This document shows positions 1-33,323 of a DNA stretch of 33,323 nucleotides, one piece after another; position 1 is the stretch's first letter, and the number at the start of each line of letters is the position of its first letter. The stretch is from Magnetococcales bacterium (GTDB lineage: Bacteria; Pseudomonadota; Magnetococcia; Magnetococcales; DC0425bin3). A program made the translations under genes and the position numbers. The stretch covers positions 1 through 33,323 of the forward strand of contig JADGCO010000048.1 of the NCBI GenBank assembly GCA_015228935.1. Reading direction: 5' to 3'. Below the pieces are notes generated by a model, which saw only the letters and a list, made by a program, of their open reading frames with translations, did not search any database and was not told the origin of the DNA.

Positions 1-396
1 AGCGAATCGCTCCAAGAATTCACTCCGCGGTGATATGGAACTGATCAGGATACTGCGCAATTGATGTCGTTGTAAATTTGCCGTGCCCAGGTACAGGTAG
101 TCATACACTGAAAGCTGGGAGAGGGAATTTTCATCCAGGCTTTCGGTAATTTTCAACTCAGCCAGAATGTGATCTGCATCAAGGTCCCACAGTCCGTCTG
201 CAAGGAGCAGACGTTGTTCGTCTGTCCGACCGCTCTTATTTTGCTGGATCAAAATCAGGTCCGCCTTGGGTGGAGCCGAAACGACCTGGACTTCTGACCG
301 TACCTCAATGCCGACAGGTTCCAGAAGGGTTTTCAGTGTTTCGGCAACCAGACAGTGCCAGCAGATATTTTCGATATTTTTATCCAAGCCGCGCAT
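1..396 (-). CDS. Partial PD-(D/E)XK-nuclease-like hypothetical protein (runs off left edge)
   Basis: The frame is open from an ATG at 396 to the window edge (132 codons, C-terminus missing). A TGA five codons upstream with no start codon between fixes this ATG. The visible residues include an Asp in a PPKAD segment (D46), then an AELK motif (E80, K82) followed by a QLSVYDYLY segment. That spacing resembles the D...ExK core plus Gln/Tyr helix of PD-(D/E)XK nucleases, such as the Rpn or PDDEXK transposase-like families. The N-terminal CWHC pair (C12, C15) could bind metal but may be chance. The gene follows yejB on the same strand after 88 bp, so it occupies the place where yejE would be expected. 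Function is unknown; the nuclease fold is inferred from a short motif only. Confidence 0.55.
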   Translation of the reverse strand, partial: MRGLDKNIENICWHCLVAETLKTLLEPVGIEVRSEVQVVSAPPKADLILIQQNKSGRTDEQRLLLADGLWDLDADHILAELKITESLDENSLSQLSVYDYLYLGTANLQRHQLRSILISSISPRSEFLERFA

Positions 397-484
397 TTCC
401 CGTATTAATCACGTTGATTGATGATTGAGGGATTTGATACATCAAATGGCTCATTGGATTTGCAGAAATTCCGTCCGATTCTGT

Positions 485-1534
485 TCATCGCGCACTGTCG
501 AAGGTAATACGCGGATCGACCAGGACATAGGTCAAATCGGTGATGAGCTTGGTCAGCAGTCCGAGAATTGTGTAAAAATAGAGCGTTGCCATGACCACGG
601 GATAATCCCGATTGATGACCGATTCGTAACCGAGCAGGCCCAGGCCGTCCAGGGTGAAAATGGTTTCGATGAGCAGGCTGCCGCTGAAAAAGGCGGCCAC
701 GAAGGAGCCGGGAAAACCTGTGACCAGGGGGATCATGGCATTGCGGAAGACGTGGCGATACAGCACGTTGCGTTCGGACAATCCTTTGGCCCGGGCCGTG
801 ATGACGTATTGTTTGGATATTTCTTCCAGGAAACTGTTTTTGGTCAGCATGGTCATGACGGCGAAGGAACCCACCGAAGCGGCGGTGATGGGCAGGACCA
901 TGTGCCAAAGATAGTCGGTGATGCGGGCGGGCCAGGAGAGGGTTTGCCAGTTGTCCGAATAGAGGCCACGCAAGGGGAACACATCCCAAAAGCTTCCCCC
1001 CCCGAACAGGACGATCAACAAAATACCCAGGACAAAGCCCGGAATCGAATAACCCACCATGATCACGGTGGAGGTGGCAACGTCAAAGCGGCTGCCATGG
1101 TGGACGGCTTTGCGGATGCCCAGGGGGATGCTGACCAGATAGGTCAAAAAAAAGGTCCACATGCCCAGGGAGATCGACACCGGCAATTTGTCGATCACGA
1201 GATCCACCACGCGGCGGTGACGATAATAGGACTCGCCAAATTCAAAGCGGAGGTAATTCCACATCATGTGGACGAAGCGTTCCGGGGCGGGTCGGTCGAA
1301 GCCGTACAATTTTGTCAGGATGCGAATTTGCTCCGGGTCCACTCCTTCGCTGCCCCGATAGGGTCCCTGGCGACCACTGCTGGCCACCTCTCCCTGGGGG
1401 TGGTTTTTCAACAGGGAGACCATTCTTTCCACGGGTCCACCCGGAACGAACTGAATGATGGCAAAGGTCAGGATCATGATGCCGAACAGGGTGGGCAGCA
1501 TGAGCAACAGACGCCGGATAATGTAGGCGGTCAC
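485..1534 (-). CDS. yejB: Microcin C/oligopeptide ABC transporter permease YejB-like
   Basis: Inner-membrane permease of a peptide (opp/dpp-type) ABC importer, 349 aa. I chose the GTG at 1534 because it overlaps the yejA stop as GTGA and has AGGAAAG just upstream; a start further upstream would place about 18 charged residues before the first membrane helix. The N-terminus after the start (YIIRRLLLMLPTLFGIMIL) is the standard first transmembrane segment. About five more hydrophobic segments follow. The EAA cytoplasmic loop that contacts the ATPase is visible as ARAKGLSERNVLYRHVFRNA. The long periplasmic loop with GFDRP and FGESY is typical of YejB rather than OppB. It is translationally coupled to yejA. 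The usual yejE and yejF genes do not follow. Confidence 0.88.
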   Translation of the reverse strand: MTAYIIRRLLLMLPTLFGIMILTFAIIQFVPGGPVERMVSLLKNHPQGEVASSGRQGPYRGSEGVDPEQIRILTKLYGFDRPAPERFVHMMWNYLRFEFGESYYRHRRVVDLVIDKLPVSISLGMWTFFLTYLVSIPLGIRKAVHHGSRFDVATSTVIMVGYSIPGFVLGILLIVLFGGGSFWDVFPLRGLYSDNWQTLSWPARITDYLWHMVLPITAASVGSFAVMTMLTKNSFLEEISKQYVITARAKGLSERNVLYRHVFRNAMIPLVTGFPGSFVAAFFSGSLLIETIFTLDGLGLLGYESVINRDYPVVMATLYFYTILGLLTKLITDLTYVLVDPRITFDSAR

Positions 1535-3342
1535 GGTTTCTTTCCTGTTGCGGTTGGATCTTTTTTGAACCACCAAGTGAAGAGCCAATCGTGGGGTGTA
1601 TAGTAGAGGGGAAGTTTTTCTGGTTTGGCAAAGCGATTCCAGTAGGCAACCCGGTGGAAGGGAATGTGGAAGTGAGGCACCATGTACCAGCCGCTGCGCA
1701 ACACCCGATCCAGGGCACGGCAGGCCGTGATCAGGGCGGGGCGATCCTTGGCGTAGATGATGTGGTCAACCAGGGCATCCACCACGGGATTTTCGATACC
1801 GATCAGATTGCGGCTGCCCGGGACCTGGGCCTGGGATGAGTGCCAAAAACCGCGTTGTTCGTTGCCAGGCGAGAGGGATTGACCGTAGGTGCCAACGATC
1901 AGGTCAAAATCAAAATTTTCCAGACGGCGTTGATAGAGAGAGAGATCGACGGTGCGATAGTTCAGGCGAATGCCCAGTTTGCGCAAGTTTTCCGCGTAGG
2001 GACCCAGGACCCGTTCGAAGGCCTGCATGCCCAGCAGGGCATCCACCTCGAATGGTTTGCCTTCGGCATTGAGCAGGATACCGTTGGGTCCCATTTTCCA
2101 GCCGGCCTCTTTCAGCAGGGCCATGGCTTGGCGCAGGTTGTCGCGCAGGGAGTGCGGCGGGAGGGTGGAGGGGGGACGCAACACATCCTGGAAGACCACC
2201 GGATCCAGTTGATTTCGGAAAGGTTCCAGGAGGGCCAGTTCTTCTGGAGAAGGGGTTCCCTGTGCGGCCAGCTCGGAGTTGGTAAAATAACTTTCCGAGC
2301 GGGTATATTGCCCATAAAACAGGTTCAGATTGCTCCATTCGAAGTCGAAGGCCAGATTGAAGGCCTTGCGCACGCGGATATCCTTGAAAAAGGGCCGTCG
2401 GAGATTCATGACAAAGCCCTGCATGCCGGCACTGTTTTTGTGGGGCAGGGTCTCCTTGACGATGAGGCCCTGGTCGAATTTTTCACCCTGATAGTCGCGT
2501 GCCCACTGTTTGGAATTGTTTTCAAAATTGAAAATGAACTCGCCGGCCTTGAATCCTTCCAGGGCGACCTGGGGATCCCGAAAATATTTGATGGTGATCT
2601 GTTGAAAGTTGAATTGTCCTCGCCGGACGGGCAACTTCCATCCCCAATAGTCGGCTCGCCGTTCGTAAGTGATGATTTTGCCAGGCTGGAAAGATTTGAT
2701 TTGATAGGGACCGGAACCGAGCGGCGGGGTCAGATCGGCCTGGTCGAAAGCCTGTTTGGCGAAGAAGGCACGGCTCAGGATTGGCATTTCACCCGTGATC
2801 AGGGGGAGTTCCCGATTTTTTTGACGAAAATGAAAACGGACCACCTGGTCGGAGATGACTTCGGCGCGTGCAATGTCTTGCCAATAACTCCGAAAATTGG
2901 GTTGGGCCTTGTCCGACATGAGGGTTGTGAAGGAAAAGGCGACATCGTGGGCGGTGACGGGGGAGCCGTCGGCAAATTTGGCAGCCGGGTTGAGGGTATA
3001 GACCACGGACAGGCCATCTGGTGCCACTTCCATGTTTTGGGCCAGTAAACCATATTGGGCAAAGGGTTCATCCAGGGAGCGTGTGGTCAAGGTTTCAAAG
3101 ACCAGGGTATCCAGATATTCTGGCGCGGTTCCTTTCAGGGTAAAGGGGTTCATTTTGTCGAACCCGCCTATGCCATCAAGAATCAACTCGCCTCCGATTG
3201 CGGCTTTGGGTGAGGTGTAGTCAAAGCGTTCGAAATCAGCCGGGTATTTCAGCGTACCATCGAGGCTCAGGCCGTGAGCGGCAAAGAGGGTGGGTATCCA
3301 GACAAAAAACAGGAAAATCAGGAAAAAAATGTGTTTGACCAT
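1531..3342 (-). CDS. yejA: Periplasmic peptide-binding protein YejA-like (SBP family 5)
   Basis: Extracellular solute-binding protein of 603 aa that would deliver peptides (microcin C or oligopeptides in the YejABEF family) to the YejB permease. The N-terminus is a Sec signal peptide: MVKH, a Phe/Leu-rich core, and a probable cleavage near LFAA-HG at about residue 22. The mature part has the SBP_bac_5 pattern, with ALKYP-like and NPFTLKGTAPEYL segments near the start, then FADGSPVTAHDVAFSF at about residue 120, LGSGPYQI at about 210, and VRKAFNLAFDFEWSN at about 335, which is characteristic of YejA. Length matches the family. The gene is first in a yejAB operon, divergent from the MEMO-like gene across a 181-bp gap. 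GGAGG lies about 13 nt before the ATG. Confidence 0.9.
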   Translation of the reverse strand: MVKHIFFLIFLFFVWIPTLFAAHGLSLDGTLKYPADFERFDYTSPKAAIGGELILDGIGGFDKMNPFTLKGTAPEYLDTLVFETLTTRSLDEPFAQYGLLAQNMEVAPDGLSVVYTLNPAAKFADGSPVTAHDVAFSFTTLMSDKAQPNFRSYWQDIARAEVISDQVVRFHFRQKNRELPLITGEMPILSRAFFAKQAFDQADLTPPLGSGPYQIKSFQPGKIITYERRADYWGWKLPVRRGQFNFQQITIKYFRDPQVALEGFKAGEFIFNFENNSKQWARDYQGEKFDQGLIVKETLPHKNSAGMQGFVMNLRRPFFKDIRVRKAFNLAFDFEWSNLNLFYGQYTRSESYFTNSELAAQGTPSPEELALLEPFRNQLDPVVFQDVLRPPSTLPPHSLRDNLRQAMALLKEAGWKMGPNGILLNAEGKPFEVDALLGMQAFERVLGPYAENLRKLGIRLNYRTVDLSLYQRRLENFDFDLIVGTYGQSLSPGNEQRGFWHSSQAQVPGSRNLIGIENPVVDALVDHIIYAKDRPALITACRALDRVLRSGWYMVPHFHIPFHRVAYWNRFAKPEKLPLYYTPHDWLFTWWFKKDPTATGKKP

Positions 3343-3523
3343 GGATCAGAACGCGCCTCCGGGTAACGAGTGGACATTCTCGAATCATACCAATCCCGGG
3401 GCAAATACGGCGATGGTTTGCGACGCCAATTCGCACTTCCGAGCATTTTTTTTGCAAGTTGTATTTGCATGATTTGCTTAAAAAGTAGACAATGAAGAGT
3501 CAAGAACTTTTGGGGGATCATGC

Positions 3524-4342
3524 ATGGGATCAATACGCATTCGGACTCCAGCGGTTGCCGGGACCTTCTATCCCGGGCAGACCCGGGAATTGCGGGCGAC
3601 GATACAACAGCTTTTGCAGGTGGCCAAAAGTGTGGCCGACCCTCCCTGCGCCATGGTGGCACCCCATGCCGGCTACACCTATTCGGGGTATACGATGGCC
3701 TGTGCCTATCGTTCGTTGCCCCGGGTCCCGAACGAGACAACTCCGGGTCGGCGTGTGGTATTGGTGGGACCCAGTCACCGGGTCCACCTCGAAGGAATTT
3801 CCGTGGGTCCCTATCATGCCTTCCAGACTCCTTTGGGGATGGTGGAGGTCGATATGGAAACCGTGGAGCGATTGGCAACCGTGACGGATGTGAGTCGTTC
3901 CATGGCTCCGCACAGTCTGGAACACTCCCTGGAGGTGCATCTGCCTTTTCTGCAAATGGTTGTGGGTAATTTTCGTCTGGTGCCCATCGTTTATGGGGAG
4001 ATTACCCCGGAACGGCTGGCACACCTGATCCAGTTTTGCCTGGAGCCGGACGATCTGCTCGTGGTTTCGTCCGACCTGTCCCATTTCCACTCCTACGAAG
4101 AGGCGATCCTCCTGGATGAGGAGAGTCACCGGGCCGTGTTGCACCTTGATTCCAAGGCCATGGGGGAGTGCGAAGCGTGTGGCAACATCGGGATGCGGGC
4201 CATCCTGGATGTTGCCCAACAACGGTCCTGGCGGGTTGCCCTGGCCGACTATCGCAACTCCGGTGATACCTCTGGCGACAAAAGCCGGGTCGTTGGTTAT
4301 GCCAGCTATCTGTTTCATCCGGCCGCCGCATTTTGTGTCTGA
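3524..4342 (+). CDS. amrB: AmmeMemoRadiSam system protein B (MEMO1 family)
   Basis: MEMO-like protein of 272 aa. It has the family opening RTPAVAGTFYPG, the APHAGYTYSG block (H48), VGPSHRVH (H85, H88), the EHSLEVHLPFLQ block, SSDLSHFH and CEACGNIGM with C219. These His/Cys residues correspond to the metal site seen in human MEMO1. In bacteria the family is found with an AMMECR1-domain protein and a radical SAM enzyme (AmmeMemoRadiSam); the shared reaction is not settled. GGGGGATC sits 4-10 nt before the ATG. The AMMECR1-domain gene follows after 13 bp on the same strand, so the two form an operon. The radical SAM member is not in the window. Confidence 0.9.
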   Translation: MGSIRIRTPAVAGTFYPGQTRELRATIQQLLQVAKSVADPPCAMVAPHAGYTYSGYTMACAYRSLPRVPNETTPGRRVVLVGPSHRVHLEGISVGPYHAFQTPLGMVEVDMETVERLATVTDVSRSMAPHSLEHSLEVHLPFLQMVVGNFRLVPIVYGEITPERLAHLIQFCLEPDDLLVVSSDLSHFHSYEEAILLDEESHRAVLHLDSKAMGECEACGNIGMRAILDVAQQRSWRVALADYRNSGDTSGDKSRVVGYASYLFHPAAAFCV

Positions 4343-4355
4343 AAGGGGATCTGCC

Positions 4356-4904
4356 ATGCAGGGAAAACAATTGCCGAATCTGGTTCGCACGCATTTGCAG
4401 CAGGTGTTGACAGGGCAGAAAGGCTTGTCAGCCGCATCTCTGATGACGGATTGGCCCGATCTGGCTCAACCGGGAGCCTGTTTTATCACCTTGACCCGGA
4501 AAGGCCAGTTGCAAGGGTGCATCGGTTCTCTGGAGGCGCGTCGTCCCCTGGCGGAAGACCTGCTCGACAATGCGGTGGCTTCGGCTACCCGGGACCCCCG
4601 CTTCCAACCCATGCAGGCCGCCATGCTGCCCGAGGTACGCATTGAAGTGTCGCTGCTGACGCCGCCCCAGCCCTTTCCGTATCGGGATGCTGCCGATTTG
4701 ATGGCGCGTCTGCAACCCGGTGTGCATGGCGTGACCTTGACCTTGGGTGGCCGACGGGCCACGTTCCTCCCGCAGGTGTGGGAGCAATTGCCGGATCCGG
4801 CACAATTTTTGAGACATCTTTGCCAGAAGGCCGGTCTGTCAGGGGATTGCTGCCAACAGCATCCGGAAATTTCAGTTTATATGGCCGAAAAATTCAAGGA
4901 GTGA
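4356..4904 (+). CDS. amrA: AmmeMemoRadiSam system protein A (AMMECR1 domain)
   Basis: AMMECR1-domain protein of 182 aa. The hallmark LQGCIGSLEA block lies at about residues 50-60 (family consensus LRGCIGSL), followed by DPRFQPM, IEVSLLTPPQPF, GVHGVTL and FLPQVWEQLPDPAQFL, all family-specific. I used the ATG at 4356, preceded by AAAGGGGAT at good spacing; the frame is open further upstream but that part overlaps the MEMO-like gene. Its last ~100 bp (from 4803 to just past the stop) is present a second time at 6610-6712. The third component of the set, a radical SAM protein, is not adjacent; the accessory module starting at 4923 lies immediately downstream instead. Confidence 0.9.
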   Translation: MQGKQLPNLVRTHLQQVLTGQKGLSAASLMTDWPDLAQPGACFITLTRKGQLQGCIGSLEARRPLAEDLLDNAVASATRDPRFQPMQAAMLPEVRIEVSLLTPPQPFPYRDAADLMARLQPGVHGVTLTLGGRRATFLPQVWEQLPDPAQFLRHLCQKAGLSGDCCQQHPEISVYMAEKFKE

Positions 4905-4905
4905 A
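4803..4905 (+). repeat. Direct repeat, copy 1: 3' end of the AMMECR1-domain gene
   Basis: This 103-bp stretch, ending one base after the stop codon, matches 6610-6712 with three differences (4808 T/A, 4859 G/A, 4874 A/G). The two inner differences are synonymous in the AMMECR1 frame (CAG/CAA for Gln, TCA/TCG for Ser). Copy spacing is 1807 bp. The pair brackets the XRE/ImmA and PIN genes and looks like an attachment-site or gene-end duplication left by insertion. Confidence 0.95.
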
Positions 4906-4922
4906 TCAAGGGAGAAAATGTA

Positions 4923-5981
4923 ATGGCAATGAATGTGCGCATGGAGTTTGGTAAACGACTTTCCCATGAGCTTAAAAGAAGAGGCTTCGACAAGGGAAGA
5001 ATGCCTCCTGATTTGTCTCTTGATGTGGCGATTCTTCAGGAATACCAGAACGGAAAGAGGAAAGTGAATCTTTCTGAAATTGGAAATATTTGTAAAAATC
5101 TTGGAATAAATCCAGTATATTTTATTTCTTCAAATTATTCATATCCGACTCTTTCTTTCAGAAATGCTAAAAAGGAACATGTTGAATTTGCTTTAAAAAT
5201 TGAAGATGCTGTCTTGACAATTCAAGATTGTTTTCCCGATTTTTGTGTGCCAGATATTGAAATACCGAAATTTATTGAAAAAGATTTTTTTGATATTATT
5301 GATCATGTGGTTTCTTTTCTCGACAGGTTCAAGTTTTCTAATGTTGAAAGTTTGTTGGGCATGATGAAAATCATGATTCTTCCCATTCGTCCACCGGCCG
5401 ATATTGATTATGATGCTTTTCTTGTGATCACGAAATCCAAAGGGGTCATCTGTTTGAATCCAAACAAGCCTCCTGTTCGGCAGCATTTTTCAATTCTTTA
5501 TGAGCTGGCACATTTTATTTTTGATAGGGAAAAAGGGTTTGGTATTGATGTGTTGCCAAACAATTTATACAATGATCGTATTGAATATAAATTTCAGCCT
5601 GAATTTATTGCAAATAAATTTGCTCAATATTTTTTGGTTCCAGCCCATTGGGCCATAAAGGCATCTTACGCTTGGCCAATGTTTCATGCTGAAGAAGCTC
5701 AGAAGATTCTCAATGAAAGAAAAACGTCTCCCCAGGTTATGGTGAATGCTCTATGTGATCAACTTCGTCGCCTTCGTTCTGGGGCTGATTCTTCTTTTCT
5801 GCTGTATAGAGAAATTGGAGAGAAATTGAATTCTTGCGTATTGACAAGTGGTGATGCTTCATTTATTAAAACTGTTATCTCTCAACATGCACAAGAAATC
5901 AAAAAATGCTTGTTGAAAAATCAGGGTAAATATTCCAGTGAAATTTTTGCACAGATCATGTACGTTCTCCAGTTGGAGTGA
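4923..5981 (+). CDS. XRE-type HTH plus ImmA/IrrE-like protein with altered HExxH (putative antitoxin/regulator)
   Basis: 352 aa, AT-rich codon use unlike the GC-rich genes on its left. Residues about 8-70 form a lambda-repressor-like HTH (FGKRLSHELKRRGF..., ILQEYQNGKRKVNLSEIGNICKNLGI). The middle to C-terminal part resembles the ImmA/IrrE (DUF955, COG2856) peptidase region: a PIRPPADIDYDAFLV strand, SILYELAHFIFD, then EFIANKFAQYFLVP. In active members the central motif is HExxH; here it reads Y193-E194-L-A-H197, so the first zinc-binding His is missing and protease activity is doubtful. GGGAG lies 9 nt before the start. The next gene starts 8 bp after its stop (or overlaps it if the GTG at 5978 is used). 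COG2856 proteins coupled to PIN genes are a known toxin-antitoxin arrangement, with this protein as the antitoxin and autoregulator. Confidence 0.75.
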   Translation: MAMNVRMEFGKRLSHELKRRGFDKGRMPPDLSLDVAILQEYQNGKRKVNLSEIGNICKNLGINPVYFISSNYSYPTLSFRNAKKEHVEFALKIEDAVLTIQDCFPDFCVPDIEIPKFIEKDFFDIIDHVVSFLDRFKFSNVESLLGMMKIMILPIRPPADIDYDAFLVITKSKGVICLNPNKPPVRQHFSILYELAHFIFDREKGFGIDVLPNNLYNDRIEYKFQPEFIANKFAQYFLVPAHWAIKASYAWPMFHAEEAQKILNERKTSPQVMVNALCDQLRRLRSGADSSFLLYREIGEKLNSCVLTSGDASFIKTVISQHAQEIKKCLLKNQGKYSSEIFAQIMYVLQLE

Positions 5982-5989
5982 TTGAATCC

Positions 5990-6538
5990 ATGGCTTATGT
6001 GATTCTTGATTCCAGTTTTATCAGTAGAATCCGGCGTATCGACAGAAAATGCAGTTTGATATCCTTGTTTGCTGATCCATATGGGGCATCGTGTGTCTAT
6101 CATGTGCAGCAATATAAAGAGAATCCTTGTCATGAACAAAATGCCACCCCGGGCTGCATTGATTTGGAGTCCCTGATTGATGACGATGACGTTCTTGAGT
6201 TCTCGATGAATCATATAATTGATCTCTCTAAAATTTCAAGGGATCTTGTGGATATTAAAATAATTTTCTTTGCCAGTAAAGAAAGTGATGTCATCCTGTT
6301 GACCTGTGACGGCAATCTTTTAGAAGTCTGTCAACGTTTTTCCATAGGCCATTATTGTTTCAAGGCGGCTCTTGAACATTTGGATAAATATTATATTGGG
6401 GAAATATTCAATGGACAGGATTATGACACGGATTTGATGCATGATCCGAAGGGTGATGATCCATTTATGCATTACAAGCGAAATACGCGATGTGCGCCAT
6501 GTCATGCAGGAAAAAATTGCATGATTGTATATAAATAA
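5990..6538 (+). CDS. PIN-like domain protein (putative toxin RNase)
   Basis: 182 aa from the ATG at 5990, with GGAG 12 nt upstream; a GTG at 5978 that overlaps the previous stop is a less likely start. The opening YVILDSSF (D7) matches the first acidic strand of PIN RNases. A second block at about residues 98-125, SDVILLTCDGNLLEVC with D107, matches the ILTxDxxL strand-helix that carries the last catalytic acids. An acidic run IDDDDVLEF lies between. The C-terminus is unusual: about 45 extra residues ending in a CAPCHAGKNC cluster that could bind metal. PIN toxins coupled to XRE/ImmA proteins (for example DUF4411) are the best parallel. The fold is inferred from these motifs; overall similarity to a named family could not be judged. 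Confidence 0.55.
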   Translation: MAYVILDSSFISRIRRIDRKCSLISLFADPYGASCVYHVQQYKENPCHEQNATPGCIDLESLIDDDDVLEFSMNHIIDLSKISRDLVDIKIIFFASKESDVILLTCDGNLLEVCQRFSIGHYCFKAALEHLDKYYIGEIFNGQDYDTDLMHDPKGDDPFMHYKRNTRCAPCHAGKNCMIVYK

Positions 6539-6971
6539 AGTTAGTCCTGTCATTTCGAAGGCGGGAACATTTAACAAATTAATATTTCAAACGGGTGGGT
6601 CTCGACTGGCAATTATTGAGACATCTTTGCCAGAAGGCCGGTCTGTCAGGGGATTGCTGCCAACAACATCCGGAAATTTCGGTTTATATGGCCGAAAAAT
6701 TCAAGGAGTGAACAAAAAAAGAATATTTGCGTTTTTCCGGGAATACAGAAAACTGGGTTTTCTTGCAAGATCTTATAATTAATAGTATATATCATATGGA
6801 TTCAAATATCTATGCGGGTAAATTTTGTCTGACATGGACTTTTCGTCCATCAACGAATGCCAAAAAAACAGGCAAATTATATTTTTTTAAGAATTGTATG
6901 GATTTTTTTGGGGAAAGAGTTCATCCTATCCGAAATGCATATAAGTTTCAAACAGGCTCCAATGAGGCTGG
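6539..6971. other. AT-rich non-coding stretch holding the displaced AMMECR1 gene end
   Basis: From the PIN gene stop to the kinase start I see no convincing gene. It contains the second copy of the AMMECR1 3' end (6610-6712). The remainder on both sides is AT-rich, with short open frames lacking motifs or good ribosome sites. The AT-rich character continues about 250 bp past the right repeat, so the foreign DNA may extend beyond the repeat boundary. Confidence 0.6.
6610..6712 (+). repeat. Direct repeat, copy 2: orphan 3' end of the AMMECR1-domain gene
   Basis: Second copy of 4803-4905, 100 of 103 positions identical. It holds the final 31 codons and stop of the AMMECR1 gene in the same orientation but has no upstream part of that gene. 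Left of 6610 and right of 6712 the identity stops abruptly. Confidence 0.95.
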
Positions 6972-9485
6972 ATGGTGGGTGAGATGGCGCAACGTGCATT
7001 TCTGAAACCACTTTCGCGGATCCTGCACGTACTCCTGGGTTTATTTATCCTGGTATCTGGCCTGGTGGGGATGATTGGTTGGCATGCCAGTCTGCCGCAT
7101 CTTGTACAGGTCAGTCCGGCTCATGTGGCCATGCAGTACAATACAGCTTTGGCATTTTTCTTGACCGGAATCGGGATATCGGCTCTGAATTCACAGTGGT
7201 TCCAGATTGCGTACCTGTGTGGTGGAGCGGTAGCGTTATTGGGCGGTCTCTCTTTGGTGGAATATCTGGTCGGGCTGAATTTGGGTCTGGATCAGTTGTT
7301 CATGGTTCATCATATCACGATTTACACTTCCCATCCCGGACGCATGGCCCCCAATACGGCCGTCTGTTTTGTCTTGACAGGGATTGTTTTGGCAGGATGG
7401 AGGTATGCCATCCGGACCTCGACCTGGTATGTCATGGGTGTGTTGGGGGCGATTGCGACAGGAATTGCCTTGGCTGAGATTGTCAGCTATTCCTTGATGT
7501 TGGAAGCTGATTTCGGATGGTTTCATTTCACGAAAATGGCTCCACAAACCGCTGTTGGTTTTTTCGTCGCAGGCATGGGCGCATTGGCCTATGGCTGGCG
7601 TCAATCCGCAATTTTGTATGGATTCAGGTCAGCCTGGGGTCTGGCAACAACCGGGTTGATCGGGATGATGATCACCGTGATTTTGGGGGTTATTGTCAAA
7701 ATATCTTTGGAAGAACATAACTTTGATGCTGGATCCTTTCTTCACCTGGTCGATGATTTGATCCTGATCCTGGGTATTTCCCTGACGATAACTTTAGTGG
7801 CATCGATGGCGTTCGCCCACGCTGCCAGGCAAAGGTTCATGGATCTGTCGGCTGCCCACCAACAGTTGCAGGAGGAGACCAACAGGCATTGCCAGACTGC
7901 CCGGGCTTTGCAGGAGACAGTTGCCCGGCTCCGGATCAGTGAAGCGAACTATGGCGATCTGTTTGAGAATGTTCACAGTGGAGTGGCGGTTTATTCAACG
8001 CCAGACATGGGGAATACGTTCATTTTTCAGGGGTATAATCGGGCTGCGGAACGGATGGACCAGATATCCAGAGACAGGGTGTTGGGACAGGACGTGACTG
8101 CGGTGTTTCCGGGTGTGGTCTACTTTGGTCTCCTGGAAGTTTTTCGTCGGGTCTGGCGCACGGGCATGCCGGAACACCATCCTTCCTCCTTGTATCGGGA
8201 TCAGCGGCTCATGGCCTGGCGAGAAAACTATGTATGCCGCCTGGCCAGTGGAGTCATCGTTGCCGTGTATGAGGATGTCACGGAACGCAAGCAGTCGGAG
8301 CTGGCTTTGCAACAAGCCAAAGAGCAGGCCGAACAAGCCACCCGGGCCAAAAGTGACTTCCTGGCTGTCGTGAGCCATGAGATTCGCACACCCATGAATG
8401 TGATCCTGGGGATGTGCGAGGTCATGCTGGAGACGAATTTGAATCATGAACAACGTCACCATGTCGAAACCATGAATCGTTCAAGTACGGTATTGATGGG
8501 AATCATCAACGATATTCTGGATATCTCACGCATTGAAACGGGTCGTCTTGTCCTGGGCTGTGCGTCTTTTTCGCCGCGCCAGGTCGTGGAGGATATCGTT
8601 GAAATCTTGCAGGTGTCTGCCCGGGAAAAAGGCATTGTTTTGGATGACCATGTGGATTCAGAAATACCGGATGCCATCCTGGGCGACGATGTGCGTTTGC
8701 GACAGGTGATGACAAACCTGGTCGGCAATGCCATCAAGTTTACGCCGGTTGGCCGCATCGAAGTATGCCTGACGTTACAAAGCGAGGCACCGGAAGCGTT
8801 GTTGTTCCAGGTTGCTGACACCGGGATCGGCATTGCCCAGGAGCTGCAAGGGAAAATATTCGACCAGTTTGTCCAGGCCGATATGGGGATGACACGTCGT
8901 TTTGGGGGGGTTGGTTTGGGATTGTTTATTTGCCGGCGTTTGGTGGAACTGATGGGGGGGCGGTTGTGGTTGGAAAGCGAATTGGGACAGGGAAGCACTT
9001 TTTCTTTTACCTTGCCGGTTCGGAAAACAGATCCCTCCGGTCCGCTGGCCACGCTCCAGAATCCGATTGTCGGAGCGGACGCCCGGTCTCTGAACATTTT
9101 GTTGGTCGAAGACTCTCCGGACAATCAGATTCTGTTTCAAACCTATTTGAAGAAAAGTTCCCATCGGCTGGTGATTGTGAACAATGGTGTCGAGGGTGTT
9201 GCCCGTGTCAAGGAGGAGGCGTTCGACCTGGTTCTCATGGACCTGCAAATGCCCATCATGGACGGCTACACCGCAACGCGCCATATTCGCCAATGGGAAC
9301 GGGAAGCTGAACGATCTCCCCTGATTATTCTGGCCTTGAGCGCCCACGCCTCATCAGGCAACAAACAGGAAAGTCTGGCTGCCGGTTGCGACGATCATCT
9401 GACAAAACCCATCAAAAAACAGGAGTTGCTGGAGGTGATTCGACGGATTGGGCAGAGTAGGCCGGTTTCTGAAGGCGTTCAGTAA
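6972..9485 (+). CDS. Membrane hybrid sensor histidine kinase
   Basis: 837 aa. Residues 1-280 form an integral membrane sensor of about eight hydrophobic segments. Three related pieces recur in it (AMQYNTALAFFLTGIG, MAPNTAVCFVLTG, MAPQTAVGFFVAG), which suggests internal repetition. A short coiled region leads to a PAS-like domain (about 325-440). HisKA follows with the phosphoacceptor H469 in VVSHEIRTPMN, then HATPase_c (N box VGNAIKFTP, G1 DTGIGI, G2 GVGLGLF), and a C-terminal receiver with D757 in VLMDLQMP and a late Lys in LTKPIKK. No output domain follows, so it would relay to a separate partner that is not in the window. An in-frame ATG at 6984 is an alternative start. The stimulus is unknown. 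Confidence 0.88.
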   Translation: MVGEMAQRAFLKPLSRILHVLLGLFILVSGLVGMIGWHASLPHLVQVSPAHVAMQYNTALAFFLTGIGISALNSQWFQIAYLCGGAVALLGGLSLVEYLVGLNLGLDQLFMVHHITIYTSHPGRMAPNTAVCFVLTGIVLAGWRYAIRTSTWYVMGVLGAIATGIALAEIVSYSLMLEADFGWFHFTKMAPQTAVGFFVAGMGALAYGWRQSAILYGFRSAWGLATTGLIGMMITVILGVIVKISLEEHNFDAGSFLHLVDDLILILGISLTITLVASMAFAHAARQRFMDLSAAHQQLQEETNRHCQTARALQETVARLRISEANYGDLFENVHSGVAVYSTPDMGNTFIFQGYNRAAERMDQISRDRVLGQDVTAVFPGVVYFGLLEVFRRVWRTGMPEHHPSSLYRDQRLMAWRENYVCRLASGVIVAVYEDVTERKQSELALQQAKEQAEQATRAKSDFLAVVSHEIRTPMNVILGMCEVMLETNLNHEQRHHVETMNRSSTVLMGIINDILDISRIETGRLVLGCASFSPRQVVEDIVEILQVSAREKGIVLDDHVDSEIPDAILGDDVRLRQVMTNLVGNAIKFTPVGRIEVCLTLQSEAPEALLFQVADTGIGIAQELQGKIFDQFVQADMGMTRRFGGVGLGLFICRRLVELMGGRLWLESELGQGSTFSFTLPVRKTDPSGPLATLQNPIVGADARSLNILLVEDSPDNQILFQTYLKKSSHRLVIVNNGVEGVARVKEEAFDLVLMDLQMPIMDGYTATRHIRQWEREAERSPLIILALSAHASSGNKQESLAAGCDDHLTKPIKKQELLEVIRRIGQSRPVSEGVQ

Positions 9486-9489
9486 ATTG

Positions 9490-9656
9490 ACATGCGCTGC
9501 CTGCAAAATGCTCAATATGTCAATCAGGTTTGATTTTCCAGCCCCATTGGGTCCGATCAACACATTCAGGGGCTGCAATTCCAGGGCTGCGGAATCCGGT
9601 CCGAAAGAGAGAAGATTCCGCATGCGAATCCGGCGCAGGAAACACCTGTCATTCAT
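9490..9656 (-). pseudogene. Truncated AAA-family ATPase gene (Walker A stump only)
   Basis: Starting at the ATG at 9656, which overlaps the amylase stop as ATGA, the frame encodes the N-terminus of a RecF/OLD-like (AAA_15/AAA_21) ATPase: IRMRNLLSFGPDS, LQPLNVLIGPNGAGKSN (Walker A) and LIDILSILQAA. Family resemblance stops at about residue 60, where the sequence runs into the antisense of the histidine-kinase 3' end. The frame stays open to 9354 but with no family character. Full proteins of this type are about 350-400 aa, with Walker B and signature motifs that are absent here. I read it as a remnant left by a deletion or insertion joining this point to the kinase end. The right boundary is the start codon; the left boundary is approximate. 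Confidence 0.7.
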
Positions 9657-12376
9657 GTCAGGAGCGCCATGCCATTGGGGGGGAGGGAGAGGTGGACAAT
9701 GGCGCGTCCGTGGCGTTCGCTGACGTTTTCATGGTTTGGCTGGGACTCGGCTGCTTGTTGGGGGTCACGCAAGGCTTCCGGGGACCAGTCGCTTCGGTAG
9801 AGATAACGCAACGTGCTGCCGGGGGGGTGCAGTCCGGCATCGATGGTGATTTCGGCTCCCCGAATCTGGTGGGTATGGGTATTGATGACCACGAGGACCT
9901 CCTGGTTGCGGAAAAGTCGGGACCAGGCCATGAGTTCACCGGCGTCATGGATGATGAATGGTCCGTGCAGGACCGAGGTTTCCCTGGGGAAAAACTGTCC
10001 GCGCCGCAAGGCCAGGCCCACACCATCGCCGCCCGTCCGCAAGCGTCCGATGAGTGCGGTTCGCAGATAGGTTGGATGGGTTGTATCGAAAAAGTGACAC
10101 CCTTCGGTTTCAAACGGTCCAAAGGGTCCGCCGAACATGGCTTCGCGTTGAAAGCGGTCGGCCCCGTCGCGCCCGGAACCCAATCCTGGCACGCCGCTGC
10201 CGCCACTGAGCAGGGCCTGTTCGGCTCCAAAGTGCAGGGCAGGCAGGCAGGGAAGGGTCAGTAAAACCCCTTCTGCCTGGGCAAGACGTTGATAACGTTC
10301 TTCTCTGGATGCCGTTCCAGCCGAAATGTCAAGATCCCGGTGATCCAGAAACATGACTCGATACCGTCCCCCGCCGGCAACGCCGGAGGCGTGGGCCGGA
10401 TTGTCGAACATGGCAAAAAAACGTTGGGGGTGCAGGTTGCCTGCGAGGAGTTCATCCAGATTTTCCACCAATTCACCGTGATCCAGGACGGCATCGGCCA
10501 GATCCTGGGTTTCTGCCATGCCATGCCAGGGGGCACCGGGTTGCTGTTTGCCTTCGCCGAGCAACAAAAACTCTTCCTTGCCCAGGGAACCGGCAAATTG
10601 GCGGATTTCCGCACAAAAGCGATGCGTCACTTCCGGGGGCAGGGGGCGCAGGGTGTCGATCCGGAAGCCATCGCAATCACTGCGCACGATCCAGTGACAC
10701 CAAAGGCGGATCATGGCGGTCAGAATCTGTTCCTGGTGCAGGTCGAGTTCCTTGAGGTCGGCAAGATCGCCACGTTCCAGGGCGGGTTCGGTTGTTGCAC
10801 GGTTGCCGCTCATCTCCATACAGCCGTTGCGGGTATACCAGGAGGGGTCTTGCAGCTCTTCCGGCCAGACGCCAGCGTCGGCATCCATGATTTTGGGCAC
10901 GCACTCTCCTTGAGCATTCCGCCAACCGGCAAATTCATAACGGGTCTCTTTGAAGGGCATGCTGTCGCGACCCTGGCCGTGTTCATCCCGATAGAACCAG
11001 TTGTTGCCTGTATGGGTCAGAATGATATCCAGAATCAGATACATGCCCCGTTCGTGAACCGAGTCTGCCAAGACGCGCAAATCGGCGACGCTGCCAAAGC
11101 GCGGATCCACTTCGAGAAAATTTTGGATGCCGTAACCAAAATCTCCCAGGGTTTCACGACGTTGTTTCCAGATCGGTCCCAGCCAGAGGGTGGAAATACC
11201 CAGGTTTTGCAGATAATCAAGTTTGCTGCGAATGCCCGATAAGGTTCCACCGTTGCAGCGTCGGGCTGCGCCAATCCATGCGGCCCGATCCCGAATCCGG
11301 GCATGGGTGGGGTGGTGGCGGTCGAAAAGAGGCCGGTTGGCGGCATGTTCGCGACCGTCGCTGAAACGATCCGGAAGAAGAAAATAAAAGAATTGATCCC
11401 GCCAGTCGGAAGGACTGGAACTCATGGAACTGGTGGCTTCCAGGGAAAGATCGACCAATCGCCTGGGTTTTTTGGGATCCAGGATGCGCAAGGTGGGTGC
11501 TGACATGGTTGTATCCTGGGTCAAGGATGCAGCAGAACCTGTGTGAGTCGCAGCAGGTTGCGCGGGGGCATTCCGAGGTGTGGGGGCGGGGGGAGGAGGG
11601 GATGGCAAGGGTGAGAGCGGGGAGGGTGTCATGGCGACCGGTTGAGTTGGGGTCGGGGTTGGAACTGGTTGGGTCGCGACGGGTTGCACCGGTGCAATAG
11701 TCGGGGGCAATGTTTCCGCTTTGGGCAAGGTTGGTGTGGGGGTCCGGGTGGGAGCCGGAGCTGGGGTGACGGTCGCCTTGGGGGCAGGAACCGGCGTGGG
11801 GGTCCAGGTGGGAGCCGGAGCTGGGGCGACAGTTACCCTGGGGGTGGGTGCTGGCGCAGGGGTCCAAATGGGGACCGGAGTCGGGGCGACAGTCACCCTG
11901 GGAGTGGGTGCAGGGGTTGGGGTCCAGGTGGGAGCCGGAGTCGGGGCGACAGTCACCCTGGGAGTGGGTGCTGGGGTAGGGGTCCAAATGGGGACCGGAG
12001 TCGGGGCGACAGTCACCCTGGGAGTGGGTGCTGGGGTAGGGGTCCAAGTGGGGACCGGAGTTGGGGCGATTGTCACCTTGGGAGTGGGAGCTGGCGTGGG
12101 GGTCCAGGTGGGAGTCGGAGTCGGGGCGACAGTTACCTTGGGGGCAGGAGCCGGCGTGGCGACTACGGTCGGAATTGGCGTCGGCTTGACCGCATCCCTG
12201 GGTTCTGGTTGCGGATCGGACGGTAGCGTTTCTGATGTGTCATCCGCAGGATACTTCTGGGAAAGGGCCAGCAAGGTCAACATGACTGCCGGTGCCATCA
12301 GGAACTGCATCTGGAATTTCCAGAGATGGGGCAGAATCATCAAAAACCAGAAGGGAAACATATGCCATCCCCGCAT
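9653..12376 (-). CDS. Membrane-anchored alpha-amylase family (GH13) glycosidase with Pro/Thr repeat linker
   Basis: 907 aa. Residues 1-40 are strongly hydrophobic and probably act as a signal anchor. Residues about 60-310 are a Pro/Thr/Ala/Val linker that includes tandem 20-residue repeats. The C-terminal ~580 residues form a GH13 barrel: FFYFLLPDRFSDG at the start, LGPIWKQ, DIILTHTG (region I), GFRIDTLRPL with nucleophile D574 (region II), LLLGEG with acid/base E608 (region III) and FLDHRDLD with D681 (region IV), then a small beta C-terminal domain. All three catalytic carboxylates are present. It would act on alpha-glucans outside the cytoplasmic membrane if the anchor orientation is N-in; this is inferred. 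An ATG at 12361 is an alternative start. The stump of an ATPase gene is coupled to its stop. Confidence 0.85.
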   Translation of the reverse strand: MRGWHMFPFWFLMILPHLWKFQMQFLMAPAVMLTLLALSQKYPADDTSETLPSDPQPEPRDAVKPTPIPTVVATPAPAPKVTVAPTPTPTWTPTPAPTPKVTIAPTPVPTWTPTPAPTPRVTVAPTPVPIWTPTPAPTPRVTVAPTPAPTWTPTPAPTPRVTVAPTPVPIWTPAPAPTPRVTVAPAPAPTWTPTPVPAPKATVTPAPAPTRTPTPTLPKAETLPPTIAPVQPVATQPVPTPTPTQPVAMTPSPLSPLPSPPPPAPTPRNAPAQPAATHTGSAASLTQDTTMSAPTLRILDPKKPRRLVDLSLEATSSMSSSPSDWRDQFFYFLLPDRFSDGREHAANRPLFDRHHPTHARIRDRAAWIGAARRCNGGTLSGIRSKLDYLQNLGISTLWLGPIWKQRRETLGDFGYGIQNFLEVDPRFGSVADLRVLADSVHERGMYLILDIILTHTGNNWFYRDEHGQGRDSMPFKETRYEFAGWRNAQGECVPKIMDADAGVWPEELQDPSWYTRNGCMEMSGNRATTEPALERGDLADLKELDLHQEQILTAMIRLWCHWIVRSDCDGFRIDTLRPLPPEVTHRFCAEIRQFAGSLGKEEFLLLGEGKQQPGAPWHGMAETQDLADAVLDHGELVENLDELLAGNLHPQRFFAMFDNPAHASGVAGGGRYRVMFLDHRDLDISAGTASREERYQRLAQAEGVLLTLPCLPALHFGAEQALLSGGSGVPGLGSGRDGADRFQREAMFGGPFGPFETEGCHFFDTTHPTYLRTALIGRLRTGGDGVGLALRRGQFFPRETSVLHGPFIIHDAGELMAWSRLFRNQEVLVVINTHTHQIRGAEITIDAGLHPPGSTLRYLYRSDWSPEALRDPQQAAESQPNHENVSERHGRAIVHLSLPPNGMALLT
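11744..12157 (-). repeat. 60-bp tandem repeat encoding 20-aa Pro/Thr units
   Basis: Six full units of exactly 60 bp (12103 down to 11744) plus a shorter related unit (12157-12104) inside the amylase gene. The consensus unit reads TPTPAPTPRVTVAPTPVPIW, with variation mainly in the last five residues. Units 3-5 are nearly identical, which suggests recent expansion by slippage or unequal recombination. The regular period also makes long open frames on the opposite strand. Confidence 0.95.
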
Positions 12377-12715
12377 TGATCAATGGGCTGTGGATTGTAT
12401 CGACGCTCCTGCAACATTAATCCTTGTAGGCGACGTTGAAAAGTGAAAACCCAGGCCTGCGGATCTGTTGGGTCGTTGCTCAGGTGATTTTTTTACTGAA
12501 GTGAGGAGCAAGGTTTGCGAGTGTGGGGGATTAAATATAAAAATGCACCGATCAGGAAAGATTGGGTTGCGTATGGGGGAATTTTGGGTTAAGAAGCCAA
12601 TCATCAGAACTTCACCATGTTCTGATATGTTAATAAATCCATTTATAACCGATCAATTTTTTTTCTGCCCACACACACGTCCAAAACCCACAACTCTCTC
12701 AAGGGGAGTCGCTGC
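12377..12715. other. Divergent intergenic region between the amylase and dsrA genes
   Basis: 339 bp without a credible gene. It separates the minus-strand amylase from the plus-strand dsr operon, so it should carry promoters for both. The half next to dsrA is AT-rich and contains a perfect dyad (12603-12626) and a possible -10 box (12644-12649). The half next to the amylase shows nothing I can name. Confidence 0.6.
12603..12649 (+). promoter_or_regulatory. Candidate dsr promoter with overlapping inverted repeat
   Basis: ATCAGAAC and GTTCTGAT form a perfect 8-bp inverted repeat separated by 8 nt (12603-12626). It overlaps CTGATA (12622-12627, 4 of 6 to the -35 consensus), which lies 16 nt before TATAAC (12644-12649, 5 of 6 to the -10 consensus), about 67 nt before the dsrA start. 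The geometry suits a dimeric regulator. The regulator is unknown and the promoter call is by eye only. Confidence 0.4.
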
Positions 12716-14005
12716 ATGAGTGTCAAAAACGATGCCCGAAAGATTGAACTGAATACACCCCTCCTGGATCAATTGGAGACGGGTGGCTGGCCCAGCTTTG
12801 TGACGGATTTGAAAGCTTATTCCAAGAAACGTCCCCAGGTTGGACAGCTCCTGAACCAGTTGAATGAGTCCTACGAGAACCGTTGGAATTACTGGATCGG
12901 CACGGTTCTGAACGTGCCCGGCTATGGCGGTGGCGTCATTGCCCGTCTTTCCCAGAAAGCGGACAAGTATCCTGACTTGGCACAGTTTCATACCGTGCGT
13001 GTCATTGAGCCGCCAGGCTGGGTTTACAACACGAAAAATCTGCGCCAGTTGGCGGATATTGCTGAGAAACACGGTGCCGGGATCATGCAGCTGCATGGCA
13101 TGACGGGCGACGTTCTGCTGCTGGGCTTTGACAACGACCAGTCCATGTCGGTTGCCGAAGAGCTGATGGAGAATGGCTGGGACATCGGTGGTTCCGGTGG
13201 TGCCCTGCGGACCCTGCAATGCTGCGTCGGTCAGGCCCGTTGCGAAATGGCCTGCTACGACACGATGAAGGTCACCAAGCACCTGACCGATACCTTCATC
13301 CACTATCTGCATCGCCCTGAATTCGTCTACAAGTTCAAGTTCAAACTCTCCGGATGCCCGAATGACTGCTCGAATGCGATGATGCGCTCGGATATGCCGA
13401 TCATTGGCACCTGGCGCGGCGAGATGCAGATCAATCAGGCCAAGGTGAAAGAGTTTGTGAAGGCCAAGGGCCGGGCCTATGTCATCGACAACGTCCTGAC
13501 CCGCTGCCCCACCAAGTGCATTTCCCTGAAGGATGATGACTCCATTGTCGTCGAACATCAGGATTGCGTGCGCTGCATGCACTGCATCAACGTGATGCAC
13601 AAGGCTCTGAAAGTGGGCAAGGACAAGGGGGTGACCATCTGCATCGGTGGCAAACGGACCCTGAAGATCGGCGATACGATTGCCACGATGATCGTCCCCT
13701 TCATGAAACTCGAATCCGACGAGGATTTGGGTAAACTGACCGAGTTTGTGGAACGTGTTTGGGAATTCTGGAATGACAACGGCATGGATCACGAGCGGGT
13801 GGGTGAATTCATCGCTCGGGTCGGCCTGGCGACCTTCCTGGATGGTATCGGGGTTGAACCGGATGTGCGTATGGTGAACCGGCCCCGGAGCAGTCCCTAC
13901 ATCAAGTTTGAAGAGCTGGCCCCGGCGCGTATCGGGGGCGAGCAGAACAAAATGCCACCTGTTTGGAACAAAGAGCCGGAAGGTGCCGAATCTGTCAGCC
14001 GGTAA
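12716..14005 (+). CDS. dsrA: Dissimilatory (oxidative-type) sulfite reductase alpha subunit
   Basis: 429 aa, full length for DsrA. With DsrB it forms the cytoplasmic alpha2beta2 siroheme enzyme that in sulfur oxidisers converts persulfide sulfur to sulfite. The siroheme-[4Fe-4S] ligand motifs are present: CCVGQARC (C170, C176) and SGCPNDCSN (C214, C218). The inserted ferredoxin domain shows CPTKC (C264, C268) and CVRCMHC (C284, C287, C290). The ribosome site AAGGGGAG is 7 nt before the ATG at 12716. It leads the operon dsrA-dsrB-dsrL. The oxidative direction is inferred from the dsrL partner and the absence of sulfate-reduction genes here; phylogeny would settle it. Confidence 0.95.
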   Translation: MSVKNDARKIELNTPLLDQLETGGWPSFVTDLKAYSKKRPQVGQLLNQLNESYENRWNYWIGTVLNVPGYGGGVIARLSQKADKYPDLAQFHTVRVIEPPGWVYNTKNLRQLADIAEKHGAGIMQLHGMTGDVLLLGFDNDQSMSVAEELMENGWDIGGSGGALRTLQCCVGQARCEMACYDTMKVTKHLTDTFIHYLHRPEFVYKFKFKLSGCPNDCSNAMMRSDMPIIGTWRGEMQINQAKVKEFVKAKGRAYVIDNVLTRCPTKCISLKDDDSIVVEHQDCVRCMHCINVMHKALKVGKDKGVTICIGGKRTLKIGDTIATMIVPFMKLESDEDLGKLTEFVERVWEFWNDNGMDHERVGEFIARVGLATFLDGIGVEPDVRMVNRPRSSPYIKFEELAPARIGGEQNKMPPVWNKEPEGAESVSR

Positions 14006-14041
14006 GCCAATTTCCAGATCCAGCATGGAGTGATGACGGAC

Positions 14042-15115
14042 ATGAGCGAAACAAAGATGGCGCCCCGTGACCAGGGCGCACCTGATTATAAAGTGAACTT
14101 GCATCCGGTGATGTTGAAAAACTACGGCAAGTGGGATTATCACGAGCGGCTGCGCCCGGGCGTGCTTGTCCATGTGGCCGAAAGCGGCGACAAGATCTGG
14201 ACCATCCGTGCCGGTTCTCCCCGGACCATGAGCGCGGACAAAGTGCGGGAAGTATGCGATATCGCTGATAAATATTGCAAGGGGTTCCTGCGTTTCACGA
14301 CCCGTTCCAACGTGGAGTTTCTGGTGGACAACGAAGCGTCCATCGCGCCGTTGATCAAGGAAGTGGAAGAAAAATTGAAGTTCCCCGTTGGCGGGACGGG
14401 TCCCTCCGTCTCCAACGTGGCCCATACCCAGGGCTGGATGCATTGCAACCTGCCCGGCTCGGATGCTGCCGGTTCGGTGAAAGCCCTGCTGGACGAGCTG
14501 ATCGACGACTTCAAAAACGAGCGGTTGCCCAACCGGGTCCACATCTCTTCTTCCTGCTGTCAGATCAACTGCTCCAGTCATGCCGACATTTCCGTGATCG
14601 TCCAGCACCACCATCCACCAAGAATCAACCACAGCAACATGCAGATTTGCGAACTGCCCAAGGTGGTCGCAATCTGCCCGGTGGCCGCCATCCGTCCGGC
14701 GGTGGTCAACGGCCATGACTCCGTGGAAGTGGTGAAGGAAAAGTGCATGTATTGCGGGGCCTGCCATGGCCAGTGCCCGAGCATGGAAATCCGCGACTCG
14801 GAAACCGATACCCTGTCCATCTGGGTGGGTGGCAAGACCTCTCATGCCAGAACCCCCCCGACCTTGATGAAACTCGCTGTTTGGGGTCTGCCCAACAATC
14901 CGCCCCGCTGGCCGGAAGTGGGCCAGGCCGTGCGGACCATTCTGGATGCCTATCGGAAGGGCGGCAAACCCTACGAGCGCATCGGCGAGTGGATCGAGCG
15001 GATTGGCTGGCAACGGTTCTTTGAGGTGACTGGTTTCCCCTTCACCCGTTACCACATCGAGGACAACTCCGATGCCCTCCTGACGTTCAACCGGTCCGCC
15101 ATGGTCCGGATCTGA
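14042..15115 (+). CDS. dsrB: Dissimilatory (oxidative-type) sulfite reductase beta subunit
   Basis: 357 aa, DsrB. It shows the typical YGKWDYHE and GVLVHVAESGDKIWT opening, SSCCQINCSSHAD (siroheme cluster region), AICPVAAIRP, and a ferredoxin motif CMYCGACHGQCPSM near residue 240. The start is uncertain: ATG 14042 has GGAG 11 nt upstream and gives a length matching known DsrB proteins; ATG 14033 and GTG 14030 are in frame. The gap from dsrA is 36 bp, and dsrL follows after 39 bp. Together DsrA and DsrB provide the catalytic dimer. Confidence 0.95.
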   Translation: MSETKMAPRDQGAPDYKVNLHPVMLKNYGKWDYHERLRPGVLVHVAESGDKIWTIRAGSPRTMSADKVREVCDIADKYCKGFLRFTTRSNVEFLVDNEASIAPLIKEVEEKLKFPVGGTGPSVSNVAHTQGWMHCNLPGSDAAGSVKALLDELIDDFKNERLPNRVHISSSCCQINCSSHADISVIVQHHHPPRINHSNMQICELPKVVAICPVAAIRPAVVNGHDSVEVVKEKCMYCGACHGQCPSMEIRDSETDTLSIWVGGKTSHARTPPTLMKLAVWGLPNNPPRWPEVGQAVRTILDAYRKGGKPYERIGEWIERIGWQRFFEVTGFPFTRYHIEDNSDALLTFNRSAMVRI

Positions 15116-15154
15116 GCGGTTTAAATCGTCACCAGGTGAAGAGGAACCGCACTC

Positions 15155-17038
15155 ATGATCCAAACCAGCATTTTGCAGGAAGGACTCTCCAGAGACCAGG
15201 TCAACAGCCTCTTGAAGCCCTTCACTGGCGAAGAGGTGGTGGTCCGCAACGGGACAAGCTGGAAATGTCCCACCTATGTCCAACGCCAGCCCCCGTGCCG
15301 GCACGAATGCCCCTCCAGTGAGGATATCCGGGGCTATCTGACCGTCATTGCCCAGGCCGAAATGTTCAAGAAGTCCACGGATGCCGCCCTGGACGAAGCC
15401 TGGTATATCCTGACAGACAAAAATCCCATGCCGGCCACCCATGGTCGCATCTGCCCGCATCCCTGCGAATCGGGCTGCAATCGGCAGCACAAGGAAGATG
15501 GCTCGGTGGCCATCAACAACATGGAACGCTTTATCGGCGACCATGGTCTGCGGCGCAAGCTCAAGCTGAAAAAGCTCACGGACGAGCAAACCCGTCGGAA
15601 AGTTGCCGTAATCGGTGCCGGACCGACCGGTCTCTCCTGCGCCTATCAGTTGGCCCGGCGCGGCCATGCCGTCACCATTTTCGAGGCATTCGAAAAGACC
15701 GGCGGCATGCTGCGGTATGGTATTCCACGCTACCGCCTGCCGGATGATGTCCTTGATGCCGAGGTCCAGAACATTCTCGACCTGGGCGTCGAACTGAAAC
15801 TCAATACCCGCATCGGCAAGGATATTTCCTTCGAACAGATCCGCAAGGATTACGATGCGGTCTACCTGGGGATCGGTGCCCATAAAGGCAGCAACCTGGG
15901 TGTCGCCGGCGAAGAAGGGGCCGCCAATGTGTTCACCGGTGCCTCCTTCCTGAACCGGGTCAATACCGGTGCCAAGGTGGAAGTGGGCAGCCGGGTGGTG
16001 GTCATCGGTGGTGGCGACAGCGCCGTCGATGCCGCCCGCGTCTCCCTGCGCTTGCAGGCTGAACTGGAAAAAGCCCAGGACAGCGGTGATGAAAAAGCCA
16101 TGCTGGCCGCAGAAAATGCCTACGATGAGGAAGTTCACAAGGAAGAAGGAACCCACATGACGGCCAAGATTGCCGTCGATTCAGCACGGGCCTCCCTGCG
16201 GGTTTCCAAGTACTCCGAAGTGACCATCCTCTATCGGCGTACCAAGAACGAGATGCCGGCCATTGCCAAGGACGTTCTGGAAGCCGAACACGAAGGGATC
16301 AAGTTTGAATTCCTGGCTGCACCAAAAGCTCTCGTGCGGGAAGGTGGCCGGGTCACCGCCATCGTCTGCCAACGCATGCAGTTGGGCAAACCCGACAAAT
16401 CCGGTCGGCGCAGCCCGGAGCCTATCCCCGGAGATGAATTCACCCTGCCCGTGGATACCGTCATTGTTGGTATCGGTCAGGTTCCGGAACTGGTGGGCGA
16501 TCTCTCGACATTTGCCAACAAATGGGGTTGGGTCACCGCCTCCACCTCCATGCAGACCGAACAACAAGGTGTCTTCGCCGGGGGCGATGTCCTGGGACTG
16601 GGCATTTCAACCCGTTCGGTCGGTCAGGGTCGTATTGCAGCGCAGGCCATCGATGCCTTCCTGCTCTCCAAACACTACTCCCCGCCAGCCAAAGGCAGAC
16701 CGGTTCGTCATACCGACATGCGGTTGACCTACTACAAGGACATGCCTCGCAACGAGGAGAGCCAAATCCCGACCGAAGAGGCGACCAAAGGTTTCAAGGA
16801 AATTTTTGAAACCATCACCACGGAACAGGCCTTGACCGAAGCCAAACGCTGCATGAGCTGCGGCATGTGCTTTGTTTGTAACCAGTGCCGCGTCTTCTGC
16901 CCCCGTGAGGCCGTTTCACGTGACCTGAAACGTCCGCATGGACAGGTGATGCACACCGACTATACACGTTGCAATGGCTGCCATGTCTGCCATATGGCGT
17001 GTCCCTGCGGTTACATTCAAATGGGTATGGGATTCTAA
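15155..17038 (+). CDS. dsrL: DsrL, NAD(P)H-dependent iron-sulfur flavoprotein partner of DsrAB
   Basis: 627 aa. DsrL couples DsrAB to the NAD(P) pool; in sulfur oxidisers it is essential and accepts electrons from sulfur oxidation. Domain order: N-terminal Cys motifs CRHECP and CPHPCESGC for [4Fe-4S] clusters (about residues 45-125, as in GltD/NfnB), FAD-binding GAGPTG (154-159), NAD(P)-binding GGGDS (285-289), the second FAD element GGDVLGLG, and a C-terminal ferredoxin-like domain from C566 with CMSCGMCFVCNQC and CNGCHVCHMACPCGY. The C-terminal ferredoxin part separates DsrL from plain glutamate synthase small subunits. It ends the dsrABL operon; GAGGAA precedes the ATG. Genes dsrEFHC and dsrMKJOP, often between or around these, are not present. 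Confidence 0.93.
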   Translation: MIQTSILQEGLSRDQVNSLLKPFTGEEVVVRNGTSWKCPTYVQRQPPCRHECPSSEDIRGYLTVIAQAEMFKKSTDAALDEAWYILTDKNPMPATHGRICPHPCESGCNRQHKEDGSVAINNMERFIGDHGLRRKLKLKKLTDEQTRRKVAVIGAGPTGLSCAYQLARRGHAVTIFEAFEKTGGMLRYGIPRYRLPDDVLDAEVQNILDLGVELKLNTRIGKDISFEQIRKDYDAVYLGIGAHKGSNLGVAGEEGAANVFTGASFLNRVNTGAKVEVGSRVVVIGGGDSAVDAARVSLRLQAELEKAQDSGDEKAMLAAENAYDEEVHKEEGTHMTAKIAVDSARASLRVSKYSEVTILYRRTKNEMPAIAKDVLEAEHEGIKFEFLAAPKALVREGGRVTAIVCQRMQLGKPDKSGRRSPEPIPGDEFTLPVDTVIVGIGQVPELVGDLSTFANKWGWVTASTSMQTEQQGVFAGGDVLGLGISTRSVGQGRIAAQAIDAFLLSKHYSPPAKGRPVRHTDMRLTYYKDMPRNEESQIPTEEATKGFKEIFETITTEQALTEAKRCMSCGMCFVCNQCRVFCPREAVSRDLKRPHGQVMHTDYTRCNGCHVCHMACPCGYIQMGMGF

Positions 17039-17067
17039 CCCATTGAACCTGGTAGATGAATGATGAT

Positions 17068-17110
17068 GGGTCCCGTGTCGGAGAGGATGGTATGCTTCTG
17101 ACCGGGACCC
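17068..17110 (+). terminator. Possible terminator hairpin after dsrL
   Basis: GGGTCCCG (17068-17075) pairs perfectly with CGGGACCC (17103-17110) across a 27-nt loop, 30 nt after the dsrL stop, followed by TTCTTCG. The stem is GC-rich but the loop is long and the T-tract poor, so this may be a stabilising 3' stem rather than an efficient intrinsic terminator. Confidence 0.4.
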
Positions 17111-17225
17111 TTCTTCGTTATGCTGTGGCCAGCCAACATGGTCTTGGTCTTTCCGCTGGGGCCGTCTATGGCCCGGCAAAAGGCCAGGAGAGTGGTCGAA
17201 GATGTTTTTTTGATATAGTTTTGTT

Positions 17226-17250
17226 TATAATCAATATGTTACGCATAACA
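17226..17250 (+). promoter_or_regulatory. Candidate promoter -10 box with adjacent dyad upstream of the EAL gene
   Basis: A perfect TATAAT (17226-17231) is followed 5 nt later by TGTTA-CGCA-TAACA (17237-17250), an inverted repeat placed where a repressor would cover the transcription start. No good -35 box is seen at the right distance, so an activator or different sigma factor may be involved. It lies about 90-110 bp before the EAL gene start. Confidence 0.35.
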
Positions 17251-17336
17251 GAAAAATAGATACTTCCCATAGGTACCCGATTTGTTATCTTGTTAGTGGC
17301 TCGCAACCGCCTCATCGTCCCACTTGGAGTCCGAAC

Positions 17337-18632
17337 ATGACATCGTCCGAAGAAAACAGAAATATCTTTGACTTCCTGGACCACGCCACACACATGGAAG
17401 GGGATCGTCTGGTTGGGGAGTTTCAGGGTTTGCGTCTGTTCAGCCATTTTCAATCGGTTTTCAGCCTTGCCCACCAGCGGCAGGTTGGGGTCGAGGCCAT
17501 TTTCAGTGGTATCGATCCCGGCAAGCCGGATGAAGGACCACTGACATCGTTCAACGTCTTTTCAAGAGTCCCCCCGGAAGCCGTGATCCAGATGGATCAA
17601 CTCCGGCAATTCCAGCATTTCAAAAATTTCCAGGCTGCCAACATGAAAGACCGTTGGCTCTTCATCAACCTCCACCCGAAGATTCTGTTGAGCCAGGGAG
17701 GCCAGGATATCGAATTTCTGGGTAGCGCCCTGGAGCGGGCCGGCCTGAAACCCCACCAGGTTGTGGTGGCCCTGCGCGAACATGCGGAAGTCGGCAGCGA
17801 CAAGATTGTCCACACCATGGAAGGCCTGCGCAAACTGGGTACATTGATCGCCTTCGACGATTACAGCTCCGGTATTGCCAACCTCGACCGGCTCTGGACC
17901 TTGCGCCCGGATATCGTCAAGCTGAAACGCTCCTTCGTCGAAAATGCCATGCAGCATCCCCAGGCCATGCGCATGTTGAACAAGCTGGTCTCCTTGATTC
18001 ATGCTTCGGGCTGTCTGGTGTTGCTGGAAAAAATCGAATCCGTCGAAGAGGCTATCGTCGCCATGGAAACCAGCGCGGATTTTGTGCAGGGGCACTTTTT
18101 CGGCGGTGCGCACCCGCGTCCCATGCGCAAGGATGTCCGCTTCAGCAGCGGTTTCTTTGCCGACCTGGTGGAAAAGCACGAACGCAGCCTCTCACGGCAA
18201 ACACGTTCCCTGAAAAACGACCTCTCCGACCTGACCAATGATTTCATGGATTGCGCCTGGGGTGTCGGTGATGGTCAAAGCATCGAAGATGCCGGCCAAG
18301 CCATCCTGCAACGGCGGCGGACCGAGCGGCTCTATTTGCTCAATGAACACGGTGTCCAGGTCGGCCCGCATATCTACGGCCATCACCAATCCGCCCACAA
18401 TGATCCCCGCCATCTGCCTCTGGAAGATTCGGTGGGTTCCACCTGGACACGGCGCTCCATCTTCACCGATGCCATCCGGCATCCCTCCATCGTCCAATCT
18501 TCCGCGCCGTTCCGCTCCATCTCCAGTTTGAATACCTCCATTACGTTGTCTGTTTCGGTGCGTGTTGGAGGCAAGCTGCATGTCCTTTGCTGCGACGTGC
18601 GTTGGGATGAGGGTGTGGTAGAGGGAAGCTGA
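17337..18632 (+). CDS. EAL-domain protein with YkuI-like C-terminal sensor domain
   Basis: 431 aa, predicted soluble. Residues about 30-270 form an EAL (c-di-GMP phosphodiesterase) domain: EAI with E53, LFINLHP, FDDYSSG (D174-D175), DIVKLKRSF, LVLLEKIES and DFVQGHFFG. In the metal-binding segment usually written ExxE I read ALRE (A145 to E148), so the first Glu appears to be Ala and activity is uncertain. Residues about 290-425 look like the PAS-like C-terminal domain found in Bacillus YkuI (YLLNEHGVQVGPHIY, then a beta-rich end). The domain order and length match YkuI-type proteins, which bind c-di-GMP. It is a single-gene unit followed by a strong terminator. Confidence 0.8.
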   Translation: MTSSEENRNIFDFLDHATHMEGDRLVGEFQGLRLFSHFQSVFSLAHQRQVGVEAIFSGIDPGKPDEGPLTSFNVFSRVPPEAVIQMDQLRQFQHFKNFQAANMKDRWLFINLHPKILLSQGGQDIEFLGSALERAGLKPHQVVVALREHAEVGSDKIVHTMEGLRKLGTLIAFDDYSSGIANLDRLWTLRPDIVKLKRSFVENAMQHPQAMRMLNKLVSLIHASGCLVLLEKIESVEEAIVAMETSADFVQGHFFGGAHPRPMRKDVRFSSGFFADLVEKHERSLSRQTRSLKNDLSDLTNDFMDCAWGVGDGQSIEDAGQAILQRRRTERLYLLNEHGVQVGPHIYGHHQSAHNDPRHLPLEDSVGSTWTRRSIFTDAIRHPSIVQSSAPFRSISSLNTSITLSVSVRVGGKLHVLCCDVRWDEGVVEGS

Positions 18633-18978
18633 GCTGAAATGGGTTAGAAAGGCGCTGTTCTGGTCTCTTTGGACAATGCCATGAAGGGTTGACGTGATTG
18701 TGGGGCGGATTCCGTATGAATCCGCCCCACTTTGTTGGTTATCCGTTTTTAAATCCCCCTCTCCAGGAAACTCTGATCCAATGACCAGGGGGGGACGTGT
18801 CACCGTGATGCCGACGAAGCAAGATTGATGAGCTGAAGCGATGCGGATCGTTGTCGAAACAACAGATCACGGATCGGGTGTTTTATTTGGGTCTGGCGTT
18901 CGAGGTGCAGGGATTAATTACTTAAATTATTCATGCAGGCAGAAACAGGGCATGTTGCCATGCTGAAGTACAATCAAA
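18633..18978. other. Intergenic region with terminator and a possible gene remnant
   Basis: 346 bp between convergent genes. It contains the terminator at 18700-18730. Between about 18806 and 18924 a short plus-strand frame with no good start reads ...KIDELKRCG, then VFYLGLAFEVQGLIT and a stop; this has protein-like composition and could be the tail of a decayed gene, but I cannot name a family. Confidence 0.4.
18700..18730 (+). terminator. Intrinsic terminator after the EAL gene
   Basis: A perfect 13-bp stem, GTGGGGCGGATTC with GAATCCGCCCCAC, and a 5-nt loop CGTAT lies 67 nt after the EAL gene stop and is followed by TTTGTTGG on the plus strand. The long GC-rich stem makes this the clearest terminator in the window. 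Confidence 0.85.
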
Positions 18979-19590
18979 TCACAGTTTACGGAACCGGCAA
19001 TATATAAAACTCTGTCTTTTTTTATTGGGTGTGATATGGGTTTCAGGGATTGACTCCAAAAGCTCGAAATTGGGGCCAAGTTCCTGGAGAAGGGATTCCG
19101 GGGTATAGCGGACAATATCCAATTTGCTGCACTGGCTTGGTCCATCCATGGCAAAGGTGGCGATGATCACATGGCCATGGGGTTTGAGGTGTTTTTCAAG
19201 GCTGGCCACATAGGCACGGCGTTGCTCGGGTTCTGTGAAAAAATGAAAGACAGCCCGGTCATGCCAGAGGTCAAAGGCAATCCGGCTCTCGAACCGGGTG
19301 ACATCGGCATCGATCCAGATGATTTCCCCCTCCCGACCCAGGAGGCGTAGCCGGGCATTTTCCAGGGCCATGGAAGAAATATCGAGGACAGTCAGGTTTT
19401 GATAGCCGGCGGTCAGGAGATGATCCACCAGGGTGGAGGCTCCGCCACCGACATCGATGATGGCACCGTTCTCCTTCAAGGAAGTATTTTCGATCAAGGT
19501 CAGGGAAGTCAGGGGAATTTTTTGGTACCAACTGGTTTCGGTGACCTTTTTTTTGTTATAGACCTCTTCCCAGTGCGCTTTTTGATCCAT
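18979..19590 (-). CDS. Class I SAM-dependent methyltransferase
   Basis: 203 aa. SAM-binding motif I is IDVGGGAST (residues 45-53), followed by the acidic end of strand 2 in VLDISS, then DLWHDRAVFHFFTEPEQRRAYV and HVIIATFAMDGPSQCSKL, a conserved pattern of a small methyltransferase family whose substrate is unknown. I used ATG 19590, giving the usual MDQKAHWEEVY opening; the frame is open further upstream but that part is outside the domain. AGGAACAGG precedes the ATG. The protease gene lies 109 bp upstream on the same strand. Cytoplasmic; the substrate cannot be told from sequence. Confidence 0.85.
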   Translation of the reverse strand: MDQKAHWEEVYNKKKVTETSWYQKIPLTSLTLIENTSLKENGAIIDVGGGASTLVDHLLTAGYQNLTVLDISSMALENARLRLLGREGEIIWIDADVTRFESRIAFDLWHDRAVFHFFTEPEQRRAYVASLEKHLKPHGHVIIATFAMDGPSQCSKLDIVRYTPESLLQELGPNFELLESIPETHITPNKKRQSFIYCRFRKL

Positions 19591-19699
19591 GGGCCTGTTC
19601 CTGTTCCTCGTGGTGATGGCATGCGGTTCCAAACATCCGCGCATCATAGGCGCTTTTTTTTATTTTTACCTCAATTTTCATGTCGGGATCAGCAAAATT

Positions 19700-20554
19700 T
19701 CATCCGCCATCCTTTTCTTTCAGGGTTCGCCAGCGAATGGTCATGATGTTTCCCTTGACTTCCCAGGCGAGCATTTTGTTGAAAAACTGCATGCCCAGCA
19801 GGGCTGTGCGCATGGGCGAGCCATTGACACTGGCTGCAACCCCCTGCATGTGCAGGTCTCCCAGTCTGAGATCGTTCAAAACCACGGCAGCGACCCGGAC
19901 ATTGCCATTGGCTGTGGCAAAAGTCTGATTGAAGATCAAATCTTCCTGGCGAAAACCAAGCTTGCGGGCTGTTCGGGGCGGAAGAACAATGCCGCTGGCC
20001 CCGGTGTCTACCAGAAAGCTGACCGGTTGCCGATTGATCAAGGCCTCGACATAAAAATGGCCGTTGGCGGCTCGATAGAAAGTCATGGAGCCGGGTTGTT
20101 CCTCGTACCCAAACCGGGGTACCAGACTGGCCATGACCTGGTCCAACACATGGAGCATTTCCTTTTTGAAAGCGAAACCGGCCACGAGGCTCGCTATGAT
20201 GACCCACCATACGACACCCTGCTGGATACCACTTATCAATCGCTTGACGGAATGCGAGGCGAGCAACCAACTGATGATCAGGGACAGGAGGAGGGGGGAA
20301 CCGAGGGTTTCCGGCAGGTCTGGCCCGGAAAGCGGGCCTACGAAACGTTCGTGCAGAAACAGGACGATGGCAGAGAAAAATCCGAGAAGCAACAAAAACC
20401 GGGTCCAGGACCATTCCGTATTGTCGGTGGCTTCCCGGGAATTTTTGCGCCGATGTCGGGCTCGTTTCAGGCAACAAGGCCGATCTTTGTGCGGCTCTGT
20501 TTCGGGCTTGGACCTGGCTTGGGTCCCGATTGCATTGTCCGATCCGACTTCCAT
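19700..20554 (-). CDS. Membrane-anchored retropepsin-like aspartic protease (TIGR02281-type)
   Basis: 284 aa from ATG 20554, which has GGAGAAG at good spacing; a TTG 17 codons upstream is a less likely start. A basic N-terminal tail (about 1-45) is followed by three hydrophobic segments (about 48-65, 80-95 and 105-125) and then a C-terminal retropepsin-like domain with the single catalytic motif LVDTGASGIVLP (D183), FATANGNVRVA as the flap-like strand, and LLGMQFF, the typical hydrophobic-Gly motif. One active-site Asp per chain implies a homodimer. Family members (clan AA, TIGR02281) have an unknown substrate. The membrane part is longer than in the minimal family. Confidence 0.82.
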   Translation of the reverse strand: MEVGSDNAIGTQARSKPETEPHKDRPCCLKRARHRRKNSREATDNTEWSWTRFLLLLGFFSAIVLFLHERFVGPLSGPDLPETLGSPLLLSLIISWLLASHSVKRLISGIQQGVVWWVIIASLVAGFAFKKEMLHVLDQVMASLVPRFGYEEQPGSMTFYRAANGHFYVEALINRQPVSFLVDTGASGIVLPPRTARKLGFRQEDLIFNQTFATANGNVRVAAVVLNDLRLGDLHMQGVAASVNGSPMRTALLGMQFFNKMLAWEVKGNIMTIRWRTLKEKDGG

Positions 20555-20959
20555 GGCTTCTCCGGCCCCGTTGCAGATGGATTTGTCCCTTGTACGCAGC
20601 AGCAATAACGACGGATATGGAAGCGAGTATGGATTTTTCCTGTTTGGGCGGCAAGCAGATTTTCGTTTATCCCGCAGTTACCCGTTTCCGGCCCTGCTGC
20701 CTGCTTTTGCAAAGCAGACTGTCCACCCGGCGGAAAGGTACCCGGATCGTTGTCGATGTGGACCATGGTTGCACCCAGTGATACCGTGACGGGCAGCAGA
20801 ATTTTTTCATGTGTTTTTTCCTTGACATCCTTGCTCCGCTGTTATCCAGGCCCATGAATCGTGTATCCGCGAAAGCCTGTTGCCGGACAAAAAATACCAG
20901 TCCAGGATTTGGGGGAGCTGTACAGGATGCCATCCCAATGCGGCACAATCATGACTTCA
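20555..20959. other. Gap without an identified gene
   Basis: 405 bp between the protease start and the secreted-protein stop. Short open frames exist on both strands, none with a good ribosome site plus recognisable motif. This stretch should carry the promoter of the protease and methyltransferase genes. I see no repeat or RNA gene. Confidence 0.5.
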
Positions 20960-21415
20960 TCATTTGCATTTTCTTGCTTTTTCCATGAAAGAAAAAAATT
21001 CATAAAAATTTTGATATCCTTCAATGGCACGTTGCAATCGACAATATTGTCCGGAAACATATCCGAAGGTGTTGCCATCGGTATTCGTGCTACTGCAAAA
21101 TTGTTGTGTATAATTTTCATAAGATTTTTTTGCTTGGGCAATCTGTTTTTTTTGATGCTCGCACAAGTCAGCGTTTTTGTTAACCATGTTCGTATAGAGT
21201 AAATTGTATTTATCATTGACAAGCTTGGCTTGTGTTTGAAAGCAATCACCAACCGCTGCCCCTCCGACACTGTCCATATTGCATAAAAGACGATAATATT
21301 TCATGACATCATGAACATTAAAATAAACATTTTCGTTGGCTTCTTTAGCAATCGCATCTCCATAAATATGCATCGCTGCGCAAAGCACCAGGATGATTTT
21401 AATTTTCCTGTTCAT
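20960..21415 (-). CDS. Small secreted protein of unknown function, Cys-containing
   Basis: 151 aa from ATG 21415. The N-terminus MNRKIKIILVLCAAMHIYGDAIA is a Sec signal peptide with a likely cut after AIA (residue 23), giving a mature protein of about 128 residues. The mature part has six Cys (in LLCNMDS, GDCFQT, LCEHQ, QFCSS, QYCRLQ and KARKCK) that could pair as three disulfides in the periplasm, and a helical, Tyr/Gln/Lys-rich character. No family is recognised. It is AT-rich, and another small secreted protein is encoded 115 bp upstream on the same strand. The ribosome site is weak. Confidence 0.6.
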   Translation of the reverse strand: MNRKIKIILVLCAAMHIYGDAIAKEANENVYFNVHDVMKYYRLLCNMDSVGGAAVGDCFQTQAKLVNDKYNLLYTNMVNKNADLCEHQKKQIAQAKKSYENYTQQFCSSTNTDGNTFGYVSGQYCRLQRAIEGYQNFYEFFSFMEKARKCK

Positions 21416-21530
21416 ATGATCTAAACCCGCGACCTGGAGACCCCTCCACAATGCCCAAAACCAGGTTGGACGAGCCAAACGGAAGGGACATTTCCGGAAT
21501 CCATATGGAGTCTTTCATTATTGTTGCTTG

Positions 21531-21953
21531 TTATCGTTCCCTTGCAGGTGGAGTTGACAAATTACCGCGAATCAATTTGTCATTACCTTCCAGAATTTTT
21601 CCGCCTGCAAAAAATGCCTTCCATGAATCGTTCAGGATGCCGTTATTGTACGTGATCATGCTTTCGTAAACAAACTCATGCCCTTCATTCGTGATTCCAG
21701 TTCCCCGACAGGTGATCTTGTCGCCGTTGATGACGCCTTTTGCGGACCATGTGGATATATGATCCTTTCCCTGAAAAATGATGTAACCGTTCAATTCCTT
21801 GATCAGGGTCACATTCGTATCACCCCCGATCCAGACACCATCAAACTTCAATTCACTGGACTGTCTTTGGCCAATTCCGGCGGACGCCTGGTCCGGGTTG
21901 CCCACAAAAAACGACAAGAACACCAAAAAAAAGATAGTATGTACTTTGCACAT
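21531..21953 (-). CDS. Small secreted beta-rich protein of unknown function
   Basis: 140 aa from ATG 21953, with TTGGAG 7 nt upstream; in-frame codons further upstream lack a ribosome site. The signal peptide is MCKVHTIFFLVFLSFFVG with a likely cut after ASA (near residue 25). The mature part is probably an all-beta fold: FDGVWIGG, then alternating strands in NVTLIKELNGYIIFQG, TWSAKGVINGDKITCRG and VYESMITYNNGILNDSW. The W-x-G opening and repeated G/N turns recall lipocalin-like or lysozyme-inhibitor-like small periplasmic proteins, but I cannot assign one. It may be co-transcribed with the secreted protein at 20960-21415. Confidence 0.65.
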   Translation of the reverse strand: MCKVHTIFFLVFLSFFVGNPDQASAGIGQRQSSELKFDGVWIGGDTNVTLIKELNGYIIFQGKDHISTWSAKGVINGDKITCRGTGITNEGHEFVYESMITYNNGILNDSWKAFFAGGKILEGNDKLIRGNLSTPPARER

Positions 21954-22021
21954 AAAAAACTCCAATAATAGATGGCATCCGTATTGAACCTTGCCAATCA
22001 TCACTGAAGCAGACCCTGTCG

Positions 22022-25000
22022 TCAAGAAAATTTTGAAGTACGGATAGTATTACAAAATTTTTTACAGAACAACCACTCCCGCCATCCCCCTTTCGCCAGG
22101 GGAAAATAGAGACCGAGCCGGATAGGTCTGTCATCCAGGGCGTGCATGAGGCTGGCATAGGTTTCCATGTGTTCTTGATAGCGAATTTGTTCGTTGTCCA
22201 GAAATCCCTCCAGGTCGCCGCCGGCATGGTGACCGGTTTTGAAATCGATGATCCACCGTGTGTTGTCCGCATCGATGAAGGTTCTGTCCAGCACGACCCG
22301 CCGGATACGCCCATGAAGATGACCGGTCAGGGCCAATTCGGATTGGGGGTTGCCATGGCGTGGATCGAGAATCCATTGACCGCGGGGGTCGGCGAGGGTG
22401 GAGGTCAGAGCCATGGCAACCTGTCGGATGGCCGGGGAGAGGGCGGGCGAAGCGACGCCGAGCCGGGTCAATTGGGCGGCAAAATGGTGTTCCAGGGCAG
22501 CGATCCTTGGCACATTCCAGGCCTGGGTGCCTTCCCGGGCCATGACTTGCAGCCAATGGTGGACCACGATACCCACACAGCGCACGGTCTCCCCGGCCCA
22601 GATGAAAACCAGGGAATCCTCGGCACTCCGGGAAATTTCCGGGACAGGAGAGAATAAACCCGGCGGCGGAGAAGGCGGCTGCCAACCCGCCGGAAACCGT
22701 CGCAACTCCGGGAGCATTCCGGGTGGATCCGGATTGGCCGGCGGCTCGGCAGGAGAGGAGGAAGTTGCCGGCAGATCGGGTTCGGAAGTCGCGGGTGTGG
22801 CTTCGGCAAAATCGGCCTGCACCGCAGGCCACAACAGGTGTAGAAAAGACCCGTGCGCGGCCCCGGCAACCTCGGCCTGGCCAAACAAATGCAACGACCG
22901 TCGTGCCCGGGTCACGGCCACATACAGGAGTCGGGCGGTTTCGAGGCGCTCTTTTTCGCGGTCGATACTGGCCAGAAAGGCGTAGATGGGATCCGGGTCG
23001 GCCTGGTCGGAGCGTTTCAGGGGGGCCAGCAACAACGCTTCGGCATCCGGAACGGCAGGGCGTTCCATCCAGAGCAACAAGCGGCTGGATGCTCCCCGCG
23101 ATTTGCGACCCAGACCAGGCAGGATGACGGTGCCAAATTCCAACCCTTTGGCCTTGTGAATGGTCATCACCTGGACCAGGGCATCGGCGTGGACCGGGGC
23201 CGCAAACAGTTTTTCCAGACCTCGATCGAGGTGCCGAAAATCGGTCAGATCACCGCCTTGTTCCAGGGATTCGAGCAGATCAAGAAAAACCAGGGCATCT
23301 TCCATCTCTTCCGGCCCTTTCAGGGTGGCAGGCCCCCCCAGGGCATACCAGGTCGTTTCAACCCAGCGCCGCAACACCCCGGCACCATGATGCCAGCCCA
23401 TCCGCCGTCGCAACTGCCAGGCCCGGGTCAAGACCGTGCCAACCCGTTCCAGGCGGGATCGGCTGGCCGGGTTCAGTTGGCTGGTTCGGATCGGATCGTG
23501 CAGGCACTCCCAGAGTGTCGTGTTGTTGGGCGTGGTGGTGGCTTCGCCAGTCAGGATCAACAGCTCCGTCAGGGTCAGGCCACACCAGGGGGCACGCAAC
23601 AAGGCCAGCCAATGCACCCGGTCGGCAGGGTGCAACAGGGCACGGGTCAGGGCAAACAAATCCTGCACCACGGGCGTCCCGGCCAAGGCGGCGATTTCCA
23701 CGGCCTGAAAGGGAATGCCGCTCCGGCGCAGGGCGGGAACAATATCTCCCAGATGGTTGCGGGAGCGCACCAGGATGGCAATTTTTTCTTCCGGAGAATG
23801 GTGCAGGGCATCTTGCACCGTTGCCACCACCTGCCCGGCCTCGGTTTCCGGTGCAGCCGGGATTTGGGGGTGGCTGGCCACGGGGGTTGGATTTCGGGCC
23901 GGATGAAAGGGATGGGCGGCGACAAACGGGGTTTCGCCGGTCAGGGGGTTGCTGCGGTTGGGCATCAGTTCCTTGAAGAGCGTGTTGACCCAGGCCACCA
24001 GGCCACCATCGGAACGAAAATTGACCGATAAATTTCTGGATTGCAGGGAGACCGATCCCAAACCCCGCTGTTGGACCTGGTAAAACAATCCCACCTCTGC
24101 CTCCCGGAAGCGGTAGATGGATTGCATCGGATCGCCGACCAGAAACAGGGTACGACCATCATCCGGCTGCCAGCCGGCGGTCAGGTGTTCCAGGAGCTGA
24201 AACTGCCCCCGGGAAGTATCCTGAAATTCGTCCACCAGGAGGTGACGAATTTGATGATCGAGGCGCAAGGCCAGATCGGTTGGATTGTCGTCCCTGCCCA
24301 ATGCCCGGACCGCAGCCATGGCCACTTCGGTAAAATCCACCACCCCCCGTTCGGCAAACAGCACCCGCAAGGCCGCCGCAGCCATGGGCAACAGTTGTTC
24401 CAATGCCTGGAGAATTTCCCACTGTTCGGCGCTGTAGACCGGATCCGGCAAGAGGTGAACCGCATGCAACCGATTGTCCAGATTCGGAATGGCGGCCAGG
24501 GTTTCCCGTGTTGCCATGAATTGGGATTTCATGGTTCGGAACCGCTTTTTTTCTTGCGGAGAGCGCCCGGTACTTTCGGGGGGAAAGCCGTTGCGGCGAT
24601 CCACTTTGGCACGCCAGGTACCTTCCCTGGTCAACAGCAGGGTTGCGATGCCGCGCCACAGGGAAAGATCCTCCGGTCTTGGTTCCGGCAATGCGATACC
24701 TGTTGCCTGCCAGGCAACAAGGGGAGAATCGTGTTGTTCGGGTGGCAGGTTGTTGGCGGCGAAATGGAGCAGCTCCGGCAGGGAATCCCGCACCGGCGGT
24801 GGCCACGCTGTTGCCATGTGCTGCAACTGTTCCCGGACCAAAGCCGCCAGGGCAAATTCAAGATTTTGCCGGCTCAGACGCCCGCCTGCCAAAAAACGCA
24901 ACCATTGGTCACGTCGTGCCAGCAGGTCGGCCAGCAGGGTTTCGACCCGCCCGGGATTGTTGTCCAGGTGGTCCAGAAGGCGGGCGACGGCGGGTGACCA

Positions 25001-25492
25001 GCGGTTGCCCTCTTCCAACTGGGCCAGGACATCCCGGGCGGCCTGACGAAACAAGGCATCCGGTTCCTGGGTATATCCGGGTGGGACGCCGAGGCCGGAA
25101 GAGACAGGCATCTGCCGGGCAATGGCCGCACACAGGCTGTCGATGGTCAGAACCCTTAGACGGGCCGGGTGTTGCACCAGGTGCCATTGGTGCTGGTGAT
25201 CCTGAGCCAATACCTGACGGGCCAACTCCCAGGTTCGGCGTTGATAATCATCTTCAGGAGGAGAGGGATCACCTCCCTGGACCAATGCCTCCAGGAGGCG
25301 ATCCCGCATTTCTGCGGCGGCTTTGCGGGTGAAAGTGATGGCCACCACCGTTTCCGGTTGTTCCACACCCGCCAGCAGCCGCAAAAAACGCTGGGTCAGA
25401 ATGCCGGTCTTGCCCGATCCGGCAGGAGCCTGAACGATGAAGGATCGGGATGGATCCAAAACCTCTGCGCGAACATCGGCATCCTGCAACAT
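22022..25492 (-). CDS. AddA-like UvrD/Rep-type helicase with C-terminal nuclease (double-strand break repair)
   Basis: 1156 aa. SF1A helicase with Walker A VQAPAGSGKT (21-29), AITFTRKAAAEM (Ia), VDEFQDTS (II), VGDPMQSIYRFREAE (III), NFRSDG (IV), VMTIHKAKGLEF (V) and VAVTRARRSL (VI). The C-terminus is a RecB/AddA-type PD-(D/E)XK nuclease: VLDRTF, then WIIDFKTG (D1083, K1085) and the QIRYQEHMETY helix. It would process broken DNA ends for RecA loading. An AddB-type partner normally sits next to such genes; none is in the window. I used ATG 25492, four bases after the carbonic anhydrase stop; starts further upstream would overlap that gene. A Pro/Ser/Ala-rich linker (about 905-970) separates helicase and nuclease parts. 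Confidence 0.88.
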   Translation of the reverse strand: MLQDADVRAEVLDPSRSFIVQAPAGSGKTGILTQRFLRLLAGVEQPETVVAITFTRKAAAEMRDRLLEALVQGGDPSPPEDDYQRRTWELARQVLAQDHQHQWHLVQHPARLRVLTIDSLCAAIARQMPVSSGLGVPPGYTQEPDALFRQAARDVLAQLEEGNRWSPAVARLLDHLDNNPGRVETLLADLLARRDQWLRFLAGGRLSRQNLEFALAALVREQLQHMATAWPPPVRDSLPELLHFAANNLPPEQHDSPLVAWQATGIALPEPRPEDLSLWRGIATLLLTREGTWRAKVDRRNGFPPESTGRSPQEKKRFRTMKSQFMATRETLAAIPNLDNRLHAVHLLPDPVYSAEQWEILQALEQLLPMAAAALRVLFAERGVVDFTEVAMAAVRALGRDDNPTDLALRLDHQIRHLLVDEFQDTSRGQFQLLEHLTAGWQPDDGRTLFLVGDPMQSIYRFREAEVGLFYQVQQRGLGSVSLQSRNLSVNFRSDGGLVAWVNTLFKELMPNRSNPLTGETPFVAAHPFHPARNPTPVASHPQIPAAPETEAGQVVATVQDALHHSPEEKIAILVRSRNHLGDIVPALRRSGIPFQAVEIAALAGTPVVQDLFALTRALLHPADRVHWLALLRAPWCGLTLTELLILTGEATTTPNNTTLWECLHDPIRTSQLNPASRSRLERVGTVLTRAWQLRRRMGWHHGAGVLRRWVETTWYALGGPATLKGPEEMEDALVFLDLLESLEQGGDLTDFRHLDRGLEKLFAAPVHADALVQVMTIHKAKGLEFGTVILPGLGRKSRGASSRLLLWMERPAVPDAEALLLAPLKRSDQADPDPIYAFLASIDREKERLETARLLYVAVTRARRSLHLFGQAEVAGAAHGSFLHLLWPAVQADFAEATPATSEPDLPATSSSPAEPPANPDPPGMLPELRRFPAGWQPPSPPPGLFSPVPEISRSAEDSLVFIWAGETVRCVGIVVHHWLQVMAREGTQAWNVPRIAALEHHFAAQLTRLGVASPALSPAIRQVAMALTSTLADPRGQWILDPRHGNPQSELALTGHLHGRIRRVVLDRTFIDADNTRWIIDFKTGHHAGGDLEGFLDNEQIRYQEHMETYASLMHALDDRPIRLGLYFPLAKGGWREWLFCKKFCNTIRTSKFS

Positions 25493-25496
25493 GGTA

Positions 25497-26189
25497 TTAT
25501 AACCACTCCACCTTGCCATCTTCGAGGTGATACAGCGCCCCGACAATCTTGAGTTTGCCTGCGTGAACCAGATGGCTCAATTCTTCGCTGTTTTTGGACA
25601 GGTCGGTTATGGATTGCCGGACATTTTCCTTGATTGCTTCCAGGATCAGGGCATCGCCGGTCAGGCCTTTGGCTTTGGCCCGTTCTGCTGCCGGGATGAT
25701 ATTGTCCACCAGTTTGGGAATGCTTCCGCCAACCTTGTCCCCCTTGACCACGGCGGAAACGGCACCACATTTGGTATGCCCCATGACCACCACCAGGGAA
25801 GTTCCCAGGTGTCCTGCACCATATTCCGTGGTGCCGATTTCGTCCGTATCGGCCACATTGCCGGCCACACGGATTACAAACAGATCGCCGATACCCCGGT
25901 CAAACAGATGTTCCACCGGCACACGAGAATCCGAACAGGAAATGGTGGTGGCAAAAGGGTGTTGGCCGCCACTGACTGTTTCGGCCATGCGTTTGGCACT
26001 CAGATTGGGACGCGCCGACTTGCCTTCGACAAAGCGGGCATTGCCTTCTTTAAGCCATGTCAGGGCCTGGTCTGGAGAGACTCCGGCTGGTGCCTCACTG
26101 GCACTCGAAAAGCGCGCCATCAGCAAAGAAGCGATGCCGGCGGTCAGACCGGCCAAAACATAACGACGACTTACCTCGTGATTACACAT
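25497..26189 (-). CDS. Tat-exported beta-class carbonic anhydrase
   Basis: 230 aa. It interconverts CO2 and bicarbonate. The zinc ligands and catalytic Asp-Arg pair are present: CSDSR (C85, D87, R89) and GHTKCGAV (H138, C141). The N-terminus has a twin-arginine signal, SRRYVLAGLTAG, followed by a hydrophobic stretch and ASEAPA, pointing to export of the folded enzyme to the periplasm. ATG 26189 has AGGGGAA 7 nt upstream; an ATG at 26222 lacks such a site. The helicase gene starts 4 bp after its stop, so they are probably co-transcribed, although no functional link is known. In an autotrophic sulfur oxidiser a periplasmic enzyme could help supply inorganic carbon; this is inference. Confidence 0.92.
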   Translation of the reverse strand: MCNHEVSRRYVLAGLTAGIASLLMARFSSASEAPAGVSPDQALTWLKEGNARFVEGKSARPNLSAKRMAETVSGGQHPFATTISCSDSRVPVEHLFDRGIGDLFVIRVAGNVADTDEIGTTEYGAGHLGTSLVVVMGHTKCGAVSAVVKGDKVGGSIPKLVDNIIPAAERAKAKGLTGDALILEAIKENVRQSITDLSKNSEELSHLVHAGKLKIVGALYHLEDGKVEWL

Positions 26190-26551
26190 GCTTTCATTCC
26201 CCTGATCGTTCAAAATGAGCATTCAAATCTTTTTCCAGTGCCACTCTACACGATTTCATCTCCCATTTGAATCAACATTGACCAGCTTGGCGCTGTCATG
26301 AACCGTTTCAAGGCAATATTTTCCCGGCCAGCGGCAAATATTGCCGGAACGAGGCTTGAATAACGGACGCAAATCCGTCCATGTTATTGTATTGTATTTA
26401 TTTTATTTTTGGCACGAATATTTCGTTTTCGATCTGGTGAGTTTTTCAACCAGCGCAATGCATGAATAAATGAAATTGATTCAATCCGGGATCTCCGCCA
26501 TCAACCGGCAGGTGCCATGCGGAAATTTCAGCGAAGGGGTGGCGGCGAACG
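26190..26551. other. Divergent intergenic region upstream of the carbonic anhydrase
   Basis: 362 bp without a credible gene. It contains an inverted repeat (26312-26345) and an AT-rich stretch (about 26380-26430). It should hold the promoters of the leftward carbonic anhydrase-helicase unit and the rightward hypothetical gene. Confidence 0.5.
26312..26345. promoter_or_regulatory. Inverted repeat upstream of the carbonic anhydrase gene
   Basis: GGCAATATTT and AAATATTGCC form a perfect 10-bp inverted repeat around a 14-nt GC-rich spacer, about 125 bp before the carbonic anhydrase start. There is no T-tract on either side, so an operator or DNA-level signal is likelier than a terminator. The cognate factor is unknown. 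Confidence 0.45.
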
Positions 26552-27139
26552 GTGGCAATCAACCTGGACAGGGTTTCTGTTGCGGCAGTTTCTTCCGAAG
26601 ACAATCAGAAGATTCGGGAGGGAAAGAGGTCGGGTCGGGTGTGGTTTCCCCGGCGTCGATCCGGCGCGGAGGACGCAACTGGTGGCGGATCGTCCATCTG
26701 GCCCCGTTCTTCCGTTCTGGTAGCCATTTCCGAAACGGGACGCCTGGTTGCAGAGACGGCACGACATGTCGGTGCCGCCGTTAAGGATCTCGTGCGGCAG
26801 CATCGGATACGGAGTGGATATTCATATGGTCCCGACGGCGACATGCGCCAGGCGCATGCCACCATGCGCAATACGGTATCCACGCAGAACAAACCGGCAC
26901 AAGCCGGGCAGGGGTCACCAACTGCCTCGATCTGGCCCTTGTCTGCCAGTCGGGTGACACTCTCCGAAACCTCACGCCTGGCCGCCGGCGTGATTGCCAA
27001 CCTGGATGCCACCCCGGAAGAACAGAATGATTTTCTCGCCCAAATCCGGGCAGCCGACCGACAGGGGCGTTTTTCGGGCACGGTCCTGGCCGGAGCCAGG
27101 CGTCTTGTGCAGACTTTTCTGGCCCCGGAGGTGTCCTGA
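26552..27139 (+). CDS. Hypothetical protein with an internal duplication
   Basis: 195 aa from a GTG at 26552, with AGGGGTGG upstream. No family is recognised. The protein contains two related segments: SSIWPRSSVLVAISETGRLV (from about residue 47) and ASIWPLSASRVTLSETSRLA (from about 125), which share SIWP, a six-residue step and SETxRL. Each is followed by an Ala/Val-rich helix. Between them lies a basic, Gln/Asn-rich linker. No signal peptide or membrane segment. The duplication supports that it is a real coding frame; the opposite strand also has an open frame over part of it, without internal structure. Confidence 0.55.
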   Translation: MAINLDRVSVAAVSSEDNQKIREGKRSGRVWFPRRRSGAEDATGGGSSIWPRSSVLVAISETGRLVAETARHVGAAVKDLVRQHRIRSGYSYGPDGDMRQAHATMRNTVSTQNKPAQAGQGSPTASIWPLSASRVTLSETSRLAAGVIANLDATPEEQNDFLAQIRAADRQGRFSGTVLAGARRLVQTFLAPEVS

Positions 27140-27224
27140 TAAGGAAGGTTGCGAAACCCGGTGGTACTCGACATTGACTTGATTGCCTGATATGATGTAA
27201 ATGTATTCCGGCACGGCGACATTG

Positions 27225-27267
27225 CCATGGAAGGAAAAATATTTGCTCTCCATGGAGGCTTTTTTTC
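27225..27267 (+). terminator. Possible intrinsic terminator
   Basis: CCATGGA (27225-27231) pairs with TCCATGG (27249-27255) across a 17-nt loop, followed after AGGC by a run of seven T (plus strand). It lies 86 bp after the hypothetical gene stop. Confidence 0.45.
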
Positions 27268-27404
27268 CAGAACCCAGTTTGTTCTGATGTGAGGAACCGA
27301 GGAAAGGGGAACCTCGAATGGCAAGGGCATTGCGTCCATAAACGACGGGTTCGGGGCTTTTTTTGTAAGACATGCCGTAAATATTCAGGTGTGTTTCATT
27401 TTTG

Positions 27405-27433
27405 TTGACACATTCTGTTCAGTCCAGGATCAT
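27405..27433 (+). promoter_or_regulatory. Candidate promoter of the FRG-domain gene
   Basis: A perfect -35 hexamer TTGACA (27405-27410) stands 17 nt before GATCAT (27428-27433, 4 of 6 to TATAAT). Its position would place the transcript start near 27440, compatible with translation from 27450, 27480 or 27522 but not from the upstream TTG at 27402. Confidence 0.35.
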
Positions 27434-27521
27434 CCAGCCTTTGGTTTCCATGGTGAGTGTCGGTCAGGAGAAAATTGATGTGCATCTGCGCAGCCTTGGG
27501 CAGAAACCTGGAGTTTCTCAG

Positions 27522-28547
27522 ATGACAGAACATTGTCTTAAACCTTTTGGCAAAATTTGTTCTGTTAAAGATGCTATGGACATTATTTTTAATGATTCGA
27601 GTAGCGTTAAACAGCAGATATCCGACTCTGACTCTAACAGAACTGTGTGCAGCTCTTCTAGTAATGATCCTGATTGTTTCGGTAAGGAAAATCGGCATCA
27701 TGTTCCGCCTGAAATTTGGTTTAGAGGCCAAACAAATAAGGATTGGGGTCTTGTTCCTGCAGTGTTCAGGAATGTTGGTTTGAAAAGGTATAACGAACAA
27801 AGATTATTTTATCAGTTTCAGAATGAGAATCCGTCGTATGCCGAAAATCACGTCTCAGCATTTGATTGGCTGTGCTTAATGCAACACTATAATTTGCCTA
27901 CACGACTTCTTGATTGGACTGAGAACATATTGATAGCGTTATTTTTCTCTGTGTATGACCCTTTTTACGGAAACTTTGATCGCAACGATGAACACGATGG
28001 CAGTATTTTTAGGATTAGGGCTAGCGAATTAAACTCTAAAACCCGCGCCAATCAGATAAAAAAAGCGGGGATTTGTGGCTCAAATAGTGTCGATGTGATA
28101 ATAAGAAGCCACATGGCTTTCAGTAGAAATATTAGAGATTTATATTTTCAGATGAAAAAGAGCGGCGTCTTTCTTAATGTTTGTGACGTCTTAGGTTTCG
28201 ATGGTCAAAGTAATGTGGACGGATTTGGGTCACGCATTTCAGATCAATTTGAAAAACCTGTTGCAGTGTTTCCAAGAAGAATAAATTTAAGGATGACTCC
28301 CCAGGCGAGTGTGTTTACAATCTTTGGAGGTGTCAAGAATACTGTCAAAGATGAAAATCTGATTGATAGAAAATTTAATGATCTATATTGTTCAGAATTT
28401 AACAATATACTTGAAAAATACATTATTCCTAGTAAGAGCAAAAGGGATATACGAGATCAACTGAGAAAAATTGGCGTCCATATTGGCACAGTTTTTCCAG
28501 AACTCGAACATAGGGCAAGAGCTATTTCGCAGGATTGCTTGGTTTGA
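27522..28547 (+). CDS. FRG-domain protein
   Basis: 341 aa from ATG 27522, chosen because CCTGGAG lies 8 nt upstream; in-frame starts at 27450 (ATG) and 27480 (GTG) remain possible. The FRG domain is clear: WFRGQTNKDWGLVPAVFR at residue 66, the name-giving Phe-Arg-Gly motif, then MQHYNLPTRLLDWTENILIALFFS (120-143). The C-terminal part ends in a helical region with KRDIRDQLRKIGVH, which is also typical. The biochemical role of FRG proteins is not settled; they occur in variable accessory loci, including some with defence or toxin roles. Codon use is AT-rich compared with most of the window, suggesting acquisition. No partner gene is obvious: the next gene, 150 bp away, belongs to a different type of cluster. 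Confidence 0.85.
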   Translation: MTEHCLKPFGKICSVKDAMDIIFNDSSSVKQQISDSDSNRTVCSSSSNDPDCFGKENRHHVPPEIWFRGQTNKDWGLVPAVFRNVGLKRYNEQRLFYQFQNENPSYAENHVSAFDWLCLMQHYNLPTRLLDWTENILIALFFSVYDPFYGNFDRNDEHDGSIFRIRASELNSKTRANQIKKAGICGSNSVDVIIRSHMAFSRNIRDLYFQMKKSGVFLNVCDVLGFDGQSNVDGFGSRISDQFEKPVAVFPRRINLRMTPQASVFTIFGGVKNTVKDENLIDRKFNDLYCSEFNNILEKYIIPSKSKRDIRDQLRKIGVHIGTVFPELEHRARAISQDCLV

Positions 28548-28697
28548 ATATATATTGAGCAATATTTAATATTCTATAACCGGATCACGTAATTACCGAT
28601 TTTTTTGTTTGAAGCTGTGATTTTTTTCAGCCATAGAAAATTATTTGAAAAATACGGTTAATTATCTGCAATTGTCAAAAATTGGAACGACGATCTC

Positions 28698-29468
28698 ATG
28701 GAATCACCACTGTTGAAAGAGCCTCAGCATCAATCACGTGAAAACAGCGAATTTGTTTCCGCAATATCGGAGTATTGGTTCCATAGCCCGGGTTCGGTAA
28801 TTGCAAAACTGCAGAATTTCCCAAAATTCGTCAGCCGTGAAGATATTACGAAATTTCTGGCACGAAGTGAAATTTATCTTAAGCAACTCTCCATTCAAGG
28901 ATCCATTGTTGACCTGGGCATCTACCGGGGTGGCAGCCTTATGACTTGGCATCATTTGAATTCCATTTATGAGCCGGTTAACTACACACGAGAGATCATC
29001 GGGTTTGACACTTTTCAGGGCATACCAGAACTCTCTACTGAAGATTTACAGTCCGACTCGGTTAGCGCTCATATAATGGAACGTGGATTTGCACCAGAAG
29101 ATGGAATGCGGGAGGATATCGAAAGGGCCATTGAGATTCATGACAAAACCCGCTGGCTTTCCCATATCAAAAAAACTCGGATCATTCCTGGTGATATCAC
29201 CAAGACACTGCCAGCATACATCGAAAAAAACCCTTATTTGATGGTCTCGTTGCTGAATATTGATGTGGACATCTTTAAACCGACGAAATCGGCACTGGAA
29301 CTCCTCTTACCGCGCATGCCGAAGGGAGCCGTCATCCTGTTCGATGAGATAGGCAATAAACTCTTTCCCGGGGAGACTGCAGCCCTTAACGAGGTCATTG
29401 GCATAGCAAATTTAAAAATTGAGCGGCTTGTCTACGCCCCGGCGATTTCCTACACCATTATCTCCTGA
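28698..29468 (+). CDS. TylF/MycF-like SAM-dependent O-methyltransferase
   Basis: 256 aa. The pattern is that of the macrocin-O-methyltransferase (TylF) family, which methylates sugar hydroxyls in antibiotics and surface glycans: SIVDLGIYRGGSL (SAM site, 69-81), GFDTFQGIPELS (102-113), IIPGDITKTLP, LLNIDVDIFKPT (metal-binding Asp pair) and VILFDEIG. Length is typical. The N-terminal ~45 residues are outside the core. It is first of four plus-strand genes ending with glf and a glycosyltransferase, so a sugar substrate (possibly a galactofuranose-containing glycan) is inferred from context. Confidence 0.8.
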   Translation: MESPLLKEPQHQSRENSEFVSAISEYWFHSPGSVIAKLQNFPKFVSREDITKFLARSEIYLKQLSIQGSIVDLGIYRGGSLMTWHHLNSIYEPVNYTREIIGFDTFQGIPELSTEDLQSDSVSAHIMERGFAPEDGMREDIERAIEIHDKTRWLSHIKKTRIIPGDITKTLPAYIEKNPYLMVSLLNIDVDIFKPTKSALELLLPRMPKGAVILFDEIGNKLFPGETAALNEVIGIANLKIERLVYAPAISYTIIS

Positions 29469-29498
29469 ACTGTTTATTATCTCCTCAAGCGACCATAC

Positions 29499-31103
29499 AT
29501 GATGACTCGATCTACATCCTCCATTCACGTCGGTTTGCTGGGATTGGAGGCAACGGGGGTAACCGACAGGAGTGTTGCCCTGGATATCGCACACGCGATT
29601 TGCCTCGAAGCAGGGTTCAACATTGCGTTCCATTTGGACCTCGCTTTCGATGATGGTGCAAAAGTGTGGAACGCAGTTTCGCGGACGGCAATGTTGGATG
29701 CCATTCTCATCTGTCTCAGACCTACGGCCGCTTTGTTGCTGGGTAATCTACAGGAAGCACTAAATTCCCGTTTGACCGCCGGTCTTTCTGATCCATTGGT
29801 GGCCTTTGGCGGTCCTACAGTTCTCTGTGCCTACCATGAGATCGCGCAGAATTTTTCCAAGGCGTTCGTCTGGTCAGGGACGGTGGAAGAGGGATTTCCT
29901 CATTTTCTAAAGGTGTTATACAAACGGTTCTCCCATGCAATGGTTACGGACGAATCCAGGAGGTCCATGAGAACCGTTACAAAACACTTTGCAATGCCGG
30001 TCCAACACTCCACTGAACGATGTGTACGATATGGTGGAAGCATCTGGATCGAAGCCAGTCGGGGATGTCACCAGAAGTGCAATTTTTGCATCATGTCAAA
30101 CGATCAAGCCTTATCAAAATGGATCCCCAGACCGTTGGAAGACCTGTTCGACGAAATCGCGACGATCAAAGATCAATTCGGCGTAGGGTATTTCAGTTTT
30201 TCCGATCTTTCAGCATTTGAAACCAGGGAATACACACAAGCGTTTCTCGACGAATACCGACGCAGAAACATGACATTCTCTTTTCGTTGCGATATGCGCT
30301 TGGCAACGGTAAGAAACCTGGGAAACAAGCTTCTTGAACTCCGGGATGCCGGGCTCAGTTCTGTATACGTCGGGATTGAAACTTTGGTTCCAGAATTTCA
30401 ACTTGTTTATGGAAAACAGTACCCCGGAAAAGAGGCCATTGACCATCTCCTCTCCATCGATATTTTGGTATCCGCCGGCATCATTATGCTGGATCCACTC
30501 TACTCACCTGAAGATTTTCGCTGCCAAGTCGAAGGCGTTCTCCGAGAGAATTTACTTCCTTTAATCGCTACCCCTTTCAAAACTACTAGAGTACAAAAAG
30601 GTACCAGGTATGAAATATTGGCAAGAAATCATGGGATACTTGGGGATTTGTTGCCAAATCTCTGTGATTATTCTTATCGGTGCCTGGATCAAAAAATGGA
30701 AATCGTCCGCCAGATCATGGAGTTTTTTCATCAAACGACCAAACATATCTATTATAATCCCTATATTGAAGGACAGATCCGCCAAGCCCGACTTAATGAT
30801 AACTTTGTGGCCCGTCTGCACGGCATTTCGGTGAGATACAAGGAAATCCAAATGAAGTTGCTCCATCATTTGGCCAGGATTGTTACCGAAAATTCCAGTA
30901 TGGACGGCATTCTGAAAAAATCACTGGATGCTGCCGACATGTTTGCCAAGGAACGTAAGGAGGTATTTGCTGTAACAGCCAAAAATTACGAGCAGTTATT
31001 GGTAGATGGGATTCCCTATTATCGACTGGATCTTGAGCGATTCATTTCCCTTTATCAGGAGGTTCCCATGTTTGATGCGGACCGGGTCAGGGTTGCCCAG
31101 TGA
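29499..31103 (+). CDS. Radical SAM protein with degenerate cobalamin-binding-like N-terminal domain
   Basis: 534 aa. The radical SAM cluster motif is CHQKCNFC (C190, C194, C197) within SIWIEASRG, followed by a TIM-barrel pattern: SFSDLSAF, FSFRCDMRLA, GLSSVYVGIETL and SAGIIMLDPLY. The first ~150 residues look like the Rossmann domain that binds cobalamin in class B radical SAM enzymes (VGLLGL, LDAILICLRP, AFGGPTVLCAYHEI, VWSGTVEEGFPHFLKVL), but the DxHxxG cobalamin ligand motif is absent. The usual GEGE turn is replaced by SGTVEEG. The C-terminal ~170 residues are helical and unassigned. The stop overlaps the glf start (TGATG), so the two are translationally coupled. The substrate is unknown; a sugar or lipid carrier is a guess. 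Confidence 0.75.
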   Translation: MMTRSTSSIHVGLLGLEATGVTDRSVALDIAHAICLEAGFNIAFHLDLAFDDGAKVWNAVSRTAMLDAILICLRPTAALLLGNLQEALNSRLTAGLSDPLVAFGGPTVLCAYHEIAQNFSKAFVWSGTVEEGFPHFLKVLYKRFSHAMVTDESRRSMRTVTKHFAMPVQHSTERCVRYGGSIWIEASRGCHQKCNFCIMSNDQALSKWIPRPLEDLFDEIATIKDQFGVGYFSFSDLSAFETREYTQAFLDEYRRRNMTFSFRCDMRLATVRNLGNKLLELRDAGLSSVYVGIETLVPEFQLVYGKQYPGKEAIDHLLSIDILVSAGIIMLDPLYSPEDFRCQVEGVLRENLLPLIATPFKTTRVQKGTRYEILARNHGILGDLLPNLCDYSYRCLDQKMEIVRQIMEFFHQTTKHIYYNPYIEGQIRQARLNDNFVARLHGISVRYKEIQMKLLHHLARIVTENSSMDGILKKSLDAADMFAKERKEVFAVTAKNYEQLLVDGIPYYRLDLERFISLYQEVPMFDADRVRVAQ

Positions 31104-32320
31104 TGTTTGAAAACACCCAATGTGTCATCGTAGGTGCAGGTTTCTTTGGTGCGGTCATGGCCGAACGTATTGCCAATGATGCAGAAGAACGGGTTGTTAT
31201 TCTGGAACGCCGCCATCACGTCGGAGGTAACTCTGCATCCGTAATAGACCCAGAGACCAGGATTGAAATCCACTGCCATGGAAGCCACATTTTTCATACC
31301 AGTAATGAATCTGTTTGGCACTATATCACTCAGTTCACTGGATTTAATAATTACCGCCACAAGGTTCTGGCAACACACGCTGGCAAAGTGTACCCGATAC
31401 CAATAAACCTTTCTACAATCAATCGGTTCTACGGTCGTAACTTTACTTCGGAAGAGGCGAGAATGTTCCTTGATGGTGAAATCGACCGGGCATTAAGGTC
31501 TGGAGGGTGTTCGGGTTTTGAAATGGCTTTCCTATCCAAAACCGGTCGGCCATTGTACGAAGCTTTCATCAAAGGCTATACTACCAAGCAATGGGGTGAA
31601 GGTATTGATAAGTTACCAATCGCCATTGCCCAGAGAATTCCGGTGCGATGTAACCATGATGGCAGCTATTTCGATGATAGGTGGCAGGGAATTCCCGTAA
31701 ATGGATATGCCGCTTTGTTTGACCGTTTGCTTCAAAGCGAACGGATTGATTTATATCTCGGTGTCGATTTTTTTAACGTTCAAAGATACATCCCAAAAAA
31801 ATGTCTCATTATCTACAGCGGGGCCTTGGATCGGTTTTTTGGATACAAATATGGCCGCCTGGGCTGGCGATCTCTGAAGTTTTCTTTTGAAACTGTTGCG
31901 AACAATAATGTACAGGATACGGCGGTGATGAACTATCCCGATATTGACGTACCCTACACGCGCATTCACGAGTTTCGTCACTTGCATGCCGAGCGGAGTT
32001 ACGCTTCCAGGTGTTCCATCATCTGTCGTGAATATCCGATGGAGTACGGAACTGAGGACGAACCCTATTATCCAATACGATCCAAGGAAGATATTGAAAA
32101 ACTCTCCAAATATGCAGCAGAACCGGCTGAAAATCATATTTTTGGTGGCAGGCTTGGAAGTTATGCCTATTTGAATATGGACCAGGTCATTGAGCAAGCG
32201 TTGTCGCTCTACGAAAGGAAAGTCAAACCCCGGTTACTGTCACGTAGGAAACCGAGATTGCATGGAATTTTTATAAAGAGAGGGATGGACCCGGGTAGTC
32301 ACAAACTGGTGGCGGAATAG
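31103..32320 (+). CDS. glf: UDP-galactopyranose mutase
   Basis: 405 aa, converts UDP-galactopyranose to UDP-galactofuranose with reduced FAD. Family marks: IVGAGFFGAVMAERIA and ERRHHVGGNS (FAD-binding), HCHGSHIFHTSNESVWHYI, GYTTKQWG, WQGIPVNGY, YSGALDRFFGYKYGRLGWRSLKF, EYPMEYGTEDEPYYPI and IFGGRLGSYAYLNMDQVI near the end. The length is slightly above the usual ~370-400, with a basic C-terminal extension. I used ATG 31103, which overlaps the stop of the radical SAM gene by one base; the GTG at 31100 is the alternative. Galactofuranose is used in O-antigens and other surface glycans, which sets the likely theme of this cluster. Confidence 0.92.
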   Translation: MFENTQCVIVGAGFFGAVMAERIANDAEERVVILERRHHVGGNSASVIDPETRIEIHCHGSHIFHTSNESVWHYITQFTGFNNYRHKVLATHAGKVYPIPINLSTINRFYGRNFTSEEARMFLDGEIDRALRSGGCSGFEMAFLSKTGRPLYEAFIKGYTTKQWGEGIDKLPIAIAQRIPVRCNHDGSYFDDRWQGIPVNGYAALFDRLLQSERIDLYLGVDFFNVQRYIPKKCLIIYSGALDRFFGYKYGRLGWRSLKFSFETVANNNVQDTAVMNYPDIDVPYTRIHEFRHLHAERSYASRCSIICREYPMEYGTEDEPYYPIRSKEDIEKLSKYAAEPAENHIFGGRLGSYAYLNMDQVIEQALSLYERKVKPRLLSRRKPRLHGIFIKRGMDPGSHKLVAE

Positions 32321-32461
32321 GATGGACAATGATCCCAGGCAGTTGCTTTTTTAAACGGGAAGAAATCATTGGCGGGCCAGAAATTTCTTTCGGTTCTTGG
32401 CTTCTATTGTTCTCAAGCGGGTTTTTTCTCCTGACATGTAGATGGTCGAGATGCTAACGCT

Positions 32462-33187
32462 ATGACGCAAAAACGCATTCTGTTGGTCTTCGGAAAATAT
32501 CCCAGGGTTGGCCATGTCAAAACGAGACTGGCACCTGCCATCGGTTTCCCTGCCGCACAGCAGTTATACAAGGCTTTTCTGTCAGACGCGGCTTGCCGCT
32601 TCATTCCACCCCGGGAAGGCCATTGTTATGACGTAAAATGGGTCTATTCACCAAAAGACAGCGACTTTCCTCAAATGATCAGGTCTATGCATAGTCTTTG
32701 TGGTTTTGAAGAAAAAAAGATCGACGCATCTTTGGATTCCATCTTATTCTCCGGTCACGACATAGATGATATCGGCGAAATGCAGATCAATCAGCTTAAA
32801 TGGGCTCGGAATTCCGGTTACGAATCTGTTATTATCATTGGTACCGATTCGCCTCATCATAGCAAGGATACCATCAGCAAGGCATTCGAACGGTTGGAAG
32901 ACAACGACGTTGTCATCGGACCATCAACGGATGGTGGATATTATTTGTTAGGCCTGAGAAACATTTGGGACATCATCGACGGCATCGACATGTCTTCCAG
33001 ACATGTCATCAATAATCTGGTGGCTCGGGCAAACGCCGCAAACAGGAGGGTTGGTTATGTTGAAACAATCACTGACATTGATGATTGGGACGATCTGCAA
33101 GTACTGATCAAAAAAATCTCTCCGAGTCATGGTGAACCATGCCGCAATACATGGAAAACGCTTAAAAAACTTGGCTTGGCGGAATGA
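32462..33187 (+). CDS. TIGR04282-type (DUF2064) glycosyltransferase
   Basis: 241 aa. It shows the nucleotide-sugar-transferase-like opening LLVFGKYPRVGHVKTRLAPAIG, VIIIGTDSPH with the DxD-like metal site, VVIGPSTDGGYYLLGL and the C-terminal VGYVETITDIDDWDDLQ. This family is annotated as a glycosyltransferase with a GT-A-like fold; the donor and acceptor are unknown. It follows glf after 141 bp on the same strand, so a role in the same glycan pathway is plausible but not shown. The ribosome site is weak. Confidence 0.85.
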   Translation: MTQKRILLVFGKYPRVGHVKTRLAPAIGFPAAQQLYKAFLSDAACRFIPPREGHCYDVKWVYSPKDSDFPQMIRSMHSLCGFEEKKIDASLDSILFSGHDIDDIGEMQINQLKWARNSGYESVIIIGTDSPHHSKDTISKAFERLEDNDVVIGPSTDGGYYLLGLRNIWDIIDGIDMSSRHVINNLVARANAANRRVGYVETITDIDDWDDLQVLIKKISPSHGEPCRNTWKTLKKLGLAE

Positions 33188-33269
33188 AAAAGGGTAGTGC
33201 CTTCGTTTGGTTGATTTCGCTCAAACAGCCATACCAAACTCAAACCGGTTGATAAAAAGGCCGATTACA

Positions 33270-33323
33270 ATGTCATGCATAAGAATCGACCTGGAAAAGC
33301 AAATGGTCCTGCGTGCCAGTCTC
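33270..33323 (+). CDS. Possible start of a gene running off the right edge
   Basis: ATG at 33270 with AAAAGG 8 nt upstream opens a frame that stays open for the 18 codons available (SCIRIDLEKQMVLRASL). It is too short to judge the product. Confidence 0.3.
   Translation, partial: MSCIRIDLEKQMVLRASL

Follow-up and report, generated by a model that had tools for sequence, protein, structure and literature searches.

Do four neighbouring genes at the end of a Magnetococcales contig work together on a modified galactofuranose glycan, or do they only happen to lie side by side? The window, which is the whole stretch of 33,323 nucleotides that was analyzed, carries four intact open reading frames on the plus strand, which encode a TylF-type methyltransferase, a radical SAM protein, a UDP-galactopyranose mutase (Glf), and a DUF2064 protein (ORF list of the window; Table 1). 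An initial annotation had described them as a four-gene locus, and both the reading frames and their family assignments hold in Pfam and NCBIfam searches.

Table 1. Features of the locus and of the rest of the window.
Feature	Position	Strand	Basis and remarks
IrrE/M78 peptidase-like protein	4923-5981	+	35-38% GC stretch; weak PADLOC RmrA/capP matches
FRG-domain protein (PF08867)	27402-28547	+	PADLOC candidate defence family PDC-S15, 1.7e-42; directly upstream of locus
TylF/CalS11-type sugar O-methyltransferase, 256 aa	28698..29468	+	PF05711; CalS11 4gf5
Radical SAM protein, 534 aa	29499..31103	+	PF04055; CHQKCNFC cluster motif
TGATG, radical SAM stop/glf start overlap	31101..31105	+	Sequence; translational-coupling type
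Glf, UDP-galactopyranose mutase, ~405 aa	31103..32320	+	TIGR00031; UGM 1v0j/4rpg
DUF2064/CofC-like protein, 241 aa	32462..33187	+	PF09837, PF01983; TIGR04282 below cutoff; 3cgx
IS1-family element end, cut by contig end	33193..33323	-	96% identity to C53:12665-12795

The first three genes are tightly packed. The methyltransferase and radical SAM genes are separated by 30 bp, and the TGA of the radical SAM gene (31101-31103) has its A in common with the most likely start codon of glf (ATG, 31103-31105; GTG at 31100 is the alternative), which gives a 1-bp overlap. Because of this TGATG stop-start arrangement, the translational coupling of the two genes claimed in the initial annotation is credible. 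The DUF2064 gene follows glf after a gap of 142 bp; for this reason, it may not be co-transcribed with the other three, and its membership in the set is weaker. Promoter-like matches in the window are at background (14 vs 12.1 expected), and terminator-like matches are above it (13 vs 5.6 expected) and lie mostly within genes. No transporter, polymerase, or classical glycosyltransferase was seen beside the four genes in the window, up to the contig end.

The assignment of Glf is supported by several matches. The protein scores 228.5 bits against PF03275, covering domain positions 1-203 of 203, and 311.7 against TIGR00031, above the curated cutoff of 303.75; the UGM structures 1v0j/4rpg are matched at 378 bits over residues 8-379. 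In the comparison with the Mycobacterium tuberculosis enzyme, the whole catalytic domain is aligned and the motifs HxFHTSN, KQW, RxPVR, YTRIHE, PYYPI, and GRLGxY are conserved. The arginines of the RxPVR and YTRIHE stretches, which we take to be active-site residues, are present in the window protein. One motif that differs reads YLNM in the window Glf and Y-x-D-M in the M. tuberculosis enzyme and three further compared Glfs. Within the order, Glf was found in 2 of 48 genomes, including the source genome.

The methyltransferase belongs to the TylF family (PF05711, 40 bits vs a cutoff of 23), and its best solved relative is CalS11 (4gf5; 139 bits, residues 10-252). The match extends over the full length, and the acidic DxD and FDE motifs of the metal site are common to both proteins in the alignment. 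CalS11 is described in PMC4760980 as a TDP-rhamnose 3'-O-methyltransferase that acts at the sugar-nucleotide stage. Unlike CalS11, the window gene has no calicheamicin-type genes near it. Relatives of the TylF type occur in 13 of the 48 genomes of the order, with the source genome counted. Several of these genes have nucleotide-sugar genes around them, to judge by names read from N-terminal sequences: a GHMP kinase accompanies transketolase halves and an epimerase in L047 and epimerases in L055, and the gene in L058 is near a sugar transferase and one transketolase half. In three genomes (G016, G023, and G014), one contig carries both the methyltransferase match and a radical SAM match, within approximately 1.4-5 kb of each other; these radical SAM proteins share at most 27-33% core identity with the window protein and are not its orthologs.

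The fourth protein matches DUF2064 (PF09837, 74.5 bits vs a cutoff of 25.8) and also CofC (PF01983). The initial annotation had called it a DUF2064 glycosyltransferase. This name is no more than a family label, and the protein falls just short of the cutoff for TIGR04282, the arsenosugar biosynthesis glycosyltransferase family (126.6 vs 134). It shares the GTDSP and GPSTDGGYYLLG stretches with the DUF2064/TIGR04282/CofC superfamily, and 3cgx, a putative nucleotide-diphospho-sugar transferase, matches it at 79 bits. Its resemblance to both 3cgx and the CofC guanylyltransferases allows two options, transferase and nucleotidylyltransferase. Relatives at E 1e-5 are present in 6 of the 48 genomes of the order.

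The radical SAM protein is the most unusual member of the set. Its core is standard, with a CxxxCxxC cluster motif (residues 190-197) inside the PF04055 domain (39.9 bits vs a cutoff of 29.5). A profile built from six B12-type radical SAM sequences matches residues 174-461 at 113 bits, and the core resembles that of BchE, HpnJ, OxsB, and other B12-type proteins down to the GIE motif. The N-terminal domain has about the right length for this class and carries a GGP motif; it differs in that no B12-binding Pfam domain is detectable (PF02310, no match even at E up to 5), whereas the relatives from a Sphingobium plasmid (L014) and from genome G210 (L040) do match this domain in the same search. 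The six-sequence profile gives 1.6 bits on the N-terminus, and the last ~70 residues lie outside the coverage of the relatives' profile. Because the alignment with the two relatives passes through the N-terminal domain and keeps the GGP motif, yet without a Pfam match, the most fitting description of this part is a B12-binding-like domain that has degenerated. Calling the enzyme atypical, as was done initially, is fair in the sense that the N-terminal part holds a weak alignable remnant and no Pfam B12-binding match. The score against TIGR04295 (B12_rSAM_oligo) was 30.8 vs a cutoff of 400. An AlphaFold model computed without an alignment had a mean pLDDT of 40 and was discarded.

Judged by its sequence, this protein is a divergent orphan. 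Over long stretches, its identity to any protein found is at most 26%; the closest one, encoded on a Sphingobium yanoikuyae plasmid, is 26% identical over window residues 39-408. No ortholog was detected at E 1e-14 in the 48 genomes of the order. Two partly overlapping draws of Pseudomonadota genomes (398 + 385, or 783 genome searches) also gave none, with G210 (22%) as the only relative. No relative was confirmed in genome-contig scans, of which the first used the single sequence and the second a two-row alignment; this method, which finds close relatives only and is less sensitive, was the one that covered the phyla other than Pseudomonadota. Scans of viral contigs and phages found none, and PADLOC matched neither the radical SAM protein nor the methyltransferase. 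A link to OxsB was considered and rejected as specific evidence, since OxsB is likewise the nearest solved structure for a further two radical SAM proteins of the B12 type.

The closest relative has a neighbourhood of its own. On the S. yanoikuyae plasmid (NZ_CP139981.1, L014:10961-14122), a SurE nucleotidase, the B12-type radical SAM protein, whose nearest solved structure is OxsB, and a NUDIX hydrolase are encoded in a row, with a GntR regulator in front. In G210, a NUDIX gene also adjoins the B12 radical SAM gene. These rows are possibly nucleotide-modifying sets.

The conservation of the radical SAM gene beside glf, which the initial annotation had suggested checking across genomes, came out negative in everything searched. 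A further 29 Glf loci of the phylum, searched with profiles over approximately 1.5 kb on each side, gave no radical SAM, TylF-type, or DUF2064 match, so the adjacency seen in the window is true of 0/29. As a positive control, the window locus scored for radical SAM and DUF2064 in this search, the methyltransferase lying beyond its flank. Five DUF2064 loci from the phylum were free of radical SAM and methyltransferase matches in the profile search, and the plasmid Glf genes of Desulfobaculum and Rhodococcus had no radical SAM gene among their annotated neighbours. The exact four-gene combination recurs in no genome searched, other phyla being reached by the less sensitive scans only. Literature searches, whether for glf together with radical SAM enzymes, for DUF2064, or for B12 radical SAM enzymes linked to glycans, yielded nothing relevant. 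The impression is of a further variable locus for surface sugars and not of a conserved new pathway.

Composition and mobile elements bear on the origin of the four genes. They have 45-47% GC and a GC3 of 46-50%, compared with 54-61% and 58-68% for the core genes of the window. The last 131 bp of the window are the end of an IS1-family element, and the contig stops within it, so nothing is readable beyond. The copy on C53 of the same genome (G000 C53:12665-13303 = L044:4666-5304) is 639 bp long and has GGTAGTGC/GCACTACC at its ends; it holds the InsA domains PF03811 and PF12759 (an InsA fragment) and lacks an intact second ORF. Low GC and the IS1-family end fit an island that was probably acquired. 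Since the GC of the upstream FRG gene is still lower (39%), this island may be a mosaic. A further IS1-family copy is present at C5:52761-52876. C53 also carries a sugar-type cluster (L044:11550-18001, names by reading); besides transketolase halves, a methyltransferase, and a UDP-GlcNAc 2-epimerase-like protein, it encodes two radical SAM proteins, one of which is B12-type and 610 aa long.

The explanation that we favour, with a probability of roughly 0.55, is a horizontally acquired, variable, strain-specific glycan-decoration module that makes UDP-galactofuranose together with a methylated or otherwise modified sugar. The family-level gene identities and the TGATG overlap are observed, and beyond them we infer a joint function in which Glf would make UDP-galactofuranose and the CalS11-like enzyme would O-methylate a nucleotide sugar or a sugar residue. 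The divergent radical SAM enzyme, probably translated together with Glf, would use radical chemistry to modify an intermediate, be it a sugar, a nucleotide, or a carrier, and the DUF2064 protein would transfer or activate the product. Family and structure matches, the overlap, the low GC, the scarcity of Glf in the order, the lack of an order-wide radical SAM ortholog, the 13 genomes with TylF-type methyltransferases, the nearby radical SAM genes in G016, G023, and G014, and the downstream IS1-family end were counted in its favour. Counted against it were the missing conserved neighbourhood, the non-orthology of those neighbouring radical SAM genes, the absence of a visible transporter, polymerase, or classical glycosyltransferase, the distance to the DUF2064 gene, and the GC of the FRG gene. 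As for the sugar-modification set originally proposed, the Glf motifs, the CalS11-like methyltransferase, and the overlap fit nucleotide-sugar modification; a conserved four-gene pathway is not borne out, and the methylated galactofuranose cap is a guess.

The four genes could instead be sugar-metabolism genes that were acquired separately and are chance neighbours on a mosaic island between mobile elements, with only the radical SAM gene and glf on one transcript and no joint pathway. Neither the set nor any radical SAM-glf pair is conserved, an IS1-family end begins at 33193, the FRG gene upstream has a different GC, and 142 bp precede the DUF2064 gene. However, sugar chemistry fits all four proteins, the genes lie on the same strand with the first three in close contact, and GC and GC3 are similar across them. 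We consider this unlikely, but it deserves to be taken seriously.

It is quite improbable that the locus is a secondary-metabolite cluster for a nucleoside or glycosylated small molecule, with a galactofuranosyl donor and a radical SAM enzyme acting on the aglycone or nucleotide. The methyltransferase is closest to an enzyme of calicheamicin synthesis, and a two-row radical SAM profile finds OxsB of oxetanocin synthesis, but this match stems from the Sphingobium row, is generic among B12-type proteins, and is not reached by the window protein alone. Assembly-line or aglycone genes were not seen. As a long shot, the radical SAM protein could be the first of a new subfamily, with a degenerate N-terminal domain that has lost cobalamin binding; it would act directly on the UDP-galactofuranose of the co-translated Glf, or on its pyranose form, to give a radical-modified furanose, for example a deoxy- or ring-altered sugar, that is then O-methylated. 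An arsenosugar-like pathway, suggested by the NCBI label of TIGR04282, by the near-cutoff score of the DUF2064 protein, and by a weak radical SAM match to ArsL (30.6 vs a cutoff of 450), is largely refuted within the contig up to its end, as that score stays under the cutoff, the radical SAM protein does not match ArsS (TIGR04167), and the methyltransferase is TylF-type and not ArsM-type.

The glycan-modification reading is plausible, and the locus is most likely one of the order's strain-specific nucleotide-sugar loci with TylF-type methyltransferases, to which an unusual radical SAM gene is added. Should the radical SAM protein and Glf act on a common substrate, the locus would provide radical-SAM chemistry on a furanose nucleotide sugar, of which no described case was found in the literature searched. 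If they do not, this would be an ordinary mosaic surface-sugar locus. The interest that remains lies in the radical SAM protein as a divergent orphan.

Follow-up and report, generated by a model that had tools for sequence, protein, structure and literature searches.

A gene near the end of a contig from a Magnetococcales bacterium encodes a radical SAM protein whose amino-terminal region resembles a cobalamin-binding domain but lacks the DxHxxG motif. It raises two questions: whether such a protein would still bind cobalamin, and on what kind of substrate it would act. The window, that is the whole stretch of DNA analysed, is 33,323 nucleotides long. A sequence-only reading of this gene had been made before, and its coordinates and motif observations were exact. 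The gene and the features within it are as follows.

29499–31103, forward strand: radical SAM protein of 534 amino acids, ATG start, class-1 architecture (N-terminal Rossmann domain)
29499–29936, forward strand: divergent cobalamin-binding-type Rossmann domain, residues 1–146, as assigned from profile score, model strands and structural matches
29718–29720, forward strand: Arg74, placed by alignments as the first residue past strand 3, which ends at residue 73 in the model
29808–29813, forward strand: Gly104-Gly105, conserved glycine pair past strand 4 (glycine in 136 and 142 of 143 aligned sequences, respectively)
29877–29888, forward strand: Gly127-Thr-Val-Glu130, by column counts an altered form of the usual Gly-Glu-Gly-Glu past strand 5
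30066–30089, forward strand: CxxxCxxC sequence, Cys190-His-Gln-Lys-Cys194-Asn-Phe-Cys197, the [4Fe-4S]/SAM motif
30690–31058, forward strand: C-terminal helical bundle, residues 398–520, as in OxsB, from model helices and the VIA alignment to OxsB

The Pfam Radical_SAM family (PF04055) matches the protein with an E-value of 6.3e-10 (39.9 bits, cut-off 29.5), confirming its assignment as a radical SAM protein. The match spans the CxxxCxxC motif, which is intact as had been stated; its three cysteine columns are invariant in alignments A1 and A4. The segments FGGPT and VWSGTVEEGF, to which attention had been drawn, are residues 103–107 and 124–133. In the 143 aligned sequences, Gly127 is shared by 87 and Glu130 by 130, while Cys72, Thr128 and Val129 each occur once. 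The features of a class-1 cobalamin-dependent radical SAM enzyme that are present comprise the CxxxCxxC core, a five-stranded Rossmann domain (in a model that depends on its alignment) and the C-terminal helical bundle. Over the full length there is no DxHxxG, the criterion of His-on cobalamin proteins (MetH, mutases), and not even a DxH.

The absence of DxHxxG is by itself ordinary in this group of enzymes. The 143 sequences, the protein under study included, were drawn from 192: 17 from its own genome, ten of alignment A1 (the protein itself among them) and 165 frames from viral contigs among the matches listed. The profile was matched by 154 of the 192; altogether 49 were left out, because they either failed to match or did not cover the domain. 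Upstream of the cysteines, DxHxxG is found in two of the 143, at 18 and 229 residues before them; the more distant one starts at residue 103 of its protein (L096) and is unplaceable relative to strand 1. At least 175 residues precede the cysteines in 132 of the sequences, and a few frames may miss strand 1. The genome itself has 22 loci that match the Pfam B12-binding family PF02310, 17 of them with CxxxCxxC, and is, judged by these domain matches, rich in B12-type radical SAM enzymes; since 20 of the matches are over the cut-off, cobalamin enzymes are probably used by this organism. None of the 17 has DxHxxG in its B12 part, and one has the motif 18 residues before the cysteines. Among the five loci without CxxxCxxC, three also lack DxHxxG; the two that have it are presumably methylmalonyl-CoA mutase and MetH.

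Published cases agree with these counts. In TsrM the cobalamin is base-off and His-off, according to an excerpt of PMC8992657, which contradicts the earlier proposal of either base-on binding or no cobalamin binding here. BchE has base-off, four-coordinate cobalamin in the portion available of a preprint (PMC13142503), and Mmp10, an enzyme of class 2, is likewise described without DxHxxG and SxL in a part of PMC8828468. Enzymes of this kind had been thought to be known in a few cases; with the upstream motif absent from 141 of the 143 B12-type sequences aligned, they are the rule. In view of these cases and counts, the missing motif was rejected both as a remarkable feature and as a sign of base-on binding.

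By sequence and model, the amino-terminus is a divergent cobalamin-type Rossmann domain, in line with what had been claimed. Residues 1–176 score 15.9 bits against a profile built from the N-terminal parts of 26 CxxxCxxC proteins (17 encoded by this genome and nine plasmid relatives), compared with a best score of 4.5 bits in 500 shuffles of the same residues. PF02310 itself is unmatched at E ≤ 1, and the protein is absent from the 22 matches of that family in its genome. An AlphaFold2 model (mean pLDDT 73.6, pTM 0.79) has strands at residues 10–16, 41–48, 68–73, 100–104 and 122–124, alternating with helices over residues 10–142, and continues with the radical SAM barrel and the C-terminal helical bundle. 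Past strand 5, where class-1 enzymes have a beta-hairpin, a strand is drawn only at residues 148–149, and residues 151–159 have a pLDDT below 50. The input for this model consisted of 31 sequences, the 30 others being 13–19% identical and picked as B12-type proteins; the fold of residues 1–164 from the single sequence has a mean pLDDT of 39.4 and is uninformative as a control.

When the model was compared to known structures with VIA, 19 of the best 50 rows covered the N-terminal domain alone (model residues 1–156), 14 of them cobalamin proteins by title, among them 4r3u_C (Z 12.7, model residues 6–144), 8dpb_D (12.5), 3bic_A (12.2) and 1y80 (12.2). The other five comprise two entries each for ketoreductases and arginine decarboxylases, and the response regulator RcsB (Z 12.5); the fold alone is therefore no proof of cobalamin binding. 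Taken with the sequence, it is probable that the domain has a cobalamin site whose lower face is unusual, a decayed site being its main rival.

The whole model is closest to OxsB, the enzyme of oxetanocin A biosynthesis (PDB entries 5UL2–5UL4). OxsB is the top match in Foldseek (E 1.1e-14) and in VIA, where 5ul3 is aligned over 470 residues (model residues 1–513) with a Z-score of 20.4 and an r.m.s.d. of 5.8, followed by AprD4 (19.3), MgmA (18.9), MiaB (18.1), TsrM (17.9), CysS (17.4) and TokK (16.1). The Z-scores of OxsB and AprD4 lie within about 1 of each other, and the r.m.s.d. for AprD4, 4.0 over 382 aligned residues (model residues 6–466), is below that for OxsB. In a pairwise sequence comparison with radical SAM structures only MgmA was found (E 0.021), and OxsB was not. 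The profiles differ in their first match: A1, which includes OxsB-like members, finds OxsB first (4.7e-83), while with A4, made of other members, AprD4 comes out on top (1.6e-51), ahead of MgmA and, in third place, OxsB (2.1e-39). Both profiles reach the cobalamin domains of OxsB and TsrM, while AprD4 is reached only from profile position 165–167 on. In a viral structure library, the top matches are mostly generic radical SAM proteins.

In a FastTree phylogeny of 73 sequences, the protein falls in a clade of ten that also contains three relatives whose best solved structure is OxsB: P0001 (E 3.5e-31), L042 (7.5e-72) and L046 (1.3e-16). This clade has a support of 0.958 with the cobalamin and radical SAM columns together and 0.999 with the radical SAM columns. 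Within it, the former tree joins the protein with L042, L040 and P0001 in a clade of four (0.976); in the latter, these three join it only within a wider clade of seven (0.79). The branch leading to the protein is long. Its relatives in the tree were gathered by similarity to the protein itself or to P0001, with the best 45 of 116 viral sequences taken, and OxsB, AprD4 and TsrM are not included. Membership of NCBIfam product families (TIGR04072, BchE, HpnJ, TIGR04295, ArsL and others) was rejected: 16 families match at E ≤ 1, none over its cut-off, and the best, TIGR04072, reaches 34.7 bits of the 360 required. Neither outcome that would have refuted the sequence-only reading was thus observed: no family with an established product claims the protein, and its amino-terminus is modelled as a Rossmann fold. 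That reading had likewise assigned no product type. PADLOC gave no match to the protein at E ≤ 0.01.

Orthologs were sought in genome, class, phylum, plasmid, phage and viral collections, and none was found. The protein has four weak paralogs in its own genome. Of 100 relatives, 50 match at E ≤ 0.001; apart from the protein itself, the strongest of these matches (1.5e-11) covers residues 174–300 only. Within the class (48 genomes, all of one order), one genome matches at E ≤ 1e-12, the protein's own; within the phylum (398 genomes), two match, its own and G210, with 22% identity over residues 166–477. Five plasmid records match, none covering 80% of the protein, and the phage collection has no match at 1e-5. 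On genome contigs, 12 pattern-matching stretches were obtained with the single protein and 162 with the two-sequence alignment A2, and on viral contigs two with the protein, 93 with A2 and ten with P0001; in each of these searches none was confirmed. P0001, the top plasmid relative, is a radical SAM protein of Sphingobium yanoikuyae (WP_004213299.1) with 26% identity over residues 39–408 (83 bits); it matches PF02310 over the cut-off, and its gene sits between SurE and a NUDIX gene. Its best match in the Magnetococcales genome is another locus (81.8 bits, versus 51.8 for the protein under study), so that the two are not reciprocal best matches. Two of the 398 phylum genomes match P0001 at E ≤ 1e-22, neither with an evident ortholog of the protein.

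Several B12-type radical SAM genes related to the clade adjoin one or more further radical SAM genes. They do so at L046 (5363–8520, neighbours named by eye) and L040 (5245–9115), in both cases next to a NUDIX gene as well, at L043 (5695–8473) and L041 (5632–8615), and at L080 (4851–7662, neighbours named by eye), on a contig filed as viral. These pairs span distant bacteria and are reminiscent of AlsB/AlsA, a pair described in the accessible part of a 2025 review of the cobalamin domains of radical SAM enzymes (PMC13331322). At L080, the B12 radical SAM gene (4851–6490) is split into two frames of 126 and 403 amino acids, and an opposite-strand frame upstream of it looks by eye like a transposase.

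One unusual feature of the putative cobalamin site is residue 74; three other positions of the domain, Cys72, Thr128 and Val129, are just as rare. Counted along the alignments, Arg74 shares its column with Asn186 of OxsB and Arg69 of TsrM, and it is predicted from these alignments to lie under the cobalt as the lower-face residue. Arginine occurs in this column once in 143 sequences and once in the 31 of the separate alignment A4, in both cases in the protein itself. The one lysine among the 143 is that of P0001, and the nine other members of A1 have K, N, D, L, Y, T, C, T and T. This rarity is measured mainly against one type, with Tyr74 and Trp76, to which 75 of the 143 sequences belong. In the CysS alignment, a tryptophan is found at column 76, two past the column of Asn186 and Arg69, where the protein under study has Thr76; Trp76 of TokK is presumed to be the equivalent of this tryptophan. 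In the radical SAM part, Leu237-Ser238 are found where TsrM has the cluster ligand Glu273, which coordinates the unique iron, and OxsB has Glu363. Glutamate is uncommon here in the sample: of the 143 sequences, 8 have it in column 237 and 3 in column 238.

The genes around the radical SAM gene lie on the same strand.

28698–29468, forward strand: TylF/MycF/NovP-type methyltransferase (PF05711, E 3.5e-10), 30 bases upstream of the radical SAM gene
31103–32320, forward strand: UDP-galactopyranose mutase, GLF (TIGR00031, 311.7 bits, cut-off 303.75)
32462–33187, forward strand: DUF2064 protein (PF09837, E 8.4e-21), 141 bases past GLF

GLF begins with the ATG at 31103, the first base of which is also the final one of the stop codon of the radical SAM gene; the open reading frame list has its start at GTG 31100. 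The DUF2064 protein is near the glycosyltransferase-like family TIGR04282, with 126.6 bits just under the cut-off of 134. The contig ends at 33323 and so truncates the operon. Relatives of GLF are present in two of the 48 class genomes (E ≤ 1e-30) and relatives of the methyltransferase in 13 of 48 (E ≤ 1e-15), own genome included in both counts; in G012 the two are on separate contigs. In another class genome, the GLF relative adjoins GalE-like and glycosyltransferase-like frames (names by eye), and the methyltransferase's top two plasmid relatives sit in sugar/glycan clusters. Two stretches around relatives of the neighbours, read by eye, have no B12 radical SAM gene alongside. Given the sugar-gene neighbours and the contexts of the relatives (NUDIX, SurE and radical SAM pairs), a sugar or nucleotide sugar is the best guess for the substrate.

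From 27 kb on, the GC content is 42–46%, versus 52–64% in 15 of the 18 other 1500-base windows; the other three low-GC ones lie at 4501–7500 and 21001–22500. This suggests that the AT-rich stretch 27000–33323, which is cut by the contig end, is an acquired island. At its start, an FRG-domain protein is encoded (27402–28547, forward strand; PF08867, E 3.6e-23), which matches PDC-S15, a candidate family for phage defence in PADLOC (E 1.7e-42). Elsewhere in the window, a Memo-like frame (PF01875, 3524–4342, forward strand) and an AMMECR1 frame (PF01871, 4116–4904, forward strand) share 227 bases in their listed extents; since the match to AMMECR1 starts only at residue 90, the listed start of that frame is probably too early.

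The reading we prefer, with moderate confidence, is that the protein belongs, as a divergent member, to the OxsB-like branch of the class-1 cobalamin-dependent radical SAM enzymes and modifies a sugar or nucleotide sugar as part of a glycan-type operon. Its computed basis consists of the homology of the radical SAM core, the cobalamin-type Rossmann amino-terminus, a domain order of class-1 type, the placement in the tree and the surrounding genes. The retained Gly104-Gly105 and Glu130 count for it, as do the methyltransferase, GLF and DUF2064 neighbours on the same strand. The N-terminal domain would bind cobalamin in the base-off form, and Arg74 rather than a histidine loop would lie beneath the cobalt; the cluster held by Cys190, Cys194 and Cys197 would cleave SAM to a 5'-deoxyadenosyl radical, which would abstract a hydrogen from a substrate carbon. 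The cobalamin may then either give a methyl group, leading to C-methylation, or stabilise the substrate radical in a skeletal change. Against this reading count the unmatched PF02310 and the singular Cys72, Thr128 and Val129, which may mean a decayed pocket; the structural closeness of AprD4, which outscores OxsB with profile A4; and a pairing with the neighbouring genes that is not backed by any ortholog, in an operon cut at 33323. The match with P0001, which is not reciprocal, also counts against it.

Compared with the described enzymes, the protein is like OxsB in the order of cobalamin domain, radical SAM domain and helical bundle, in being matched best by it in structure, and in having three clade relatives that also match OxsB best. 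It differs from OxsB in lacking the extra N-terminal domain (residue 1 of the model aligns at OxsB residue 110), in an identity of only 14% over the structural alignment, in having Arg74 for Asn186 and Leu237-Ser238 for Glu363, and in its neighbours, which are sugar genes. OxsB and AlsB form a group of ring-contraction enzymes with 2'-dAMP/2'-dATP as substrate; AlsB is an OxsB homolog, as stated in PMC13331322. With P0001 the protein shares a basic residue at column 74, lysine in P0001, while P0001 differs in its PF02310 match and its SurE and NUDIX neighbours. GenK and GenD1 of gentamicin biosynthesis, which an extract of PMC5461906 describes as radical SAM methylases of class B with sugar substrates, are likened to it by this description. 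By title, no pertinent paper was found linking radical SAM enzymes with UDP-galactopyranose mutase, none was found on a degenerate cobalamin-binding domain in radical SAM enzymes, and none of those listed for cobalamin-dependent radical SAM enzymes, NUDIX and nucleotide sugars was pertinent.

AprD4 is not known to use cobalamin, and its likeness to the protein raises the possibility, less probable than our preferred reading and yet the most serious challenge to it, that cobalamin has been lost along the same line of descent. The Rossmann domain would then survive as a scaffold or as a cap over the substrate, with the enzyme carrying out cobalamin-free radical chemistry on a sugar, such as a diol dehydration like that of paromamine by AprD4. 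The failure of PF02310 to match and the three residues seen once in 143 sequences would fit such a loss. So would AprD4 (PDB entry 6FD2) itself, with its Rossmann-like amino-terminus and radical SAM core, its Z-score of 19.3 over model residues 6–466 and its first place with profile A4. The sugar context is shared too: the substrate of AprD4 is an aminosugar in the sections available of PMC5461906, and the neighbours here are sugar genes. Speaking for a cobalamin site, on the other hand, the glycine pair and Glu130 are retained and the B12-domain profile still recognises the amino-terminus, while the amino-terminus of AprD4 is beyond the reach of profiles A1 and A4. The tree, which does not contain AprD4, groups the protein with OxsB-like proteins, including the PF02310-positive P0001. 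By Pfam names, no AprD3-type partner reductase is among the four visible genes of the cluster, but the contig ends at 33323.

Arg74 also brings TsrM to mind (PDB entries 6WTE and 6WTF), with a Rossmann and a radical SAM domain, a Z-score of 17.9 for 6wtf and, by alignment, an arginine in the same column, Arg69, which lies under the cobalt without ligating it; the lysine of P0001, the closest plasmid relative, would go with this. That the protein is, like TsrM, an arginine-capped polar methylase that favours cob(I)alamin and works without a 5'-deoxyadenosyl radical is nevertheless improbable. Leu237-Ser238 take the place of Glu273 (Glu363 in OxsB), even if glutamate is rare there in the sample too; one position alone predicts little, and the tree does not include TsrM. 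The identity to TsrM over the structural alignment is 14%, and the substrate of TsrM is tryptophan. Least probable of all, and to our mind very unlikely, is a decayed, non-functional gene on an acquired island. The lack of an ortholog in the collections searched, the GC content of 42–46% and the long branch would be in keeping with decay, but the frame of 534 codons is intact, the radical SAM motifs are kept and the gene overlaps the start of an intact GLF gene.

Returning to the preferred reading of an OxsB-like enzyme, the arginine predicted under the cobalt in an OxsB-like frame, rather than the absence of DxHxxG, is the lead worth following. A more specific version, which we regard as doubtful, is that the protein belongs to the OxsB lineage with a natural arginine under the cobalt that tunes the cobalamin towards cob(I)alamin, and that it catalyses an undescribed C-methylation or rearrangement of a sugar in a UDP-galactofuranose operon. 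The combination of an OxsB-type body with a TsrM-type arginine would make the protein a natural test case. The described members of the branch, OxsB and AlsB, act on nucleotides, according to the available text of PMC13331322; the position of this OxsB-like enzyme next to genes for furanoses and sugar methylation suggests glycan substrates for the branch.
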